Below the pieces are notes generated by a model. The model was not told where the DNA came from, ran no database searches, and saw nothing but the letters and a program-made list of their open reading frames with translations. Shown here one piece after another: positions 1 to 64,000 of a stretch of DNA of 64,000 nucleotides; within the stretch, counting starts at the first letter, position 1, and the number at the start of each line of letters is the position of its first letter. A program made the position numbers and the translations under genes. The DNA is from Euzebyella marina (GTDB lineage: Bacteria > Bacteroidota > Bacteroidia > Flavobacteriales > Flavobacteriaceae). Location: assembly GCF_014855515.1 (NCBI RefSeq), contig NZ_JACYFK010000002.1, forward strand, positions 620,001 to 684,000, given 5' to 3'.

Positions 1-1
1 C

Positions 2-328
2 AAGGTTCAGGAAGACGAAGAGCATATATTCGTAAAAAGCAATCTGAAGAAAAGAAAGGTAATCTTAAACGATATCAAGTGGATAGAAGCCCTTGGTGAT
101 TATATCAAGTTGGTAACCGATGAGGCCAATATTGTAATCTTATCGACCATGAAGTCTTTTGAAAAGCAGTTGCCTCAAGATAAATTCTTGAGAATACATA
201 AGTCATACATTGTCAACTTAGAGAAAATCGAGAAGTTCAACAGTAAAAATGTTGAGGTAAGCGGAAGATCGATTCCTTTAAGCAGGAACAAGAAAACAGA
301 GTTGGCCGAAGCACTGAGCAACGTCTAA
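2..328 (+). CDS. LytTR-family response regulator, C-terminal part (5' end outside window)
   Basis: The reading frame is open from the window edge to the TAA at 326-328, giving 108 residues; the true start lies upstream. The visible part is a LytTR DNA-binding domain: a strand with 'IFVK', the segment 'DIKWIEALGDYIKL', the 'MKSFEKQLP' helix and the typical 'FLRIHKSYIVNLEKIE' core, ending in 'IPLSRNKK'. In this family the domain is usually the output of a two-component response regulator whose receiver domain would lie before the window. That is inference, because the receiver is not visible. An internal ATG at 149 would cut the domain, so it is not a start. A hairpin terminator follows at once. 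Confidence 0.9.
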   Translation, partial: KVQEDEEHIFVKSNLKKRKVILNDIKWIEALGDYIKLVTDEANIVILSTMKSFEKQLPQDKFLRIHKSYIVNLEKIEKFNSKNVEVSGRSIPLSRNKKTELAEALSNV

Positions 329-350
329 ACTTTTACTCAGAATATAAATA

Positions 351-378
351 AAAGCCTCGTTCATACGAGGCTTTTTTT
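351..378 (+). terminator. Rho-independent terminator between LytTR gene and priA
   Basis: A perfect 10-bp stem AAAGCCTCGT / ACGAGGCTTT with a TCAT loop is followed by a T run. It ends the LytTR transcript and lies directly beside the convergent priA stop codon, so it may work in both directions. Confidence 0.9.
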
Positions 379-381
379 ATT

Positions 382-2838
382 CTATATATGATCTACATTA
401 TAAATCACCCTGACACTTCGGTATTGAGAAACCGCATTGAACGACTTTTCTATTCTTCGAATAGATGACTTAACCCCCGACACTGAAGTACCCTTAGGAA
501 TTTTGACCAAAATATGCTTCAGGTATTGATTGCGTATTCTTGCCACCGCCGGATACTCAGGACCTAGAACATTGCCGCCGAAACTGTTTCTCAGCGATTG
601 GGCAAACCATTCGGCAGACTCGTTCAGGCGGTTATACTCTTTATGTTTAAAGGTTATCTTTATTATTCTATTCTTTGGTGGGTATTTATATTGTTCGCGC
701 TCGTACAATTGTTCTTTGAACATACCCTCATAGTCGTTCACCGAAACTTGGTTTAAAATCTGATGATAAGGGTTGTAGCTTTGAACAATCACCTTTCCTC
801 TTTTTTGGGTGCGCCCTGCCCTACCCGCTACCTGTGTCAATAATTGAAAACAACGCTCGTGTGCTCGAAAATCAGGAAAGTTTAATAAAGAGTCGGCATT
901 CATAATACCTACTAAACTCACATTTCTAAAATCGAGTCCTTTGGTCAGCATTTGAGTACCCACCAAAATATCGACTTCTTGTTGTTCAAAGGCGTTTATG
1001 ATTTTTTCATAACCATGTTTACCACGCGTGGTGTCAAGATCCATTCGGGCAACCTTTGCATCAGGAAACAACAATTCTATTTCTTTCTCTACTTGTTCCG
1101 TACCAAACCCTTTAGTATCCAAGGTTGGGCTTCCACAAGCTTGACAACTCTCTGGCAATGCCATGTGATGACCGCAATAATGACAACGAAGTTGTTTTCT
1201 AAATTGATGATAGGTCAAACTCACATCACAATTCGGGCATTGAGGTGAATGGCCACACGTGGTGCATTCGACAATAGGGGCATAACCCCTTCTGTTTTGA
1301 AACAGAATTACCTGCTCCCCTTCATTAAGAGCTTCCTCAATTTGCAGAAATAACCTTTCGGAAAAATGACCCTTCATCCTCTTTTTCCGTGACTGCTCTT
1401 TGAGGTCGACCAATTCGATGTCAGGCATTAAAACATTACCAAAACGACGTTTGATTTCCGCAAAGCCATATTTGCCTGTTTTGGCATTTAGATAACTTTC
1501 AATACTAGGTGTAGCAGACCCGAGTAAAACATCACTATTATGAAGCTGCCCCAAAACAATGGCCGCATCTCTTGCATGATAGCGTGGCGCTGGGTCAAAC
1601 TGCTTAAAAGAACCCTCGTGTTCTTCATCAATGATTATTAGACCTAAATCGTTATAAGGTAGGAATAAAGCCGACCGTGCCCCTATTACTATTCTGGCCT
1701 TATTTTTATTGTTGAGTACGTTATTCCACACTTCAACACGCTCTTGCACATTGTATTTTGAGTGGTATACGGATACGTGTTCACCAAAATAATCTTGCAA
1801 ACGTGCAATCAATTGGGTCGTCAAAGCTATCTCAGGAAGCAGATAGAGCACCTGTTTACCTGACTTGATACACTCATCTATCAATTTTACATATACCTCC
1901 GTTTTTCCAGAAGAGGTAACCCCATACAGCAATGCGGTCTTTTGCTCTTCAAAACTCCGGTTAATAGCCTTAAAAGCATCCTCTTGAAACTCATTGAGTT
2001 CTTTCAGTTCAGAATTTTCAGATTCCCCTTCATAATTGACCCGGTCTTTCTGAAAATAATACTCCTTTAAAATTTCCTTTTCAATCAGTGAGTTTATAAC
2101 AGCTTTTGATGCCCCACTCTCCTTTTCCAGTTCAGATACCTTTACAGGCTTTCGGTGAACGGCCTGAAGCTGAAAAAGGGCCAACACCACTTGACTCTGC
2201 TTCGGCGCCCTTGTCAATGACTCTAAAAGAGATTCCAGTTTTTCTTCCTTTAGATACTCATCACCTAATTTCACATACTTTACCAGCTTCGGTTTATACT
2301 GCTCGTATATTTCTTCTTTAATTAGGATAATCTTCTTTTCCAGTAGGCGGTTGAGTACAGGCAAAATATTCTTTCTATCTACGATGGCACTAACTTCTTG
2401 TACTTTTAAGCTAGATTGATGTTGAAGTGCCTCATAAACCAAAAACTCATCGTCTTTTAACTCAGACTCATCTATTTCTTGATCGGAATTTTTAAGAATT
2501 AGCGTTTCACTTTCCAATAGTAAGGCACTCGGTAGAGCACTGCGAAAGACCTCGCCTATAGAGCACATATAATAATCGGCAATCCACTGCCAGTGTTTGA
2601 GCTGAAAGGTATTGACAATAGGAAAATCATCTAAAATGCGATCGACCTCTTTCGCCTCATATACTTGAGGGGCTTCGTTATGTATTCGGTAAACAAGACC
2701 TGTATAAATTTTAGACTTCCCAAACGGCACGGCTACCCTTACTCCGAGTTGTAACGCCTCGGCCTCAGAAGAAGTAACACTATAGGTAAACAGCCGTTCT
2801 AACGGAATGGGTAAGATTACGTCAACAAAAAAATCCAT
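382..2838 (-). CDS. priA: Primosomal protein N' (replication restart helicase PriA)
   Basis: An 818-residue superfamily-2 helicase that reloads the replisome at stalled forks. The N-terminal 3'-OH-binding type domain starts at 'FFVDVILPIPLERLFTYSV'. Walker A is 'GVTSSGKTE' near residue 308, the Walker B box is 'DEEH' near 404, and the zinc region with paired CxxC motifs ('CTTCG', 'CPNCD', 'CHYCG', 'CQACG') lies around 525-570. 'QVAGRAGR' is helicase motif VI. It is longer than the E. coli protein (about 730 residues), with the extra length before the helicase core, as is common in Bacteroidota. It is the last gene of a leftward group with nadC, brkB and the DUF2147 gene; only 13 nt separate it from the DUF2147 stop. 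Confidence 0.97.
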   Translation of the reverse strand: MDFFVDVILPIPLERLFTYSVTSSEAEALQLGVRVAVPFGKSKIYTGLVYRIHNEAPQVYEAKEVDRILDDFPIVNTFQLKHWQWIADYYMCSIGEVFRSALPSALLLESETLILKNSDQEIDESELKDDEFLVYEALQHQSSLKVQEVSAIVDRKNILPVLNRLLEKKIILIKEEIYEQYKPKLVKYVKLGDEYLKEEKLESLLESLTRAPKQSQVVLALFQLQAVHRKPVKVSELEKESGASKAVINSLIEKEILKEYYFQKDRVNYEGESENSELKELNEFQEDAFKAINRSFEEQKTALLYGVTSSGKTEVYVKLIDECIKSGKQVLYLLPEIALTTQLIARLQDYFGEHVSVYHSKYNVQERVEVWNNVLNNKNKARIVIGARSALFLPYNDLGLIIIDEEHEGSFKQFDPAPRYHARDAAIVLGQLHNSDVLLGSATPSIESYLNAKTGKYGFAEIKRRFGNVLMPDIELVDLKEQSRKKRMKGHFSERLFLQIEEALNEGEQVILFQNRRGYAPIVECTTCGHSPQCPNCDVSLTYHQFRKQLRCHYCGHHMALPESCQACGSPTLDTKGFGTEQVEKEIELLFPDAKVARMDLDTTRGKHGYEKIINAFEQQEVDILVGTQMLTKGLDFRNVSLVGIMNADSLLNFPDFRAHERCFQLLTQVAGRAGRTQKRGKVIVQSYNPYHQILNQVSVNDYEGMFKEQLYEREQYKYPPKNRIIKITFKHKEYNRLNESAEWFAQSLRNSFGGNVLGPEYPAVARIRNQYLKHILVKIPKGTSVSGVKSSIRRIEKSFNAVSQYRSVRVIYNVDHI

Positions 2839-2851
2839 ATAAAATTTGATG

Positions 2852-3292
2852 CTAGCCTTCTACACGTTGCCAGGTCTGGGTGCGATACAGAAAAGAAAGG
2901 TATCCTCGTACTTTAAGCTCATCGGGGTCGTCGGGGTTAAGCCATATCTTGCATCTAAAGGTCATGGCCTGCTGAGGGTCGAACAATGTATCGCCCTTGT
3001 AAACACCATCTCCTGTATGCTCGGCCGCTTCAATAATATCCATACCCAAAACAGGTTTGTTCTTACGCTTGCCCTCACATTTTTCACATATAAAATTCTC
3101 CTTTCCCTCTTCAACTATTTCTATGACCTTTCCGTACATTAAACCATCCTTTTCATAAATTTCAACAATCGCCTTCGGTTTTCCGGTACGATCGTCTATG
3201 GTTTTCCATTTTCCAAAAATCTCTTGGGCCTGTATCAATTGCGAACTGCACACAATTAAAACCCAAAGTACACATCGAGTAAGTCTAATCAT
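2852..3292 (-). CDS. DUF2147 family secreted protein
   Basis: A 146-residue protein with an N-terminal signal peptide (hydrophobic residues about 5-20, cleavage likely after 'IQA'). The mature part begins 'QEIFGKWKTIDD', which with 'AIVEIYEKDGLMYGKV' and 'GMDII' is the usual DUF2147 pattern. A 'CEKC' pair sits near residue 70. The fold is thought to be a small lipocalin-like beta barrel and its function is unknown. Its start overlaps the brkB stop by 4 nt (ATGA), so it is translationally coupled in the nadC-brkB-DUF2147-priA operon. Confidence 0.88.
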   Translation of the reverse strand: MIRLTRCVLWVLIVCSSQLIQAQEIFGKWKTIDDRTGKPKAIVEIYEKDGLMYGKVIEIVEEGKENFICEKCEGKRKNKPVLGMDIIEAAEHTGDGVYKGDTLFDPQQAMTFRCKIWLNPDDPDELKVRGYLSFLYRTQTWQRVEG

Positions 3293-4257
3293 TCCTTTTT
3301 ATATGTTTTGCGAAGTGAGTTCAACGAAGCGTTCAGCTCGAACCCAAGTAACAATATATTAGAATTTAACCAGATATAGACCATTAAAATCAACAAACCG
3401 CCCAATGCACCATATAATTCGTTATATCTTGCGAATTTTTCTACATAAACCCCAAATAGGTAAGAAGTGAGCATAAACAATAAGGTAGTCATCAAAGCCC
3501 CTATAGAGAAAAACTTGGCGTTCTTTCCTTCAGTAGTTCCAAAATAATAAAGAATGGCGGTAGTGAAATAAGATAGTAGAACAAAAAATAGCACCTTGCC
3601 AATTTGCGCGCCAACAATATCATTCTCTGTTAAGTCGTAGCCACGGGTTTTGGCCGCCCATACACTGAGGTAATCTAAAATATAGAATTCAACATATACA
3701 TAAGCAACGGCGCCCACAATTAAAAGGATAGAAAGAATAAGCCCTACCATCAAGGCATACAAATATTGACGAAAGAAATTACGGGTCATTTCTACGTGAT
3801 ATGAGTTCTCAAACCCCCCGAAAATGGCATTTACCCCATTGGCCATTAAAAAAATGGAAAATAGAAATGCTGAAGATAGCAGACCACCACGCTTTTGATC
3901 CTTTATCTGCTGGTATATATCGCCAAAATAATCACTGGTGGCAGACGGTAAAAAGGACTCTAGGAAAACCAGGAACTGGGAGTCAAAATTTTCATTGCCG
4001 ATACTGACATAAGGAATTATAAAGGGTACCAAGGTTATTAAAAAAATAAGTAGGGGAAACAACGCTAAAAAGAGACTGAAAGAAATAGAGCTGGCCCTTG
4101 TTGAAATGGCACCTTTAAAAATGCCAAAAATGTACATCTCCATCAAATCATAGAGGGAAAGACCTTCAAAGGCAGGCAATTTCACCTCCTTTAATACTAA
4201 TGCCAACTTGTTAAGAAGCGGTATTTTAGCAATCTTTTCCTCTATTTCTTTTGACAT
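3289..4257 (-). CDS. YihY/BrkB family inner-membrane protein
   Basis: A 322-residue integral membrane protein with about six hydrophobic segments, including 'ISFSLFLALFPLLIFLITLV' (about residues 59-78). The motif 'RASSISFSLFLALFPL' and the late 'LGGLLILMVYIWLNSNILLLG' stretch are characteristic of the family. Homologues were once called ribonuclease BN, but this family is not the RNase. The role is unknown; a transport or envelope function is often guessed. The start codon follows the nadC stop directly (TAAATG), so the two are co-translated. Confidence 0.9.
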   Translation of the reverse strand: MSKEIEEKIAKIPLLNKLALVLKEVKLPAFEGLSLYDLMEMYIFGIFKGAISTRASSISFSLFLALFPLLIFLITLVPFIIPYVSIGNENFDSQFLVFLESFLPSATSDYFGDIYQQIKDQKRGGLLSSAFLFSIFLMANGVNAIFGGFENSYHVEMTRNFFRQYLYALMVGLILSILLIVGAVAYVYVEFYILDYLSVWAAKTRGYDLTENDIVGAQIGKVLFFVLLSYFTTAILYYFGTTEGKNAKFFSIGALMTTLLFMLTSYLFGVYVEKFARYNELYGALGGLLILMVYIWLNSNILLLGFELNASLNSLRKTYKKE

Positions 4258-5115
4258 TTACACCGCCTTTAGACTAAGGTCCATATTATAAACGGAGTGG
4301 GTCAATGCCCCCGAAGAGATATAATTAACACCGCACTCGGCGTATTCCCTAATAGTCTTTTCATTGATGCCCCCAGAAGATTCGGTCAAACATTTATCTC
4401 CAATCATCTTAACAGCGGTTCGGGTATCTTCGTAATTAAAATTATCGATTAAAATTCTATAGACACCCTCGGTCTTAAGAATTTCTTCTATTTCACCTAG
4501 GTTTCTAGCTTCGACTATAATTTTTAAATCTCTATCTGTTTTCTTCAGGTATTCTTTGGTCTTTTCAATTGCATGGCTAACACCACCGGCAAAATCAATA
4601 TGGTTGTCTTTAAGCATGATCATATCATAAAGGGCAAAACGGTGGTTTTCGCCCCCTCCTATTTTCACGGCCCACTTCTCTAATGCACGTATGCCAGGTG
4701 TTGTTTTTCTGGTATCCAATATCTTGGTACCGGTACCCTCTAATAGTTTCACATATTTATTGGTTTTAGTGGCAATGGCACTCATGCGCTGCATGGCATT
4801 CAAAACCAAACGTTCTGCCTTCAGAATACTTTGTGAACTGCCGGAAACATAAAATACAACATCACCATATTCGACCGAACTACCGTCTTCTATCAAAGTT
4901 TCTATTTTCAGAGCTTTGTCTACATAAGCAAAAACCTGTTGGGCAAATTCGACCCCGGCAATGATGCCTTCATCCTTTACCAATAATTTAGCTTTTCCCT
5001 TCGCATCATTAGGTATACATGCCAATGAGCTGTGATCACCATCCCCTACATCTTCGCGAATAGCATTTTTAATGATTATATCTAACTCTTGCTGAAAAGC
5101 TTCTTTTGAAATCAT
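4258..5115 (-). CDS. nadC: Nicotinate-nucleotide pyrophosphorylase (carboxylating)
   Basis: A 285-residue quinolinate phosphoribosyltransferase. It converts quinolinate and PRPP to nicotinate mononucleotide, CO2 and PPi in de novo NAD synthesis. Diagnostic segments are 'AERLVLNAMQRMSAIAT' (about 100-116), 'LDTRKTTPGIRALEKWAV' with the PRPP/quinolinate-binding Arg and Lys residues, 'GGGENHRFALYDMIMLKDNH', and the C-terminal 'ESSGGI' and 'GVNYISSGALTHS' phosphate-binding loops. It is the first gene of the leftward operon ending in priA and is transcribed divergently from rlmH. Confidence 0.97.
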   Translation of the reverse strand: MISKEAFQQELDIIIKNAIREDVGDGDHSSLACIPNDAKGKAKLLVKDEGIIAGVEFAQQVFAYVDKALKIETLIEDGSSVEYGDVVFYVSGSSQSILKAERLVLNAMQRMSAIATKTNKYVKLLEGTGTKILDTRKTTPGIRALEKWAVKIGGGENHRFALYDMIMLKDNHIDFAGGVSHAIEKTKEYLKKTDRDLKIIVEARNLGEIEEILKTEGVYRILIDNFNYEDTRTAVKMIGDKCLTESSGGINEKTIREYAECGVNYISSGALTHSVYNMDLSLKAV

Positions 5116-5222
5116 AATTCTTATTTGTTATGGGCTAAATTAATAAATGTTGAGGGTTTTAATCCGTTAAGGTAGATTCAATTTACTGGCGACCATTCAG
5201 GCTATTCTTTTAGGAATAACTC

Positions 5223-5230
5223 TATATTTG
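5223..5230 (+). promoter_or_regulatory. Candidate -7 promoter element of rlmH
   Basis: TATATTTG matches the Bacteroidota -7 consensus TAnnTTTG. It ends only 3 nt before the ATG at 5234, so a transcript from it would be leaderless or nearly so. I see no good -33 element, so the call is tentative. Confidence 0.4.
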
Positions 5231-5233
5231 CCC

Positions 5234-5707
5234 ATGACCATTAAACTACTCGCCATAGGAAAAACGGATAGTAAAGCCCTATCTCAATTAATATCGGAGT
5301 ACGAAAAAAGACTCGTTCACTACATCAAGTTTGAACTTGAGATTATAGCCGACATCAAAAATTCTAAAAATCTATCGGAACCGCAACAAAAAGAAAAAGA
5401 GGGCGAATTAATTCTTAAGAAGCTTAACCCAACCGATGTTCTAGTGGTTCTAGATGAAAACGGAAAGCAATTTACATCAGAGGCATTTTCTGAATATTTA
5501 CAAAAGAAAATGAATGCCGGAATTAAACAATTGGTCATTGCCATCGGTGGTCCGTACGGTTTCAGCGAAACAGTCTACTCAAGAGCACAGGGAAAAATAA
5601 GTCTATCTAAAATGACATTTTCGCACCAAATGGTGCGCCTATTTGCAACAGAACAGATTTATAGGGCCTTTACCATTTTACGCAACGAACCCTATCACCA
5701 TAGATGA
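5234..5707 (+). CDS. rlmH: 23S rRNA (pseudouridine1915-N3)-methyltransferase RlmH
   Basis: A 157-residue SPOUT methyltransferase that methylates pseudouridine 1915 in helix 69 of 23S rRNA, using SAM. The sequence begins 'MTIKLLAIGKTDSKAL', and the SAM-binding knot is visible as 'LVIAIGGPYGFSETV' and 'SLSKMTFSHQMVRLFATEQIYRA'. It ends with the conserved 'EPYHH'. I chose the ATG at 5234 over a TTG 6 nt upstream because the length then equals the family norm (about 155-157 residues) and the first strand starts at the usual place. It is divergent from nadC. Confidence 0.96.
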   Translation: MTIKLLAIGKTDSKALSQLISEYEKRLVHYIKFELEIIADIKNSKNLSEPQQKEKEGELILKKLNPTDVLVVLDENGKQFTSEAFSEYLQKKMNAGIKQLVIAIGGPYGFSETVYSRAQGKISLSKMTFSHQMVRLFATEQIYRAFTILRNEPYHHR

Positions 5708-5807
5708 TTTATAATTGTAGTATCATCGAAAACAAAAAGACTTCGCTAGAGTTCAAATAAATAAGACTGTTTTCTATTTTAGTATTCTAAATAGAGAATA
5801 GGAAATT

Positions 5808-6842
5808 ATGATTGTTACCAAGGGTATTCATATTAAAAAGCTTTTTGACTGGTCGTTCCATCACGTCATATGGCTATTTCTTTACATGGGCACGGTGGCC
5901 TGCCTGTACCGGTTCGACATTATTTCGTATAAAATACCTTGGCTGCCCGTTTCAGTAATCGGTACCGCCGTTGCATTTTATGTAGGTTTTAAGAATAACC
6001 AGTCGTACGACCGCATGTGGGAAGCTAGAAAAATATGGGGAGGCATCGTTAATGATAGTAGAACTTGGGGCATGGTGGTCGACGGTTACATTACCAATTT
6101 GTTTACCACCGAAAACCGAAGCTTAGAAGAAATTCAGGCTATAAAAAAGAGACTGATTTACCGACATATCGCTTGGCTTTACGCCCATAGAGAACAATTA
6201 CTGGTACCCACCTCTTGGGAACATGTGGCCCAAGGCGGACTTACTACCAGACATGCCGAAAGGCTAGAAGAGAATTTCGGTGTGGGCTTGATAAGCGATC
6301 ACGAAGATTACCGCCAACTTCATAACTTCTTATCAAAAGAGGAATACGATAGACTGACGCCAAAGGCCAATACGGCAACACAAATAATAAACGAACAATC
6401 GAGAGATTTACGCGAACTGCGCAAAGAAGGATTAATAGATGATTTTAGACATATAAAAATGGAAGATGTGCTGCGCACTTTTTACGAATTGCAGGGTAAA
6501 AATGAGCGTATCAAGAAATTTCCTTTTCCTCGTCAGTATGCCAATATGAGTTTTTATTTTGTGGGGATATTTATCTTTTTAATTCCGTTTAGTATGATGC
6601 CCGAAGTACTGGATGCCGGAAGTATCAACTTTTGGTTAGCCGTGCCCATTTGTGTTTTATTAGGATGGGTATATATTATGATGGAATTGATTGGGGATTA
6701 CTCCGAAAATCCCTTTCAAAGAATGGCAAACGATATACCCATGCTTTCTCTTTGTCGAACCATTGAAATCGATTTAAGGGAAATGTTGGGCGAAACGGAG
6801 CTGCCACCTCCGGTAAAAGCACAAAGAGGTGTGTTAATGTAA
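5808..6842 (+). CDS. Bestrophin family ion channel (UPF0187)
   Basis: A 344-residue membrane protein of the bacterial bestrophin family, probably an anion or cation channel of the inner membrane. Features are an N-terminal transmembrane segment, the signature 'GFKNNQSYDRMWEARKIWG' (about 62-80), the conserved 'FPFPRQYANMSFYFVGIFIFL' stretch near residue 240, which contains the second membrane pair, and 'NPFQRMANDIPMLSLCRTIE' near the end. It stands alone between rlmH and a terminator shared with the convergent serA gene. The ion and physiological role cannot be told from sequence. Confidence 0.92.
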   Translation: MIVTKGIHIKKLFDWSFHHVIWLFLYMGTVACLYRFDIISYKIPWLPVSVIGTAVAFYVGFKNNQSYDRMWEARKIWGGIVNDSRTWGMVVDGYITNLFTTENRSLEEIQAIKKRLIYRHIAWLYAHREQLLVPTSWEHVAQGGLTTRHAERLEENFGVGLISDHEDYRQLHNFLSKEEYDRLTPKANTATQIINEQSRDLRELRKEGLIDDFRHIKMEDVLRTFYELQGKNERIKKFPFPRQYANMSFYFVGIFIFLIPFSMMPEVLDAGSINFWLAVPICVLLGWVYIMMELIGDYSENPFQRMANDIPMLSLCRTIEIDLREMLGETELPPPVKAQRGVLM

Positions 6843-6855
6843 TTTTATACAATAA

Positions 6856-6879
6856 AAAAGACCCTCAAAAGGGCCTTTT
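6856..6879. terminator. Hairpin between bestrophin gene and serA
   Basis: An AAAAGaCCCT stem pairs with AGGGcCTTTT across a 4-nt CAAA loop, with one A-C mismatch. The convergent position and A/T tails on both sides suggest bidirectional termination. Confidence 0.7.
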
Positions 6880-6898
6880 AATTTATGATTTGCTCTTA

Positions 6899-8791
6899 CT
6901 AATAAAGTACTCTAAACTTGATAGTGTTCTCTATTTTTCTAAGAGCTTTGATTACTTCTTTATTATATTCTTTATCTACATCGGTTATTACATACCCCAC
7001 CTCACTGTCGGTAGATAGGTATTGACCTAGAATGTTAAGTTCATAAGTAGCCAGTTCTTCATTTATTTTGGCCATAATACCGGGAACATTCTTGTGAATG
7101 TGTAAAAACCTATGTGCGTTCTGTTGCTTCGGCAAACGAATGTTGGGGAAGTTAACGGCATCAACGGAATTTCCTGAATTGATATAATCCATGATTTTAT
7201 TAGGTACGAAATCTGCGATGTCGCGTTGTGCTTCCTCTGTGCTTCCGCCCACGTGTGGAGTCAAAATCACATTCGGTATGCCTTGAAGAGCGGTATAGAA
7301 CTCGCCATTGCTTCTTGGTTCTTCAGGATAAACATCAATGGCCGCACCACCCAATTTTCCGTTTTTAAGTGCATCCGCCAACGCTTCGATATCCACCACA
7401 AAACCACGTGAAAGATTGATAAGCATGGCACCATCTCTCATTTGTTTTATTTCCCTGGCACCGATAAAGTTATTATTGGCCTTATTATCGTCTACATGTA
7501 AAGTGACCACATCGGAGACATTCAATAAATCTTCCAAAGAGCTACACTTCTTGGCATTACCCAAAGAAAGTTTGTCCTCTACATCATAATAGTAGACTCG
7601 CATACCGATAGCCTCAGCCAAAATCGATAATTGCTTACCTATATTACCGTACCCCACGATACCTAAGTTTTTGCCCCTCACCTCACGAGAACCTTGGGCC
7701 GTTTTTTGCCATTGTCCGCTATGTATTTCAGAGCTTCTAGCAAAAACACTACGCATAAGCATGATAATTTCGCCGATAGCCAATTCAACAACCGAACGGG
7801 TGTTACTGTACGGTGCATTGAAGACCGCCACACCCTTTTTACGGGCATATTCAAGGTCTATTTGAGTTGTACCGATACAGAATGCGCCTACCACCAACAA
7901 TTTGTTTCCGGCATCCAAAACTTTTTGGGTCACCTGCGTTTTAGAGCGAATACCTAAAACGTGAACCCCTTTGATTTTTTCAATCAACTCTTCTTCTGGA
8001 AGACTGTGCTTTACCAACTCGACCGAGAAACCGTCTTTAGAGAGGTTTTCCAACGCAGCGGGATGCACATTTTCCAACAATAAAATCTTGATCCTATTCT
8101 TCGGATAAGAAATATTTCTTGGTAAATCGTTCACAAAAAGAAACTCATCTAGATTAGGGGTAACATGGTCGGCCTTACTGGCAGCTTTTTCACGGTGTAC
8201 GTTTTCGGTATAGGCAAAGAATTTATCGGCAATACCCGCCTCTTTCATCACATAATCACTGTAACCGTCACCTATCACCTGAACTTCACCATCAAGATTC
8301 ATCTGGCGAAGACACTCAATCTTTCCATTGTGCTGAGAAAGTACGTTCTTTTCATCAAAACCGATGATACTTCCCTCATCATCAAATTTAAAGGTGTTGG
8401 CGTAAACCCTGTTTGAAGGTATGTTATACTCTTCGACAATAGGATCTATGAACTCTTTGAATCCGCAAGAAATCACATAAATATCATCAGAAAATTTTTC
8501 AAAGAATTCTTTGTTGGCAGCAATCGATTTAGAAATTTTTTGGCGAAGTTCATCAACCAACGGCTCTAAATCATCTTTATGGGCATTTAGAAGCTTGATT
8601 CGTCTCTCGAGCGACTCTGTAAAAGAAATATCACCATCTATGCCCAAGTTGGTGATTTCTTGAATTTTATTGACAATTTCATCCTTATCCGATTTATCTT
8701 TAAGGGTCATTTCTGCAAGAACATCCAATGCCTCTACCCTGGTAAGGGTGCTGTCAAAATCAAATACGTATTTTCTGTTTGTTGCTACCAT
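6899..8791 (-). CDS. serA: Fused SerB-like HAD phosphatase / D-3-phosphoglycerate dehydrogenase (SerA)
   Basis: A 630-residue protein with three parts. Residues 1 to about 225 are a HAD hydrolase resembling phosphoserine phosphatase: motif I 'FDFDSTLTRVEALD', motif II near 'VISCGFKEF' and motif III 'GDGYSDYVMKEAG'. Residues about 235-545 are a D-2-hydroxyacid dehydrogenase: Rossmann motif 'LGIVGYGNIGKQLS', then 'INLSRGFVVD' and the catalytic His in 'TPHVGGSTEEA'. The C-terminus is an ACT domain (about 560-630). One chain could thus carry the first (SerA) and last (SerB) enzymes of serine synthesis. The HAD catalytic aspartates look intact, but substrate assignment is inference. A -7-like element lies upstream on this strand. 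Confidence 0.93.
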   Translation of the reverse strand: MVATNRKYVFDFDSTLTRVEALDVLAEMTLKDKSDKDEIVNKIQEITNLGIDGDISFTESLERRIKLLNAHKDDLEPLVDELRQKISKSIAANKEFFEKFSDDIYVISCGFKEFIDPIVEEYNIPSNRVYANTFKFDDEGSIIGFDEKNVLSQHNGKIECLRQMNLDGEVQVIGDGYSDYVMKEAGIADKFFAYTENVHREKAASKADHVTPNLDEFLFVNDLPRNISYPKNRIKILLLENVHPAALENLSKDGFSVELVKHSLPEEELIEKIKGVHVLGIRSKTQVTQKVLDAGNKLLVVGAFCIGTTQIDLEYARKKGVAVFNAPYSNTRSVVELAIGEIIMLMRSVFARSSEIHSGQWQKTAQGSREVRGKNLGIVGYGNIGKQLSILAEAIGMRVYYYDVEDKLSLGNAKKCSSLEDLLNVSDVVTLHVDDNKANNNFIGAREIKQMRDGAMLINLSRGFVVDIEALADALKNGKLGGAAIDVYPEEPRSNGEFYTALQGIPNVILTPHVGGSTEEAQRDIADFVPNKIMDYINSGNSVDAVNFPNIRLPKQQNAHRFLHIHKNVPGIMAKINEELATYELNILGQYLSTDSEVGYVITDVDKEYNKEVIKALRKIENTIKFRVLY

Positions 8792-8814
8792 GGTTTGACT
8801 GAAAAATTAAGGCA

Positions 8815-8822
8815 CAAAAGTA
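8815..8822 (-). promoter_or_regulatory. Candidate -7 element of the serB-serA fusion gene
   Basis: On the minus strand this reads TACTTTTG, matching TAnnTTTG, 23 nt before the start codon. No -33 TTG lies at the expected 19-20 nt spacing, so confidence is moderate. Confidence 0.45.
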
Positions 8823-8948
8823 AAGATTAATTCGGTGTAATTTTGGGGAATATCAACAAAAGTTACTTCTATAACTAATCTGTTAATAATGGCTTATTAT
8901 TTAAATTCTTGCTGGTAAAACGGGTAAAAATAGGGTCTCAGAACTGTT

Positions 8949-9647
8949 CTAAAAAGTAACGTATATAATGCCGGTAATGATGGCCAAACCAAAGCTGAGA
9001 AGAGTACCTATTAATATGTATTCGGTAAGTTTTCTGTTATTACTTTCTTTTAAGTCGTTGAATCTGAAAACAGATTTTGCCCCTATCAAAAGACCAATAG
9101 CTTCCCAACGCCCCATAATGATGAACATAAGTACAAAAAGCCTCTCAATTATGCCAATATATTTACCGGCGTTAGGTAGAGATTTATGATCTAGCTCAAT
9201 TTTATCCGACATGGCCTCCAGCAACTTACCCATGATAATGGCCGAAGGAAAACTTACAAAAACCAAGGCTGTAATCAACCCCCAATCCAGTCTTTGGAAC
9301 AAAGTGACGGTGTGGGACCAAAAATCAGTATAGTAGGCGCATATATAGAGTATTATTAGATGCAACAACTGATCGATAAAAAAGGGGATGCTCTTCAATT
9401 TAAAATATGGAGTGGCATACAACTTGGCCAAATCGATAATATAATGTGACACGGCTATAATAGCGACCATCTGAATATAATCAAGGTCCCACAACAACAC
9501 CATGGCCACTAGAAAATGGATGAGTACGTGAAAATAGATGTATTTAGAAGTTATCTTATTAGCTTCTTTATGAACCACCCATCTAGAGGGCTGAAGTATA
9601 AAATCACCTATCAAATGGGCCAAAAGAAGTTTTACAAAGACTATCAT
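8949..9647 (-). CDS. DUF3307 family membrane protein, partner of SatD
   Basis: A 232-residue protein with several membrane segments. The N-terminal 'KLLLAHLIGDFILQPSRWV' and the following 'HVLIHFLVAMVLL' match DUF3307, and further hydrophobic stretches lie at about 55-70, 85-100, 125-145 and 205-230. Conserved His and Asp residues inside the first helices (HLIGDF, HYIIDLAK) suggest a metal or polar substrate site in the membrane; that is inference. It starts 10 nt after the SatD gene, so the two form an operon. No function is established. Confidence 0.85.
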   Translation of the reverse strand: MIVFVKLLLAHLIGDFILQPSRWVVHKEANKITSKYIYFHVLIHFLVAMVLLWDLDYIQMVAIIAVSHYIIDLAKLYATPYFKLKSIPFFIDQLLHLIILYICAYYTDFWSHTVTLFQRLDWGLITALVFVSFPSAIIMGKLLEAMSDKIELDHKSLPNAGKYIGIIERLFVLMFIIMGRWEAIGLLIGAKSVFRFNDLKESNNRKLTEYILIGTLLSFGLAIITGIIYVTF

Positions 9648-9657
9648 CTAGTTTATT

Positions 9658-10260
9658 TTAGTCAAGATTCTCTTTAAAATATTCAATCAATTGCAAAATC
9701 AGGTCTAGTCTGGCTCTTTTTAATCGTTGGCTTACGGCAGATTGCTGAATACCTAAACGTTCGGCCATTTCTTGTTGCGACATTTCTGGGTTTTGCAGGG
9801 CCAAAACAACGATTTCGGCAGAAACCGTACTCCAGGCGTCCATAATATCAAGTGCCAAGCGCAACATAAGGTTAATGGTGTCATCAAATTTTGCTTGCCC
9901 TGTATTCACCGAAAGATTCAGCTTATCTACTTTCAGGTGCTCAAATGTTCTACCTGAACGCTGATAGGCAGTACCATTTGATTCACTTACACTCTCTCCC
10001 TGAAATGTTTCAGAACCTATGCCAACAGCCATTCGTGCGTCTAAACCTTTTATTGTTTTGAGCAGCGCTTTTATGTAAATAGCTTGAAACAAAGCCTCTT
10101 TTGGTAATGCCAACTTGAGCTGAAATTCATCTCCGCGGTAAACTTCCCAATCATTTGACACTTCCCCAATGGTCGCTAAATACTTCTTTAGCATTACGAG
10201 CCATTCATAGGAGTCGTGATTTCCAGAACCTATAATATCGCCAGTGATTATCGCTATCAT
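9658..10260 (-). CDS. SatD family protein with C-terminal helix-turn-helix
   Basis: A 200-residue protein. The first strand carries an acidic site ('AIITGDIIGS', Asp8), and a later hairpin reads 'YRGDEFQL' (about residues 42-49), which resembles the GGDEF/cyclase palm-domain signature. Residues about 155-190 form a helix-turn-helix of the sigma region 4 type: 'SQQEMAERLGIQQSAVSQRL'. The layout suggests a palm-domain-like sensor or enzyme joined to a DNA-binding domain. SatD members are poorly characterised. Upstream lie three repeated 12-bp elements that could be its own operator. It is first in an operon with the DUF3307 gene. Confidence 0.82.
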   Translation of the reverse strand: MIAIITGDIIGSGNHDSYEWLVMLKKYLATIGEVSNDWEVYRGDEFQLKLALPKEALFQAIYIKALLKTIKGLDARMAVGIGSETFQGESVSESNGTAYQRSGRTFEHLKVDKLNLSVNTGQAKFDDTINLMLRLALDIMDAWSTVSAEIVVLALQNPEMSQQEMAERLGIQQSAVSQRLKRARLDLILQLIEYFKENLD

Positions 10261-10264
10261 CTAT

Positions 10265-10338
10265 ATAAGTTTAAAAGCTAATATATTAATTTATCACCTA
10301 AAAAACTAATAAAAATAAAAATAAGCTTAAAAGCTAAT
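10265..10338. repeat. Three iteron-like elements at 28-bp spacing upstream of SatD gene
   Basis: TTAAAAGCTAAT occurs at 10271-10282 and 10327-10338, with a 10-of-12 match (TAAAAAACTAAT) at 10299-10310. The three copies are exactly 28 bp apart. The outer two extend to an 18-bp near-identical block (10265-10282 and 10321-10338, one mismatch) and contain the inverted repeat AGCTT-AA-AAGCT (perfect at 10324-10335, one mismatch at 10268-10279). The array occupies the promoter region of the SatD gene, which starts at 10260. An operator for the SatD helix-turn-helix is the simplest reading. Confidence 0.7.
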
Positions 10339-10370
10339 TTTTTGAATTATAAGCCAAAGAGTCAATGAAT

Positions 10371-10823
10371 TTAAAACCACCGACGGGTCTTGATGCAATA
10401 CTGTCTAAATTCTTTACCGAAAATAGTTTCTAAGGCCTCTTCTTCGGGCACTATCTGAAACCGATTCATATATGCTACAAATGCCGCTGCCAGCAAAGTA
10501 TTAAAAGCGTTACCCAACCAGAGCCCCCATGCCAATAGAATCATTAACATCGCTAAATACATCGGGTTTCTTGAAAAAGCATAAATGCCGCTATCGACCA
10601 GATGACTAGCCTTTGAAGGATTAATGGGGTCAACAGTTGTTTTACTGTTTTGAAATTGAAAAAGAGCTACCAATACGACCAAAAAGGCAGCTATTAATAA
10701 CCCTAGTAAAAGATAATTTCTTCCAAAAAAGTCAAAATACCCGAAAGGCAATATCTTTGCCAACAGATACATCATCAGACCAAAACATAAGAAAACGATA
10801 ACAGGAGGAATCTTTAATTTCAT
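10371..10823 (-). CDS. Isoprenylcysteine carboxyl methyltransferase (ICMT/PEMT)-like membrane protein
   Basis: A 150-residue membrane protein with four hydrophobic segments. The conserved SAM-binding part near the C-terminus reads 'DSGIYAFSRNPMYLAMLMIL' (about 82-101) and 'VPEEEALETIFGKEFRQYC', which is the standard ICMT/phospholipid methyltransferase motif. The substrate is unknown; bacterial homologues probably methylate lipids or small molecules. I placed the start at the ATG at 10823 rather than the TTG one codon upstream. It is divergent from rdgB. Confidence 0.85.
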   Translation of the reverse strand: MKLKIPPVIVFLCFGLMMYLLAKILPFGYFDFFGRNYLLLGLLIAAFLVVLVALFQFQNSKTTVDPINPSKASHLVDSGIYAFSRNPMYLAMLMILLAWGLWLGNAFNTLLAAAFVAYMNRFQIVPEEEALETIFGKEFRQYCIKTRRWF

Positions 10824-10901
10824 CAAAAAAGAGGTTCTACAACAAAATTACTATAATTTACATCCGATAGCGCCTTAAATCACGTATAAGAAGTATATCA
10901 A

Positions 10902-11501
10902 ATGAAACTTGTCTTCGCCACCCATAACCGAAACAAATTCAAAGAGGTCAAAAAACTTGTTCCCGAGACCATCGAACTTCTATCATTGACCGATATCTCT
11001 TGTTTTGACGAAATACCTGAAACTGGCGATACATTAGAAGCCAATGCCAGAATAAAAGCTGATTATGTAACTGAAAATTACGGGTTACCTTGCTTTTCAG
11101 ACGATACCGGGCTATTGGTAGACGCCTTAAATGGGCAACCGGGAGTATACTCTGCCCGCTATGCAGGCGAGCAAAAAAATGCCAATGACAACATGTCAAA
11201 ACTTTTGTCAGAACTTAAAGGGCAAACAGATCGCAAAGCACATTTTAAAACCGTAATAGCCCTTAATTTATTAGAAGAAAATTATATGTTCGAGGGTGTC
11301 GCCGAAGGCGAAATCATTGGTGAAAAAATTGGTGAGGGCGGATTTGGCTATGACCCGATTTTCAAACCTAAAGGATACACACAAACCTTTGCCCAACTAC
11401 CTATGGAAATCAAGAACCAAATCAGCCATAGGGGCAAAGCCATAACCAACCTGATAGAATTTTTAAGAACCAACCCATGTCAAAACAAAGCAAAAAAATA
11501 G
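10902..11501 (+). CDS. rdgB: Non-canonical purine NTP pyrophosphatase (RdgB/HAM1)
   Basis: A 199-residue enzyme that hydrolyses ITP, dITP and XTP to the monophosphates, keeping deaminated purines out of DNA and RNA. The sequence opens with 'LVFATHNRNKFKEVKKL', followed by the metal and substrate site 'CFSDDTGLLVDALNGQPGVYSARYAG' region and 'GEGGFGYDPIF' with the conserved Asp. The C-terminal 'ISHRGKAI' binds the base. Its last 25 nt overlap the next gene in another frame, implying co-transcription with the DUF4337-like protein. Confidence 0.96.
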   Translation: MKLVFATHNRNKFKEVKKLVPETIELLSLTDISCFDEIPETGDTLEANARIKADYVTENYGLPCFSDDTGLLVDALNGQPGVYSARYAGEQKNANDNMSKLLSELKGQTDRKAHFKTVIALNLLEENYMFEGVAEGEIIGEKIGEGGFGYDPIFKPKGYTQTFAQLPMEIKNQISHRGKAITNLIEFLRTNPCQNKAKK

Positions 11502-12085
11502 AGGAAAGAGGCGGCGTACTTATCATCTTTTTCGTAGCCCTGTTGGCCATAATGGAAGTACTCAACAATTCATTCGAAAAACAGATCACCAACGCAGACA
11601 ACAATGAAGTAAGCTACTCCGATTGGTACAATGCCAAAAGTATCAAGCAAGTGATGAAAGAGAACGAACGTGATTTTTTGGCGGCCCTACTCAGTACCGG
11701 CCTTATGGACCGTGACCACTCAAGCGTTTTAAAAGAAAAGATTGATAAAACGAAAGAACTGATCATTAAATATGAAGCCGAAAAAACCGAAATATTAATG
11801 GGTTCGGCCAATATACCCCCTAGCTCTTGGGCGCAAGACCTAGATGGCGAAATGGGCAAAATTACCGGTCTTCGCGAGTGGCGGGAAATATCAAGAAAAT
11901 TAAAGGATACCGTTGGCAAAATAAATTTGGGTATTCTTTTTCTTCAGATAAGTGTTGTATTTGGGGTCGTCTGTCTTATCATTCAAGAAAATGTGAAATT
12001 GCAAAAAACCTTCACATTATTAATGTTGGCGGCAGGCATGATAGGCATTGTTCTTTCGTTATATGGCTATGCTTCCTCCCTTTAA
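11477..12085 (+). CDS. DUF4337-like membrane protein
   Basis: A 202-residue protein with an N-terminal membrane segment ('GVLIIFFVALLAIMEVL', about 13-29), a long central soluble helical region rich in Lys and Glu, and two C-terminal membrane segments ('LGILFLQISVVFGVVCLII' and 'FTLLMLAAGMIGIVLSLYG'). The pattern, including 'NEVSYSDWYNAKSIKQ', fits DUF4337. The function is unknown. The start codon lies inside the end of rdgB, 25 nt before its stop. Confidence 0.72.
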   Translation: MSKQSKKIEERGGVLIIFFVALLAIMEVLNNSFEKQITNADNNEVSYSDWYNAKSIKQVMKENERDFLAALLSTGLMDRDHSSVLKEKIDKTKELIIKYEAEKTEILMGSANIPPSSWAQDLDGEMGKITGLREWREISRKLKDTVGKINLGILFLQISVVFGVVCLIIQENVKLQKTFTLLMLAAGMIGIVLSLYGYASSL

Positions 12086-12127
12086 TCGAATCTTTACCAA
12101 ATCGCCTTAAGTTTAAATAATTAGCAC

Positions 12128-12135
12128 TACCTTTG
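12128..12135 (+). promoter_or_regulatory. Candidate -7 element of the DEAD-box helicase gene
   Basis: TACCTTTG matches TAnnTTTG and lies 110 nt before the ATG, predicting a leader of about 100 nt. No clear -33 TTTG is present. Confidence 0.5.
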
Positions 12136-12141
12136 CCGCTT

Positions 12142-12245
12142 ATTTTTAACGCCGCCGGTATGGCAGGTGTTGCATTGAGTATCAGGGTTATACAAGATAA
12201 TCGCTCTAAGCAACACACCTATTAGCGATTTAAGTATACCTTATT
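12142..12245 (+). promoter_or_regulatory. Structured 5' leader of the DEAD-box RNA helicase gene
   Basis: The leader holds two competing pairings. AATCGCT (12199-12205) pairs with AGCGATT (12224-12230) around an 18-nt loop. That loop contains GCAACAcaCCT (12210-12220), which is complementary, with a 2-nt bulge, to AGGTGTTGC upstream (12165-12173). The two can form a pseudoknot or alternate. Long leaders are known on cold-shock RNA helicase genes; a regulatory role here is inference. Confidence 0.5.
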
Positions 12246-14012
12246 ATGACAAAATTTGAAGCATTGGGGCTTAACAAGGCCCTTTTAAATGCCGTTACGG
12301 ATATGGGTTTTGAGAGCCCATCCGAAGTACAGGAAAAAGCAATCCCGATTTTATTGGATTCAGAATCTGACCTAGTGGCACTCGCCCAAACAGGAACAGG
12401 TAAAACAGCCGCATTTGGCTTTCCACTGATTCAAAAGCTTGACCACAACAGTAGAACAACCCAAGGTCTTATTCTATCACCAACAAGAGAACTTTGCCTT
12501 CAAATTACCAGTGAAATGCAGGCATATTCAAAATATGTGAACGGACTTAGCACCGTTGCAATCTATGGTGGTGCCAGCATTACAGAGCAAGCTCGCCAGA
12601 TTAAAAGAGGAGCACAAATAGTAGTAGCCACTCCTGGCCGTATGAAAGACATGATCGGTCGCGGATTGGTTGATATCTCAAAAATAGATTATTGCGTACT
12701 TGATGAAGCCGATGAAATGTTGAACATGGGCTTCTATGAAGATATAAAAGAGATTCTCTCCAATACGCCTCAAGACAAATCAACTTGGTTGTTTTCTGCC
12801 ACTATGCCAAAAGAAGTGGCCACTATTGCCAAAAAATTCATGCATAACCCTATTGAGATAACCGTAGGGGCAAAAAATGCGGGTACCAATAACGTACAGC
12901 ATGAATATTATGTGGTGAGTGGTAGAGATAGATATCCTGCTCTTAAGCGTTTGGCCGATGCCAACCCAGATATCTTTTCGGTTGTTTTTTGCCGAACTAA
13001 AAGAGATACTCAGAGAGTAGCTGAAAAACTGATAGAAGATGGCTATAATGCAGGTGCGTTACATGGTGACTTGAGTCAAAACCAACGTGACCTGGTAATG
13101 AACGCCTTCAGAAAAAAGCAGATTCAGATGTTGGTAGCCACAGATGTGGCGGCAAGAGGTATTGATGTTGACGATGTTACCCATGTAATCAATTACCAAC
13201 TACCGGATGAAATAGAAACTTATACCCACCGTAGCGGAAGAACCGGTCGTGCGGGCAAATCTGGTATATCGATGGTAATTATTACCAAGAGCGAGCTAAG
13301 AAAAATCCGTTCCATCGAAAAAATAATTCAGCAGAGCTTCATAAGCAAAAGTATTCCTACAGGTATTGAAATCTGTGAGATTCAGCTTTATCATTTGGCC
13401 AGTAAAATAAAGGATACCAAAATCAACAAAGACGTTGAAAATTACTTGCCTGCTATTAACGAGGTACTTGAGGGAATTGACCGTGATGAACTGATCAAGA
13501 AGATAGTTTCGGTAGAATTTACAAGGTTCTCCAATTACTACAACAAAACAAAAGATTTAAATTCATCTTCTGACCACAGCTCTTCCGCTACTAATGCGTC
13601 ATCTAATGGTTCGGTTAGATACTTTATCAACGTGGGTGAAAAAGATGGTTACGACTGGATGTCTTTAAAGGATTTTCTTCGCGATACACTCGGCTTAGGT
13701 AAAGAAGATATCTATAAAGTAGATACTAAAGACTCTTTTTCATTCTTTAATACAGATGAAGTGCATACCGAGAGTATTTTAAGCTTCTTCACCGACTTTA
13801 AATTAGAGGGTCGCTTTATTAATGTCGAAATCTCCAAGAACCCAGGTGGTGATGGTGGCGGAGGAAGAGGCCGTAAAGGAAAATCGAAAAGGAGAGGTAA
13901 AGAACGTGACAAAGGAAATCGTGGAAAACGCAGAGATCGCGGTGCTTCCAAAGGAGGTTCGAACTTCTCGGGAAAAAGGAGGAGCAAAAAGAACCGTAGT
14001 GATTTCTTTTAG
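12246..14012 (+). CDS. DEAD-box ATP-dependent RNA helicase with DbpA-type RNA-binding domain
   Basis: A 588-residue RNA helicase. The Q motif region precedes motif I 'AQTGTGKTAAF' (about 48-58); motif II is 'DEADE' (about 152), motif III 'SAT' and motif VI 'HRSGRTGRAG' (about 332). After the helicase core comes a DbpA-like RNA-binding domain (about residues 455-530, 'VRYFINVGEKDGYDWMSLKDF'), then a tail of some 50 residues rich in Gly, Arg and Lys. This layout is typical of DeaD/CsdA-type helicases in ribosome assembly and cold adaptation. It has a long structured leader and a strong terminator, so it is probably monocistronic. Confidence 0.93.
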   Translation: MTKFEALGLNKALLNAVTDMGFESPSEVQEKAIPILLDSESDLVALAQTGTGKTAAFGFPLIQKLDHNSRTTQGLILSPTRELCLQITSEMQAYSKYVNGLSTVAIYGGASITEQARQIKRGAQIVVATPGRMKDMIGRGLVDISKIDYCVLDEADEMLNMGFYEDIKEILSNTPQDKSTWLFSATMPKEVATIAKKFMHNPIEITVGAKNAGTNNVQHEYYVVSGRDRYPALKRLADANPDIFSVVFCRTKRDTQRVAEKLIEDGYNAGALHGDLSQNQRDLVMNAFRKKQIQMLVATDVAARGIDVDDVTHVINYQLPDEIETYTHRSGRTGRAGKSGISMVIITKSELRKIRSIEKIIQQSFISKSIPTGIEICEIQLYHLASKIKDTKINKDVENYLPAINEVLEGIDRDELIKKIVSVEFTRFSNYYNKTKDLNSSSDHSSSATNASSNGSVRYFINVGEKDGYDWMSLKDFLRDTLGLGKEDIYKVDTKDSFSFFNTDEVHTESILSFFTDFKLEGRFINVEISKNPGGDGGGGRGRKGKSKRRGKERDKGNRGKRRDRGASKGGSNFSGKRRSKKNRSDFF

Positions 14013-14025
14013 TTAATCATATATT

Positions 14026-14052
14026 AAAAAATACGCTCCGGCGTATTTTTTT
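14026..14052 (+). terminator. Rho-independent terminator after the DEAD-box helicase gene
   Basis: AAAAAATACGC pairs with GCGTATTTTTT around a TCCG loop, followed by a T-rich tail. Confidence 0.9.
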
Positions 14053-14090
14053 GTTTTGTTTAGTACTTTTAAATCCCGATTTTTAAGTTA

Positions 14091-14864
14091 ATGAGAGCAT
14101 TTCTTACTATTTCCCTTTTATTTTTTGGTCTTACCGTATGGGCTCAAGAAGAGATAGCCGATGAGCTACAGCTATCAGCTGTTATTGTTAATGCCCAGAC
14201 CGAAAAACCAATGGAAAGCGTGCACGTGGTCAACCTCAACCAAGTGGTGGGTACGATTACCAATGCCAATGGTGAATTTACTATTAACGCTGCCGTTAAT
14301 GACACCCTTTACTTTTCTTTCCTAGGGTTTAAATCTCAAAAGATTAGGGTTACCAATGATATGTTCAAGTTTAAGAATACCAAGATTGCCCTTACCGAAT
14401 TGGCCTACGCTTTGGAGGAGGTTATTGTAAAGCCTTACCAATTGACCGGTTATCTTGAGATTGACGTAAAAAACTTTCCTATCAACAACTCATATCAATA
14501 TAGTATTTCAGGCCTGTCAGTGAGTTACGAAGGGGGTAATAAGAATCCTAGCGCCGTTACGAAGGTTTTGGGCGCGATTCTGAACCCGGCAGACCTTCTG
14601 CGCAATCTTTTTGGAAAACAGCCCAATCAGATGCGTAAGCTGCGTAAAATGAAAGAAGACGACCAGATAAGAGACTTATTGGCTTCAAAGTTCGATCGCG
14701 AAACACTAACCGAACTACTACAGATAGAAAAAGTAGATATCGAGGATATTTTAAACAATTGCAACTATTCAAAATCGTTTATAACCACTGCAAATGACTT
14801 GCAAATACTGGATGCCATCAGTAGTTGTTACGAAGAATTCAAGGTCTTGAACCGTAAAAAATAA
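14091..14864 (+). CDS. CarboxypepD_reg-like domain protein, secreted
   Basis: A 257-residue protein with a signal peptide (cleavage likely after 'TVWA'). The N-terminal half is a carboxypeptidase-regulatory-like beta-sandwich: 'LSAVIVNAQTEKPMESVHVV', 'GTITNANGEFTINA', 'FSFLGFKSQKIRV'. In Bacteroidota this domain normally starts TonB-dependent receptors or stands alone in periplasmic proteins. Here no plug or barrel follows. The second half is helical and charged ('QMRKLRKMKEDDQIRDLL'). The function is unknown; a role at the cell envelope is likely. Confidence 0.82.
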   Translation: MRAFLTISLLFFGLTVWAQEEIADELQLSAVIVNAQTEKPMESVHVVNLNQVVGTITNANGEFTINAAVNDTLYFSFLGFKSQKIRVTNDMFKFKNTKIALTELAYALEEVIVKPYQLTGYLEIDVKNFPINNSYQYSISGLSVSYEGGNKNPSAVTKVLGAILNPADLLRNLFGKQPNQMRKLRKMKEDDQIRDLLASKFDRETLTELLQIEKVDIEDILNNCNYSKSFITTANDLQILDAISSCYEEFKVLNRKK

Positions 14865-14914
14865 TTCTTTGATTTCCCCATAGCATTTTATAGCTTTAGA
14901 CAAAATAGTTGTCT

Positions 14915-16621
14915 ATGAAGAACCTGCTCGCTGCGGTTATCCTACTGGTCACGATGGCTTCGTGCGTTGAACAAAAAAAGGAACCGACCGAAGAACCTAC
15001 AACTTTGAGCGAGTCAAAGGCCGATTCCATTATCAAAAAACCTTTCGCATGGGAAGGTGCAAACATCTATTTTCTCTTAACCGATAGATTTTATAACGGA
15101 AACACCGATAACGACGTTAACTTCGATAGAAATGAACCTACTGGGCCTTTAAGAGGCTTTATGGGAGGAGATTTGGCAGGTATAACAAAAAAAATTGAAG
15201 AAGGTTATTTCAATGAGCTAGGTGTCAATGCCATTTGGTTCACCCCTGTGGTGGAACAAATTCATGGTTCAACGGATGAAAATACAGGAAACACCTATGG
15301 TTACCACGGTTATTGGGCGAAGGACTGGACAGCCCTTGACCCAAATTTCGGCACTAAAAAAGATTTGGAAACCTTAGTAAAAACAGCGCATAAGAACGGT
15401 ATACGTATCTTGATGGATGTTGTACTTAACCATACCGGACCGGTAACCGAAGAAGACCCGGTTTGGCCAGAAGAATGGGTACGCTCCTCACCCACTTGTG
15501 ACTTTAAGACTTACGAAAGCACTACCGCCTGCACTTTGGTAGCCAATTTGCCGGATATTAAGACGGAATCTGATGAGCCTGTCGAACTGCCCGACCAATT
15601 ATTGGCCAAATGGAAAAAAGAAGGCAGGTTGAGCCAAGAGCTAGACGAGCTTCAGCTCTTTTTTGAGCGCACTGGTTACCCAAGGGCACCCCGCTATTAC
15701 ATTATCAAATGGCTGACGGATTACGTCAACAATCTCGGTATTGACGGTTTTAGGGTAGACACCGTAAAACACGCCAATGAAAATGCATGGGCAGACCTAT
15801 ACAAAGAGGCTTCCCATGCTTTTGAAAATTGGAAAAAAATGCATCCTGATAAAGTTTTGGATGACTCTCCCTTTTTTATGGTAGGAGAAGTATATGGTTA
15901 TGGAATATCAAAAGGAAGGGAGTATGACTTTGGCGATAAAAAGGTCGATTATTTTGCCCACGGTTTTAAAAGTCTGATCAACTTTGAATTGAAAACCGAT
16001 GCCCTCACCGATTACGAATCTATCTTCGGCAAATATCATAATTTGTTACACACTAACTTGAACGGTTTTGGCGTGGTTAATTATTTGACCTCTCATGACG
16101 ATGCCAGCCCCTATGACCGTGGGCGATCTAACCCTATCAAATCTGCTAACGTTTTGCTATTGACGCCAGGCGCATCGCAAATTTATTATGGAGATGAAAC
16201 GGCTAGGGATTTAAATGTAGAGGGCACCGAGGAAAATCCTGTTCAAGGCGATGCCTCTTTACGCTCATTCATGAATTGGGATGAATTGGATAGTATACCC
16301 CGCACCAAACAAATACTACAACACTGGCAAAAACTAGGCTCCTTTAGAAACAACCACTTGGCAGTAGGTGCCGGGCGTCACAAACGTTTATCAAAAACTC
16401 CTTATGTCTTTAGCAGAACTTATTCAGCAAACGATATAAAGGATAAAGTGGTCATCGGCCTTGACCTGCCGGAAGGGAAAAAATCATTATCGGTTAAAGG
16501 TTTCTTTGGTGACGGAACCAAGCTGTTCGACACCTATTCACAGACTCAAGTAACTGTTGAAAACGGATCGGTCAATTTAGACAACCCTTATGATACTGCG
16601 CTTTTGGAATTAGCTCACTGA
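14915..16621 (+). CDS. Alpha-amylase family glycoside hydrolase (GH13), lipoprotein
   Basis: A 568-residue lipoprotein; the lipobox is 'VTMASC', with Cys near residue 17 of the ATG at 14915. The TTG two codons earlier is less likely. The GH13 regions are visible: region I 'DVVLNHTG', region II 'GFRVDTVKH' with the nucleophile Asp near 280, region III 'FFMVGEVYG' with the acid/base Glu near 323, and region IV 'NYLTSHDD' near 393. It probably degrades starch or related alpha-glucans at the envelope. No SusCD pair adjoins it, so it is not in a classical utilization locus. The last 12 nt overlap the convergent VOC gene. Confidence 0.92.
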   Translation: MKNLLAAVILLVTMASCVEQKKEPTEEPTTLSESKADSIIKKPFAWEGANIYFLLTDRFYNGNTDNDVNFDRNEPTGPLRGFMGGDLAGITKKIEEGYFNELGVNAIWFTPVVEQIHGSTDENTGNTYGYHGYWAKDWTALDPNFGTKKDLETLVKTAHKNGIRILMDVVLNHTGPVTEEDPVWPEEWVRSSPTCDFKTYESTTACTLVANLPDIKTESDEPVELPDQLLAKWKKEGRLSQELDELQLFFERTGYPRAPRYYIIKWLTDYVNNLGIDGFRVDTVKHANENAWADLYKEASHAFENWKKMHPDKVLDDSPFFMVGEVYGYGISKGREYDFGDKKVDYFAHGFKSLINFELKTDALTDYESIFGKYHNLLHTNLNGFGVVNYLTSHDDASPYDRGRSNPIKSANVLLLTPGASQIYYGDETARDLNVEGTEENPVQGDASLRSFMNWDELDSIPRTKQILQHWQKLGSFRNNHLAVGAGRHKRLSKTPYVFSRTYSANDIKDKVVIGLDLPEGKKSLSVKGFFGDGTKLFDTYSQTQVTVENGSVNLDNPYDTALLELAH

Positions 16622-16975
16622 GTGTAGTGCTACCCTATTGCCTTCTGAATCTATAATCAAGGCCATAAAACCATGGCCATTTCCGATTTCAGTTTTAGGT
16701 TTTATAATTTTGCCGCCAGCATCTTCCACTTTGGCCAATTCATTGGCTAAGTCGTCACAAGAAAGATATACTAACATCCCTTTGGTGGCACTGGGCGAAT
16801 AGTGTTCGTGTTGAACCAACGAGCCTGAAGCCAAAGATTTGCCTTCTTGATTAGGAAACCATCCCATAACAAAACCTCCTAAATCATGTACGGTAATAGA
16901 AATATCAAAGACCTTTTCGTAAAATGACTTGGCCCTTTCCATTTTCTTTACAGGAATTTCAAACCATGCTACCAT
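16610..16975 (-). CDS. VOC (glyoxalase/bleomycin resistance) family protein
   Basis: A 121-residue single VOC module with the usual opening 'VAWFEIPVKKMERAKSFYEKVF' and the closing 'MALIIDSEGNRVALHS'. Members bind a divalent metal and act on varied small molecules; the substrate here is not predictable. It overlaps the convergent amylase gene by 12 nt and is followed upstream on the same strand by an SRPBCC gene (24 nt gap), so they may be co-transcribed. Confidence 0.88.
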   Translation of the reverse strand: MVAWFEIPVKKMERAKSFYEKVFDISITVHDLGGFVMGWFPNQEGKSLASGSLVQHEHYSPSATKGMLVYLSCDDLANELAKVEDAGGKIIKPKTEIGNGHGFMALIIDSEGNRVALHSVS

Positions 16976-16999
16976 TTCAAAAAAATTAGAATAAGACCA

Positions 17000-17530
17000 T
17001 TAATTTTCCAATTGGGTTTTTAAAGAACTTAACCCTTGTTCAAAGTCTTTACCGACCATTTTATCCATACTTAAGAACATGGCCATAATGCTCATCGGAA
17101 ACTTATTCTTACCGGAGAAGCCCCAAGTAACGGTGGAAGTTTCTTCAGTACTACCCTTATCTATCTGAAGGTAGCAGTCAGAGGTCGATGCCCATGGCTT
17201 TAGAAACCTCAACTCAGATTCAATTCGCTCTTCTGGTACTATTTTAGTGATTTCCTGTTCCCCCTCCCCTACTTCTTTATTTCCGTTCCAATAACTGACA
17301 CAGCCTACCTCACCATCGGTTCCCGTAAATTTTTTCTGCATATTAGGGTCTCGCCTGGCCCATGGAGACCAATCATCCATTTTTTTCAATGATTTTAAGT
17401 AAGTGAATACTTCTGATTGAGGCCTCGCAATTTGAATGGACCGTGAAACATGGTATTTTTTTGGTGCTATTAGCGCCAGTAAAAGAACGAGCGCCACGAG
17501 ACCTACGATGATATAAAGTGCTATATACAT
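17000..17530 (-). CDS. SRPBCC family protein with N-terminal membrane anchor
   Basis: A 176-residue protein. Residues about 3-23 ('IALYIIVGLVALVLLLALIA') form a membrane anchor, followed by a START/SRPBCC ligand-binding fold: 'YHVSRSIQIARPQSEVFTYL', 'MDDWSPWARRDPNMQKKFTG' and the C-terminal helix 'MDKMVGKDFEQGLSSLK'. The family binds hydrophobic ligands and is often called polyketide cyclase/dehydrase. No specific function can be given. It lies just upstream of the VOC gene. Confidence 0.87.
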   Translation of the reverse strand: MYIALYIIVGLVALVLLLALIAPKKYHVSRSIQIARPQSEVFTYLKSLKKMDDWSPWARRDPNMQKKFTGTDGEVGCVSYWNGNKEVGEGEQEITKIVPEERIESELRFLKPWASTSDCYLQIDKGSTEETSTVTWGFSGKNKFPMSIMAMFLSMDKMVGKDFEQGLSSLKTQLEN

Positions 17531-17627
17531 TTGTTTTTCAATTGATTGTTGAAATAAATATAGTAAAAATACAGAACGCCAACACCCATTTATACCTCTG
17601 AATATTTAAACATCAAAGATCTATAAC

Positions 17628-18290
17628 TCAAGAGGTAAGGCTATCATGGTAGCGCTGCACTATTTTATCTACACTTTTGATTGACTTCTTAGTCCAGTCC
17701 AATCTCTTTTCAAACTTCTCCTCTTCGGTTAAACCCCAATCTACTGTTGAATCTCGTAATCTTGCGGATAGCTGATGTAAAATAATCGCAACAGATACCG
17801 ATATGTTCAAACTCTCGGTAAAGCCGAGCATTGGAATCTTTAAGAATCCGTCACTTTTTGAAATAGCCTCTTCGCTTAGCCCCTCTCTTTCCGTACCGAA
17901 TATAAATGCTGTTTTTCGGTCCACATTGAAATCGTTCAAAAGACAGCTATCATAATATGGAGAAGTGGCCACAATTTGGTAACCTTTAGACTTAAGGGTA
18001 TCAATACACTTCGAAGTAGTTTCGTACCGATGAACATCGACCCATTTCTGAGCACCCATGGCAATTTTCTTATCCAATCTTTTGCCAAACCTATTTTCAA
18101 TTACATGCGCCTCTTGAATGCCAAAAATATCGCAACTTCTAATAACGGCACTCGTATTATGTAGCTGGTACACGTCTTCAATGGCTACCGTAAAAAATTT
18201 GGTACGTTCTTCAAGAATCTCGAGAAAGCGTTGTTTTCTCTCTTCTGAAATGAATTTCTCTAAATATGTAAGAAGTTGGTTGTCTTCCAT
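17628..18290 (-). CDS. trmH: TrmH family tRNA/rRNA (2'-O-ribose) methyltransferase
   Basis: A 220-residue SPOUT methyltransferase. All three knot motifs are present: motif 1 'HNTSAVIRSCDIFGIQEAHV' (about 43-62) with the catalytic Arg, motif 2 'FIFGTEREGLSEEA' and motif 3 'KIPMLGFTESLNISVSVAI'. The N- and C-terminal helical extensions agree with TrmH, which makes Gm18 in tRNA, rather than TrmL. Target assignment is by family only. It is divergent from the sirtuin gene. Confidence 0.88.
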   Translation of the reverse strand: MEDNQLLTYLEKFISEERKQRFLEILEERTKFFTVAIEDVYQLHNTSAVIRSCDIFGIQEAHVIENRFGKRLDKKIAMGAQKWVDVHRYETTSKCIDTLKSKGYQIVATSPYYDSCLLNDFNVDRKTAFIFGTEREGLSEEAISKSDGFLKIPMLGFTESLNISVSVAIILHQLSARLRDSTVDWGLTEEEKFEKRLDWTKKSIKSVDKIVQRYHDSLTS

Positions 18291-18325
18291 TGATCTAAAA
18301 TAATAAAAACTCTATTTTTATAAAG

Positions 18326-19027
18326 ATGAAGAAGCAGATAACCATTTTAACCGGAGCCGGGGTAAGTGCAGAAAGCGGCATTAACACCTTTCGTGATGCG
18401 GATGGACTTTGGGAAGGCCGTGATGTCATGGAAGTAGCTTCGCCCCAAGGTTTTTACAACAACCCTGAATTGGTGTTGGATTTTTATAACCAAAGAAGAA
18501 GGCAACTCCCATTGGTAAAACCGAACAAAGCGCATTTGGCCTTGGTAGACCTAGAAAAGAACTATCATGTTGAAATTATCACTCAAAACGTAGATGACCT
18601 TCACGAAAGGGCTGGAAGTACCCGCGTCTTGCATTTGCATGGCGAACTTTTAAAGGTAAGAAGTACGGGCAACGAATCGGATGTCAAAACTTGGCATGAT
18701 GACCTCATTCTCGGAGATTTTTGCGACAAAGGGCATCAACTAAGACCACATATCGTGTGGTTTGGCGAAGAAGTTCCTCTGCTGCAAAGAGCGGTCGAAA
18801 TAACGGCACAATCAGATATTCTCATTATTATCGGCACATCGATGCAGGTATACCCCGCGGCAGGGTTGGTCAATTATGTTAGCCCCGAAACCCCTATTTA
18901 CTTTATTGACCCGAAGCCAGCGGTTCAAGAGCGTGATTTTGAAAATTTGACCATCATGGCAAAAACTGCCGTGAATGGGGTTCCCGACTTAGTACTGCGA
19001 CTAATGTCCGACCACAATCACAATTAA
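18326..19027 (+). CDS. cobB: NAD-dependent protein deacylase, sirtuin (CobB/SIRT5-like)
   Basis: A 233-residue class III sirtuin. NAD-binding motifs are 'LTGAGVSAESGINTFRDADGLW' (split here by function), 'TQNVDDLHERAGS' and the catalytic His in 'VLHLHGEL'. 'FYNQRRRQL' carries the Tyr and Arg that in CobB and SIRT5 recognise succinyl or malonyl lysine, so desuccinylase activity is plausible. Unusually, the zinc module between 'LHGELLKVR' and 'LRPHIVWFGE' contains a single Cys instead of four. A compact protein without structural zinc is the likely result. It is followed 14 nt later by the HEAT-like gene. Confidence 0.92.
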   Translation: MKKQITILTGAGVSAESGINTFRDADGLWEGRDVMEVASPQGFYNNPELVLDFYNQRRRQLPLVKPNKAHLALVDLEKNYHVEIITQNVDDLHERAGSTRVLHLHGELLKVRSTGNESDVKTWHDDLILGDFCDKGHQLRPHIVWFGEEVPLLQRAVEITAQSDILIIIGTSMQVYPAAGLVNYVSPETPIYFIDPKPAVQERDFENLTIMAKTAVNGVPDLVLRLMSDHNHN

Positions 19028-19041
19028 ATAAATAGCGCTAC

Positions 19042-19602
19042 GTGCAAAAAGAAGAACTTTATAAAGCACTTGATTATGTAAATCATTCCCGAGAAAAAAG
19101 GGCAGAAATGTCTTCTTTGGTACTCAATAACCCAGAATTAGTACAGCCTTTACTTGAAATAGCCTTTGATGTAGATGATTCTATTTCGAACCGGGCATGT
19201 TGGGTTTTAGAGTTTGCGGCCAAAGAGAATATTGGGTACATCTTGCCGTATCTCGATGTATTTACTTCTAACCTTCGAAACGTCCATTTCGACTCCGCGG
19301 TCAGGCCTATGGCAAAAATCTGTGAGTTTTTAACAAAGGCATATTTTTCAAAAGACAATAATAGGGTAAAGCAAAAAGTTACAGAAAGTCATCTAGAACT
19401 TATTACAGCGGCCTGTTTTGACTGGTTGATAGGCGAACATAAGGTGGCCGCGCAGGCATACTCTATGACGTGCCTTTTGCTTTTGGGCAGAAAGTATGAT
19501 TGGATACATCCTGAATTAAAAATGGTCATTGAGCAAAACTATGGTTCGGGCAGTGCCGCATATCAGGCGAGGGCGAGGCATACCCTAGCGAAATTAAAGT
19601 AA
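19042..19602 (+). CDS. HEAT-repeat-like helical protein of unknown function
   Basis: A 186-residue all-helical protein starting with GTG. Segments such as 'NPELVQPLLEIAFDVDDSISNRACWVLEFAAKE' (two helices) and 'HKVAAQAYSMTCLLLLGRK' look like HEAT/armadillo units. It has no signal peptide. It sits 14 nt after the sirtuin gene and 92 nt before purB. It shows none of the adenylosuccinate lyase motifs, so any such label taken from the neighbour would be wrong. Function unknown. Confidence 0.75.
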   Translation: MQKEELYKALDYVNHSREKRAEMSSLVLNNPELVQPLLEIAFDVDDSISNRACWVLEFAAKENIGYILPYLDVFTSNLRNVHFDSAVRPMAKICEFLTKAYFSKDNNRVKQKVTESHLELITAACFDWLIGEHKVAAQAYSMTCLLLLGRKYDWIHPELKMVIEQNYGSGSAAYQARARHTLAKLK

Positions 19603-19654
19603 TCTGGTTTCCTTTTTCCTTATGAAGTAATCCTTAAAAATCGACCTGAAGTGG

Positions 19655-19662
19655 TATCTTTG
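19655..19662 (+). promoter_or_regulatory. Candidate -7 element of purB
   Basis: TATCTTTG matches TAnnTTTG, 32 nt before the purB ATG. It gives a plausible leader of about 25 nt. The -33 region lacks a TTTG. Confidence 0.55.
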
Positions 19663-19694
19663 CGTTTTCTAAAATCAATCTGAACGCATCAATT

Positions 19695-21038
19695 ATGTCG
19701 CTTAATCCTTTAACCGCTATTTCTCCTATTGACGGACGTTACCGAAGTAAAACCGAATCTCTTTCCGATTATTTTTCGGAAGAGGCTTTGATCAAGTATC
19801 GTGTTTTAGTCGAAATCGAATATTTTATCGCTCTTTGCGAAATACCCCTACCTCAGTTAAAGGCTTTCGACAGTTCAAAATTTGATGCCCTTAGAGAACT
19901 TTACAAGAACTTCGATTCTGCCGATGCTCAGGAAATAAAGGATATAGAAAAAGTAACGAACCATGATGTTAAGGCCGTCGAGTACTTTATCAAAAAAGCC
20001 TTCGACAAATTAGGTCTTAGCGAGTTCAAAGAATTCATTCATTTCGGGCTTACCTCTCAAGATATCAACAATACGGCGATTCCGCTCTCTATCAAAGAGG
20101 CTATGAACGATGTGTATGTTCCAGGGTATTTAGAATTACTTACAAAACTTGAAGAACTTGCCTCGGAGTGGGAAGATGTTCCGATGTTGGCCAGAACCCA
20201 TGGGCAACCGGCTTCACCGACACGACTGGGTAAGGAAATAGAGGTATTTATAGAGCGCCTAAGAGAACAGTTCAATCTATTGAACGATGTACCAAGTGCC
20301 GCTAAATTTGGTGGTGCCACCGGAAATTACAATGCCCATAAAGTAGCTTACCCTACTATCGATTGGAAAGCTTTTGGCCAACAGTTTGTCCAACAAAAAT
20401 TAGGGCTACATCACTCCTTTCCTACCACCCAAATTGAGCACTATGACCATATGGCTGCCTTGTTTGACGCCCTAAAACGTATTAACACTATTATTCTTGA
20501 TCTTGATAGGGATTTTTGGACTTACGTTTCTATGGATTACTTCAAACAGAAAATAAAAAAAGGAGAGGTTGGGTCATCGGCCATGCCACACAAAGTGAAC
20601 CCTATCGATTTTGAAAATTCAGAAGGAAACTTGGGGATTGCCAACGCTGTTTTTGAACATTTGGCCTCTAAATTACCGGTCTCTCGCCTACAGCGCGATC
20701 TTACCGATAGTACCGTGCTTAGAAATGTTGGGGTACCGTTTGCGCATACTTTAATTGCCTTTCAATCTACTTTAAAAGGTCTGAACAAGCTTCTTTTGAA
20801 CCGAGAGAAATTTGAAAAGGATCTCGAAAACAACTGGGCGGTAGTGGCCGAGGCCATTCAGACCATTCTTCGTAGGGAAGGCTACCCTAACCCCTATGAA
20901 GCATTAAAGGGGCTTACCAGAACCAACGAAGCCATCAATCAAACTTCAATATCATCATTCATCGATACCCTTGAGGTTTCTGAAGATATTAAAGCCGAGT
21001 TGAAAGCAATTAGCCCGAGTAACTATACAGGCATTTAA
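19695..21038 (+). CDS. purB: Adenylosuccinate lyase
   Basis: A 447-residue fumarase/aspartase-superfamily enzyme. It cleaves SAICAR to AICAR and adenylosuccinate to AMP in purine synthesis. Seen are the opening 'LNPLTAISPIDGRYRSKT', the catalytic His regions 'TSQDINNTA' and 'LARTHGQPASPT', and the flexible signature loop 'GSSAMPHKVNPIDFENSEGN' (near residue 295) with the catalytic Ser. The length matches the E. coli-type enzyme. It appears to have its own promoter. Confidence 0.97.
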   Translation: MSLNPLTAISPIDGRYRSKTESLSDYFSEEALIKYRVLVEIEYFIALCEIPLPQLKAFDSSKFDALRELYKNFDSADAQEIKDIEKVTNHDVKAVEYFIKKAFDKLGLSEFKEFIHFGLTSQDINNTAIPLSIKEAMNDVYVPGYLELLTKLEELASEWEDVPMLARTHGQPASPTRLGKEIEVFIERLREQFNLLNDVPSAAKFGGATGNYNAHKVAYPTIDWKAFGQQFVQQKLGLHHSFPTTQIEHYDHMAALFDALKRINTIILDLDRDFWTYVSMDYFKQKIKKGEVGSSAMPHKVNPIDFENSEGNLGIANAVFEHLASKLPVSRLQRDLTDSTVLRNVGVPFAHTLIAFQSTLKGLNKLLLNREKFEKDLENNWAVVAEAIQTILRREGYPNPYEALKGLTRTNEAINQTSISSFIDTLEVSEDIKAELKAISPSNYTGI

Positions 21039-21053
21039 GTCAAGGTTTTTTTG

Positions 21054-21131
21054 AATAGCACCAAATACTGGTGCATGCTATTACTAAGTTTGCCATATTA
21101 GCGTATTTGCGTTATCACGGGTTGAACCGTG
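21054..21131 (+). other. Two hairpins in the purB-mscS intergenic region
   Basis: GCACCA (21058-21063) pairs with TGGTGC (21069-21074) around a 5-nt loop, and AATA/TATT flank it. A second stem CACGG (21116-21120)/CCGTG (21127-21131) follows. Neither has a T run, so they are not standard terminators; a leader or attenuating role is possible. Confidence 0.4.
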
Positions 21132-21158
21132 CCAATTAAATAACTCAAAACCACCCAT

Positions 21159-22058
21159 ATGGAAAACAAATTTTCAGTTGAAGACTCTATAGGCAAACTT
21201 TGGGATAAATTAGATGGATGGTTGGATGCCATCATCTTAAAACTTCCTAACATTGCAATGGCCATAGTGGTAATGATTATCTTTTATTTCATTGCCAGAG
21301 GCTTGAGAAGATTGTTCAGAAACGTTCTTCTCAAAAGAATAAGTCAAGTATCCATTCAAGAAATTATTAGCAAGACAGTTTTTGTAACCGTTCTACTAAT
21401 AGGTTTCTTTATAGCTCTGGGTGTATTGGAGCTGGATAAGGTTCTTACCAGTATTCTGGCAGGTGCCGGGGTTATAGGTTTGGCCGTGGGGCTTGCCTTG
21501 CAGGGAACGCTAAGCAATACTTTTGGAGGGTTGCTTTTATCCTTCATGCCAAACATAAAAATCAACGATTATATTCAGAATGGTGACGCCTCGGGTACTG
21601 TAGAGGAAATAAGTTTACGAAACATAGTAATCAAAACCCCTGAAAACAATACGGTGGTAATACCAAATTCAAATTTTGTTGATAGCGCTTTCACCAACTA
21701 CTCTTTGACAGAGAGAGGACGCGTTTTTGTTCACTGCGGTGTTGGCTATGAGAGTAATTTACAGGAAGTGGAGGATTTAACCGTAAAAATCATTACCGAG
21801 AATTTCGAGCAAAGGGGTAATGAAGAGGTTGAATTCTTCTTCACCGAATTTGGAGACAGCTCTATTAATTTTATGGTCCGTTTTTGGACGGATGTTAGAA
21901 CTAAAAAACAAGAACACGCTGCTAGACACAAAGCAGTCAAATTGATTAAAGCTCATTTCGATGAGAAAGATATTAATATTCCTTTCCCTATCAGAACCCT
22001 TGATTTTGGAAAGAACAACCTAACAATTCATACTGAAGAAAAGAACACTGAAGATTAA
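21159..22058 (+). CDS. Small-conductance mechanosensitive channel (MscS family), copy 1
   Basis: A 299-residue protein. Three membrane segments are at about 28-47, 68-90 and 95-125, the last being the pore-lining TM3 'GAGVIGLAVGLALQGTLSNTFGG', followed by the beta domain ('DYIQNGDASGTVEEISLRNIVI') and C-terminal alpha/beta region. It opens on membrane tension to release solutes during hypo-osmotic shock. It converges with a second MscS gene, and they share a strong bidirectional terminator. Some sequence around TM3 and the beta domain is common to both. Confidence 0.92.
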   Translation: MENKFSVEDSIGKLWDKLDGWLDAIILKLPNIAMAIVVMIIFYFIARGLRRLFRNVLLKRISQVSIQEIISKTVFVTVLLIGFFIALGVLELDKVLTSILAGAGVIGLAVGLALQGTLSNTFGGLLLSFMPNIKINDYIQNGDASGTVEEISLRNIVIKTPENNTVVIPNSNFVDSAFTNYSLTERGRVFVHCGVGYESNLQEVEDLTVKIITENFEQRGNEEVEFFFTEFGDSSINFMVRFWTDVRTKKQEHAARHKAVKLIKAHFDEKDINIPFPIRTLDFGKNNLTIHTEEKNTED

Positions 22059-22080
22059 ACAACTTTAGCTATCTAAAACA

Positions 22081-22109
22081 AAAAAGGGCCGCACGGAGCG
22101 GCCCTTTTT
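22081..22109. terminator. Bidirectional terminator between the two mscS genes
   Basis: A perfect 12-bp stem AAAAAGGGCCGC/GCGGCCCTTTTT with a 5-nt loop ACGGA works symmetrically for both convergent genes. Confidence 0.95.
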
Positions 22110-22128
22110 CATTCTCTTAATTGCGATT

Positions 22129-22944
22129 TTAGCCCTTTTTTTGAATTTCTACTTGATGTGGGTACGGAATCTCGATTCCCGCCTGGTCCAATGCCAATTT
22201 ACAACCTTCTACGGTACTGAAATAAACCGACCAATAGTCTTCTGGTTTGCAAAAGGGTCTTACGGCAAAATTTACCGAACTGTCGGCAAGCTCCGAAACA
22301 TTGACAGAAGGTGCCGGTTCTTTCAAAACCTTTGGGTTAGAGGTCAATACTTGCAAAAGAACATCTTTAGTTTGTTTGATGTCCTCACCATACCCAACAC
22401 CTACTACCGTATCTACCCTCATCTTTCCTTCTGTAGTGTAATTGATAATATTTCCATTAGCTAAAACCCCATTGGGCACAATCGCCAGTTTGTTCTGAGG
22501 GGTAATCAATTTGGTCGTAAATATCTCAATCTCCTTTACAGATCCCAGAACACCTTGGGCCTCGATTAAATCGCCGATTCTATAGGGTTTAAAAATCATG
22601 ATCAGTACACCACCTGCAAAATTGCTTAGTGATCCCTGCAAGGCCAAACCAACAGCAAGACCGGCAGCCCCAATAATAGCTGCAAATGTGGTAACATTGA
22701 CCCCTAGGGTCGATATTACTATTATGACCAACAGCGCTTTTAGTGCCCAAGCCAACATATTTACTAAAAACCTCTGTAACGAGAGGTCATAGGTGCCTTT
22801 GGCCATCATTTTTCGTACTCCTTTTAAAAGGTTTTTAATAACCCATGAACCGATAATATAGATGAGTATCGCACCTAAAATTTTTGGTCCGTACTCTACC
22901 GCAAACTCGATTCCTTGATTCATCCAGATTTCTGCTTGTTCCAT
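22129..22944 (-). CDS. Small-conductance mechanosensitive channel (MscS family), copy 2
   Basis: A 271-residue protein with the canonical E. coli MscS layout. Three membrane helices come first, TM3 reading 'AAGLAVGLALQGSLSNFAGGVLIMIF', then 'PYRIGDLIEAQGVLGSVKEI' and 'IVPNGVLANGNIINYT', with the C-terminal domain ending 'IPYPHQVEIQ'. It is closer to classical MscS than copy 1, which has a longer N-terminal region and a different tail. The two probably differ in tension threshold or expression. Confidence 0.93.
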   Translation of the reverse strand: MEQAEIWMNQGIEFAVEYGPKILGAILIYIIGSWVIKNLLKGVRKMMAKGTYDLSLQRFLVNMLAWALKALLVIIVISTLGVNVTTFAAIIGAAGLAVGLALQGSLSNFAGGVLIMIFKPYRIGDLIEAQGVLGSVKEIEIFTTKLITPQNKLAIVPNGVLANGNIINYTTEGKMRVDTVVGVGYGEDIKQTKDVLLQVLTSNPKVLKEPAPSVNVSELADSSVNFAVRPFCKPEDYWSVYFSTVEGCKLALDQAGIEIPYPHQVEIQKKG

Positions 22945-23061
22945 AATTCAATGATTTAGTTAGTGTTAAGTCATAAAGTTAAAAAAATCACCGATTGGAT
23001 TAAGGTTATTTTAATGTTACAAAATGAACGTTTATGTTAGTTATAATTCATTCCCAATAAA

Positions 23062-23093
23062 AAATCCCACTACTTTGAAAGTAGCGGGATTTA
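23062..23093 (-). terminator. Terminator of the ECF sigma/DUF4252 operon
   Basis: On the minus strand AAATCCCgCTACTTT pairs with AAAGTAGtGGGATTT and is followed by a T run. It lies 24 nt beyond the stop of the last DUF4252 gene. Confidence 0.88.
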
Positions 23094-23116
23094 ATATTGT
23101 TCTTAATGATATGTAA

Positions 23117-23656
23117 CTAGCCTTTCAAAAGCTGCCCTAACTGTTCAAGGCCTTCCCCTTTATAATCTGATTTCTCAAGTGCTTTCATAAACTGGATCAT
23201 ATTGGCCGGATTCATATCATCACCTAAAACACGAACAAGCAGAAACCCCTTATCGTTACTGTCTCCATAAATTACCACCTCATCAATTGCCTCATCATCT
23301 CCCAAATAACTGATGGTGGCCTTACCGTACGCAGTATTCATTTTCATAAGCTCGGTAAATTTCGAGTCTTTTAAAATTGTCCTTACCTTCGTCCTCTCTA
23401 CTTGAAATTCAGCATCGTTAGCTTCATTCTTTCTGAAAGCCAGAACATTCAATTTTTTAAATGATTCTAAACTTTTCTTCTGTTCTACCGACATATCTGC
23501 CATTTCTAAATTTAAAAGACTGGCCGGTAGATCAATCGATAAAAAATTGGGGTTCTCAGAATTGTCAACATAATATTCTTGTAAGCTTTGCTTCGAAGAA
23601 CAAGCGCCTAAAAAAAGTAGAACTAAAAGGCAGAAGGTAACTCTGATTGTTTTCAT
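23117..23656 (-). CDS. DUF4252 family lipoprotein (third copy)
   Basis: A 179-residue protein. The start is placed at the ATG at 23656, which gives a proper lipoprotein signal 'KTIRVTFCLLVLLFLGACSS'. The longer reading from 23725 would bury this signal. The mature region includes 'FTELMKMNTAYGKATISYLG' and 'DEVVIYGDSNDKGFLLVRVLG', matching the two upstream DUF4252 proteins. Unlike them it carries a lipobox Cys and has a shorter acidic region. It is the last gene of the sigma-factor operon. Function unknown. Confidence 0.83.
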   Translation of the reverse strand: MKTIRVTFCLLVLLFLGACSSKQSLQEYYVDNSENPNFLSIDLPASLLNLEMADMSVEQKKSLESFKKLNVLAFRKNEANDAEFQVERTKVRTILKDSKFTELMKMNTAYGKATISYLGDDEAIDEVVIYGDSNDKGFLLVRVLGDDMNPANMIQFMKALEKSDYKGEGLEQLGQLLKG

Positions 23657-23708
23657 ATTTTTTATTGCTTTAAGGTTGAATGCAATTACTAAACACATTA
23701 AGCCGTTT

Positions 23709-24251
23709 TTACCTGCCGGCCTCATTAAGTTCTTTAGGCAAATTCATTTGTTTGGTAAGGGCCGAAATCTTGTTTAAATCGATATCACCCGTAAGTGAAA
23801 CCAACACACTCTCAAACTTACGATTACCTATTTCAATGTTTTTATTGTTGATATCAGATACAAAAAGTAAAAGTTCGCGAACGTGATTTTCATCTCTACC
23901 CTGTTTGATATAGAACTTAACATTGGCTTCTTTGTCTTTTACCCTCATCAATTCTTCCATAGAAGATGATTTTAGGTATTTACTGACCGTTTTGTGCATG
24001 TCTTGAGAGATGTTGGCATCTTCTGTTACGAAAACCTTGATTCCGCTTAAGCCCCTAGAAAGCTCGGCGAAATCTTGTGCCTCTTGGTTCTCTCGATCAA
24101 GAGATGCGACATCACCCGCTAATTTTATTAGACCTTTGTTAATAGATATCGAGGTAACATGATCCATATCTTCAAACTTGTCAAAGATTGATTGAGCTGA
24201 TCCTAAAAAGGGTAATAATGCAATTGCTAGTACTAAACTTAGTTTTTTCAT
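23709..24251 (-). CDS. DUF4252 family secreted protein (second copy)
   Basis: A 180-residue protein with a Sec signal peptide ('LSLVLAIALLPFLGSAQS'). The mature domain begins 'IFDKFEDMDHVTSISINKGL'. 'MEELMRVKDKEANVKFYIKQG' and 'LVSLTGDIDLNKISALTKQMNLPKELNEAGR' are almost the same as in the first copy, so the pair arose by tandem duplication. DUF4252 proteins are periplasmic or surface proteins of unknown function, seen beside ECF sigma genes in Bacteroidota. Confidence 0.88.
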   Translation of the reverse strand: MKKLSLVLAIALLPFLGSAQSIFDKFEDMDHVTSISINKGLIKLAGDVASLDRENQEAQDFAELSRGLSGIKVFVTEDANISQDMHKTVSKYLKSSSMEELMRVKDKEANVKFYIKQGRDENHVRELLLFVSDINNKNIEIGNRKFESVLVSLTGDIDLNKISALTKQMNLPKELNEAGR

Positions 24252-24333
24252 GACTGTTGATTTAATGATTGATGAATTAATATTTGATTGTTTAAAATAT
24301 CTCGACTTTGAATAAGCTGATATGATGTTCCTA

Positions 24334-24885
24334 TTAGCGACCTCCTTTCTTTCCAGCTTCGTTCAACTCTTCAGGTAAGTTCATTTTCTTGGTCAATGAA
24401 CCAATTTTATTGAGGTCGATATCGCCCGTAAGAGATAATAAGACCGTTTCAAAATTTCGCCCGTTGAGATCAATGTTGGCATTTTGTATACCGCTGACCA
24501 ACATTAACAATTCGCTCACATGGTCTTCGTCTTTACCGCTACGTATGTAAAATTTTACGTTGGCATCTTTGTCTTTGACCCGCATCAACTCTTCAAGTTT
24601 GGCACTCTTTAAGTACCTATCGACAGATGTCTTCATATCGGCACCAATGGCAGGGTCTTCGGTAATAAAAACCTTTAGGTTATTGAGGCTCTTGGCAATA
24701 TCCATAAATTCTTGGGCCTCTGGGTCGTCTACCTCAACATCGATTTTACTTAAAAGATTGAACATGCTTCGGTTTACGACTACTGCACTGACCTTGTCTA
24801 GATCTTCATATTTATCGAACAAAGATTGTGATTGGGCCAAGATGGGGGTAAATACTATTGCCAGTACAACTAGAATCTTTTTCAT
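24334..24885 (-). CDS. DUF4252 family secreted protein (first copy)
   Basis: A 183-residue protein with a signal peptide ending 'ILAQSQS'. The domain runs 'LFDKYEDLDKVSAVVVNRSM' to 'LLSLTGDIDLNKIGSLTKKM', ending with 'LNEAGKKGGR'. It is clearly paralogous to the second copy throughout and to the third copy in part. It follows the putative anti-sigma gene by 15 nt, so it belongs to the same operon and is a likely output or envelope partner of that signalling pair. Confidence 0.88.
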   Translation of the reverse strand: MKKILVVLAIVFTPILAQSQSLFDKYEDLDKVSAVVVNRSMFNLLSKIDVEVDDPEAQEFMDIAKSLNNLKVFITEDPAIGADMKTSVDRYLKSAKLEELMRVKDKDANVKFYIRSGKDEDHVSELLMLVSGIQNANIDLNGRNFETVLLSLTGDIDLNKIGSLTKKMNLPEELNEAGKKGGR

Positions 24886-24900
24886 TTCAGTATTATTAAT

Positions 24901-25350
24901 TTAGTTTTTGTTATAAATCTTCTCTTGCGCTTCTACAAATTCATTTAGATACGCTACTTTTTCAGTACCTCTGTTAAAGTTCTCGGCCAACATGGCCAAC
25001 GCTTTTCGGGTTTCTTGGTAGGCATATTCGGCCTTTTGCTTTTCGAGCTGTTGCTGATCGTAATAATCTTTACCGAAATAGGTTCCGACCATTAAAACCG
25101 TTACCGCGGCAACCGATAACCAAGGGTATAACCTTTTTAGAGAAACACCCGTACTTTTCTTTAGCGGAACTTTTCCGGTGAACCGCTCTGACTTGGCACT
25201 ATTAAGGTAGCCGAACATCGGTCGGTATTGTTCTAAGTGTGCCGGAATATCGGGCCGGGCAAAATATTCCTTTAATTCTTTCTCTTCGGCTATAGTGGTC
25301 TCAGCTTCAAAATACCTAGCCAATAAATCTTCTACTCTATCCAATTCCAT
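24901..25350 (-). CDS. Putative membrane anti-sigma factor
   Basis: A 149-residue protein with an N-terminal soluble part ('VEDLLARYFEAETTIAEEKELKEYF', a pattern of Bacteroidota anti-sigma-like proteins), one membrane segment near residues 72-87 ('YPWLSVAAVTVLMVGTYFG'), and a helical C-terminus outside. The start overlaps the sigma-factor gene by 14 nt, which strongly suggests coupled translation and a regulatory pair. The class (zinc-binding ZAS or other) is not clear, because no HxxxCxxC motif is present. Confidence 0.75.
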   Translation of the reverse strand: MELDRVEDLLARYFEAETTIAEEKELKEYFARPDIPAHLEQYRPMFGYLNSAKSERFTGKVPLKKSTGVSLKRLYPWLSVAAVTVLMVGTYFGKDYYDQQQLEKQKAEYAYQETRKALAMLAENFNRGTEKVAYLNEFVEAQEKIYNKN

Positions 25351-25846
25351 AGTTATGTTTTTCCATTAATTTCTCCCTTACGGCCTTTCTTGCCCTTGAT
25401 AGGGTCACCCTTACCGCTGTAGGTTTCATTTCAAGCATTTCACAAATCTCTTCAAAATCGTACTCCTCAACATCTCGCAATTGTAATACCATCTTTTGCT
25501 GTTCGGGCAATTCTTCCATTATTCGTTGTACCCAGTCTACACTGTCATTCGCTTCGACTTGCTTTTGCAAAGAGGTACCTTCTTCTTTGTAATTACTATG
25601 AACAAGTTTAAGGTTACCTGCCTGCTTTGACTTTAATCGATCCAAACAAAAGTTCTTTGTCATAGTCATCGCAAAGGCTTCTACATTGTTGTAAGAACCT
25701 ATTGCCTTACTCTTTGACCAAAGTTTTAAAAGAATCTCTTGAGTGGCATCTTCAGCTTCTTCTCGAGACACTAATAACCGTTTGGCCAATCGGTACAGTT
25801 TGTCTTGAAAGGGTGTCACAATTTTTAAAAAATCAGACTGTTGCAT
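25337..25846 (-). CDS. ECF RNA polymerase sigma factor
   Basis: A 169-residue sigma-70 family protein of the extracytoplasmic type. Region 2 is 'PFQDKLYRLAKRLLVSREEAEDATQEILLKLW' with the DNA-melting part 'VEAFAMTMTKNFCLDRLKS'; region 4 is 'LPEQQKMVLQLRDVEEYDFEEICEMLEMK' plus the recognition helix 'AVRVTLSRARKAVREKL'. It heads the operon with the putative anti-sigma factor and three DUF4252 genes, which are probably its own regulon. The 235 nt upstream hold no gene or repeat that I can recognise. Confidence 0.92.
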   Translation of the reverse strand: MQQSDFLKIVTPFQDKLYRLAKRLLVSREEAEDATQEILLKLWSKSKAIGSYNNVEAFAMTMTKNFCLDRLKSKQAGNLKLVHSNYKEEGTSLQKQVEANDSVDWVQRIMEELPEQQKMVLQLRDVEEYDFEEICEMLEMKPTAVRVTLSRARKAVREKLMEKHNYGIG

Positions 25847-26080
25847 TTTTTGATCGGGTTGTTTATGTATACCTGATGAGTGGTCTACAATAGGAAGACG
25901 AAGTACCCTCTTTTTTGTTACAATAAACTTTTATATTCTGCGTAATGTAAGTAATTTGGTCATTCATATACTAAAACCTACCGCCCTAAACCACTAAAAG
26001 AACTTATAAACTTCTATAAAACCTATCTTTTTTTGGAATGGTAATTGATATCCTTCCCCAAAACCCCAAATGAATAAACT

Positions 26081-27592
26081 ATGAAAAAACTATTTCTCCC
26101 GATATACCTTGGTCTGTCTTTGTTTTTTATCAATTGTTCTTCCGACGACAATATCATACCTGATGGCGAACAGGAAGAAGAGGAGCAAATCGACGCAACT
26201 GCCGAAGACTATCCTGCGCAGCACTTTATGTGGCAGGCCATGAACATCTTTTATTTTTGGCAGGGAGATGTAGAAAATCTTGCCGACAACAAGTTCACCG
26301 GGCCTAACGACCCGAGTTACATTCAATTTTTGGCATCTCAAGATGACCCGGCCGCTTTCTTTTACGAAGATTTGTGCAACAATCATGTAGAAGCCGTTGG
26401 TGAGGCAGCTGCCGTAGACCGGTTCAGTGCCGTAGTCGATAATTACGAAGACTTGTTAAATTCATTGGCAGGCATTTCTAGAAGTAACGGTCTAGAATTC
26501 AATCTCTATTTGGGCAATAACCAAATTGATGTTTTTGGGGTGGTCAATTATATTATGCCCAACTCAAACGCTTCGGAACAAGATATTTCAAGAGGTGAGT
26601 TCTTTAACGGAGTTAACGGCCAAGATTTAACCATCGAGAACTATGCAGGGCTACTTTTCGGAGAAGATGCTACTTACACCCTTAATATGGCCGATTTGGT
26701 GAATGACAATATTGTTGGTAACGACAAAGAAGTTACCCTGACCAAAATTGAAAACTTCTCTGAAAACCCCATTTTGGTCAATAAAATAATTGAACAGAAC
26801 GGAATCAAAATAGGATACCTGATGTATAACGGCTTTTTAGCCGCCTATGATGATGAACTGAACGAAGTGTTCGGTACTTTCAAATCAGAAGGTATCGATG
26901 AACTTATTCTCGATTTTCGATACAACCCGGGTGGCCGAGTAACTTCTGCAGTACAGATAGCCAGTTCGGTCTACGGTGCCAAAACCGACGAAGTATTTGT
27001 AAGGCCCCGTTTTAATGCTAAGTTGCAAGAGCAGTTCAGTACGGCCGACAATTTCACCGATGTTACTTACGACTCTGAAACTCCTTTGAACACCCTCGAA
27101 CTTTCAAGGGTATATGTAATTACTACCGATAATACGGCCTCTGCCAGTGAACTGGTCATTAATGGTCTAGAACCGTACGTTGATGTTGTTCAAATAGGTA
27201 CGACCACCGTTGGCAAAAATGAATTTTCGAATACTTTTGTTGACGACCCAGAAGGAGATTTTCTTTATAACCCGAACCGAATCAATCAGATCAATCCAAA
27301 TAATAGTTGGGCCATTCAACCCCTGTTAGGAAGAAACGAGAATGCCGATGGGTTTTCAGACTATACCCAAGGCTTGGTACCTGACCACGAGTTGTCCGAA
27401 AACATTGAAAACCTAGGTGTGCTAGGTGATGAAAACGAACCCCTTTTAGCCCTCACCCTTTCTATCATTTCAGGAGGAACGGCTAAATATCAAGCGGCAG
27501 AACCTTATCCTGCCGATTTTTTAACACATTCCAAAATGTACCAGCCCGGAAAGAACAATATGTTTATGGATGGGTTAATCACATCATTTTAA
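26081..27592 (+). CDS. S41 family (C-terminal processing) peptidase, surface-type lipoprotein, copy 1
   Basis: A 503-residue lipoprotein (signal 'GLSLFFINCSSDDN'). The residues after Cys, S-S-D-D, resemble the Bacteroidota surface export signal. A PDZ-like region (about 140-220) is followed by the S41 core: 'GIKIGYLMYNGF', 'ELILDFRYNPGG', the nucleophile Ser in 'TASASELVINGL' (about 354) and the Lys in 'TTTVGKNEF' (about 378) of the Ser-Lys dyad. It is followed after 90 nt by a paralogue. A role in degrading or maturing surface proteins is likely; the substrate is unknown. Confidence 0.9.
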   Translation: MKKLFLPIYLGLSLFFINCSSDDNIIPDGEQEEEEQIDATAEDYPAQHFMWQAMNIFYFWQGDVENLADNKFTGPNDPSYIQFLASQDDPAAFFYEDLCNNHVEAVGEAAAVDRFSAVVDNYEDLLNSLAGISRSNGLEFNLYLGNNQIDVFGVVNYIMPNSNASEQDISRGEFFNGVNGQDLTIENYAGLLFGEDATYTLNMADLVNDNIVGNDKEVTLTKIENFSENPILVNKIIEQNGIKIGYLMYNGFLAAYDDELNEVFGTFKSEGIDELILDFRYNPGGRVTSAVQIASSVYGAKTDEVFVRPRFNAKLQEQFSTADNFTDVTYDSETPLNTLELSRVYVITTDNTASASELVINGLEPYVDVVQIGTTTVGKNEFSNTFVDDPEGDFLYNPNRINQINPNNSWAIQPLLGRNENADGFSDYTQGLVPDHELSENIENLGVLGDENEPLLALTLSIISGGTAKYQAAEPYPADFLTHSKMYQPGKNNMFMDGLITSF

Positions 27593-27682
27593 CTAAACAC
27601 CTGAAAATAATACAATTGCTTTTACGTTGGTGATTATGGAGAAGCTACTTTCTTATTTCATTCTGACCTTAAAATTTAATTG

Positions 27683-29164
27683 ATGAAGAATTTCACCTGG
27701 GGGCTGGTGATTCCCCTTTTATTATTTGTTTCGTGTGTTCAAGATGATGATTTTTCAATTCCTGATACGGTTGATCCAGATCCCGCAGCAGGAGTAGAAG
27801 TACAAGATTTTATGTGGAAGGCCATGAACTTCTGGTATTTCTGGCAAGAGGATGTTGAAAACCTTTCCGATTCCAGATTTCCTGATACCTCTGAAGGTTC
27901 TGCTGCTTACACTGAATTTTTACAATCGGAAAGTGAACCAGGCGCCTTTTTCGACAATCAATTACTCTTTTCCGAAGACCGTTTTAGCTTCTACTCCGAT
28001 GACTATGTAACACTTACACAGTCATTATCGGGCATCACCAAAAGCAATGGACTCATATTCGGTCTTGTTCGTATTCAAGGTTCAAACGAAGTTTTTGGAT
28101 ATGTACAGTATATCATTGAAAATTCAGATGCTGCCGCCAAACCCATCAAAAGAGGCGATATTTTCACCGCCGTCAACGGAACCACTTTGACCGACACCAA
28201 TTATTCTTCATTATTATTTGGTGAAAGTGATACCTACACCCTTACTATGGGCGATATAGTAGATGGAGAGGTTGTAGCGAATGAAACAGAAATAACTCTA
28301 ACAAAAGAGGTCGGTTTACAAGAAAATCCCATTTTTTTGAACGAGATTATTGAGATGGGGTCTTCGAAAATAGGCTACTTGGTATATACAGGCTTCATAG
28401 ATGAATTCGACGAAGAACTCAATGCTATTTTTGGGAGGTTCAAATCAAACGGAGTGACCGATTTGGTCTTAGATCTACGCTATAACTCGGGCGGTTCGGT
28501 AAATACCGCTATTTTACTTTCAAGTATGATTTATGGCACCAATACCAAAGATGTATTTTTAAAGGCCCGATATAACGATAAATATCAAAAGGTTCTTGAG
28601 GATAGCGGCACCGACCTGAAACGGTATTTTGCCAATAAAACCAAGAAAGGAACCGAAATCAATTCTTTGAATTTAAATAAAGTCTACATCTTAACGACTA
28701 CGGGTTCTGCTTCTGCCAGTGAATTGGTCATTAATGGTCTTGAGCCTTATGTTGATGTTATTCAAATTGGTGAGACGACTCGAGGAAAGAACGAGTTTTC
28801 CACCACCTTGGTAGATGATAGAGACAATAATTACATTTATAGCCCAGAAAGAACCAGTAAGATTAGTTCTAAAAACCGATGGGCCATACAGCCTCTCTTG
28901 GGTCGAAACGAAAATGCCGATGGATTTTCCGATTATACTGCCGGTCTGACCCCCGATATTGAACTAGATGAAGATTTGACCAATTTGGGAGTATTGGGCG
29001 ATTTAAACGAACCCCTTTTAGAAAGGGCATTAAGCGAAATTTCAGGAACATCCGCTAAAAGAGCTTTCGATGTGCAACTACCTGCAAAACCTATTACCAA
29101 TTCTAAAATGTACGATCCGCTAAAAGATAATATGTTTATTAGCGATCCTCCGGTAATTTGGTAA
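27683..29164 (+). CDS. S41 family peptidase, surface-type lipoprotein, copy 2
   Basis: A 493-residue paralogue of the preceding gene, starting at the ATG at 27683 (a TTG precedes it). The lipobox Cys in 'LLLFVSCVQDDDF' is followed by V-Q-D-D-D, another acidic export-like signal. The whole layout is kept: 'FMWKAMNFWYFWQEDVENL' near the start, 'LVLDLRYNSGG', 'GSASASELVINGLEPYVDV' and 'TTRGKNEF' with the catalytic Lys, and 'WAIQPLLGRNENADGFSDYT' shared almost exactly with copy 1. It is a tandem duplication with moderate divergence. A terminator follows. Confidence 0.9.
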   Translation: MKNFTWGLVIPLLLFVSCVQDDDFSIPDTVDPDPAAGVEVQDFMWKAMNFWYFWQEDVENLSDSRFPDTSEGSAAYTEFLQSESEPGAFFDNQLLFSEDRFSFYSDDYVTLTQSLSGITKSNGLIFGLVRIQGSNEVFGYVQYIIENSDAAAKPIKRGDIFTAVNGTTLTDTNYSSLLFGESDTYTLTMGDIVDGEVVANETEITLTKEVGLQENPIFLNEIIEMGSSKIGYLVYTGFIDEFDEELNAIFGRFKSNGVTDLVLDLRYNSGGSVNTAILLSSMIYGTNTKDVFLKARYNDKYQKVLEDSGTDLKRYFANKTKKGTEINSLNLNKVYILTTTGSASASELVINGLEPYVDVIQIGETTRGKNEFSTTLVDDRDNNYIYSPERTSKISSKNRWAIQPLLGRNENADGFSDYTAGLTPDIELDEDLTNLGVLGDLNEPLLERALSEISGTSAKRAFDVQLPAKPITNSKMYDPLKDNMFISDPPVIW

Positions 29165-29169
29165 AAGAT

Positions 29170-29194
29170 AAAAGGCCCTTAAAAAGGGCCTTTT
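29170..29194. terminator. Bidirectional terminator between S41 copy 2 and the B12 locus
   Basis: An 11-bp perfect stem AAAAGGCCCTT/AAGGGCCTTTT with a 3-nt loop lies between two convergent stop codons, with T tails in both directions. Confidence 0.92.
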
Positions 29195-30124
29195 CTATTC
29201 ATAAAATCGTTTGTACCTCGCTCGTAACCTCGAGGGAATTGAAATGGCTTTCGGGTGAAATAATCCCGCTAGAAGCTCAATACCATCAACCAACGTTCTT
29301 GCCGATGACTGTGTAAAAAGCTCAAAATCGGCCACAAACACATTGTTTGACCTGACCGCCTTTAAAGAGGGCCAGCCTTCTTGTAATAAGAGCGTATGCA
29401 TTTCTTTGAAAGTTCTCTCTACACTAAAACCGCAAGGTGCTATCACGATTACCTCTGGGTCATATTGCTTAATCTTCTCCCAAGGGGTAACCGTACTGTC
29501 GCCTGAAGGATGTGATAACATATCTACACCCCCAGCCAGACCAATCTGATGGGGTATCCAATGGCCACAGTTATAAATTGGGTTCAACCACTCTAAAAGA
29601 AGTACCTTTTTTGTTCTTACTTTGGCCTTTCGCAATGCATCTACTACGGCATCAATTCGCTTATCAAGTTTTCCTAAATAATCATAGGCCAGTTCTTCCC
29701 TATCAAAAGCTTTCGCTATAGTCAATGCATTTTCAAATACATCATCAAGACCCTGCGGGCTAATCGATATTACCTGTGGCTGCACCGGAAGTTTGGAAAC
29801 TGCCTGCATGGTACATTCCAAATCGATTTGGCAAACATCACAGACCTCTTGGGTAAAAACAATATCTGGCGCTATTTCGTGCAGTAGGTCCTCCTCTACA
29901 TAATACAGCTTCTTACCTTCCTTTTTGCTTTCGGTAAAAAAGGTATCTATCTGTTTGCTCGAATAATTTTTCCCCTCAAGCACACATCTAACCACCGGCA
30001 TTTTTTCCCGCAAGGCGATTTCCGGACATTCAAAGGTAACTCCCTTCAAATGCTCTTGAAGACCCAAGTCATACATCATTTGGGTAACAGCCGGTAGAAA
30101 AGAGCAAGCTTTAAGCGAATCCAT
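29195..30124 (-). CDS. Cobalamin-binding protein (BtuF-like fold, no signal peptide)
   Basis: A 309-residue protein of the periplasmic binding protein type ('ACSFLPAVTQMMYDLGLQEHL', 'EIAPDIVFTQEVCDVCQIDLEC', 'DPEVIVIAPCGFSVERTFKEM'). It lacks a signal peptide, so it may work in the cytoplasm or depend on another route. The many Cys residues, including CxxC, are unusual for a periplasmic protein and support a cytoplasmic place. The start at 30124 overlaps the BtuG-like stop by 1 nt (TGATG). It is the third gene of the riboswitch-controlled operon. Confidence 0.82.
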   Translation of the reverse strand: MDSLKACSFLPAVTQMMYDLGLQEHLKGVTFECPEIALREKMPVVRCVLEGKNYSSKQIDTFFTESKKEGKKLYYVEEDLLHEIAPDIVFTQEVCDVCQIDLECTMQAVSKLPVQPQVISISPQGLDDVFENALTIAKAFDREELAYDYLGKLDKRIDAVVDALRKAKVRTKKVLLLEWLNPIYNCGHWIPHQIGLAGGVDMLSHPSGDSTVTPWEKIKQYDPEVIVIAPCGFSVERTFKEMHTLLLQEGWPSLKAVRSNNVFVADFELFTQSSARTLVDGIELLAGLFHPKAISIPSRLRARYKRFYE

Positions 30125-31248
30125 CAATTGAAATAAACTCCTGTAGGAATAATACCTGCAGCAAGAGTGTTCGTCAATGTTTTAGTTTCCAAGTCATAAA
30201 TAAGTAAATCTCCTTGACTGGCATAATCCTTGGCATCGGTACCGTACAACTTACCTTCATTAACGGTCATTGAATAGAAAGAAACACCATCTATATAAGG
30301 TTCTGTCGGTAATTCAGTAGCATCTGTGCTAATTGAGTATACGCCACCAGCTAATGCATAATACAGCTCGTTTCCATCAATATTCAAACCTCCCGGGTGT
30401 TGAATGGTCGTAAAATCAAAAGTTTGGCTTATCTCATTGGTAGTTGCATCAATCTGAACCAATGCCCCATTTGTTTCCTCAGCGGCGTAAGAAGGGGCTC
30501 CTCCGCAAAGTACCCAAAGATTACCTTGCGCATCCCATTGCATTGAGTTGGGCAAATCACCTACTTCAATGGTTTTTAAAACGGAGTCTGTCGTTGGGTC
30601 GATAACAGATACTTTATTATTTTGTCCGTAGGCTCCTTGATGGGCTACATATACATAATTCTCATTAGCCGAAATTGACTCTGGCCCTAATTCTACAGGT
30701 ATGGTATTTGTTACTGTATGACCTTCTAAATCTATGATTGCTATAAAATCGTCTTCCTCATCCGAGGTGTCACCCCAATTGGTGACATAACCTTTGCCAT
30801 TGGAAACGGTAAAATAGCGCGGGTTCAGTAAATCTTCTTCAATTACAGCTACGCTTTCAAAAGTATACCTATTCACCACTTGAATTTTATGGGAGTTGTT
30901 GACCACGATATAGGCTATGGAATCATTGAAGGCCATTGATTGAACTATATTACCCAAGTCTTCATCATTTACCTTATTAAATATATCTTGTTCGGTTACG
31001 GAAAGGTCTTCTGATATAAATGTGACGGTTCCCGTTCCATTATTAAAAGGGCCTTCATTGGCAATTAATATACCGTTTTCGTATGCATCTGGGGTTTCCT
31101 CTTCGACTGGTGGCTCTTCTTCCACAGGGGGTTCTTCTTCTATCGGTGTTTCATCGATTATGGGTGCGTTATCATCATCTGAACAACCAGTGACGAACAA
31201 AGTGGATAATACCACTAAAACGGACAGTTTATTGAATTTCATTTTCAT
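30124..31248 (-). CDS. BtuG-like surface lipoprotein, beta-propeller (YncE/DUF5074-like)
   Basis: A 374-residue lipoprotein (signal 'VLVVLSTLFVTGCSDDDN'). The C-S-D-D-D start of the mature protein is close to the Bacteroidota lipoprotein surface export signal. An acidic, Pro- and Glu-rich spacer with 'VEEEPP' repeats (about residues 36-52) precedes blades of a beta-propeller such as 'VSVIDPTTDSVLKTIEVGDLPNSM' and 'LLIYDLETKTLTNTLAAGI'. In Bacteroides the surface lipoprotein BtuG, a beta-propeller beside BtuB, captures B12 with very high affinity. Position 4 nt after the BtuB-like gene, under the same riboswitch, supports that job here. Confidence 0.83.
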   Translation of the reverse strand: MKMKFNKLSVLVVLSTLFVTGCSDDDNAPIIDETPIEEEPPVEEEPPVEEETPDAYENGILIANEGPFNNGTGTVTFISEDLSVTEQDIFNKVNDEDLGNIVQSMAFNDSIAYIVVNNSHKIQVVNRYTFESVAVIEEDLLNPRYFTVSNGKGYVTNWGDTSDEEDDFIAIIDLEGHTVTNTIPVELGPESISANENYVYVAHQGAYGQNNKVSVIDPTTDSVLKTIEVGDLPNSMQWDAQGNLWVLCGGAPSYAAEETNGALVQIDATTNEISQTFDFTTIQHPGGLNIDGNELYYALAGGVYSISTDATELPTEPYIDGVSFYSMTVNEGKLYGTDAKDYASQGDLLIYDLETKTLTNTLAAGIIPTGVYFN

Positions 31249-31252
31249 ATTT

Positions 31253-33097
31253 TTAAAAGTTTAGATTTAATTTTAGTTGCATATTTCTACCGGGCATGGG
31301 TCTAAAGGCCACATTTTGGTAATTTTTGTTCCAGATATTATTTAGTTGAAACTTCGCTGTGAAGTCTAAATCTTTATTCAATTTAAACTCTCTTGACACC
31401 CCCAAATTGGATACGGAATAGTCAGGTAGCTCATCAGAATTATCAGAAGTGGTATAAACACTGCCGTTATAGAAAAGTTGATAAAACAACTTCCAATTAA
31501 GATGACTCCAACTTATATTGGAGGTCGCTTTGTGCTTTGGCACATACATTAGATCGTTGTTGGTTTCATCATTTCTGGCTTGCGTATAGAAATAGCCGCT
31601 ATCCCATACCAAATGATGTTGTCCCCAGCTTTCTGCGTATTTAAAGGAAACTTCTAGACCGTAATTGCTTGCTTCACTTATGTTGATGGGTGTCCATATC
31701 CCTGAATCATTAGGTCTCCATTGAATACGATCCTCCGAAGAAATATAATAGGCGGCCCCTTTAAATTGCCACTTGCTGTAAAGCAAGGCGTGACCGATTT
31801 CAAGTTGATACGAAGATTCAGGAAGAATTTCGGGGTTACCGCTAGAGCCTCCGCCAGTAATCCAGTAAATTTCATTAAAAGTAGGAACCCTATGATTTTT
31901 AGATCCATTTACGTAAAGGATATTTTTTTTATTTGGCCGATACTCTAAATTCAAGGCGTACACCAACGGACTATCGAAATCGTTCACAAACTCTTTTCTG
32001 ATATTCAAGTCATAACTTAAATTACTGGAGACATTGTGCTTAAAAAGTAATGTACCCGCAAATGTGTTTCTTTTAGCATCTGCAACCGAAGACCCCTTAC
32101 CGTTTACATGGTTAAAATCGGCAATCGCATCAAAAATCAAATTCTTGACCGTAATCTTATAATCGTAGTTTGCCAAGAAAGTATTCGTTTGTCCGAAACT
32201 GAATTCCGGTCTATCATTGTTTCCGAAATATTTATACTTCTCGTACAGATAGCCCACTTTTAACCTTTGCACCTGATTATTTTTAAAGTGATTCCACTCC
32301 AAAAGGTTTCTAGTATTGTAATCTTTATACTTAGAGTTTGATGGTGCCGTTAAAGTGCCGGAAAAATTCCGGTCCCCAAGAAAGGTTTGGTGATAGAATT
32401 TTAAAAGCTGCTTATCAGATATCTTATATCCGACTTTTCCATTAATGTTGATGGTCTCAAAATCACCATTTTCATTCTTTTGGTCCGTGCCCAAATATTT
32501 ATAGTCGTTTTCAGAAGCCCTGTAGTTCACCCCAAAGCCGAAAGTAAATTGATCCGAACCCTTCGAAATCCTGTAATCGACCCCTCGGGTTTCAAAACTT
32601 CCATAGAACAATTCTATTTCATTTTCAAGACCGGAATTGAATTGTATTTGATCTTGAAGGTGAATACTTCCGCCGATTGCTCCACTGCCAAACTGTACAC
32701 TACCACCACCCTTTCTTATCTGTACATCATCGTAATTGCTTGGTACAATAGTGTTAAAATCGACCTGACCCGTCAACAGAGAATTAATATTGATTCCGTT
32801 CCATACCACTGCCGTTTGTGAGGCATTCGTGCCCCGAAATGACGGGGATGAAACCATACCCAATCCGTTTTCTTTTAAATAAATACCTGAATTGAATTGA
32901 AGTAAATCGGTTAGGGAACTACCGTTTCTTTTTAGCACAGAATCTTTTAATACGGTTGTGTTATTATTGGAAAAATGCAAGAGCCTTACATCTGTCAAGA
33001 TAACTTCATCGAGCACCGTAACACTGTCCGTTTGCCCAAAAACTTGCTTACCGAACAGCAAGAGGCCGACCAAAAGTAAACGCTGTAAATAGTTCAT
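31253..33097 (-). CDS. btuB: BtuB-like TonB-dependent vitamin B12 receptor
   Basis: A 614-residue outer-membrane receptor. A signal peptide ends near 'VFG', followed by a TonB-box-like stretch 'DSVTVLDEVILTD'. The plug domain (about 40-150) carries 'GSSLTDLLQFNSGIYLKENG', 'PSFRGTNASQTAVVWNGINI' and 'VQIRKGGGSVQFGSGAIGG'. The barrel follows and ends 'MQLKLNLNF' with the terminal Phe of outer-membrane proteins. The length is near that of E. coli BtuB (594 mature). The cobalamin riboswitch directly upstream makes the substrate assignment strong. Confidence 0.93.
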   Translation of the reverse strand: MNYLQRLLLVGLLLFGKQVFGQTDSVTVLDEVILTDVRLLHFSNNNTTVLKDSVLKRNGSSLTDLLQFNSGIYLKENGLGMVSSPSFRGTNASQTAVVWNGININSLLTGQVDFNTIVPSNYDDVQIRKGGGSVQFGSGAIGGSIHLQDQIQFNSGLENEIELFYGSFETRGVDYRISKGSDQFTFGFGVNYRASENDYKYLGTDQKNENGDFETININGKVGYKISDKQLLKFYHQTFLGDRNFSGTLTAPSNSKYKDYNTRNLLEWNHFKNNQVQRLKVGYLYEKYKYFGNNDRPEFSFGQTNTFLANYDYKITVKNLIFDAIADFNHVNGKGSSVADAKRNTFAGTLLFKHNVSSNLSYDLNIRKEFVNDFDSPLVYALNLEYRPNKKNILYVNGSKNHRVPTFNEIYWITGGGSSGNPEILPESSYQLEIGHALLYSKWQFKGAAYYISSEDRIQWRPNDSGIWTPINISEASNYGLEVSFKYAESWGQHHLVWDSGYFYTQARNDETNNDLMYVPKHKATSNISWSHLNWKLFYQLFYNGSVYTTSDNSDELPDYSVSNLGVSREFKLNKDLDFTAKFQLNNIWNKNYQNVAFRPMPGRNMQLKLNLNF

Positions 33098-33144
33098 ACC
33101 ATGAAAGACTTTTTACCCGAAAGTCAAACAAATAAGGGTTAACG

Positions 33145-33300
33145 AATTTGGCAGGTCTCCTGACTTGCGTACCGTCATTTACCTTCCCAATTAGAACTGA
33201 ATCTAATCAGTGGTTTTGAAGTAATGTCGGCCACCCACGGGCAAAGCTCACAGTTGCGGGAACAGTTCCGGATTTACACCGGATTCCCTTTTAATCCTAT
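33145..33300 (-). ncRNA. Cobalamin (AdoCbl) riboswitch controlling the btuB operon
   Basis: Read on the minus strand, the conserved cobalamin aptamer is clear: GGGAATCCGGTGTAAATCCG, then GAACTGTTCCCGCAACTGTG, the stretch GCCCGTGGGTGGCC, a B12-box-like ACCACTG, and the closing GTCAGGAGACCTGCC. It lies about 50 nt before the btuB start. No terminator hairpin with a T run lies between aptamer and start, so control of translation is more likely than attenuation. The plus strand here has an accidental open frame. Confidence 0.95.
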
Positions 33301-33381
33301 CCTCTCTAAAAAGATAGCAACCATATTCGCGGCGAAAATAAACATTTTGTTTAATCTTTTATTCGAAAGATCAAATAATAC

Positions 33382-33389
33382 TACTTTTG
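33382..33389 (+). promoter_or_regulatory. Candidate -7 element of the BtuF-C-D-like operon
   Basis: TACTTTTG matches TAnnTTTG and ends 20 nt before the TTG start at 33410. It excludes the upstream ATG at 33224 as the start, since the transcript would begin after it. Confidence 0.55.
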
Positions 33390-33409
33390 AAGGCATTAAT
33401 CGTACTATC

Positions 33410-34552
33410 TTGAAAAATCTGTTTCTCGCTGCCCTATTGATTTTTTTCTTTTCATGTAAAAGTGACAATAAAAAAGAATCTCCATCTGAAATTGACCCAA
33501 CAAACGAGGTTGTCAGCTATGCCACCGGTTTTGAAATTGAAAGGTCGGGGGATATAACTGTTTTAAAAGTATCTTCGGCGTGGGTAGGTGCCGAGAAAGT
33601 GTATTCTTATGCCCTGGTTCCAAAAACGAAACTAGCTGCAATCACTTTAGATCGCAATGCCTACGATGCTATAATACCTGTACCTGTAGAAAGAATGGTC
33701 GTAACTTCTACCACACACATTCCTTCTCTAGAAGCCCTTGGGGTGAGCGAAACATTGGTTGGTTTCCCCAATACCTCGCTTATTTCTTCTATGGAAACGA
33801 GAAAGAGAATAAGCAATGGCGCTATAAAAGAATTGGGCAGCAACGAATCGATCAATACCGAAATGGTCATAGAGCTGCGACCAGAAGTTGTTGTAGGCTT
33901 TGGCATCAACAATCAAAATAAAGCCTATCAGACCATTGAGAGATCTAATATTCCTATAGTTTATAATGGAGATTGGACGGAGAACTCCCCTCTCGGAAAA
34001 GCCGAATGGATCAAGTTCTTTGCTCCGTTCTTTGAGCTGGAACAAAAAGCAGATTCCATTTTTAAGGATATCGAGTATTCTTACCTAGAGACCAAAAAAT
34101 TGGTCGAAAACGTTTCTAAAAGACCAACGGTACTAACGGGAGGGCTCTATAAAGACGTGTGGCACGTAGCCGGTGGAAACAGTTGGATGTCTCAATTTTT
34201 AAAGGATGCCAAAGCAGACTACCTTTGGGCCGATAGCAAAGAAACCGGCGGACTCTCATTAAGCTTAGAATCTGTTTTGGAAAAGGCAAAAACTGCTGAA
34301 TTTTGGCTGAACCCTTCTATGCATGTCGGTTACAATGAAATGCTGGAGGCAAACCGCCATTACGGCCAATTTGATGCCTTCAAAAACAAATCGGTATACT
34401 CAAATACTATCGCAAAAGGCCCCATGGGTGGTTTGTTGTATTATGAATTGGCACCTAATAGACCCGATATGGTTCTTAAAGACCTCATTCATATTTTTCA
34501 CCCTGAAGTTCTACCTGACCACCAACTCTACTTTTTCAAACCTTTACAATAG
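33410..34552 (+). CDS. ABC transporter substrate-binding lipoprotein (BtuF-like)
   Basis: A 380-residue periplasmic lipoprotein. No ATG lies near the signal peptide; the TTG at 33410 gives 'KNLFLAALLIFFFSCKSDNK', a good lipoprotein signal. A longer frame from 33224 runs through the riboswitch and is coincidental. The binding fold shows 'IIPVPVERMVVTSTTHIPSL', 'LGVSETLVGFPN' and 'INTEMVIELRPEVVVGFG'. It heads a three-gene ABC importer. Related proteins carry B12, haem or siderophores; the divergent B12 operon makes cobalamin the best guess. Confidence 0.87.
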   Translation: MKNLFLAALLIFFFSCKSDNKKESPSEIDPTNEVVSYATGFEIERSGDITVLKVSSAWVGAEKVYSYALVPKTKLAAITLDRNAYDAIIPVPVERMVVTSTTHIPSLEALGVSETLVGFPNTSLISSMETRKRISNGAIKELGSNESINTEMVIELRPEVVVGFGINNQNKAYQTIERSNIPIVYNGDWTENSPLGKAEWIKFFAPFFELEQKADSIFKDIEYSYLETKKLVENVSKRPTVLTGGLYKDVWHVAGGNSWMSQFLKDAKADYLWADSKETGGLSLSLESVLEKAKTAEFWLNPSMHVGYNEMLEANRHYGQFDAFKNKSVYSNTIAKGPMGGLLYYELAPNRPDMVLKDLIHIFHPEVLPDHQLYFFKPLQ

Positions 34553-34555
34553 GTG

Positions 34556-35584
34556 ATGCCATTAAAAACACATAGCACTTCATTTATAATTCTTGCATTT
34601 TTATTGATGGGTGCTTTTGTGCTGAATATCAGTTTGGGCTCTGTAACCATTCCCTTCAAGCATATCTTCTCGATTCTTTTTGGATCTACCATCGAAAATT
34701 CTTCATGGGAATACATTATTATCAATTACAGAATACCCAAGGCCATTACAGCAATGTTATCGGGAGCCGCTCTTGCATTAAGCGGGCTGTTGATGCAAAC
34801 CCTGTTTAGAAATCCTTTGGCAGGTCCGTTTGTACTCGGTATTAGTTCTGGGGCAAGTTTAGGTGCGGCCTTATTGATTATGGGCTCTTCGTTCATAACC
34901 AGCTACGTTTCCATTGCATATATAAACGATATTTCTCTGGCCATAGCCGCTAGTATCGGTAGCTTTCTTGTGCTTTTTGCCGTGGTGATCGTAGCCTCAA
35001 AGGTTAAGGATACCATGGCCCTTTTAATCATTGGTCTCATGTTTGGTAGTATTACGGGGGCGGTGGTAAGCGTACTATCCTATTTTACCCAGGCAGAAAA
35101 ACTTCAACAATACGTTTATTGGTCGTTCGGTTCTGTAGGAAATTTAACTTGGGGACAATTGTCCATTTTAGCATCCTTAACAGTTATCGGAATTTTATTG
35201 AGTATTTTATGTATAAAACCTTTGAACACCCTGCTTTTAGGAGAAAGCTATGCAAAAACTATGGGTATTCATCTCAAAAAATCACGATATATGATAATTC
35301 TGGCAACGGGTTTGTTGGCCGGAAGCGTTACGGCATTTGCCGGCCCCATAGCATTCTTAGGGCTTGCAGTGCCACACTTGGCAAGACAAATTTTTAAAAC
35401 GACCAATCACCGAGTTTTGGTTCCGGCGGTCATACTTTTCGGCGCAATTGTACTTTTAATTTGTGATACGGTGGCTCAGCTACCGGGCTCGGAAAGCGTT
35501 TTACCCATCAACGCTATTACCAGTATCATAGGTGCACCCGTAGTTATTTGGCTTTTACTTCGAAAAAGAAAAATGGTTTTTTAA
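34556..35584 (+). CDS. btuC: FecCD/BtuC family ABC transporter permease
   Basis: A 342-residue inner-membrane permease with about ten membrane segments. Diagnostic are 'NYRIPKAITAMLSGAALALSG', 'LLMQTLFRNPLAGPFVLGISSGA' and 'FAGPIAFLGLAVPHLAR' (the coupling-helix region). The start is the ATG at 34556, 4 nt after the BtuF-like stop; a GTG at 34553 is an alternative. It pairs with the following ATPase. The btuC name rests on locus context. Confidence 0.88.
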   Translation: MPLKTHSTSFIILAFLLMGAFVLNISLGSVTIPFKHIFSILFGSTIENSSWEYIIINYRIPKAITAMLSGAALALSGLLMQTLFRNPLAGPFVLGISSGASLGAALLIMGSSFITSYVSIAYINDISLAIAASIGSFLVLFAVVIVASKVKDTMALLIIGLMFGSITGAVVSVLSYFTQAEKLQQYVYWSFGSVGNLTWGQLSILASLTVIGILLSILCIKPLNTLLLGESYAKTMGIHLKKSRYMIILATGLLAGSVTAFAGPIAFLGLAVPHLARQIFKTTNHRVLVPAVILFGAIVLLICDTVAQLPGSESVLPINAITSIIGAPVVIWLLLRKRKMVF

Positions 35585-36369
35585 TGAAAGGGCAAGCGAG
35601 CGAACATAAGTCAATGGAAGCAAAAGCACTATCAATTGGTTACAAGGGTGTACCTATTGTTAGTAATATTGATTTTTCGTTAAATACAGGTGATTTCACC
35701 TCAATTATTGGAATCAATGGTGTCGGAAAGTCGACATTGCTGAGAACGCTGGCCCACATGCAAAATCATATTTCTGGAAGTGTTTTAGTAGATGGACTGG
35801 AAATTGGTTCCTACAATTCTTTAGAGCTGGCCACAAAGATGAGCGTGGTTTTGACCGAGTCGCTGGCCTCTAAAAATCTTTCTGTATTGGAACTGGTCAT
35901 GTTGGGGCGACAACCCTATACCAACTGGATAGGTACTCTTACCGAAGATGACAAAATTCAAGTGAAAAATGCCATTGTCAATCTCGACCTAGAGTCCATC
36001 CAACATAAGAAATGTTACGAGTTAAGCGATGGCCAGCTACAACGGGTGATGATTGCCAGGGCATTGGCTCAAGACACTTCCATCATACTACTAGATGAGC
36101 CCACTACCCATTTAGACCTCTTTCATAAGGTTAGAATATTAAAGCTATTGAAAGAAATAGCCAAAAACACTCAAAAGACCATCATTTACACCACTCATGA
36201 AATAGATATGGCCATTCAATTATGTGATAAAATGATTTTACTTGATGGTCAGAACAACCCTTTTGGCCAACCTTGTGAATTAATTGAAAACAAGTCTTTT
36301 GAGAATATCTTCCCAAAAGATACCGTAGTTTTCGACCCTGAAACAGGCACCTTTAAGATCAAAAAGTAA
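35584..36369 (+). CDS. btuD: ABC transporter ATP-binding protein (BtuD/FecE-like)
   Basis: A 261-residue ATPase. Walker A is 'GINGVGKST', the signature is a variant 'LSDGQ' rather than LSGGQ, Walker B is 'SIILLDEPTTHLD', and the switch His lies in 'IYTTHE'. The chosen ATG overlaps the btuC stop by 1 nt (TAATG). The other candidate starts are an ATG at 35548, inside btuC, and one at 35614. It completes the importer. Confidence 0.88.
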   Translation: MKGQASEHKSMEAKALSIGYKGVPIVSNIDFSLNTGDFTSIIGINGVGKSTLLRTLAHMQNHISGSVLVDGLEIGSYNSLELATKMSVVLTESLASKNLSVLELVMLGRQPYTNWIGTLTEDDKIQVKNAIVNLDLESIQHKKCYELSDGQLQRVMIARALAQDTSIILLDEPTTHLDLFHKVRILKLLKEIAKNTQKTIIYTTHEIDMAIQLCDKMILLDGQNNPFGQPCELIENKSFENIFPKDTVVFDPETGTFKIKK

Positions 36370-36434
36370 CGTAAGAAGGTTGATTACCTTTTCCGTCAAA
36401 CTTGTATCTTTACTTCGAACACTAGGTACAACAA

Positions 36435-37802
36435 ATGAACGAATATCTCATATACCTCTTGATTGGCCTTGCCTGTATCTTTCTAGGCTATTTTTTAGGG
36501 GTTTACATACAATCATTAAAGACCAAATCGAGCCAAAGTGCGCTTGAAGAAAGAGAACAGCAACTACACGCCAATCTTTCCTCTATGGAACAGCGCCTGA
36601 GGGAAGCTGAAGAACATAGATTGAACCTGCAAGGTGAGAAAGAACAACTGGGCAATCAAATTGTAAGGTACCAAGCAGATTTAGAAAATCTGGAGGCAAA
36701 AAATCGCGAACAGAAATTGGAAGTTGAGAAACTTCAAGAAAGGTTCACCAAAGAGTTTGAAAACCTGGCCAATAAAATACTGGAAGAAAAGAGCCTAAAG
36801 TTTACCGAACGTAACGAAAAGAATATCAAAGATATACTGACTCCTCTTAATGAAAAGATTCAACTCTTTGAGAAAAAGGTTGAAGAAAGTCAGAAAGAGA
36901 ATATAAGCATACATTCTGCCTTAAAAGAGCAGTTATTGAACCTTCAGACTCAAAACCTTAAAATTACACAAGAGGCAGAAAACTTGACAAAAGCCCTTAA
37001 AGGGGATAGTAAAATGCAAGGTAATTGGGGGGAATTGGTCTTAGAGCGCGTTCTTGAAAAATCAGGTCTTGAAAAAGATAGGGAATATTCCGTACAGCAA
37101 AGTTTTACACGTGAAGATGGAACTAGGGTTTTGCCCGATGTGATTATCAATCTTCCCGATGGAAAGAAAATGATAGTCGATTCTAAGGTGTCACTGACCG
37201 ATTATGAACGTTTTGTAAATGCAGAAGACGAGTTTAAAGAGAGATTTTTAAAAGACCACATCAACTCGCTTCGCAAACATGTCGACCAATTATCGGCCAA
37301 AAAATATGAGGATCTTTACGAAATGGATAGTCCTGATTTTGTGTTGATGTTCGTACCTATTGAACCTGCTTTTGCCATTGCCATCAACAATGATAATACC
37401 CTTTACAACAAGGCTTTTGAAAAAAATATCGTCATAGTTACGCCATCGACCTTATTGGCCACTTTACGTACCATTGACAGTATGTGGAACAATGAAAAAC
37501 AGCAACGGAATGCGATAGAAATAGCTCGGCAAGCGGGCGCCTTATACGATAAATTTGAAGGCTTTGTATCTGACTTGACCAAAGTGGGCAAAAAAATGGA
37601 CGATGCCAAATCGGAATACAAAGGGGCCATGAACAAATTGTTCGAGGGTCGAGGAAACATCATTACCAGCATTCAGAAACTCAAAAAAATGGGGGCAAAA
37701 GCCAAAAAGTCATTGCCAGAGCCAATTTTAAAAAGGGCGAAAGATGATGATTTTGAGGATATGGAAACCGAATCGGGCACCTCAGGAAGACTCAACCTTT
37801 AA
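36435..37802 (+). CDS. rmuC: DNA recombination protein RmuC
   Basis: A 455-residue protein with an N-terminal membrane anchor (about 4-24), a long coiled coil (about 30-190, 'ERLREAEEHRLNLQGEKEQL') and the RmuC nuclease-like domain: 'MQGNWGELVLERVLEKSGL', 'LPDVIINLPDGKKMIVDSKV' with the D-x(n)-D-x-K pattern of PD-(D/E)XK folds, and 'FVPIEPAFAIAI'. RmuC limits DNA inversions and is linked to anti-phage and genome stability functions. It stands alone after the B12 importer. Confidence 0.93.
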   Translation: MNEYLIYLLIGLACIFLGYFLGVYIQSLKTKSSQSALEEREQQLHANLSSMEQRLREAEEHRLNLQGEKEQLGNQIVRYQADLENLEAKNREQKLEVEKLQERFTKEFENLANKILEEKSLKFTERNEKNIKDILTPLNEKIQLFEKKVEESQKENISIHSALKEQLLNLQTQNLKITQEAENLTKALKGDSKMQGNWGELVLERVLEKSGLEKDREYSVQQSFTREDGTRVLPDVIINLPDGKKMIVDSKVSLTDYERFVNAEDEFKERFLKDHINSLRKHVDQLSAKKYEDLYEMDSPDFVLMFVPIEPAFAIAINNDNTLYNKAFEKNIVIVTPSTLLATLRTIDSMWNNEKQQRNAIEIARQAGALYDKFEGFVSDLTKVGKKMDDAKSEYKGAMNKLFEGRGNIITSIQKLKKMGAKAKKSLPEPILKRAKDDDFEDMETESGTSGRLNL

Positions 37803-37843
37803 ACTTAGTACCAATTTCAGTTAATTTCTAAGTAATCCGCTTT

Positions 37844-38209
37844 ATGAAAAAATCGTTGTTAATAACTCTCGGCATTATTCTGGCCCTTTTTGCCCTGGTT
37901 TATGCCTTTATATATTTTGTTCCCTATAGTGATGGCATTCGCTCCGGTGAACTCATAAAAATCAGTCACAAAGGTGTTCTTGTCAAAACTTGGGAAGGAG
38001 AAATCAGTCAAGGTATTTCCGGAGCGCAAATATTTTCCTTTTCCATTTTGGATAAGGATAAAGAGGTTATCGATCAGTTACAAGAATATCAGGGTCAATA
38101 CGTAAAACTTTATTATACCGAACGCTTTGCTACCTTCTTTTGGCTAGGAGACACCAAATACTTTATTACAAAAGTCGAAAAAGAGCAATCCCCTCATTTT
38201 AGAAACTGA
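37844..38209 (+). CDS. Small membrane-anchored protein of unknown function
   Basis: A 121-residue protein with one N-terminal membrane segment ('LLITLGIILALFALVYAFIYF', about 4-24) and a small beta-rich domain: 'SGELIKISHKGVLVKTWEGE', 'LQEYQGQYVKLYYTERF'. There is no Rossmann fold or other sign of 6-phosphogluconate dehydrogenase, although the pentose phosphate genes lie close by. It overlaps the thioesterase gene by 1 nt (TGATG), so they are co-translated. Confidence 0.75.
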   Translation: MKKSLLITLGIILALFALVYAFIYFVPYSDGIRSGELIKISHKGVLVKTWEGEISQGISGAQIFSFSILDKDKEVIDQLQEYQGQYVKLYYTERFATFFWLGDTKYFITKVEKEQSPHFRN

Positions 38210-38754
38210 TGCAAGAATTTAAAAGTGCCCACGAATCACGGGTTTCCATAACCGAATTGATGTTACCTTCCCACTCCAACTTCGGAGGTAAAGTACATGG
38301 GGGCCATATACTGAACCTGATGGACCAAATTGCTTTTGCCTGTGCCTCCAAACATTCGCAATGTTATTGTGTTACCGCCTCTGTAAACCGGGTAGATTTT
38401 TTACATCCTGTGGAGGTAGGCGAACTTTTGACCTTAAGGGCCTCTATCAACTATACAGGTAGAACCTCAATGGTGGTGGGCGTTCGCGTTGAATCGGAAA
38501 ACATTACCAAAGGCACCAAAAGGCACTGCAATTCTTCTTACTTCACTATGGTTGCCAAAGATGAAGATGGCAAGAGTATTTCCATTCCCGGTTTAATTTT
38601 AGAAAACGAGCAGGGAGTAAGACGCTTTGCCAGAAGCAAGAAAAGAAAGGAAGAAGCCTTTATCAGAGACACTCAATTTGAAAGCTCGCACTTTAACATG
38701 AAAGAGCATCTAGAAGGCCTAAAAGATGAAAATGTAAAACTTTCGTTGCATTAA
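38209..38754 (+). CDS. Acyl-CoA thioesterase, hotdog fold (YciA-like)
   Basis: A 181-residue single hotdog domain with a C-terminal extension. The active-site helix and loop read 'SNFGGKVHGGHILNLMDQIAFACA' (about 25-48), followed by 'VNRVDFLHPVEVGELLTLRAS' and 'RTSMVVGVRVESENI', all standard for acyl-CoA hydrolases. It hydrolyses acyl-CoA to the free acid; chain length is not predictable. The last 40 residues ('KRKEEAFIRDTQFESSHFNM') are charged. It is coupled to the upstream membrane gene. Confidence 0.9.
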   Translation: MQEFKSAHESRVSITELMLPSHSNFGGKVHGGHILNLMDQIAFACASKHSQCYCVTASVNRVDFLHPVEVGELLTLRASINYTGRTSMVVGVRVESENITKGTKRHCNSSYFTMVAKDEDGKSISIPGLILENEQGVRRFARSKKRKEEAFIRDTQFESSHFNMKEHLEGLKDENVKLSLH

Positions 38755-38788
38755 ATGTTGGCCTTCAAGCCTTTTCCGAGACTCTCTC

Positions 38789-39502
38789 TTAACTCAGATT
38801 AGCCGCCGCCGCATCATCTAAAAACCAGTATAGATTGTTCGATGTAGGTGCTACCAAGGTTGCCGGATAATCTTTAAAGCTTCCTGTTCTTCGAACAATT
38901 TCACCCACTTTTTCAGCTTTACCTTCTCCTGTTACCAAAAAAGCAACCGTAGCAGCCGCATTGATAATTTTGCCGGTTATGGTGATCCGTCTTTGACCAG
39001 AATCTGGATGAACGGCTACTTCGCAAGTCTTTTCTGAGTGCCAAAGATCAATCTCATGCGGAAAAATAGAGGCTGTGTGGCCATCATCGCCCATACCAAG
39101 AATGACCAAATCGAATGCGGGAATACCGTTTGATTCCGCTAGATATTGCTCTATAACTTCAGAATACCGAACAGCTTCGCCCTTTGGCTCATTTTCACCT
39201 TTTATTCGGTGTATATTCTCTTCGGGAATTTCAATTTTTGAAAGCAAGTGCTCTACAGTCATTTTATAGTTACTTTCATCATCGGTCGGAGGAACACAGC
39301 GTTCATCGCCCCAATAGAAATGAACTTTGTTCCAATCTAAATCAGAACCGAACTCCCTGGCAAGTACATCAAAAACAATTTTAGGAGTACTTCCGCCGGA
39401 CAGCGCCACATGTAAAGAATCACTTTCGTTCACTTTATCAGCAAAAAAGTTAGAAAACTCCGCCGCTACTTCCTGTTTGTCTTTATATATCTTTAATTCC
39501 AT
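38789..39502 (-). CDS. pgl: 6-phosphogluconolactonase
   Basis: A 237-residue DevB/Pgl-type enzyme that hydrolyses 6-phosphogluconolactone to 6-phosphogluconate, step two of the oxidative pentose phosphate pathway. Conserved segments are 'LHVALSGGSTPKIVF', 'HFYWGDERCVPPTDDESNYKM' (split by function), 'LGMGDDGHTASIFP' with the catalytic His, and 'RRITITGKIINAA'. It lies 30 nt after zwf on the same strand, so the two are co-transcribed in pathway order. Confidence 0.96.
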   Translation of the reverse strand: MELKIYKDKQEVAAEFSNFFADKVNESDSLHVALSGGSTPKIVFDVLAREFGSDLDWNKVHFYWGDERCVPPTDDESNYKMTVEHLLSKIEIPEENIHRIKGENEPKGEAVRYSEVIEQYLAESNGIPAFDLVILGMGDDGHTASIFPHEIDLWHSEKTCEVAVHPDSGQRRITITGKIINAAATVAFLVTGEGKAEKVGEIVRRTGSFKDYPATLVAPTSNNLYWFLDDAAAANLS

Positions 39503-39532
39503 ATTCTCTTTATAAAATCAATACTGTATTGG

Positions 39533-41065
39533 TTAGCAGATGACGCAAAAGCCTGGGTCATCGGTTAGATTAGGCCCTGGGTTACGCCATTCACCGATAC
39601 CTTCGATTAGGTCGTTGGAGTTTTCTGGTCCCCAGACTCCAGAAGCATACCCGTACATTCTAACATCTTTGCCATCTTCCCAATACTTAAGAATTGGATC
39701 AACAAATTCCCAAGCGGCCTCTACTTCATCAGCCCTAGCATATAAAGTGGCGTCGCCTTGCATCGCATCAAGCAACAATCGTTCGTAGGCATCCATTACG
39801 TGGGTCTCTACCAAACTTGAGTAATAAAAGTCTAGGTTGGCACGCTCTACCTTAAAGCCTTGGCCCGGTACTTTAACCCCGAATTTCACCAAAATGCCCT
39901 CGTCAGGCTGAATTCTGATTATCAGCTTATTATCTTTATCATGCACACCAGAATCCTTAAAAATCTGATGATGCGGCGTCTTAAAATGAATGACCACTTC
40001 GGTCACCTTGGTTGGCATTCTTTTGGCCGTTCTCACATAGAAAGGTATATCTTTCCACCTCCAGTTATCAACAAAAAACTTTATAGCGGCATAGGTCTCC
40101 GTGGTCGAATTTTTATCGACTCCCTCCTCTTCACGGTAGCCCTTAACTTCTTTTCCGTCGATTACTGAACTGGTATATTGCGCACGAATAGTGTTATCGA
40201 ACAAGGTCTGCTCGTCGTTCATGATTCGAAGAGACTTCAATGCCTTGACCTTTTCATCTCGAATATCTTCGGGTGCATCACTAATCGGTGGTTCCATAAC
40301 GACCAACGAGACAATCTGTAACAGATGGTTTTGGAACATATCTCGCAAAGCCCCCGATTTATCGTAATAACCTCCTCTTTTTTCAACACCCACTTTTTCA
40401 GCATTCGTAATCTCAACGTGGTGTATATAGTTACGGTTCCATAAGGGTTCGAATATGCTATTGGCAAAACGGGTCACCAAAAGGTTTTGAACCGTTTCCT
40501 TACCCAGATAGTGATCAATTCTGTATATCTGATGCTCTTTAAAAAACTGTTGCAGCCCCTTGTTTAATTGCTGTGCAGTCTCCAAACTATAACCAAATGG
40601 CTTTTCGACCACCAATCGTTTCCACCCGTGATTTTGGGTACTCATACCGGCATCGGCCAAACGCTGTGCAATGGTTTCATAAAGTGTTGGCGGGGTCGAC
40701 AGATAGTAAATAATATTACCTGAAGTCTGATATTTGTTTTTCAAGTCTTCGACCCTAGTACGTAATCGTTGGTAATCGGTATCATAACTACCCCCAAGAT
40801 CTTCGTAGAAAAACTTATTGGCAAAGGTGTTGATATAGTCTGCATCTTGGTCTTTGATCTTATCTTTTAAATAAGAGCTTTCTAAAACCACCCTGTTTCG
40901 AAACTGGGTATCGGTCATATCACTGCGACTGGCGCCAAGCACTACAAAATTGTCAGGTAGCTGGTCGGCCACGTATAGATTATAAAGTGCAGGTACCAAT
41001 TTTCTGGCTGTAAGGTCGCCAGACGCACCAAATATCACAAGAATCTGATTTTCTGTTTTATTCAT
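39533..41065 (-). CDS. zwf: Glucose-6-phosphate 1-dehydrogenase
   Basis: A 510-residue NADP-linked dehydrogenase. The coenzyme fingerprint is 'LVIFGASGDLTARKLVPAL'-type ('IFGASGDLTARKL', about 10-22), the active site is 'RIDHYLGKE' (about 180) and the 'EKPFGY' motif lies before it. It oxidises glucose-6-phosphate to 6-phosphogluconolactone. It is operonic with pgl and divergent from gnd, which together encode the whole NADPH-generating branch. Confidence 0.97.
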   Translation of the reverse strand: MNKTENQILVIFGASGDLTARKLVPALYNLYVADQLPDNFVVLGASRSDMTDTQFRNRVVLESSYLKDKIKDQDADYINTFANKFFYEDLGGSYDTDYQRLRTRVEDLKNKYQTSGNIIYYLSTPPTLYETIAQRLADAGMSTQNHGWKRLVVEKPFGYSLETAQQLNKGLQQFFKEHQIYRIDHYLGKETVQNLLVTRFANSIFEPLWNRNYIHHVEITNAEKVGVEKRGGYYDKSGALRDMFQNHLLQIVSLVVMEPPISDAPEDIRDEKVKALKSLRIMNDEQTLFDNTIRAQYTSSVIDGKEVKGYREEEGVDKNSTTETYAAIKFFVDNWRWKDIPFYVRTAKRMPTKVTEVVIHFKTPHHQIFKDSGVHDKDNKLIIRIQPDEGILVKFGVKVPGQGFKVERANLDFYYSSLVETHVMDAYERLLLDAMQGDATLYARADEVEAAWEFVDPILKYWEDGKDVRMYGYASGVWGPENSNDLIEGIGEWRNPGPNLTDDPGFCVIC

Positions 41066-41162
41066 CTTAAGGAGGAAAAATTAAAGTCGTAAAAGTATTT
41101 AAAAGTAAAGCGAATACCAACGAGTTTACCTGAACTTAATCTTTTGTCTCATAATTTTCATT

Positions 41163-41170
41163 TAATTTTG
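41163..41170 (+). promoter_or_regulatory. Candidate -7 element of gnd
   Basis: TAATTTTG matches TAnnTTTG, 51 nt before the ATG. A TTTG lies 16 nt upstream (41143-41146), shorter than the usual 19 nt. Confidence 0.5.
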
Positions 41171-41221
41171 GAACGGTTCCGTAGAGTTTAAGGAACACTT
41201 CAGACAAAATAAAATTTACAC

Positions 41222-42634
41222 ATGGAGGACAAATATGATTTTGGTTTAGTAGGTCTCGGTGTCATGGGACGAAACTTTATATTAAATGTAGCTGACAATG
41301 GGTTTTCTGCCTATGGTCATGATTTAGATGCTGAAAAGGTGAACGCCTTAAAGGAAGAGGGAGGAAATGAAGCTAAAGTAAACGCATCTACCAGCATAAA
41401 AACATTTGTTCGCTCGCTGAAGCAGCCTAGAAAAATCATGTTGTTGGTACCTGCCGGTAAAATTGTCGATTCGGTCATAGAAAGTCTATTGCCCCATATC
41501 GACCGTGGCGATATTATCATTGATGGTGGAAACTCATTTTTTACCGACACCGATAGACGTGAAGAGTATTTACAAGAAAAGGCCATCAATTTCTTTGGGG
41601 CCGGAGTATCAGGTGGCGCGAAAGGTGCGAGACTAGGCCCTAGCATCATGCCGGGAGGCTCAAAATCAGCCTACAACCATATCAAGCCTATTTTTGAAGC
41701 GGTAGCCGCCAAATACAATGGCGAGCCTTGCGTAGCCTATTTAGGTCCAAAGTCTTCAGGAAACTACGTGAAAATGGTTCACAATGGCATTGAATACGGT
41801 TTGATGCAATTGACCTCTGAAATCTATGATATTCTTAAGAAGGCCGGTGATTTCTCAAACGAAGAACTACATACTGTCTATTCCAAATGGAACGAGGGTC
41901 GTCTTCAATCATTTTTGGTAGAGATAACTTCTAAAATCTTCATCCAAAAAGATGATTTGAACCTAAGCAAATTAGGACTTTTAGACCAAATTTCGGATAA
42001 GGCCAAACAAAAGGGTACGGGAAAATGGACCAGCCAAAACGCTATGGACCTAGGTATTCCCGTTCCTTCTATAGATATCGCGGTCAGTATGCGTGAAATT
42101 TCTGCCTTGAAGGACGAAAGAATTAAGGCCGACGACCTTTACGATAAGCCTGAAACCGAAAAAATAGATAAAAACGAACTTGAAAAATTAGCTGAGGAAG
42201 CGCTTTATTTTTCATTCATTATCACCTATGCGCAAGGTCTTCATCAATTGGCCGATGCATCTAAAGAATACAAATACAATCTTGATATTGCCACTATTGC
42301 GAAGATATGGCGTGAAGGTTGTATCATTCGGGCAGCCTTATTGGCCGATATTACGGAAGCCTTTAACGAAGAGCCTAATCTACCCAACCTATTGTTATCT
42401 TCGACATTTGTAGAAAAAATAAAAGGTACGGTGGACTCCGCAAGAAAATTGGTGGCTCATGCGGCCCAAAATGGAATTCCGTTACCAGGCCTCTCCAATT
42501 CACTGACCTATTTTGATGCTTACACTTCTACACGTCTTCCGTTGAACCTGATACAGGCGCAGCGAGATTATTTTGGCTCACATACCTACGAAAGGTTGGA
42601 CCAAGAGGGTATTTTTCATACCGAGTGGGAATAA
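41222..42634 (+). CDS. gnd: 6-phosphogluconate dehydrogenase (decarboxylating), NADP-type
   Basis: A 470-residue enzyme making ribulose-5-phosphate, CO2 and NADPH. The Rossmann motif is 'GLGVMGRNFILNVADNGF' (about 10-27), the NADP/substrate region 'DGGNSFFTDTDRR', and the catalytic site 'SGGAKGARLGPSIMPGG' plus 'GNYVKMVHNGIEYG' with Lys near 183. The full-length form (about 470) is the long decarboxylating type. It is divergent from zwf-pgl. Confidence 0.97.
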   Translation: MEDKYDFGLVGLGVMGRNFILNVADNGFSAYGHDLDAEKVNALKEEGGNEAKVNASTSIKTFVRSLKQPRKIMLLVPAGKIVDSVIESLLPHIDRGDIIIDGGNSFFTDTDRREEYLQEKAINFFGAGVSGGAKGARLGPSIMPGGSKSAYNHIKPIFEAVAAKYNGEPCVAYLGPKSSGNYVKMVHNGIEYGLMQLTSEIYDILKKAGDFSNEELHTVYSKWNEGRLQSFLVEITSKIFIQKDDLNLSKLGLLDQISDKAKQKGTGKWTSQNAMDLGIPVPSIDIAVSMREISALKDERIKADDLYDKPETEKIDKNELEKLAEEALYFSFIITYAQGLHQLADASKEYKYNLDIATIAKIWREGCIIRAALLADITEAFNEEPNLPNLLLSSTFVEKIKGTVDSARKLVAHAAQNGIPLPGLSNSLTYFDAYTSTRLPLNLIQAQRDYFGSHTYERLDQEGIFHTEWE

Positions 42635-42678
42635 GCGATCGACTTAGACCTATTTAGGCAAAGAAAACAACTAGTATT

Positions 42679-43209
42679 ATGAAAAGTAAAAGCATCTTAT
42701 ATTTAACAACAATAGTAACGGTGCTTTTACTTTTTCATTCTTGTAAAGAGAATCAAAAGAACGATGCCACCATTGAAATTTTAGATGAGCATGCCTTGAA
42801 CCGAAAGGTAGACCAAAAGGAAAATCCTTCAAAAATTCATGAAGTCTATGTTCCGATATACTCCGACATCTATAATCAAACCAGAGATTCGCGAACCTTA
42901 CTTACCGCAACGCTGAGCATTCGTAACACCAGTAGTAAAGACAGTCTTTTCATCAATAAAATAGATTACTTCAATACCCAAGGTGATTTGGTGCGCAGTT
43001 ATATAGACCAAACCATTTATTTGCGCCCCATGGAAACTATTGATTATGTAATCGAACAGCAAGACGATTCTGGGGGTAGCGGCGCGAATTTTATTATTCA
43101 TTGGTACGGCAAGAAAAAACTAAATCCGTTGTTTCAAGCGGTGATGGTAGGCGGTTTAGGCTCGCAGGCATTCTCGTTCACCACCGAAGGCGTGAATGTA
43201 GAAGACTAA
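42679..43209 (+). CDS. DUF3124 family lipoprotein
   Basis: A 176-residue lipoprotein (lipobox 'LLLFHSC'). The mature part fits DUF3124: 'VYVPIYSDIYNQTRDSRTLL', 'LSIRNTSSKDSLFINKIDYF', 'YLRPMETIDYVIEQQDDSGG' and 'GSQAFSFTTEGVN'. The fold is predicted to be a beta sandwich. The function is unknown. It sits between gnd and a hybrid histidine kinase with no obvious link to either. Confidence 0.82.
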   Translation: MKSKSILYLTTIVTVLLLFHSCKENQKNDATIEILDEHALNRKVDQKENPSKIHEVYVPIYSDIYNQTRDSRTLLTATLSIRNTSSKDSLFINKIDYFNTQGDLVRSYIDQTIYLRPMETIDYVIEQQDDSGGSGANFIIHWYGKKKLNPLFQAVMVGGLGSQAFSFTTEGVNVED

Positions 43210-43333
43210 GTCGGTAGAGCAGCTCGACCCAAACCTCTAAACACGGGTATCTTACTATCCATTTCCATAGCAAATGCTTATATTAGTAGATTAAAAAAAG
43301 ACCTTCCCCATTCACCTAGGGTCTGCATCACTT

Positions 43334-45562
43334 ATGAAAGTAATACGGCTCCCCACAATCTTTGCTTTTTTTTTATTTGCCAGTGTTGCCATTTCCCAAG
43401 AGCAACCTGAATGGCAATTAGATACACTTCAGTCTTACGTTGATCGGTCAAACCAAGCATACGACGTATATCAGTATAAAGATGCTATCAAATACGCCTC
43501 TTTGCTTATAGAGAAAGGAAAAGAGTTTGAGAGACCTGTATACGAGTTTCTAGGTTATGATATTTTAGGAGGAATCTACACGGAAACCGATGACAGCATC
43601 CAAGGAAAAATTTATTCAGAAAAGGCTTTGGCCCTGGCAAGAACTATCGGTAAAGATAGCCTAATCGCCTGGGGAACACTGAATCTGGGTATTCTTTATT
43701 CCGAAAATAAAAACACTTATCACAAGGCGATTCAATATTTTGAAGAGAGTATAGCCATTAATGAAAAGCTGGGTGATTATAATGAAATTTATCTCACCTA
43801 TGTTAACCTGATTTGGACCCACCTTGACAATAATGCTCCTGAAAAGGCATATCAATTTCTTCAAAAGGCCGAGGCTTTATCGGGCAAACAAATAGATTCG
43901 CTAAACAAAATGTATATCGACTTGTTGTACGGTCGGTACTATCTAACACAGAAAAACTATACCCAGGCCCGATTGAAACTAGAGAAAATCGCTTCTCTAG
44001 CGGATGAGGATGCTCATATGGATTTGGCCCTGGAAGCCTATGAGAATCTTGCCAAACTATATAGTGCCACCTACAACTACGAAAATGCGTTTAAAAACCT
44101 AGATAAATATCACAACTATAAACAAAAGGCGTATACCTTAAAAAAACTGGAAGAAACCGAAAAAGCTCGTGCCAAATTCGAATTGGCCCAAGCACAAAAG
44201 AATCTTCAGGTTGCTCTAAAAGAACAGGAATATTCTGATGAGCTCATATCAAAGTCGCGGTCGCTAACCACCGTACTAATTATTGCCATAGCCATTTTGG
44301 TTATGTCGTTGATAGGGGTTGTCATTTTTTTCAGAACACGAAAAAAGTACATTACCAACCTACAAATAAAGAATCAAGAGCTTGAAATTGCCCGGGAAAA
44401 GGCCGAGAAATTGTCTAAAGTAAAGACCAAATTTCTTTCGACCGTAAGCCATGAGTTGAGAACGCCCCTTTATGGGGTCATTGGTATTTCTTCATTGTTG
44501 AAAGAAGATGAGAACCTGAAAGAGTATTCCGAAGACCTAGATGCGCTTAAATTTTCTGCCGACTACCTACTCGCCCTGATCAATGATGTGCTCTTATTAA
44601 GTAAAATGGATGCCGATGCCATTACACTTTCAAAAGTGCCTTATGAGATGAATGCGCTTTTAAAAAATATTTTAAGGTCCTTCGAAACAAGTCTACAACA
44701 GAACGGAAATCAATTACATTTAGAAATTGACGATAGAATTCCGAATAAGTTAATAGGCGACCCGGTGCGGCTTTCTCAAGTGCTTATCAACCTAGTGGGC
44801 AATGCTATTAAGTTTACCGAAAATGGAAATATTTGGCTCGAGTTAAAGCTGGTCAAAAAATCAAAGAAAGACCGATTTATGACCGAATTCGTAGTGAAGG
44901 ATGATGGCCCTGGAATTCCTCTGGACAAACAAGGAGATATTTTTAAAGAGTTTACTCAAATAGAAAATAAGAACCATAGTTATAAAGGTACCGGGCTGGG
45001 CCTAACCATTGTCAAGAAAATTTTGAAACTATACGGCAGTAAAATTTCACTTGAAAGTGCGCCCGGCAAAGGAGCCAAATTTACTTTCAATCTCAACTTG
45101 AGGGCTTATGAGCCAACGGCGCCATATATACCCAAAAATTCATCTTCATTAAATGGCAAGGAAAGAGCCAATGAAGCTTCGGTCAAACATGTACTTATTG
45201 TTGACGACAACAAAATAAATCAAAAGGTAACCAAGAAAACGTTAGAAAAGCACCAAATCAAATCAACTTTAGCCGATGATGGAGCAGAAGCCTTGGAAAT
45301 CTGTAAAGAAAGTAAGTTTGATTTGATCTTGATGGACATTCATATGCCCAATATGAATGGTATGGAAGCTACCCGGCATATTAGAAAGTTTGATAAGAAT
45401 ATTCCAATATTGGCATTAACAGCGGTAGAACTTGATGAAAACAAGACAGAAATCATCAATTCGGGCATTAATGATATTATTCATAAGCCCTATAACCTAC
45501 CTGAGTTTCTTGATACTGTTTTTAAATACCTTTATGTAGAAGAAACTAATTCTGTTTCTTAG
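43334..45562 (+). CDS. TPR-containing hybrid sensor histidine kinase/response regulator
   Basis: A 742-residue protein. A signal peptide (cleavage near 'VAIS') is followed by about five TPR units (residues 30-270) exposed to the periplasm, a coiled coil, a membrane segment near 312-334, a HisKA domain with phospho-accepting His in 'STVSHELRTP' (near 373), an ATPase with N box 'NLVGNAIKFT' and G boxes 'DDGPGIP' and 'GTGLGL', and a C-terminal receiver 'DLILMDIHMPNMNG' with Asp near 666. It has no DNA-binding output, so another protein must relay the signal. The signal is not known. Confidence 0.94.
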   Translation: MKVIRLPTIFAFFLFASVAISQEQPEWQLDTLQSYVDRSNQAYDVYQYKDAIKYASLLIEKGKEFERPVYEFLGYDILGGIYTETDDSIQGKIYSEKALALARTIGKDSLIAWGTLNLGILYSENKNTYHKAIQYFEESIAINEKLGDYNEIYLTYVNLIWTHLDNNAPEKAYQFLQKAEALSGKQIDSLNKMYIDLLYGRYYLTQKNYTQARLKLEKIASLADEDAHMDLALEAYENLAKLYSATYNYENAFKNLDKYHNYKQKAYTLKKLEETEKARAKFELAQAQKNLQVALKEQEYSDELISKSRSLTTVLIIAIAILVMSLIGVVIFFRTRKKYITNLQIKNQELEIAREKAEKLSKVKTKFLSTVSHELRTPLYGVIGISSLLKEDENLKEYSEDLDALKFSADYLLALINDVLLLSKMDADAITLSKVPYEMNALLKNILRSFETSLQQNGNQLHLEIDDRIPNKLIGDPVRLSQVLINLVGNAIKFTENGNIWLELKLVKKSKKDRFMTEFVVKDDGPGIPLDKQGDIFKEFTQIENKNHSYKGTGLGLTIVKKILKLYGSKISLESAPGKGAKFTFNLNLRAYEPTAPYIPKNSSSLNGKERANEASVKHVLIVDDNKINQKVTKKTLEKHQIKSTLADDGAEALEICKESKFDLILMDIHMPNMNGMEATRHIRKFDKNIPILALTAVELDENKTEIINSGINDIIHKPYNLPEFLDTVFKYLYVEETNSVS

Positions 45563-45592
45563 GATTAAGATTGACACATAAATCAAAAACCT

Positions 45593-45943
45593 TTGCCAAA
45601 AACGACCTATCATATCTATGTTATAGAACTTTCAAAAAAGGTCTTCACGGAGAACAGAAAATTCAGGGAAGCAAATCCTCAATTTAATGGAGTTTTAGAA
45701 TGTCTGTATGTGGGTATGACCAGCAAAACCCCCAAAGAACGGTTTGAACAGCATAAAACGGGATACAGAAATAGCAAAGGACACAACCTATCTTCTAATC
45801 TGGTAAGAAAATATGGTTCGTATTTAAGACCAAGTCTCTACAATCATATCAACCCGATTTATAGCCGAGAAGAAGCACTTGAGATGGAAAAGACACTAGC
45901 TTTAGAGCTACGAAGAAAGAGATACGCTGTCTGGTTCAATTAA
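45593..45943 (+). CDS. GIY-YIG domain protein, stand-alone
   Basis: A 116-residue protein with a TTG start (no ATG before the domain). GIY-YIG-like elements are 'YHIYVIEL' in place of GIY, 'CLYVGMTSKTPKERFEQH' for YIG with conserved Arg and His, and 'EALEMEKTLALELRRK' with the metal-binding Glu. Family members cut DNA, or bind nucleic acids. The small size resembles URI/YhbQ-type proteins, which repair or process DNA. Nothing around it indicates a mobile intron. Confidence 0.72.
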   Translation: MPKTTYHIYVIELSKKVFTENRKFREANPQFNGVLECLYVGMTSKTPKERFEQHKTGYRNSKGHNLSSNLVRKYGSYLRPSLYNHINPIYSREEALEMEKTLALELRRKRYAVWFN

Positions 45944-45945
45944 AT

Positions 45946-45974
45946 AAAAAAGGCGACGAATAAATTCGTCGCCT
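45946..45974 (-). terminator. Terminator of carB
   Basis: A 10-bp stem AGGCGACGAA/TTCGTCGCCT with a 4-nt loop is followed, on the minus strand, by six T. It lies just after the carB stop and next to the convergent GIY-YIG gene. Confidence 0.9.
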
Positions 45975-45994
45975 CTTCAATTATAAGTTAATCC

Positions 45995-48850
45995 CTACTT
46001 AGATAGGTACATCTTTCTTCTACCGTAAAGATCATAGAACTGATCATCTTTCAGGCTCTCAATGAATAAAATGCTTTCTCCTGTACTCTTCATCTCAGGA
46101 CCTAGGTTCTTGTTCACATTCGGAAATTTGTTGAAAGAAAAGACCGGTTGCTTGATGGCAAAGCCTTCCAATTGCGGATTGAATTCAAAGTCTTTCACCT
46201 TTTTATCTCCTAACATTACTTTGGTAGCGTAGTTAACATAAGGTTCTTTGTAAGCTTTAGCAATAAAAGGTACCGTTCTTGAAGCCCTTGGGTTCGCTTC
46301 TATAATGTAAACTTTATCATCTTTAATAGCAAACTGAATATTTATAAGACCTACCGTATTCAAAGCCAAGGCTATTTTTTTGGTGTGGTCCTTGATTTGC
46401 TGCAGCACAAACTCTCCTAGGTTAAAGGGAGGCAATGTGGCATTTGAATCTCCAGAGTGAATTCCGCAAGGCTCTATATGCTCCATTATTCCGATGATAT
46501 AGACATCTTCTCCATCACATATTGCATCCGCTTCGGCTTCAATAGCTCCATCTAAATAATGGTCTAAAAGCAGCTTGTTATTTGGTATTTTTCGAAGTAA
46601 GTCAACTACATGCTCTTCAAGCTCCTCTTTGTTGATTACGATTTTCATTCCCTGACCTCCCAATACATACGATGGTCTCACTAGAAGTGGAAAATTTAAT
46701 TCATCAGCCAATTGTAAAGCTTCATCGGCGGTTTCAGCCACCCCAAATTGAGGATAAGGAATGTCATTGGCCTTTAACAAATCGGAGAAACTACCACGAT
46801 CTTCTGCCAAGTCAAGTGACTCAAAGCTTGTACCTATAATTTTAATACCGTATTTTGATAACTTTTCAGCTAGTTTTAAAGCAGTTTGACCACCCAACTG
46901 AACAATTACACCTTCGGGCTTTTCATGCCTGATAATATCGTAGATATGTTCCCAGAATACTGGTTCGAAATAAAGTTTATCAGCTGTATCAAAATCGGTA
47001 GATACCGTTTCAGGGTTGCAATTGATCATGATGGTTTCGTAACCGCATTCGGCAGCCGCCAACACCCCATGAACACAACAATAATCGAATTCGATACCTT
47101 GACCGATTCTGTTAGGTCCAGAACCTAGAACCACTATTTTCTTACGGTCGGTAACTTCGCTATCGTTTTCTACATAGCGGGTACCATCCGGTTTCTCAAT
47201 TTCTTCCTCGAAAGTAGAATAATAGTAGGGAGTCATCGCCTTAAATTCGGCAGCACAAGTATCTACTAATTTATAGACCCTATTGATATTCATTTCTTCG
47301 GTACGCTTTTTATGTACCTCACTTTCATAACAATCTAGCATATGGGCTATTTGCCTATCGGCAAAACCACGTTGCTTGGCCTCAAGCATAAGCTCTTTGG
47401 TCAAAGTTGCGATGGTATAGGTAGAGATTTCCTTTTCCAATAGGTGCAATTCTTCGTATTGCTTCAAGAACCACATATCTATTTTTGTGATATCGTGAAT
47501 TCTTCTTAGAGGAATACCCAATTGAATAGCATCATAGATAACAAAAACCCGGTCCCAACTTGGTACGGTAAGTTTTTGTATGATTTGATCGTAATTCTTG
47601 TACCCTTTACCATCGGCACCAAGTCCGTTTCTTTTGATCTCCAATGATTGGGTTGCCTTGTGCAGCGCCTCTTGAAAAGAACGACCAATGCCCATCACCT
47701 CACCTACCGATTTCATCTGAAGGCCCAAAGTTCTGTCAGAGCCTTCGAATTTATCGAAATTCCATCTTGGTATCTTTACAATCACGTAATCAAGCGTAGG
47801 CTCGAAAAGAGCGGAAGTTGATTTGGTAATCTGATTATCCAACTCGTTCAAATGGTAACCAATGGCCAATTTAGAAGCTATTTTTGCAATCGGATAACCG
47901 GTAGCTTTCGAAGCAAGAGCTGAAGAACGTGAAACCCTAGGGTTGATTTCGATGGCAATTATTTCTTCCTCATCATCGGGGCTCACCGCGAACTGAACGT
48001 TACAACCCCCGGCAAAGTCACCGATACTGCGCATCATATGAATGGCCATATCACGCATTTTTTGGAAGGTTCGATCCGATAAGGTCATGGCCGGTGCCAC
48101 AGTGATGGAGTCTCCGGTATGAATACCCATTGGATCCATATTTTCTATGGTACAGATGATAACCACGTTATCGTTCTTATCCCTCAAAAGCTCTAGCTCG
48201 TATTCCTTCCATCCCATCAAGGCCTTATCAATCATGACCTCGTGTATTGGGGAAATTTCCAACCCCCTACTCAGAAGTTCATCAAAATCTTCAGGTTTGT
48301 GAACGATAGAAGCTCCCGCACCACCTAGGGTATAAGAGGCGCGAATAACCAAAGGAAAGCCAAATTCTTGCGCTATCTCTTTACCTTTTAAGAAAGATGT
48401 GGCCGTAGCCTGAGGGGCCATACCAATACCGATTTTCAACATAAGCTCACGAAACTTCTCTCTATCTTCGGTAATGTTGATCGCATTGATATCCACCCCA
48501 ATGATTTCTACATTAAAATCTTCCCAAATACCTTTTTCATCGGCTTCGATACAAAGGTTCAACGCTGTTTGACCACCCATGGTAGGCAGTACTGCATCAA
48601 TTTGGGGGTGTTTCTTTAATATTTCTATTATCGATTTGGTATTCAACGGCTTCAGATAAACATGATCCGCCATTGTTGGGTCGGTCATAATGGTGGCCGG
48701 GTTACTATTGATAAGAATGGTTTCGATACCATCTTCTTTCAAACTTCTTAGGGCCTGTGATCCGGAATAGTCGAATTCACACGCTTGACCTATGATGATG
48801 GGGCCGGAGCCAATAATTAAAATCGATTTTAAGTCTTGTCTTTTGGGCAT
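45995..48850 (-). CDS. carB: Carbamoyl-phosphate synthase large subunit, short form without MGS domain
   Basis: A 951-residue enzyme making carbamoyl phosphate for pyrimidine and arginine synthesis. Both ATP-grasp halves are present: 'IIGSGPIIIGQACEFDYSG' and 'GIEISPIHEVMIDKALMGWK'-type segments in the N half; 'VVLGSGPNRIGQGIEFDYC' and 'EANPRASRTVPFIAKAY' in the C half. The E. coli protein has about 1073 residues; here the chain ends after 'GRRKMYLSK', so the C-terminal methylglyoxal-synthase-like allosteric domain is missing. UMP and ornithine control are therefore probably absent or act elsewhere. No carA lies in the window. Confidence 0.96.
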   Translation of the reverse strand: MPKRQDLKSILIIGSGPIIIGQACEFDYSGSQALRSLKEDGIETILINSNPATIMTDPTMADHVYLKPLNTKSIIEILKKHPQIDAVLPTMGGQTALNLCIEADEKGIWEDFNVEIIGVDINAINITEDREKFRELMLKIGIGMAPQATATSFLKGKEIAQEFGFPLVIRASYTLGGAGASIVHKPEDFDELLSRGLEISPIHEVMIDKALMGWKEYELELLRDKNDNVVIICTIENMDPMGIHTGDSITVAPAMTLSDRTFQKMRDMAIHMMRSIGDFAGGCNVQFAVSPDDEEEIIAIEINPRVSRSSALASKATGYPIAKIASKLAIGYHLNELDNQITKSTSALFEPTLDYVIVKIPRWNFDKFEGSDRTLGLQMKSVGEVMGIGRSFQEALHKATQSLEIKRNGLGADGKGYKNYDQIIQKLTVPSWDRVFVIYDAIQLGIPLRRIHDITKIDMWFLKQYEELHLLEKEISTYTIATLTKELMLEAKQRGFADRQIAHMLDCYESEVHKKRTEEMNINRVYKLVDTCAAEFKAMTPYYYSTFEEEIEKPDGTRYVENDSEVTDRKKIVVLGSGPNRIGQGIEFDYCCVHGVLAAAECGYETIMINCNPETVSTDFDTADKLYFEPVFWEHIYDIIRHEKPEGVIVQLGGQTALKLAEKLSKYGIKIIGTSFESLDLAEDRGSFSDLLKANDIPYPQFGVAETADEALQLADELNFPLLVRPSYVLGGQGMKIVINKEELEEHVVDLLRKIPNNKLLLDHYLDGAIEAEADAICDGEDVYIIGIMEHIEPCGIHSGDSNATLPPFNLGEFVLQQIKDHTKKIALALNTVGLINIQFAIKDDKVYIIEANPRASRTVPFIAKAYKEPYVNYATKVMLGDKKVKDFEFNPQLEGFAIKQPVFSFNKFPNVNKNLGPEMKSTGESILFIESLKDDQFYDLYGRRKMYLSK

Positions 48851-48915
48851 TTTGAGTGTTCTTTTATGCTTGGAAATTTAATTGATTAAGATAGTGGTTT
48901 ATCTCTTTACAGGCC

Positions 48916-48949
48916 AAAAAAAAGGTGCTACTTTAAAAAAGTAACACCT
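48916..48949 (-). terminator. Terminator of rpmH
   Basis: On the minus strand AGGTGTTACTTT pairs with AAAGTAGCACCT, with one mismatch, and is followed by eight T. It separates rpmH from carB. Confidence 0.9.
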
Positions 48950-48976
48950 AATATTTCATATTCTTGATAGAATCAT

Positions 48977-49144
48977 TTATTTCTTATGTCTCGGCTCAGA
49001 AGATACAGATAGTTTTTTTCTTCCTTTAGCCCTTCTTCGGGCCAAAACCTTTCTACCGTTTACAGAGGCCATACGCTCCCTAAAACCGTGTTTATTTCTT
49101 CTTTTACGCTTTGATGGCTGATATGTTCTTTTCTGTCCGGGCAT
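48977..49144 (-). CDS. rpmH: 50S ribosomal protein L34
   Basis: A 55-residue ribosomal protein, short enough to be missed by ORF cut-offs. The sequence begins '[20 protein letters not shown]' and continues '[20 protein letters not shown]', the standard L34 pattern; the extra C-terminal '[11 protein letters not shown]' is seen in Bacteroidota. It has its own consensus promoter 56 nt upstream and its own terminator. Longer antisense or overlapping frames here are not genes. Confidence 0.97.
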
Positions 49145-49199
49145 TGTCTTATCCTTTTCGTAGTTCTAATGTTGCGTTTCTCTCGCAAAAATCTGGGCG

Positions 49200-49230
49200 C
49201 AAATATACAAAGAGTTTTTTCTTTCCCAAA
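49200..49230 (-). promoter_or_regulatory. Consensus Bacteroidota promoter of rpmH
   Basis: On the minus strand TTTG (49227-49230), then exactly 19 nt, then TATATTTG (49200-49207) match the -33/-7 consensus. Transcription should start near 49193, giving a leader of about 50 nt. Confidence 0.85.
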
Positions 49231-49285
49231 CACATTTAAAAAAATATTTTTCAAGTTTGTCCAAGGCCTAGAAATAGGTTTTTAT

Positions 49286-49293
49286 TACTTTTG
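49286..49293 (+). promoter_or_regulatory. Candidate -7 element of the DUF6263-like gene
   Basis: TACTTTTG matches TAnnTTTG, 32 nt before the ATG. No -33 element is evident at 19 nt. Confidence 0.5.
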
Positions 49294-49325
49294 CCGAAAT
49301 CTGATTTTTCTAACAAAATCAACCT

Positions 49326-50225
49326 ATGAGACACTATTTGAGCTTCTTGGCAACCTTGCTTTTCACTTCCGCTTGTGTCGGTCAGACCGTCTTGGAATAC
49401 AAACTTAAGAAGGATGCCATTTACACTATTAAGCAAGAAGCACAACAAATTATCACCCAAGAATTAGATGGTTCGACCCATGAACTTACCAATAAAATTG
49501 ATGGAATTTTAGAATTCAAGGTATTGGGGCAACGCGACAGTATCTATGACATCGCCCTAACATTTAAAGACCTTAACCTTGTTATGACCTCTAGCATACA
49601 AGGTGAGTTGATGAACGTAAAGGCCAAAGAAGTGGTCGAAGACGACATGCAATCTCAAATATTCAATAGCCTTTTAAATAAACCTGTCAAAATGGTATTG
49701 GCCAAAAATGGCGATATTCTAGAAGTTAAGGGTGGTGACAATATTGTGGCTCAAATGGCGGAAGCATCGGGTCTGGAAGATGAGTTCTCATTGAAAATGA
49801 TGAAAAAATCGTTGGAGAAGGAATTTGGTTCAGAGGCCCTATCCAACAGTTACAAACAGATGACTTTTATTTACCCCAAGAACAAGGTGAAAATTGGGGG
49901 TAATTGGAAAAATGAATATGGTGGAAAGCTTCAGGCCAAAAATGTTTGGACATTGAAAAACCTATCTAAAGAAAATGCCACCATAAGCGGATTGGCAGAT
50001 GTTATCATGAACGTTAGCGAACCGACAACTACTATGAAGCTAACGGGTTCTCAAAAAACCCAGATAACCACTGATTTAAGTTCAGGCTTCATTCAAAAAA
50101 TGGTTGTAGAAGGAGTTTCAAAAGGTGCATCGACCATGGCGCAGATGGGGGAACAAGAAATACCTACTACCATAAAATCGATTATAACCTACGAACTTAT
50201 AGGGTCTCAAATACAAACCAATTAA
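49326..50225 (+). CDS. DUF6263-like secreted protein
   Basis: A 299-residue protein with a signal peptide (cleavage likely after 'ACVGQ'; the Cys could be a weak lipobox). The body is beta-rich: 'VLEYKLKKDAIYTIKQEAQQII', 'MVLAKNGDILEVKGGDNIV', 'VKIGGNWKNEYGG' and 'TTTMKLTGSQKTQITTDLSSGF'. It resembles the DUF6263 group of Bacteroidota. The function is unknown. It is followed by a small membrane TPR gene 11 nt later, so they share an operon. Confidence 0.72.
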   Translation: MRHYLSFLATLLFTSACVGQTVLEYKLKKDAIYTIKQEAQQIITQELDGSTHELTNKIDGILEFKVLGQRDSIYDIALTFKDLNLVMTSSIQGELMNVKAKEVVEDDMQSQIFNSLLNKPVKMVLAKNGDILEVKGGDNIVAQMAEASGLEDEFSLKMMKKSLEKEFGSEALSNSYKQMTFIYPKNKVKIGGNWKNEYGGKLQAKNVWTLKNLSKENATISGLADVIMNVSEPTTTMKLTGSQKTQITTDLSSGFIQKMVVEGVSKGASTMAQMGEQEIPTTIKSIITYELIGSQIQTN

Positions 50226-50236
50226 TCACTTTTAAA

Positions 50237-50752
50237 ATGTTTCACAAAAACATAAAACTTGTTATTGCCGGTCTGATTATTGCCTATGCGGTATATCAAT
50301 TCGTTGAGGGTAATATCGGCAACGGCATCTTCTTAATACTACTTTCTCTCATTTTCATTTTCTTGTATTTTAGGAATGAGATGATTCTTTTAGCCTTCTT
50401 AAGAATGCGTAAGCAAGATTTAGATGGCACCCAAAAATGGCTTGATAAAATTAAAAATCCTGAAGGTGCCCTGGTTACCAAACAACAAGGTTACTATAAC
50501 TATTTACACGGTATCATTCATTCCCAGAAAAACCTCACCCAAGCCGAAAAGTATTTTCGCAAAGCACTTAAGCTAGGCCTTAACATGGACTATGATGTGG
50601 CCATGGCCAAACTTAGTCTTGCCGGTATTGCGATGCAAAAAAGAAGGAAAAGAGAGGCAACTACATTACTGAACGAAGCAAAGAAATTGGATAAAAACAA
50701 TATGCTTACCGAACAGATTAAGATGATGCAGCAGCAGATGAAGCGTATCTAA
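50237..50752 (+). CDS. Small membrane protein with TPR-like C-terminus
   Basis: A 171-residue protein. Two N-terminal membrane segments ('IKLVIAGLIIAYAVYQFV', 'NGIFLILLSLIFIFLYF') are followed by a cytoplasmic helical part with TPR-like motifs, e.g. 'AEKYFRKALKLGLNMDYDVA' and 'ATTLLNEAKKLDKNN'. It is probably a scaffold for a membrane complex. It follows the DUF6263-like gene by 11 nt and ends at a terminator. Confidence 0.75.
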   Translation: MFHKNIKLVIAGLIIAYAVYQFVEGNIGNGIFLILLSLIFIFLYFRNEMILLAFLRMRKQDLDGTQKWLDKIKNPEGALVTKQQGYYNYLHGIIHSQKNLTQAEKYFRKALKLGLNMDYDVAMAKLSLAGIAMQKRRKREATTLLNEAKKLDKNNMLTEQIKMMQQQMKRI

Positions 50753-50756
50753 AGCA

Positions 50757-50781
50757 AAATGCCCCTCACGGGGCTTTTTTT
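50757..50781 (+). terminator. Terminator between the TPR membrane gene and cls
   Basis: GCCCC/GGGGC with loop TCAC is flanked by A/T and followed by seven T. The T run touches the convergent cls stop codon. Confidence 0.88.
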
Positions 50782-52252
50782 ATAGTAGGGGTGCCCAAAG
50801 ACGGCTAAACGACTCTTTTAATTTGCGTCGTATGCCACGATTTCTCCAACGCTCCAATTCAACTTCTTCACAGTCGTTCAAATCGTTCATAAAAATCTGC
50901 GCCATATCTTCATTTACTTTTTTGTTATAAATAAGGGCATTGATTTCGAAATTAAGTGCGAAACTGCGATAGTCGAGATTGGCAGTGCCGATAGTAGATA
51001 GCATATCGTCTACCACCATGGTTTTTGCGTGTACAAAGCCCCTACAATACCTGTATATTTTAATACCTGACTCCAAACATTGCTCAATATAGGAATCTGA
51101 CGCATACTGAGCGGCCCAGGAATCCGACTCATAAGGTAGAATTACACGTACGTCTACCCCACTTCTGGCTGCTGTGGTCAAAGCAGTAAAAATGGCATTA
51201 TTGGGCATGAAGTAAGGAGTAGTGAGGTAAATTCTCTCCCTTGCGGAATTCATCGCGCAGAAAATAGCTTCCATAATGTTTGCCCAATCGGTATCGGGGC
51301 CAGAAGCAGCCATTTGAATAGCTACAGGCTCTTGTGTCTCAGGCTTCACATTAGGAAACAAATGGTCTTCTATTTCCAGTTCATCATTCGAGGCAAAATT
51401 CCAGCTTAACAAAAAAGAGGACTGCAGAGAGCCCACCGCACCTCCTTGAATTCTTAAATGAGTGTCTCGCCAATAGCGCTCGTTATCATAAGAATTATCA
51501 TATTTCTGATCTAAGTTGATACCGCCGACATAACCTATCTTCCCGTCTATTACTACAATTTTTCTATGGTCGCGATAATTAAGCTTGCTTGTTGAATTGG
51601 AAAAAATGACCGGCATGAACGGATAGTGTTCTACCTTTGACTTTTTAAGCTTACGCTTGGCCTTTCTCGATAGATTACTACCAACATCATCATATACCAA
51701 TCGAACCCTAACACCTTCTTCCGCTTTTTTGCAAAGAATATCAATTAACTCCGTACCCAGTTCATCATCGAACAAAACAAAGTATTCTAGATGAATATGT
51801 CTTTTAGCAGCATCGAGGTCTTGCCGAAGTCTTTCAAACTTCTTCTCGCCATTGACCAATATTTCTATATCATTGTCAAAAGTTAGTACGGCTTTTTCAT
51901 TGTTTTTTAAGAGCTTATATATTTTAAAAATACCCTCGCCAAAAGTTTCTTCGAAATCTTCGCGTTCTTGATAGTCAAGTTTGAACTTCTTTCTCCACTC
52001 TCGTATGCGCTCATTATCAAAAAGATACTTCTTTTCAAATATTTTTTCTTTGCGATAATCTTGTCCCAGAAAATAATAGACTATCAAGCCTAAAAAAGGC
52101 AGCACTGCGAGAGCAAATAGAAAAGAGAGGGTTTTTACCGGATTTTTATTCTTGAGAAGAATAATTATACAAAGGGCAAACACCAATAAATAATTGATAC
52201 TTAAAAGTATAAGCCAAATGTTCGATTTTCCGAAAGTTATAATTTCACTCAT
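50780..52252 (-). CDS. cls: Cardiolipin synthase
   Basis: A 490-residue phospholipase-D-type enzyme that joins two phosphatidylglycerols to cardiolipin at the inner membrane. Two N-terminal membrane segments ('IWLILLSINYLLVFALCII', 'LSFLFALAVLPFLGLIVYYF') precede two HKD motifs: 'HRKIVVIDGKIGYVGG' (near 227) and 'HAKTMVVDDMLSTIGTANLD' (near 407). The length is normal for ClsA. It is preceded by a stretch without a clear promoter. Confidence 0.95.
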   Translation of the reverse strand: MSEIITFGKSNIWLILLSINYLLVFALCIIILLKNKNPVKTLSFLFALAVLPFLGLIVYYFLGQDYRKEKIFEKKYLFDNERIREWRKKFKLDYQEREDFEETFGEGIFKIYKLLKNNEKAVLTFDNDIEILVNGEKKFERLRQDLDAAKRHIHLEYFVLFDDELGTELIDILCKKAEEGVRVRLVYDDVGSNLSRKAKRKLKKSKVEHYPFMPVIFSNSTSKLNYRDHRKIVVIDGKIGYVGGINLDQKYDNSYDNERYWRDTHLRIQGGAVGSLQSSFLLSWNFASNDELEIEDHLFPNVKPETQEPVAIQMAASGPDTDWANIMEAIFCAMNSARERIYLTTPYFMPNNAIFTALTTAARSGVDVRVILPYESDSWAAQYASDSYIEQCLESGIKIYRYCRGFVHAKTMVVDDMLSTIGTANLDYRSFALNFEINALIYNKKVNEDMAQIFMNDLNDCEEVELERWRNRGIRRKLKESFSRLWAPLL

Positions 52253-52365
52253 TACTTAACCTACCGAAAGCGTTTGCTATTGGAAAATAGGTTGTCAAGA
52301 TCTGAATTTTAAATCTTTTGAAATAACCCAAATGCGCTTAAAATGTACCCATCTGATAAAAGACT

Positions 52366-53325
52366 CTATTTTGAACCGCGATAATACCCCTTATAAGGTA
52401 TTTCAATATTGTATTTTTTACGTGAGGCGTTATTTAGGTGAGGCTCGCGCAACCATGGGTTGTGGCGCTTTAAAATCTTATAGTTGATTTCATACTTCTG
52501 GGCAAAATCTGCAAAACTCAATACAGGCTCTTCAACTTCAACCTTGAAAGTAGGTACAGCCTTGTATAAATCTTTTTCTTCTACCAAGAAACCATATTTT
52601 TCGGGATGGCTCAAAATCTCTTTGATGGCCATAATTCGAAATACATAACGACCCGTTTCTTGACCAAGTAAAAGATCATAATAATCTTCTACTTGTTGAA
52701 TACCCAAATATTTACTGATGGCACCGGCTCCCGCGTTGTACGATGCGGCAGTCAACGTCCAGCTGCCGTATTTCTCATTATACTTTTTCAAGTAGGCACA
52801 AGCTACTTCTGTTGCCTTTTCAAGATGATAGCGCTCATCTACATTGCTGTTAATTTCAAGACCGTATTCCCTACCCGTAGCTTTCATAATCTGCCAAAAA
52901 CCGGTTGCGCCGGCCGGGGATACTACATTCTGTAATCCGCTCTCGGCAACAGCCAAATACTTAAAATCATCGGGCACCCCATTTTTGGCTAGAATAGGTT
53001 CGATAATAGGAAAATATTTATGGGCTCTTTTTATGAGAAGAAGGGCATTTGATTGCCAATACGTATTTACCAAAAATTCACGATCAATACGCTCCATTAT
53101 TTCAGGGTCGTCTTGAGGCACCATCTCTCCAGCAAAATTTAAATCTTCGGGAATATCAATAGAAGAGATTCTATAACTGTCGGCAACATTTTTTTCTACA
53201 TCATTTTCAGCTACATCCTGGACATCATCGGGCTGCTGCTCAACATTGCCCTGAACAGCAAAAATCAAGGTGCTAACCACAAAGAATACACCCAAAAGCA
53301 TCAAAATATTCTTTAAAATCTTCAT
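52366..53325 (-). CDS. Lytic transglycosylase, MltD-like, with LysM-type tail
   Basis: A 319-residue exported protein. The N-terminal anchor ('ILMLLGVFFVVSTLIFAVQG') is followed by the SLT domain: 'KYLAVAESGLQNVVSPAGAT' with catalytic Glu near 126, 'GFWQIMKATGREYGL', and 'AASYNAGAGAI'. The tail 'LSFADFAQKYEINYKILKRHNPW' is LysM-like and would bind peptidoglycan. It cleaves the MurNAc-GlcNAc bond, forming anhydro ends. It has a good promoter that overlaps the end of the upstream hydrolase gene. Confidence 0.92.
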   Translation of the reverse strand: MKILKNILMLLGVFFVVSTLIFAVQGNVEQQPDDVQDVAENDVEKNVADSYRISSIDIPEDLNFAGEMVPQDDPEIMERIDREFLVNTYWQSNALLLIKRAHKYFPIIEPILAKNGVPDDFKYLAVAESGLQNVVSPAGATGFWQIMKATGREYGLEINSNVDERYHLEKATEVACAYLKKYNEKYGSWTLTAASYNAGAGAISKYLGIQQVEDYYDLLLGQETGRYVFRIMAIKEILSHPEKYGFLVEEKDLYKAVPTFKVEVEEPVLSFADFAQKYEINYKILKRHNPWLREPHLNNASRKKYNIEIPYKGYYRGSK

Positions 53326-53346
53326 CTCTTTTTATTGATTGTTTAT

Positions 53347-53378
53347 CAAAGTTACTATTACAACTCGCTTATTGCAAA
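53347..53378 (-). promoter_or_regulatory. Consensus-like promoter of the lytic transglycosylase gene
   Basis: On the minus strand TTTG (53375-53378), 20 nt, then TAACTTTG (53347-53354). It overlaps the 3' end of the hydrolase gene and lies 22 nt before the ATG. Confidence 0.65.
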
Positions 53379-54031
53379 ATAATTGTGGGCAAGTGTTCAT
53401 TAAACCACCGCGCCCTGTGTATAATCATGGTATGGGTGCCATTTTTTACGGTTATACAGTCTTTTATATTCGAGATAGGGAAAACGGCATCCTTATCACC
53501 GTGAATATGCACCAAAGGTGCTGAAAAATTTCGTTCGCTCCAATTAACGATTTGCTCTAGAGACCAATTGATATACGATTTATCTCTAATGGATAGGTAT
53601 TCTTCGTACAACGACAGCCTTTTGTTGACTGTTTCGCCAAAAGCATACTTGGCGAGCACTTCAATATTGTTGACCAGACCGGTGGGCAATAACTTGTGCA
53701 TTCTTGTCTTTTTGGCCCATTTCATTCGTCTGGGCAATTCATGGGCTTTTTTAACCGTAGATATGACTATAACCTTTTTTACCGAAATATAACGAGCCAT
53801 TTCCTGCACCAACATTCCACCGAAAGAAACACCTATCAAAACAGGGTTTTCATGTTTGATGTTCAAGTTCATTTTTTGGGCATACGCTTTAATAGACATA
53901 CCCCTGTCAGGAACAAACCACTCTAACCAATGAACCTCAAACTGTTCTTTGGGAAGGTCGATATGTTTGAATATAGTTGGGTTGGCCGCCATGCCTGGCA
54001 TTAGATAAACATGTACCTTTTGATTAGACAT
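53369..54031 (-). CDS. Alpha/beta hydrolase fold protein
   Basis: A 220-residue protein. The start is set at the ATG at 54031 ('MSNQKVHVYLMPGMAANPTI'); an in-frame start at 54127 adds an unlikely basic extension. The nucleophile elbow is 'GVSFGGML' (Ser near 72), 'VHIHGDKDAVFP' holds the acid Asp, and the catalytic His lies in 'NGTHTMIIHRA'. The substrate is unknown; esterase or thioesterase action is likely. It is divergent from the small acetyltransferase gene. Confidence 0.87.
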   Translation of the reverse strand: MSNQKVHVYLMPGMAANPTIFKHIDLPKEQFEVHWLEWFVPDRGMSIKAYAQKMNLNIKHENPVLIGVSFGGMLVQEMARYISVKKVIVISTVKKAHELPRRMKWAKKTRMHKLLPTGLVNNIEVLAKYAFGETVNKRLSLYEEYLSIRDKSYINWSLEQIVNWSERNFSAPLVHIHGDKDAVFPISNIKDCITVKNGTHTMIIHRARWFNEHLPTIILQ

Positions 54032-54075
54032 AGGTATTAACCACCGAATTATTAGGAATTTAACAATTTTTTCAC

Positions 54076-54083
54076 TACTTTTG
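54076..54083 (+). promoter_or_regulatory. Candidate -7 element of the small acetyltransferase gene
   Basis: TACTTTTG matches TAnnTTTG, with the chosen ATG 114 nt downstream. The -33 region is poor. Confidence 0.45.
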
Positions 54084-54196
54084 TTGCGGACTTTTGGAAA
54101 ACTCCAACGTTTACGTAACAATGGCAAAAGTATAGAAAATTACGATTGGGGAACATCGTGATTTTTTTTCTGCTGCTACTACAAAAATCAAACTAT

Positions 54197-54490
54197 ATGA
54201 ATGAAGTAGAAATTAAAGACAATAGTTTCTTGCGTCAGTTCGAAACTAAGGTCAACGGTCACTTGGCCAAAATTGAGTACTCTTCGCAAGAGAGAAAAGT
54301 ATTCCTAACCAAATTGGTAATACCTGAAGAAATTACCAATGAAGGATTTAAAGAAGATTTCATAAAATCTGTTCTTCACCACATTCAGGAGCAAAACCAA
54401 AGAGTAGTTCCAACTAGCCCTCAAATAGCAGGATTCTTAAGAAAAAATAGGCAATATAAAGAGATGTTACCCGTAGGTATAAGAATCTAG
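54197..54490 (+). CDS. Small GNAT-like N-acetyltransferase (YjdJ/YidJ type)
   Basis: A 97-residue protein taken from the ATG at 54197; the upstream TTG at 54146 adds a hydrophobic stretch that is not part of the fold. The compact GCN5-related domain shows 'QFETKVNGHLAKIEYSSQER', 'LTKLVIPEEITNEGFKEDFI' and 'RVVPTSPQIAGFLRKNRQY', the mini-GNAT pattern that ends in the 'C/SP-(Y/F)' type loop. The substrate is unknown. A terminator follows. Confidence 0.82.
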   Translation: MNEVEIKDNSFLRQFETKVNGHLAKIEYSSQERKVFLTKLVIPEEITNEGFKEDFIKSVLHHIQEQNQRVVPTSPQIAGFLRKNRQYKEMLPVGIRI

Positions 54491-54518
54491 AAGACATTCT
54501 AAAGTTACCATTATTAAG

Positions 54519-54545
54519 AATCTCACTTTCAGTGGGATTTTTTTT
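54519..54545 (+). terminator. Terminator after the small acetyltransferase gene
   Basis: AATCTCACT pairs with AGTGGGATT around TTC, with one T-G pair, followed by eight T. Confidence 0.85.
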
Positions 54546-54564
54546 ATCCCTACCCTAGCTGACT

Positions 54565-55893
54565 TTAGGCGCTTATCAATTCTTTGACAAAATCGAAACG
54601 TACGAGGCCGCTTTCATCAATTTCAGTTAGCTTGACTTCGTGCAATGTATTGACCAAATTCGGATTCCAAGGGGCCATTACCTTCACATAATTCTCTGTA
54701 AAACCGTGAATGTAGCCTTCTTTGTTTTCCCCTTCAAAAAGCACTGTACGTTCTGTGCCCAATTGGCTCTCGTAAAAAGCCCTCCTTTTTTTTGCGGATA
54801 GGCCACGAAGCATTTTACTTCTTTTACTCCTTACCTTTTTAGGTACTACCCCATCCATTTCAGCTGCCGGGGTGTTCTGCCTCTCAGAATAGGTAAAGAC
54901 ATGTAAATAAGAAACATCCAAATCATTTAAGAAATGATAGGTTTCAAGAAAATGTTCATCTGTTTCACCTGGGAAGCCTACAATTACGTCAACTCCGATA
55001 CAGGCATCGGGCATTACCTGCTTAATCTTCTTGATCCGATCTACATAAAGTGCACTTAAATAGCGCCTTCTCATCAATTTAAGAATATCGTCACTACCGC
55101 TTTGTAAGGGTATGTGAAAATGAGGAACAAAAGAATCGCTCTGGGATACAAAATCGATTGTTTCATTCTTCAATAAATTAGGCTCTATAGATGAGATTCT
55201 TAAACGGTGAATTCCATCAACGGTATCTAATGCCTCTACTAGCTCTAGAAAGGTGTGTTCATGTTTTTTATTACCAAACTCTCCCTTGCCATAATCACCA
55301 ATGTTTACACCCGTTAAAACAATCTCTTTGATTCCCTGCTCAGAGATTTCGGCCGCATTTTTCAAAACATTTGAAAGAGTATCACTTCTTGAGATTCCCC
55401 TGGCCAATGGTATGGTACAGTAGGTACATTTATAATCACAGCCGTCTTGAACTTTCAAAAAAGCCCTTGTTCTATCACCTATGGCATAACTACCCACATA
55501 AAAATCGGCATCTTCAATTTCACAAGAATGAACCTCGCCAAAATCGTTTTTTGACAGGTCGTTGATGTAATCGGTAATCTTAAATTTTTCGGTCGCCCCC
55601 AAAACCAGATCAACACCATCTACAGCCGCTAATTCTTCAGGTTTTAATTGGGCATAGCAACCAATGGCCGCCACAAAAGCCTCGGGATTAGATTTTTGCG
55701 CCTGTTTCACGATTGTCTTAAATCGCTTATCGGCATTCTCGGTCACCGAACAAGTATTGATTACATACATATCGGCCTTTTCCGAAAAATCGACACGATC
55801 AAAACCTTCTTCTTGAAAGCCTCTGGCTATCGTAGATGTTTCAGAAAAGTTCAGTTTGCAACCGAGCGTATAAAATGCAACCTTCTTTTTCAT
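54565..55893 (-). CDS. mtaB: tRNA t6A37 methylthiotransferase MtaB
   Basis: A 442-residue radical-SAM enzyme that turns t6A37 into ms2t6A37 in tRNAs reading ANN codons. The N-terminal cluster cysteines lie in 'YTLGCKLNFSET', 'NTCSVTENAD' and 'AIGCYAQ'; the radical SAM motif is 'CDYKCTYC' (near 151); the C-terminus ends in a TRAM-like domain. I chose the ATG at 55893 because a -7 promoter element overlaps the upstream TTG at 55917. Confidence 0.93.
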   Translation of the reverse strand: MKKKVAFYTLGCKLNFSETSTIARGFQEEGFDRVDFSEKADMYVINTCSVTENADKRFKTIVKQAQKSNPEAFVAAIGCYAQLKPEELAAVDGVDLVLGATEKFKITDYINDLSKNDFGEVHSCEIEDADFYVGSYAIGDRTRAFLKVQDGCDYKCTYCTIPLARGISRSDTLSNVLKNAAEISEQGIKEIVLTGVNIGDYGKGEFGNKKHEHTFLELVEALDTVDGIHRLRISSIEPNLLKNETIDFVSQSDSFVPHFHIPLQSGSDDILKLMRRRYLSALYVDRIKKIKQVMPDACIGVDVIVGFPGETDEHFLETYHFLNDLDVSYLHVFTYSERQNTPAAEMDGVVPKKVRSKRSKMLRGLSAKKRRAFYESQLGTERTVLFEGENKEGYIHGFTENYVKVMAPWNPNLVNTLHEVKLTEIDESGLVRFDFVKELISA

Positions 55894-55914
55894 GAGGGTT
55901 TTTATTTTGGGGTG

Positions 55915-55922
55915 CAAATATA
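55915..55922 (-). promoter_or_regulatory. Candidate -7 element of mtaB
   Basis: The minus strand reads TATATTTG, 21 nt before the ATG at 55893. No -33 TTTG is at the expected distance. Confidence 0.55.
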
Positions 55923-56003
55923 CACAGAATTAATGGGCCGCCTTTTCAATGTAGTTGGCATCCTTAAAAATTCGATTTGCTGAAATTTACACCACAAATA
56001 CGG

Positions 56004-57179
56004 TTAGTAATTTCGCCATTTTTTGGTGAGTTCAAAAACATGTTCCAATATTTTGGCATCCAATTCTGTAAACTCGACATTTCTTCTGGCCATCATTACC
56101 TTAGCAGCCTCAAAAGCCTTTGAAGTTGCATAAGTAGAAAAGCCGGACGCCCCGCCCCAACTGAAACTAGGCACAAAATTTCTTGGAAACCCCGGCACGT
56201 AAATATTACAGTTGACCCCTATGACGGTGCCTGTATTGAACATCGTGTTAATGGCGGTTTTGCTATGATCCCCCATCATTAGTCCGCAAAATTGCAAGCC
56301 TGTTTGCTCAAATTTCTCGGTAGCATAATTCCACAACCGAACTTTGGCATAATTGTTCTTGAGGTTAGAATTATTCGAGTCAGCACCAATATTACACCAC
56401 TCACCTAAGACAGCATTACCCAAATAGCCTTCGTGCCCTTTACTTGAATAACCAAAAATTACCGAGTTACTGATTTCACCACAAACCTTGCCATATGGCC
56501 CAACGGTTGTGGCACCATAAATTTTAGCTCCCATCTTAACTACGGCATTATGACCAAGTGCAAATGCGCCCCGAATTAGGTTTCCTTCCCAAACCTCAGA
56601 GTCCTTTCCCAAGTAGATTGGCCCATCGGTCGCGTTTAAAATACTGTGCTCAACTTTTGCCCCTTCTTCGGCAAAAATACGCTCAGGATGAATCAGCGTA
56701 TTCGTATTTGATATGGGTGCACTCTCTCGACCTTCGGTCAGCAAATCAAAATCTTCTTGAATGGCCTCGGCATTTTTCGAGAAGATATCCCAAGTATTGA
56801 TTACCCTGAGCACATCACCATCATAGTCGATGGCCGTATAATCTTCAAAATCAACTTCTTCTTGCGTGTCTTTGGTATAAAAAGCAATGACCTCTTCCCC
56901 CTGAAAAATGGCTTCACCTTCAGAAAGGCCCTTTACCAGTTCAACCAGCTCACTATTTGGCAAAAAAGAAGCATTGATTAAAACATTTTCTTCCATTTCG
57001 ACCATGGGGTATTTTTCGGAGAGATAATCTTCGGTAATGGTCGTAGTAGTATAACCTAGGTAGGTTTCCCACTTTTCACGTATGGTAAGAATGCCTATTC
57101 TGATATCGGCTACCGGCCTTGTAAAAGTAAAGGGCAATAGGTTTTCACGAACAGTACCATCAAAAAGTATGTAGTTCAT
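56004..57179 (-). CDS. GlmU family protein (nucleotidyltransferase-like with left-handed beta-helix)
   Basis: A 391-residue protein. The N-terminus ('NYILFDGTVRENLLPFTFTR') is a degenerate nucleotidyltransferase-like domain, and the C-terminal half is a left-handed beta-helix of hexapeptide repeats ('GNLIRGAFALGHNAVVKMG', 'GAKIYGATTVGPYGKVCGE', 'GEWCNIGADSNNSNLKNNY'), ending near 'NFVPSFSWGGASGF'. It is not true GlmU; the family acts probably as a sugar-nucleotide or acyl transferase. Function open. Confidence 0.85.
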   Translation of the reverse strand: MNYILFDGTVRENLLPFTFTRPVADIRIGILTIREKWETYLGYTTTTITEDYLSEKYPMVEMEENVLINASFLPNSELVELVKGLSEGEAIFQGEEVIAFYTKDTQEEVDFEDYTAIDYDGDVLRVINTWDIFSKNAEAIQEDFDLLTEGRESAPISNTNTLIHPERIFAEEGAKVEHSILNATDGPIYLGKDSEVWEGNLIRGAFALGHNAVVKMGAKIYGATTVGPYGKVCGEISNSVIFGYSSKGHEGYLGNAVLGEWCNIGADSNNSNLKNNYAKVRLWNYATEKFEQTGLQFCGLMMGDHSKTAINTMFNTGTVIGVNCNIYVPGFPRNFVPSFSWGGASGFSTYATSKAFEAAKVMMARRNVEFTELDAKILEHVFELTKKWRNY

Positions 57180-57301
57180 CGGTAAGCTATTTTCCGTAAA
57201 ATTAAGTAATCTAATTACGGATGCCTTTTTAATTTATTGTTAGATTTTAAAATTAATTGCATGCGAGTGCTTCCGTGCTGCTACCCACTCTAGTAATACA
57301 C

Positions 57302-57331
57302 AAAAAAACGCCCCCTTAAAAAAGGAGGCGT
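57302..57331 (-). terminator. Terminator of the L31 gene
   Basis: On the minus strand ACGCCTCCTT pairs with AAGGGGGCGT, with one mismatch, and is followed by seven T. Confidence 0.9.
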
Positions 57332-57353
57332 CTCTACCAAGCAATGTGCTTGA

Positions 57354-57635
57354 TTATTTCTTATCAGAATCTGCCTTTGCTGGCTTCTTCTTAAATTTTT
57401 CGTACTTGCTCTTGAACTTATCGATACGTCCGGCAGTATCCAAGAATTTGGCTTTACCAGTATAGAACGGGTGAGAAGTTCTAGAAATTTCCAATTTTAC
57501 CAAAGGGTATTCAACGCCATCAACCTCAATAGTCTCTTTGGTATCAGCGGTAGATTTGGTCAAGAATACATCGTCGTTCGACATATCTTTAAAGGCCACC
57601 AACCTATAATTTTCTGGGTGTATGTCTTTTTTCAT
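57354..57635 (-). CDS. rpmE2: 50S ribosomal protein L31 type B
   Basis: A 93-residue ribosomal protein beginning '[20 protein letters not shown]', with '[20 protein letters not shown]' typical of L31. It lacks the zinc-binding CxxC pair of the type A form, so it is the zinc-independent type. The C-terminal extension is Lys-rich. It has a consensus promoter upstream and a strong terminator downstream, so it is a single-gene unit. Confidence 0.95.
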
Positions 57636-57685
57636 CTTTATAAAATTTTACGCACCCATTCCGACAGGCACTCATTTTAAGGCTG

Positions 57686-57715
57686 CAAATTTAGTTATTT
57701 TTATTTACCCGACAA
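57686..57715 (-). promoter_or_regulatory. Consensus promoter of the L31 gene
   Basis: On the minus strand TTG (57713-57715), exactly 19 nt, then TAAATTTG (57686-57693). The architecture equals that of the rpmH promoter. The leader would be about 45 nt. Confidence 0.8.
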
Positions 57716-57820
57716 GTACTCAATTTAAAAAAGAGTAAGAAAATATTTTATATTTAGGCGTAACAAACAACATCACAATACAACTTATTATCTATAACAA
57801 CTTAAAAACAAAATTAAATC

Positions 57821-58342
57821 ATGGAAGAAAATCAACCAACTACAGGCAAGTATTCACTTAATTTTGGTGCCTTGGCCGGTGGTATCGGAATCGTCTTTGG
57901 CATTATGCTCTACACGATGGATATGCACTATGAAAGAGGTTTGGCAGTTCAAGCTACCCAAATCGCTATCTTGGCGGCCGTTATTGCACTTGGCATTTTT
58001 CAGTTTAAAAAAGCCAATCTCGGCTTTTTAAGTTTATCCGAGGCGTTAAAACTTGGTGCCGGTATTGCCCTAATTTCAGGTATAATAGGCTTAATTTACT
58101 TTTTTGTCTTCTCTAATTATGTTGAGCCCGATTTTATGGATAATATGTACGAAATAGGCAAACAACAGGCTATGGAGAACAACCCCGAGCTTACCGAAGA
58201 GCAAATCGACCAAGGTATTGAAATGCAAAAAAGTTTTGCATGGATTTCTTATCCGGTTATCTTGATCCTAAATGTCATCATTGGCTTGGTGGTCGGTCTT
58301 ATTGCCGGATTAATTCTTAAAAAACAAAAACCTGCGTATTGA
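57821..58342 (+). CDS. DUF4199 family membrane protein
   Basis: A 173-residue protein with four membrane segments: 'LAGGIGIVFGIMLYTMDM', 'ATQIAILAAVIALGIFQF', 'ALISGIIGLIYFFVFSNY' and 'VILILNVIIGLVVGLIAGLIL'. The start 'TGKYSLNFGALAGGIGIVFG' and the central acidic helix ('MENNPELTEEQIDQGIEMQK') fit DUF4199. The function is unknown. It precedes the glycosyltransferase by 41 nt, but a -7 element lies between them, so they may be separate units. Confidence 0.85.
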   Translation: MEENQPTTGKYSLNFGALAGGIGIVFGIMLYTMDMHYERGLAVQATQIAILAAVIALGIFQFKKANLGFLSLSEALKLGAGIALISGIIGLIYFFVFSNYVEPDFMDNMYEIGKQQAMENNPELTEEQIDQGIEMQKSFAWISYPVILILNVIIGLVVGLIAGLILKKQKPAY

Positions 58343-58353
58343 TTGCAAAATTG

Positions 58354-58361
58354 TATTTTTG
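58354..58361 (+). promoter_or_regulatory. Candidate -7 element of the glycosyltransferase operon
   Basis: TATTTTTG matches TAnnTTTG, 23 nt before the ATG of the glycosyltransferase gene. The -33 element is not clear. Confidence 0.5.
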
Positions 58362-58383
58362 GGCAGACCTATAGAATAATTGA

Positions 58384-59358
58384 ATGGATCTGTCCATAAT
58401 TATCCCTCTTCTAAACGAGGAGGAATCATTAAAAGAACTTCACGATTGGATTGTTAAAGTAATGCGGTCTAATGGATATGTATATGAAATCATATTCATT
58501 GATGATGGAAGTTCAGATGGTTCATGGAACCTAATTCAACAACTTACCCGCGAAAACATTCATGTAAAGGGTGTTCGATTTGTCAAAAATTTTGGTAAAT
58601 CGCAGGCCCTTCATGCCGGTTTCAAAGCTGCCAAAGGTAAGGTGGTCATTACTATGGATGCCGATTTACAGGACAATCCTGAAGAGATACCCGAACTTTA
58701 TGATTTGATTAAAAATGAGGGCTACCATTTGGTTTCTGGTTGGAAGAAAAAAAGATACGACTCCCTCCTATCAAAGAACCTGCCTTCAAAACTTTTCAAC
58801 TGGGCTGCCCGAAAAACTTCGGGTGTACAATTGAACGATTTCAATTGCGGCTTAAAAGCTTTTGATCAGAAAGTTATTAAGAACATTGAAGTCTCCGGTG
58901 AAATGCACCGTTACATTCCTGTATTGGCAAAAAATGCGGGTTATAGTCATATCGGTGAAAAAGTCGTTAAACACCAGGCGCGAAAATACGGCAAGACCAA
59001 ATTTGGTATAGAGCGTTTTATTAATGGTTTTCTGGATCTGCTTACCATTTGGTTCGTATCTAAATTCGGCAGACAGCCCATGCACCTTTTTGGGGCTCTC
59101 GGGGTACTTATGTTTATCATAGGCTTTGGTTTTGCCCTTTATTTAGGTGTTGACAAACTTTTTATAAATACCAGAGGAAGGCTTATTACAGATAGGCCTC
59201 AATTTTTCATTGCATTGACCGCAATGGTAATGGGAACCCAATTGTTTTTAGCGGGTTTTCTGGGCGAAATATTGATAAGATCAAGAAAAAATGAAGCCCG
59301 TTATACGGTTTCCGAAGAAATTAATTTAACACCTGCTGAAAAGCAATATTCTTCTTAA
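58384..59358 (+). CDS. Glycosyltransferase family 2, polyprenyl-phosphate type (GtrB/DPM-like)
   Basis: A 324-residue enzyme. The GT-A domain has 'SIIIPLLNEEESLKELHDWI', 'FIDDGSSDGSW' and the metal-binding 'TMDADLQDNPEEIPELYDL'. 'FNCGLKAF' and 'RYIPVLAKNAGYSHIGE' follow, then two C-terminal membrane helices ('LGVLMFIIGFGFALYLGV', 'IALTAMVMGTQLFLAGFLG'). It likely loads a sugar on a polyprenyl phosphate. It heads a run with the phosphosugar mutase and ABC exporter, which suggests envelope glycan work. Confidence 0.9.
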   Translation: MDLSIIIPLLNEEESLKELHDWIVKVMRSNGYVYEIIFIDDGSSDGSWNLIQQLTRENIHVKGVRFVKNFGKSQALHAGFKAAKGKVVITMDADLQDNPEEIPELYDLIKNEGYHLVSGWKKKRYDSLLSKNLPSKLFNWAARKTSGVQLNDFNCGLKAFDQKVIKNIEVSGEMHRYIPVLAKNAGYSHIGEKVVKHQARKYGKTKFGIERFINGFLDLLTIWFVSKFGRQPMHLFGALGVLMFIIGFGFALYLGVDKLFINTRGRLITDRPQFFIALTAMVMGTQLFLAGFLGEILIRSRKNEARYTVSEEINLTPAEKQYSS

Positions 59359-59391
59359 ATTTAAGTACAAAAAATACGAATACTATATACT

Positions 59392-61101
59392 ATGGATGCC
59401 ATTTTGAACACCGCTAAAAGCTGGTTGACCGATTTTTTCGATCCGGCCGTTAAAAAAGAAATACAAGACCTTATCGCCAACGATACCGAAGAACTTAAAG
59501 ACAGGTTCTACAAGAATATGGAATTCGGAACAGGCGGAATGCGTGGTGTTATGGGCGTTGGCACGAATAGAATCAACAAATACACCTTGGGTAAAAGTAC
59601 GCAAGGCCTTAGCAATTATTTGAAAAAAGTCTATGATGGCGAAAATATTAAGGTAGTTATCGCATTTGATTGTAGAAACAATAGCGACACCTTGGCCAGA
59701 ACGGTCGCCGAAGTTCTTTCTGCGAACGGAATCAATGTTTATCTTTTCTCAAGCCTTCGTACCACACCTGAGCTTTCATTTGCCGTAAGACATCTTAAAT
59801 GTCATGCTGGTATCGTATTGACAGCATCACACAATCCGCCTGAATACAATGGATACAAGGTTTACTGGACTGATGGCGGACAAATAGTACCTCCGCAGGA
59901 TGGTGAAATCATATCCGAAATTAATGCCTTGGCTTATGAAGATATCAATTTTGACGCGAACGAATCTTTGATCAAATTAATTGACAAAGAAGTTGACGAA
60001 GCATTTTTTGAAGCCTCGGTAGCTAATGGTAATTTTGATGCAAAGGGAAAGGATAATTTTAAAATAGTCTTTACCTCGTTACACGGAACTTCCATAACCG
60101 CCATACCTGAGGTGCTTGAACGAGCGGGATACAAGAATGTTACTATCATTGAAGAGCAAGCGGTGCCGAACGGCAATTTCCCCACTGTTAAATCACCTAA
60201 CCCCGAAGAAAGCGAGGCCCTATCGATGGCCATTAAAAAGGCGGAAGAAATAGGTGCAGACATGGTCGTAGGTACAGACCCTGACAGTGATCGTTTGGGT
60301 ATTGTAGTTCGTAACCTTGATGGTCAAATGGAAATTGTAAACGGTAACCAGGCTATGGTTCTTATGACCAAATTTCTGTTGGAACAGCAGAAAGAAAAAG
60401 GTTTCAAGGGTAATGAATTTGTAGCAACTACCATTGTCTCTACCCCAATGATGGAAAAAATGGCAAATGCCTACGGCGTTGAGTTCAAAACTGCATTGAC
60501 CGGATTTAAATGGATAGGAAAGATGATTAAAGATTTTCCTGAATCTCATTTTGTCGGTGGCGGCGAAGAAAGCTATGGCTATATGGTGGGTGATTTCGTG
60601 AGAGATAAAGATGCCGTTACTTCTACTCTATTGGCCTGTGAAATTGCTTCTCAAGCAAAAGCGAACGGGAGCTCTTTCTACAAAGATTTGATTCAATGTT
60701 ATGTTGATTACGGTTTTTATAAAGAGAAACTTATCTCCATCACCAAAAAGGGAATGAGCGGTGCCGAAGAAATCAAGCAAATGCTAAAAGATTTCAAAGA
60801 AAATCCTGTTTCTACAGTGGCCGGTTCAAAAGTTGTATGGATCGAAGATTATAATACATCGATAGCGAAAAATGTAATCACCGGCGAAGAAAAAGCCATT
60901 GACATTCCCAAATCGAATGTATTGATTTACGAAACGGAAGATGGTACTCGAATCGCTGCCAGACCTAGCGGAACAGAACCAAAGGTAAAGTTTTACATTA
61001 GCACCAACGGTAAATTAGAAAAGGCTGAAGATTACAAAAAGGTCTCTGCAGAGCTAGATGAGAAAATAAATACCATCTTGGGCGAACTTAACCTCGGTTA
61101 A
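59392..61101 (+). CDS. Phospho-sugar mutase (phosphoglucomutase/phosphomannomutase)
   Basis: A 569-residue alpha-D-phosphohexomutase. The active-site Ser lies in 'TASHNPPEYNGYKVYW' (near 145), the metal loop is 'GTDPDSDRLG', the sugar-binding loop 'GGGEESYG' and the phosphate loop 'RPSGTEPKVKFY'. The length agrees with PgcA/PGM2-like enzymes. It interconverts glucose or mannose 1- and 6-phosphates, feeding nucleotide sugars. Its stop overlaps the ABC transporter start by 1 nt (TAATG). Confidence 0.95.
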   Translation: MDAILNTAKSWLTDFFDPAVKKEIQDLIANDTEELKDRFYKNMEFGTGGMRGVMGVGTNRINKYTLGKSTQGLSNYLKKVYDGENIKVVIAFDCRNNSDTLARTVAEVLSANGINVYLFSSLRTTPELSFAVRHLKCHAGIVLTASHNPPEYNGYKVYWTDGGQIVPPQDGEIISEINALAYEDINFDANESLIKLIDKEVDEAFFEASVANGNFDAKGKDNFKIVFTSLHGTSITAIPEVLERAGYKNVTIIEEQAVPNGNFPTVKSPNPEESEALSMAIKKAEEIGADMVVGTDPDSDRLGIVVRNLDGQMEIVNGNQAMVLMTKFLLEQQKEKGFKGNEFVATTIVSTPMMEKMANAYGVEFKTALTGFKWIGKMIKDFPESHFVGGGEESYGYMVGDFVRDKDAVTSTLLACEIASQAKANGSSFYKDLIQCYVDYGFYKEKLISITKKGMSGAEEIKQMLKDFKENPVSTVAGSKVVWIEDYNTSIAKNVITGEEKAIDIPKSNVLIYETEDGTRIAARPSGTEPKVKFYISTNGKLEKAEDYKKVSAELDEKINTILGELNLG

Positions 61102-62927
61102 TGGATTACTTTAAGAAGATTCTCAGGTTTGCAAAACCTTATAGCAAATACGGCTATTTAAACATCTTTTTTAATATTCTTTATGCATTGTTCAGCGCCC
61201 TTTCATTTGCGGCGCTGATTCCTATGCTAGATGTTCTTTTCAAACCTGAAAACAAGGTGACCGTTGAGCCTGTATATGAGGGTTTTGGGCAACTTAAAGA
61301 TTACCTTCAAGATTATATCAATTACAGGGTCACCGTGTATTCCGGTGATGACGAGATGAAAGGCCTGGTTCTAGTAATTGGTCTTGTTTTGGTACTGTTT
61401 CTGCTAAAGAATTTTTTCAATTATTTGGCCATGTATTTCATTACCTTCTTAAGAAATGGTGTATTGAAAGACATTCGAAATAAAATGTACCAGAAAATCG
61501 TAGAGTTACCTGTGTCATTCTACTCCGAGAAGCGAAAGGGTGATGTCATTGCCAGAATAACATCTGATGTACTTGAAATTCAGCATTCTTTTCTATCGAT
61601 CCTAGAATTGATAGTTAGAGAGCCACTCACCATCTTGTTTACCATTCTCATCATGTTCGGCATCAGTACGAAGCTCACATTGTTTGTCTTTATATTTATA
61701 CCCATCGCAGGAGCCATCATTTCAAGAATCGGAAAATCTTTAAAGAAAAAATCGGACCGAGTACAACGAGAACAGGGCGAGTTTTTATCTATTGTTGAAG
61801 AAACTCTTGGCGGTTTAAGGGTTATAAAAGCCTTTAATGCCGAGTCTCACTTTTACCAATTATTTTCTCGCTCGACCAAACGATTTTTTAGGTTTTCGAA
61901 TACTTTGTTGAATAGACAAAATTTAGCTTCTCCAACAGGTGAGTTTCTTGGTATTCTGGTCATAGGGGTTTTATTGTGGTTTGGTGGCCGAATGGTTCTG
62001 GTAGAAGAAACACTGGACCCTTCCTCTTTTATTGCTTACATGGGGCTGGCATACAACATTTTGACCCCGGCAAAAGCCATCAGCAAAGCTTCGTACGGAG
62101 TAAAAAAAGGAAATGCAGCAGCGGAACGGGTACTGGAGATTTTGGAAACCGAAAACCCTATTTCCGACAAACCGAATGCTGTTGAAATCTCAAGTTTTGA
62201 AAGGGGTATCGAACTACAGAATGTTTCCTTCAAGTATGAGGATGAATACGTATTGAAGAATTTTAACCTTAGTGTTCCAAAAGGGCACACGGTGGCCTTG
62301 GTTGGCCAATCAGGTAGTGGTAAAAGCACCATCGCTAACCTTATAACCAGATTTTATGACGTTAATGAAGGAGCTATCGCTTTAGATGGCCATAGCATCA
62401 AAGACGTGACCAAAAGCTCATTACGGTCATTATTGGGCTTGGTTACCCAAGACTCCATACTTTTTAACGATACGGTAGCCAACAATATAGCTCTAGGTAA
62501 AAAAGATGCTTCAGAGGCAGAAATAATTGAAGCGGCTAAAATTGCCAATGCCCATGAATTCATTTCTGAGTTACCGGAAGGTTATCACACCAATATCGGC
62601 GATAGCGGTAATAAACTGAGTGGCGGCCAAAAGCAGCGTCTTTCCATTGCCCGGGCAGTTCTCAAGAACCCGCCTATCATGGTTTTAGATGAGGCTACTT
62701 CGGCCCTAGATACCGAAAGTGAACGCTTGGTGCAAGATGCATTGGAAAAAATGATGCTAAACAGAACCTCAATTGTCATTGCACATCGTCTTTCAACCAT
62801 TCAAAACGCCGATACGATAGTTGTTCTCCAAAAAGGAGAAATAGTCGAGAAGGGTACCCATAGTGAACTTTTGGAAAGAGATGGTGTCTACAAAAAATTG
62901 GTGGCCATGCAATCACTTGCTAATTAA
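61101..62927 (+). CDS. ABC exporter with fused permease and ATPase (MsbA-like)
   Basis: A 608-residue half-transporter. Residues about 1-340 hold the six-helix type I exporter domain, with a long insertion after TM1 (about 45-90). The ATPase follows: Walker A 'GQSGSGKST' (about 403), signature 'LSGGQ' (about 506), Walker B 'IMVLDEATSALD' and the H-loop in 'IVIAHRLST'. It probably exports a lipid or glycolipid, given its coupling to the sugar genes. It could be the lipid A flippase MsbA, but Bacteroidota have several paralogues. Confidence 0.92.
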   Translation: MDYFKKILRFAKPYSKYGYLNIFFNILYALFSALSFAALIPMLDVLFKPENKVTVEPVYEGFGQLKDYLQDYINYRVTVYSGDDEMKGLVLVIGLVLVLFLLKNFFNYLAMYFITFLRNGVLKDIRNKMYQKIVELPVSFYSEKRKGDVIARITSDVLEIQHSFLSILELIVREPLTILFTILIMFGISTKLTLFVFIFIPIAGAIISRIGKSLKKKSDRVQREQGEFLSIVEETLGGLRVIKAFNAESHFYQLFSRSTKRFFRFSNTLLNRQNLASPTGEFLGILVIGVLLWFGGRMVLVEETLDPSSFIAYMGLAYNILTPAKAISKASYGVKKGNAAAERVLEILETENPISDKPNAVEISSFERGIELQNVSFKYEDEYVLKNFNLSVPKGHTVALVGQSGSGKSTIANLITRFYDVNEGAIALDGHSIKDVTKSSLRSLLGLVTQDSILFNDTVANNIALGKKDASEAEIIEAAKIANAHEFISELPEGYHTNIGDSGNKLSGGQKQRLSIARAVLKNPPIMVLDEATSALDTESERLVQDALEKMMLNRTSIVIAHRLSTIQNADTIVVLQKGEIVEKGTHSELLERDGVYKKLVAMQSLAN

Positions 62928-63012
62928 TTTTTAAAATTATAGTAATCATTGCATTACGGATTAAACCTTTTATCTTGGTCAAGGTCTAATAGTATATCTA
63001 AAGTGCATCTAT

Positions 63013-63555
63013 TTGGTTTCCGAAGAAACTTTAGTTCAACAATTAAAGCAAAAAGAAAGTTCTGCAAGTGCCTTTGAAGTATTGGTAAGTACTTACAAAA
63101 AGCCCCTGTATTGGCATATTCGCCGAATTGTTCTTAATCACGATGATACCGATGATGTTCTTCAGAATACGTTCATCAAAGTATACAGGAATATCGACGG
63201 ATTTAAGGGGGAGAGCAAGTTGTATTCATGGCTCTATCGAATAGCTACCAACGAGGCGCTCTCCTTTCTCAAGAAAAAAGCGAAACGCAACGGCTACACC
63301 GATGCCGAATTGCAAGAAAATATCGTCCAAAACTTACAAGCAGACGTATATTTTGAAGGTGATGAAATTCAACTAAAGCTTCAAAAGGCGATTGCCACAT
63401 TGCCAGAAAAGCAAAAGTTGGTTTTCAATATGAAGTATTTTCAAGACCTTAAATACGAAGAAATTTCAGAAATTTTAGAAACTTCGGTAGGTGGTCTTAA
63501 AGCAAGTTATCATTTAGCGGTTAAAAAAATTGAAGCTTATCTCAAAACCGATTAA
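63013..63555 (+). CDS. ECF RNA polymerase sigma factor (second)
   Basis: A 180-residue sigma-70 family protein with a TTG start. Region 2 is 'FEVLVSTYKKPLYWHIRRI' to 'TDDVLQNTFIKVYRNIDGF', with 'SWLYRIATNEALSFLKKK'; region 4 is 'TLPEKQKLVFNMKYFQDLKYEEISEIL' plus 'GGLKASYHLAVKKIEAYL' (each shown in part). It differs clearly from the sigma factor at 25.3-25.8 kb. The next gene, 33 nt later, probably encodes its membrane-bound regulator. Confidence 0.92.
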   Translation: MVSEETLVQQLKQKESSASAFEVLVSTYKKPLYWHIRRIVLNHDDTDDVLQNTFIKVYRNIDGFKGESKLYSWLYRIATNEALSFLKKKAKRNGYTDAELQENIVQNLQADVYFEGDEIQLKLQKAIATLPEKQKLVFNMKYFQDLKYEEISEILETSVGGLKASYHLAVKKIEAYLKTD

Positions 63556-63588
63556 ACCTTTTAAGTTTTTGAGTGTCAAATAAAAGCA

Positions 63589-64000
63589 ATGAGCGACCTA
63601 AATAAAAATAATCCGTTTAATACGCCCAAAAATTATTTTGAGGGTTTTGAAGAAAAGCTATTTGAAAAGCTTTCTTCAAGCGAGAGCACTTTACCTGAAG
63701 ATGATGGGTTTGCTATTCCGAAAGATTATTTTGATTCTTTTGAAGGAAGGCTGCTCGATACTTTGGCTGAAGAGAAAAGCAAGGTCATATCATTACGCAG
63801 TAATTACAGAAACTATTATTACATAGCAGCTTCTATCGCTGCCATATTACTTATCGCCATATTCATAAAATTGGGTGTTTCCGATGAGCCAACTTTTGAC
63901 GACTTGGCCAATTCGGAAATCGATGCCTATTTTGAAAACAATGATATCGGGCTTACCAGTTATGAAATAGCAGATGTTATACCAATTGACCAATTAGAGG
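63589..64000 (+). CDS. Membrane protein, putative regulator of the ECF sigma factor (3' end outside window)
   Basis: The frame opens at the ATG at 63589 and is still open at the window end, giving 137 residues. Two N-terminal repeats are visible: 'NPFNTPKNYFEGFEEKLFEKL' (its core is P-K-x-Y-F-x-x-F-E) and 'DGFAIPKDYFDSFEGRLLDTL'. One membrane segment follows near residues 81-97 ('IAASIAAILLIAIFIKLG'), then an acidic stretch. Position after the sigma gene and the single membrane segment suggest an anti-sigma-type role, but no known anti-sigma motif is seen. Confidence 0.7.
   Translation, partial: MSDLNKNNPFNTPKNYFEGFEEKLFEKLSSSESTLPEDDGFAIPKDYFDSFEGRLLDTLAEEKSKVISLRSNYRNYYYIAASIAAILLIAIFIKLGVSDEPTFDDLANSEIDAYFENNDIGLTSYEIADVIPIDQLE

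Follow-up and report, generated by a model that had tools for sequence, protein, structure and literature searches.

In the window (the whole 64,000-nucleotide stretch of Euzebyella marina DNA analysed here), satD is located on the minus strand at 9658–10260, and its partner, a DUF3307 gene, lies 10 bp downstream on the same strand (8949–9647). The two products match the Pfam families PF16264 (43.9 bits, cut-off 29) and PF11750 (94.3 bits, cut-off 23), respectively; in NCBIfam, SatD reaches no family above the cut-off and DUF3307 reaches none at E ≤0.1. By Pfam, satD is flanked by DUF3307 and by an ICMT/PEMT-like methyltransferase gene. The start of satD (10260, minus strand) is separated from the stop of the methyltransferase-like gene (10371) by a gap of 110 bp, most of which is occupied by three imperfect 20-bp palindromes and one extra half-site (10264–10354). 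A terminator-like stem on the minus strand (10361–10384) overlaps both the methyltransferase gene, at its end, and the border of this gap.

SatD consists of a nucleotidyl-cyclase-like domain (residues 1–123), followed by helices with a C-terminal helix-turn-helix (HTH). In the AlphaFold2 model (pLDDT 97.3), residues 1–123 form the palm fold of the class III cyclases and GGDEF proteins. The fold comparison (VIA, Z 9.3 over 111–124 residues, rmsd 3.0–3.5) is only suggestive by itself at a Z near 9, and the best Foldseek match of SatD has an E of 1.5e-3, with none at ≤0.001. The profile of the N-terminal domain matches that of the adenylyl cyclase Ma1120 with an E of 3.6e-4 (HMM), and Asp8 and Asp44 align with the acidic motifs TDI and GDG of Ma1120. 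Both residues, which we take to be metal-binding, are kept in nearly all relatives (Asp8 in 210 and Asp44 in 211 of 212 SatD proteins). SatD is thereby related by fold and profile to the class III nucleotidyl cyclase/GGDEF palm superfamily, with both acidic positions present. The HTH, which the original prediction had also placed at the end of SatD, matches Sigma70_r4 in Pfam and is of a common kind.

In 206 of 212 loci, the ORF downstream of satD (taken as the longest one on the same strand that begins no more than 300 bp after it) is DUF3307-like, with a 4-bp overlap in 103. The DUF3307 model is all-helical without a beta domain (pLDDT 92.3). Its best Foldseek match in the PDB has an E of 2.4, which is no clear match and leaves room for a known fold, so that no fold is claimed. 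The protein contains the nearly invariant residues His11, Asp15, His40, His68, Asp72, Asp92 and His96, a pattern from which a membrane metal enzyme may be guessed. PADLOC defence annotation gives only weak matches (E 0.0073 and worse). Relatives of the window SatD or DUF3307 were absent from phage records by tblastn, and a search of viral contigs with one peptide pattern confirmed none.

Palindromic array in the gap upstream of satD

Exact copies of TTAAAAGCTAAT are situated at 10271–10282 and 10327–10338, and TAAAAAACTAAT, with 2 mismatches, is situated between them at 10299–10310, so that the exact 28-bp period of three elements claimed in the original prediction is borne out. The inverted repeat AGCTT-AA-AAGCT, which had been ascribed to both outer elements, is perfect in the right-hand one, and the left one reads AGTTT-AA-AAGCT. 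A single 12-mer is not rare, with 26 matches in the window at ≤2 mismatches against 19.8 ± 4.7 expected. Because such 12-mers are common in the AT-rich window, the case is built on the register and the relatives; the unusual feature is the register of the elements and its conservation, not the single 12-mer. The 12-mer was also rejected as the repeat unit, each copy being a piece of a 20-bp palindrome.

On the satD strand, the half-sites of these palindromes are TATTAGC and GCTTATA, and corresponding half-sites are exactly 28 bp apart. The palindrome nearest the satD start, U1 (10264–10283, TATTAGC-TTTTAA-ACTTATA), contains half-sites at 10277–10283 and 10264–10270 with 0 and 1 mismatches. The degenerate palindrome U2 (10292–10311, TATTAGT-TTTTTA-GGTGATA) keeps the 28-bp register, with half-sites at 10305–10311 and 10292–10298 and 1 and 2 mismatches. 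U3 (10320–10339, AATTAGC-TTTTAA-GCTTATT), in the same register, contains half-sites at 10333–10339 and 10320–10326 with 1 mismatch each. A seventh half-site (GCTTATA, 10348–10354, also on the minus strand) has 0 mismatches and no clear partner, and is spaced 28 bp from its counterpart in U3.

Under a strict scorer (at most 1 mismatch per half-site), the window array is a chain of only 3 half-sites, so it belongs to the 53 of 212 satD upstream regions with fewer than 4 chained half-sites; a chain of 3 or more was also reached by 66 of 636 shuffles of satD upstream regions (63 of three, 3 of four). The window array is degenerate, and by itself the evidence would be weak. Its probable membership of the family of arrays described below rests on the register, on the relatives and on U1 as the best match genome-wide.

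When the pattern TATTAGC-N6-GCTTATA was sought over the whole 4.67-Mb genome, U1 was the best place and the sole one with 1 mismatch among the matches listed. A wide regulon in this genome was therefore rejected, the 27 further listed places with 2 mismatches including U3. At ≤3 mismatches, a reversed control pattern was commoner than the pattern itself (420 and 448 versus 256 and 256). Across 20 genomes, the exact pattern TATWAGC-N6-GCTWATA occurred at 23 places in 15 genomes, 21 of them just upstream of satD; the genomes G002 and G417 each have one of the two places away from satD, and only G417 contains the reversed control pattern.

Conservation of the half-site ladder among relatives

At E ≤0.001, SatD genes were present in 223 of 397 family genomes, 109 of 395 in a phylum draw and 59 of 196 in an order draw, the draws overlapping. 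The genomes are a drawn sample, and the fetched loci are a part of the SatD matches: 224 loci yielded 212 different SatD proteins from the window's phylum whose genes have 250 bp or more of upstream DNA, 12 loci with a protein already in the set being dropped. A script selected the start codons, and the named relatives L031–L033 are presumably Bacteroidota. By eye, nearly all same-family members among the first 32 relatives carry tandem TATTAGC...GCTTATA palindromes up to the start codon, L020 being the exception. Three more distant relatives possess tandem palindromes of a different sequence, and further such cases exist in other families.

Compared with dinucleotide shuffles, 20-bp palindromes (7-bp arms) are enriched 3.8-fold and 22-bp ones 3.6-fold. 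The distances between palindromes peak at 14, 28, 42, 56, 70 and 84 bp, with additional peaks at 29 and 58 bp and a weak one at 21 bp; the 28-bp distance between 20-bp palindromes occurs 159 times, versus 0.7 in shuffles. These distances describe a ladder in which successive 7-bp half-sites point in opposite directions across gaps of 6 and 8 bp; 7 + 6 + 7 + 8 thus gives the 28-bp period. The gap sizes were learned from the same upstream regions that were later scored; for the shuffles and real-sequence controls, the scorer was identical and the word could be chosen just as freely. Of the 212 satD upstream regions, 159 contain chains of four or more alternately inverted half-sites with a 28–29-bp period, versus 3 of 636 shuffles. 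In the real-sequence controls from the same loci, no such chain appeared in any of 492 sequences (212 far upstream, 212 in-gene and 68 upstream of other ORFs). Within the arrays, successive half-sites of the same orientation follow each other at 28 bp in 214 cases and at 29 bp in 75, with 2 exceptions, and the longest chain contains 15 half-sites (L056). Conservation upstream of orthologues, on which the original prediction had been staked beforehand, is therefore strong.

Some SatD branches depart from this arrangement. A divergent branch (L137, L140, L142, L146) has a longer stretch before the recognition helix and lacks an upstream array, its chains reaching only 2 or 3 half-sites. A second branch (L144, L147, L150–L154) possesses recognition helices such as PAFYKNKEAG or AAVYKNREDG, and has array words of the kind GTTTAAT/GTTGAAT, which do not fit the TATNNN frame of most arrays. 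Two SatD copies were fetched from each of three genomes (L126/L131, L118/L151 and L115/L153), and the half-sites differ within each pair; those of L126 and L131 are one base apart, L131 being a chain of 3 only.

SatD–DUF3307 pairs also exist on plasmids of Proteobacteria and Segatella. The plasmid pairs L225–L232 and L234 are from Segatella, Vibrio, Salinivibrio, Sphingomonas, Pseudomonas, Enterobacter, Klebsiella and E. coli; on a 3.8-kb mobilizable plasmid the pair constitutes two of the five annotated genes, and on a Sphingomonas plasmid a gene for a Pycsar system effector family protein (L228:3569–4072) is located just beyond the pair. Among ten plasmid upstream regions, three contain a chain of at least 4 half-sites (Vibrio lentus 6, Enterobacter 4, Pseudoalteromonas 4), one a chain of 3 and six a chain of 2. 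In complete E. coli genomes, no match was obtained to the E. coli plasmid pair (near search) or to the Enterobacter pair (distant search).

Co-variation of half-sites and the SatD recognition helix

Half-sites are alike inside one array and different between lineages. The analysis of this variation used 146 of the 159 arrays, 13 being left out with words outside the TATNNN frame. The commonest words are TATAAG (40 arrays), TATTCC (22), TATTAG, TATCGG and TATCGT (13 each) and TATCAC (9), alongside others. In the predicted structure, the recognition helix spans residues 173–182 and contains residues 174, 175 and 178; in the window, the codons for residues 174–182 are located at 9715–9741 on the minus strand, and residues 174, 175, 178 and 182 co-vary with the half-sites. 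By mutual information, residue 178 is the top of 199 SatD columns for half-site positions 4, 5 and 6, with an excess of 0.79, 0.83 and 0.77 over these positions, compared with 0.40, 0.66 and 0.49 for the runner-up and a column median of 0.07–0.09. Columns 174 and 175 are also high, and columns 138 and 192, outside the helix, are among the top ones as well. Half-site position 7 shows no tie to residue 178 beyond that of other columns.

The correspondence between recognition-helix residues 174, 175 and 178 and half-site bases 4–6 can be read residue by residue at position 178. Gln accompanies TAT(A/T)AG in 50 of 54 arrays, Lys accompanies TATTCC or TATGCC in 24 of 28, and words of the TATC.. type accompany Glu in 22 of 25 and Gly in 8 of 8. 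Asp is found with TATCG. (6/6), Arg with TATTAC (6/9), and Ser, Asn, Met or Thr with TATCAC or TATCAT (9/12); Leu (3 arrays) and His (1 array) are too few to judge. This code was first seen in a table of the arrays and tested afterwards, with TATAAG and TATTAG treated as one class in the pair, tree and leave-out tests.

In the pair test, SatD proteins 55–65% identical outside the HTH share their half-site in 397 of 458 pairs with the same residue 178, versus 10 of 301 with a different one. The contrast persists in more distant bins, where it can be weaker: 140 of 288 versus 40 of 2240 pairs at 45–55%, and 142 of 372 versus 147 of 1798 at 20–35%. In the tree test, based on residues 1–140 of the 146 proteins and on Fitch reconstructions with arbitrary tie-breaking, the 44 inferred half-site changes coincide best with changes in columns 175, 178, 146, 174 and 182, in this order (z 4.8, 4.0, 3.3, 3.3 and 3.2), column 188 being sixth. 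Columns 175 and 182 exceed all 300 random draws, and columns 178, 146 and 174 equal the largest draw. Column 146, third in this ranking, is situated outside the recognition helix. The spacing of positions 174, 175, 178 and 182 would place them on one helix face.

In the leave-out test, residues 174, 175 and 178 predict the half-site in 48 of 55 testable cases when relatives with at least 50% N-domain identity are withheld, and in 36 of 42 testable cases (of 146) when those with at least 40% are withheld. At the same exclusions, the nearest remaining relative predicts 19 and 16 of 146, respectively; always guessing the commonest class gives 53 of 146, and residue 178 alone gives 56 of 134 at the strictest exclusion (at least 40% withheld). 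Because of the pair bins, the tree test and the leave-out prediction, shared ancestry is not the explanation of the code; the dependence of operator sequence on the recognition helix appears in these data as covariation.

Probable self-control of the satD–DUF3307 operon and comparison with known systems

The elements upstream of satD are very likely part of the satD operator, and SatD would bind the ladder through its C-terminal HTH and control the satD–DUF3307 operon. The operator of an autoregulated unit, as originally proposed, is supported by the conservation, by the co-variation of half-site and recognition helix and by the near-confinement of exact sites to satD. An array beside the regulator's own gene and conserved there (159/212, against 3/636 shuffles and 0/492 controls) is the arrangement of an autoregulated one-component regulator. 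Furthermore, the letters of the half-site change together with the SatD residues that would read them, so satD very probably controls itself.

In the proposed mechanism, SatD would occupy a ladder directly upstream of satD that has a 28-bp period and, owing to the alternating 6- and 8-bp gaps, dyads every 14 bp; its dimers may lie side by side and block their own promoter, and the length of the array may set the threshold of self-control. We infer cooperativity and a negative sign of control, the latter because the array is near the start codon and often over the −7 promoter box. According to PMC6847099, the promoters of F. johnsoniae possess a −7 box TAnnTTTG, mostly 4–5 nt before the transcription start. 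Of the 212 satD upstream regions, 76 contain this motif within their last 60 nt (10.7 in shuffles) and 27 contain it between −120 and −61 (7.9 in shuffles). It overlaps a half-site in 47 of the 62 arrays having a box in the last 60 nt, and in 22 upstream regions it ends 4 nt before the start codon. The median distance from the last half-site to the start codon is 16 nt (159 arrays). In the window, the exact TAnnTTTG is absent from the 110 bases before satD, and a sigma-70 scan gives four weak matches, none of Bacteroidota type. As for the signal sensed by SatD, a nucleotide is the natural guess, because the N-terminal domain is a palm of the class III cyclase/GGDEF type that retains its two acidic motifs.

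Among the rival readings, activation of the operon by SatD from the same array is unlikely. Up to 15 chained half-sites reach far upstream, as activator sites may, and the HTH matches Sigma70_r4; however, the half-sites closest to the gene are placed at the −7 box or a short way from the start codon (median 16 nt), which is the position of a repressor. A very unlikely alternative is that another, unlinked regulator uses the array as its operator and that SatD is just a regulated gene. It would suit an HTH of a common kind whose binding to the array is itself deduced, but such a regulator would not be expected to make residue 178 the one of 199 SatD columns most tied to the half-site bases. The recognition-helix positions also stay among the top columns in the tree test and predict half-sites without close relatives, and exact sites are nearly confined to satD.

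Two further readings dispense with a DNA-binding regulator and have hardly any probability. In one, the repeats function at the RNA level, as consecutive leader hairpins that form a terminator, riboswitch or attenuator. Palindromes can indeed fold into RNA stems, but the −7 box, where recognisable, is often within 60 nt of the start codon (76/212), so most units would sit upstream of the transcription start, and the half-sites track the HTH. Moreover, the region 10100–10500 gives no Rfam match at E ≤1, and a known RNA family at this site was rejected. In the other, the array is a neutral low-complexity repeat or a chance spacing in an AT-rich gap, as the commonness of single elements in the window and the chains of 3 in 66 of 636 shuffles would allow; the register and sequence are, however, conserved across families, and chains of at least 4 are missing from all 492 real-sequence controls.

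With the array read as the SatD operator, the family gains a first mechanistic handle, namely a readable operator whose sequence is predicted from three residues, together with evidence that SatD would mainly serve its own operon. Regulator and operator form a nearly closed pair with many specificity switches (44 inferred half-site changes on the tree of 146) and therefore provide a natural data set for the evolution of protein–DNA specificity, one whose predictions lend themselves directly to bench work. In the titles and abstract openings of the matches listed, the literature search returned no SatD operator (also none for streptococcal satD), no function for DUF3307 and almost nothing on the two-gene family. 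PMC10326533 names the SatD family, and the available excerpt of PMC4886424, on the cyclase-like family DUF2652, contains no mention of SatD and was rejected as a description of it. In Streptococcus pyogenes, according to PMC11323703, only one accessory gene ranks in the top quarter by essentiality, and it is annotated as satD; this would fit a module with a restrained effector.

A bolder reading, possible but rather doubtful, is that SatD–DUF3307 is a mobile nucleotide-signalling guard module. The cyclase SatD would read its own fast-evolving ladder, its dose and product would restrain the membrane protein DUF3307, and DUF3307 would be released when phage or stress disturbs either the nucleotide or SatD; the 14-bp dyad spacing would permit SatD dimers to line up as a filament along the promoter. 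This reading draws indirect support from the cyclase palm with its conserved acidic residues, the close pairing with DUF3307, the plasmid carriage, the differing half-sites of the three co-resident pairs and the S. pyogenes essentiality (PMC11323703).

Several known systems resemble the satD unit in part. In Panoptes, according to PMC12657218, the mCpol protein OptS is paired with the membrane effector OptE. The gene order is alike, a nucleotidyl-cyclase/polymerase palm gene being followed by a membrane protein gene, and OptS (9mnr) is among the Foldseek matches of SatD (E 0.043). Compared with Panoptes, SatD possesses an HTH and an operator array, and the DUF3307 model is all-helical whereas OptE, as described there, is a beta-barrel; the two-TM plus beta-barrel effector architecture (S-2TMbeta) was not found in DUF3307. 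The class III adenylyl cyclases (Ma1120, Mycobacterium avium) share with SatD the fold, the N-domain profile and the residues corresponding to Asp8 and Asp44, but the SatD domain is shorter and fused to an HTH, and SatD is a putative cyclase by fold and profile. The satD gene of the Streptococcus sat locus is the name-giving gene of the family; the window protein, compared with it at the level of the family, shares the name through its match to PF16264.

Plasmid iterons are evenly spaced repeats read by a protein coded beside them. The satD array is similar in its even spacing and in the candidate reader, SatD, coded next to it. Nevertheless, the term iteron-like used in the original prediction does not hold strictly: the half-sites alternate in orientation, and by Pfam the neighbours of satD in the window are not replication genes, unlike the same-orientation direct repeats beside a replication gene that make up a plasmid iteron origin. 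In type II toxin–antitoxin operons, the DNA-binding antitoxin comes first and is autoregulating, with palindromic operators over the promoter. The satD unit is likewise a two-gene operon with the DNA-binding gene first and a partner that usually overlaps or adjoins it, with several palindromes over the promoter region and with plasmid carriage, but SatD is a 200-residue protein of cyclase fold and its partner is a predicted membrane protein. The autoregulator with an operator array is a known kind of regulator, of which SatD with its array would be a variant.
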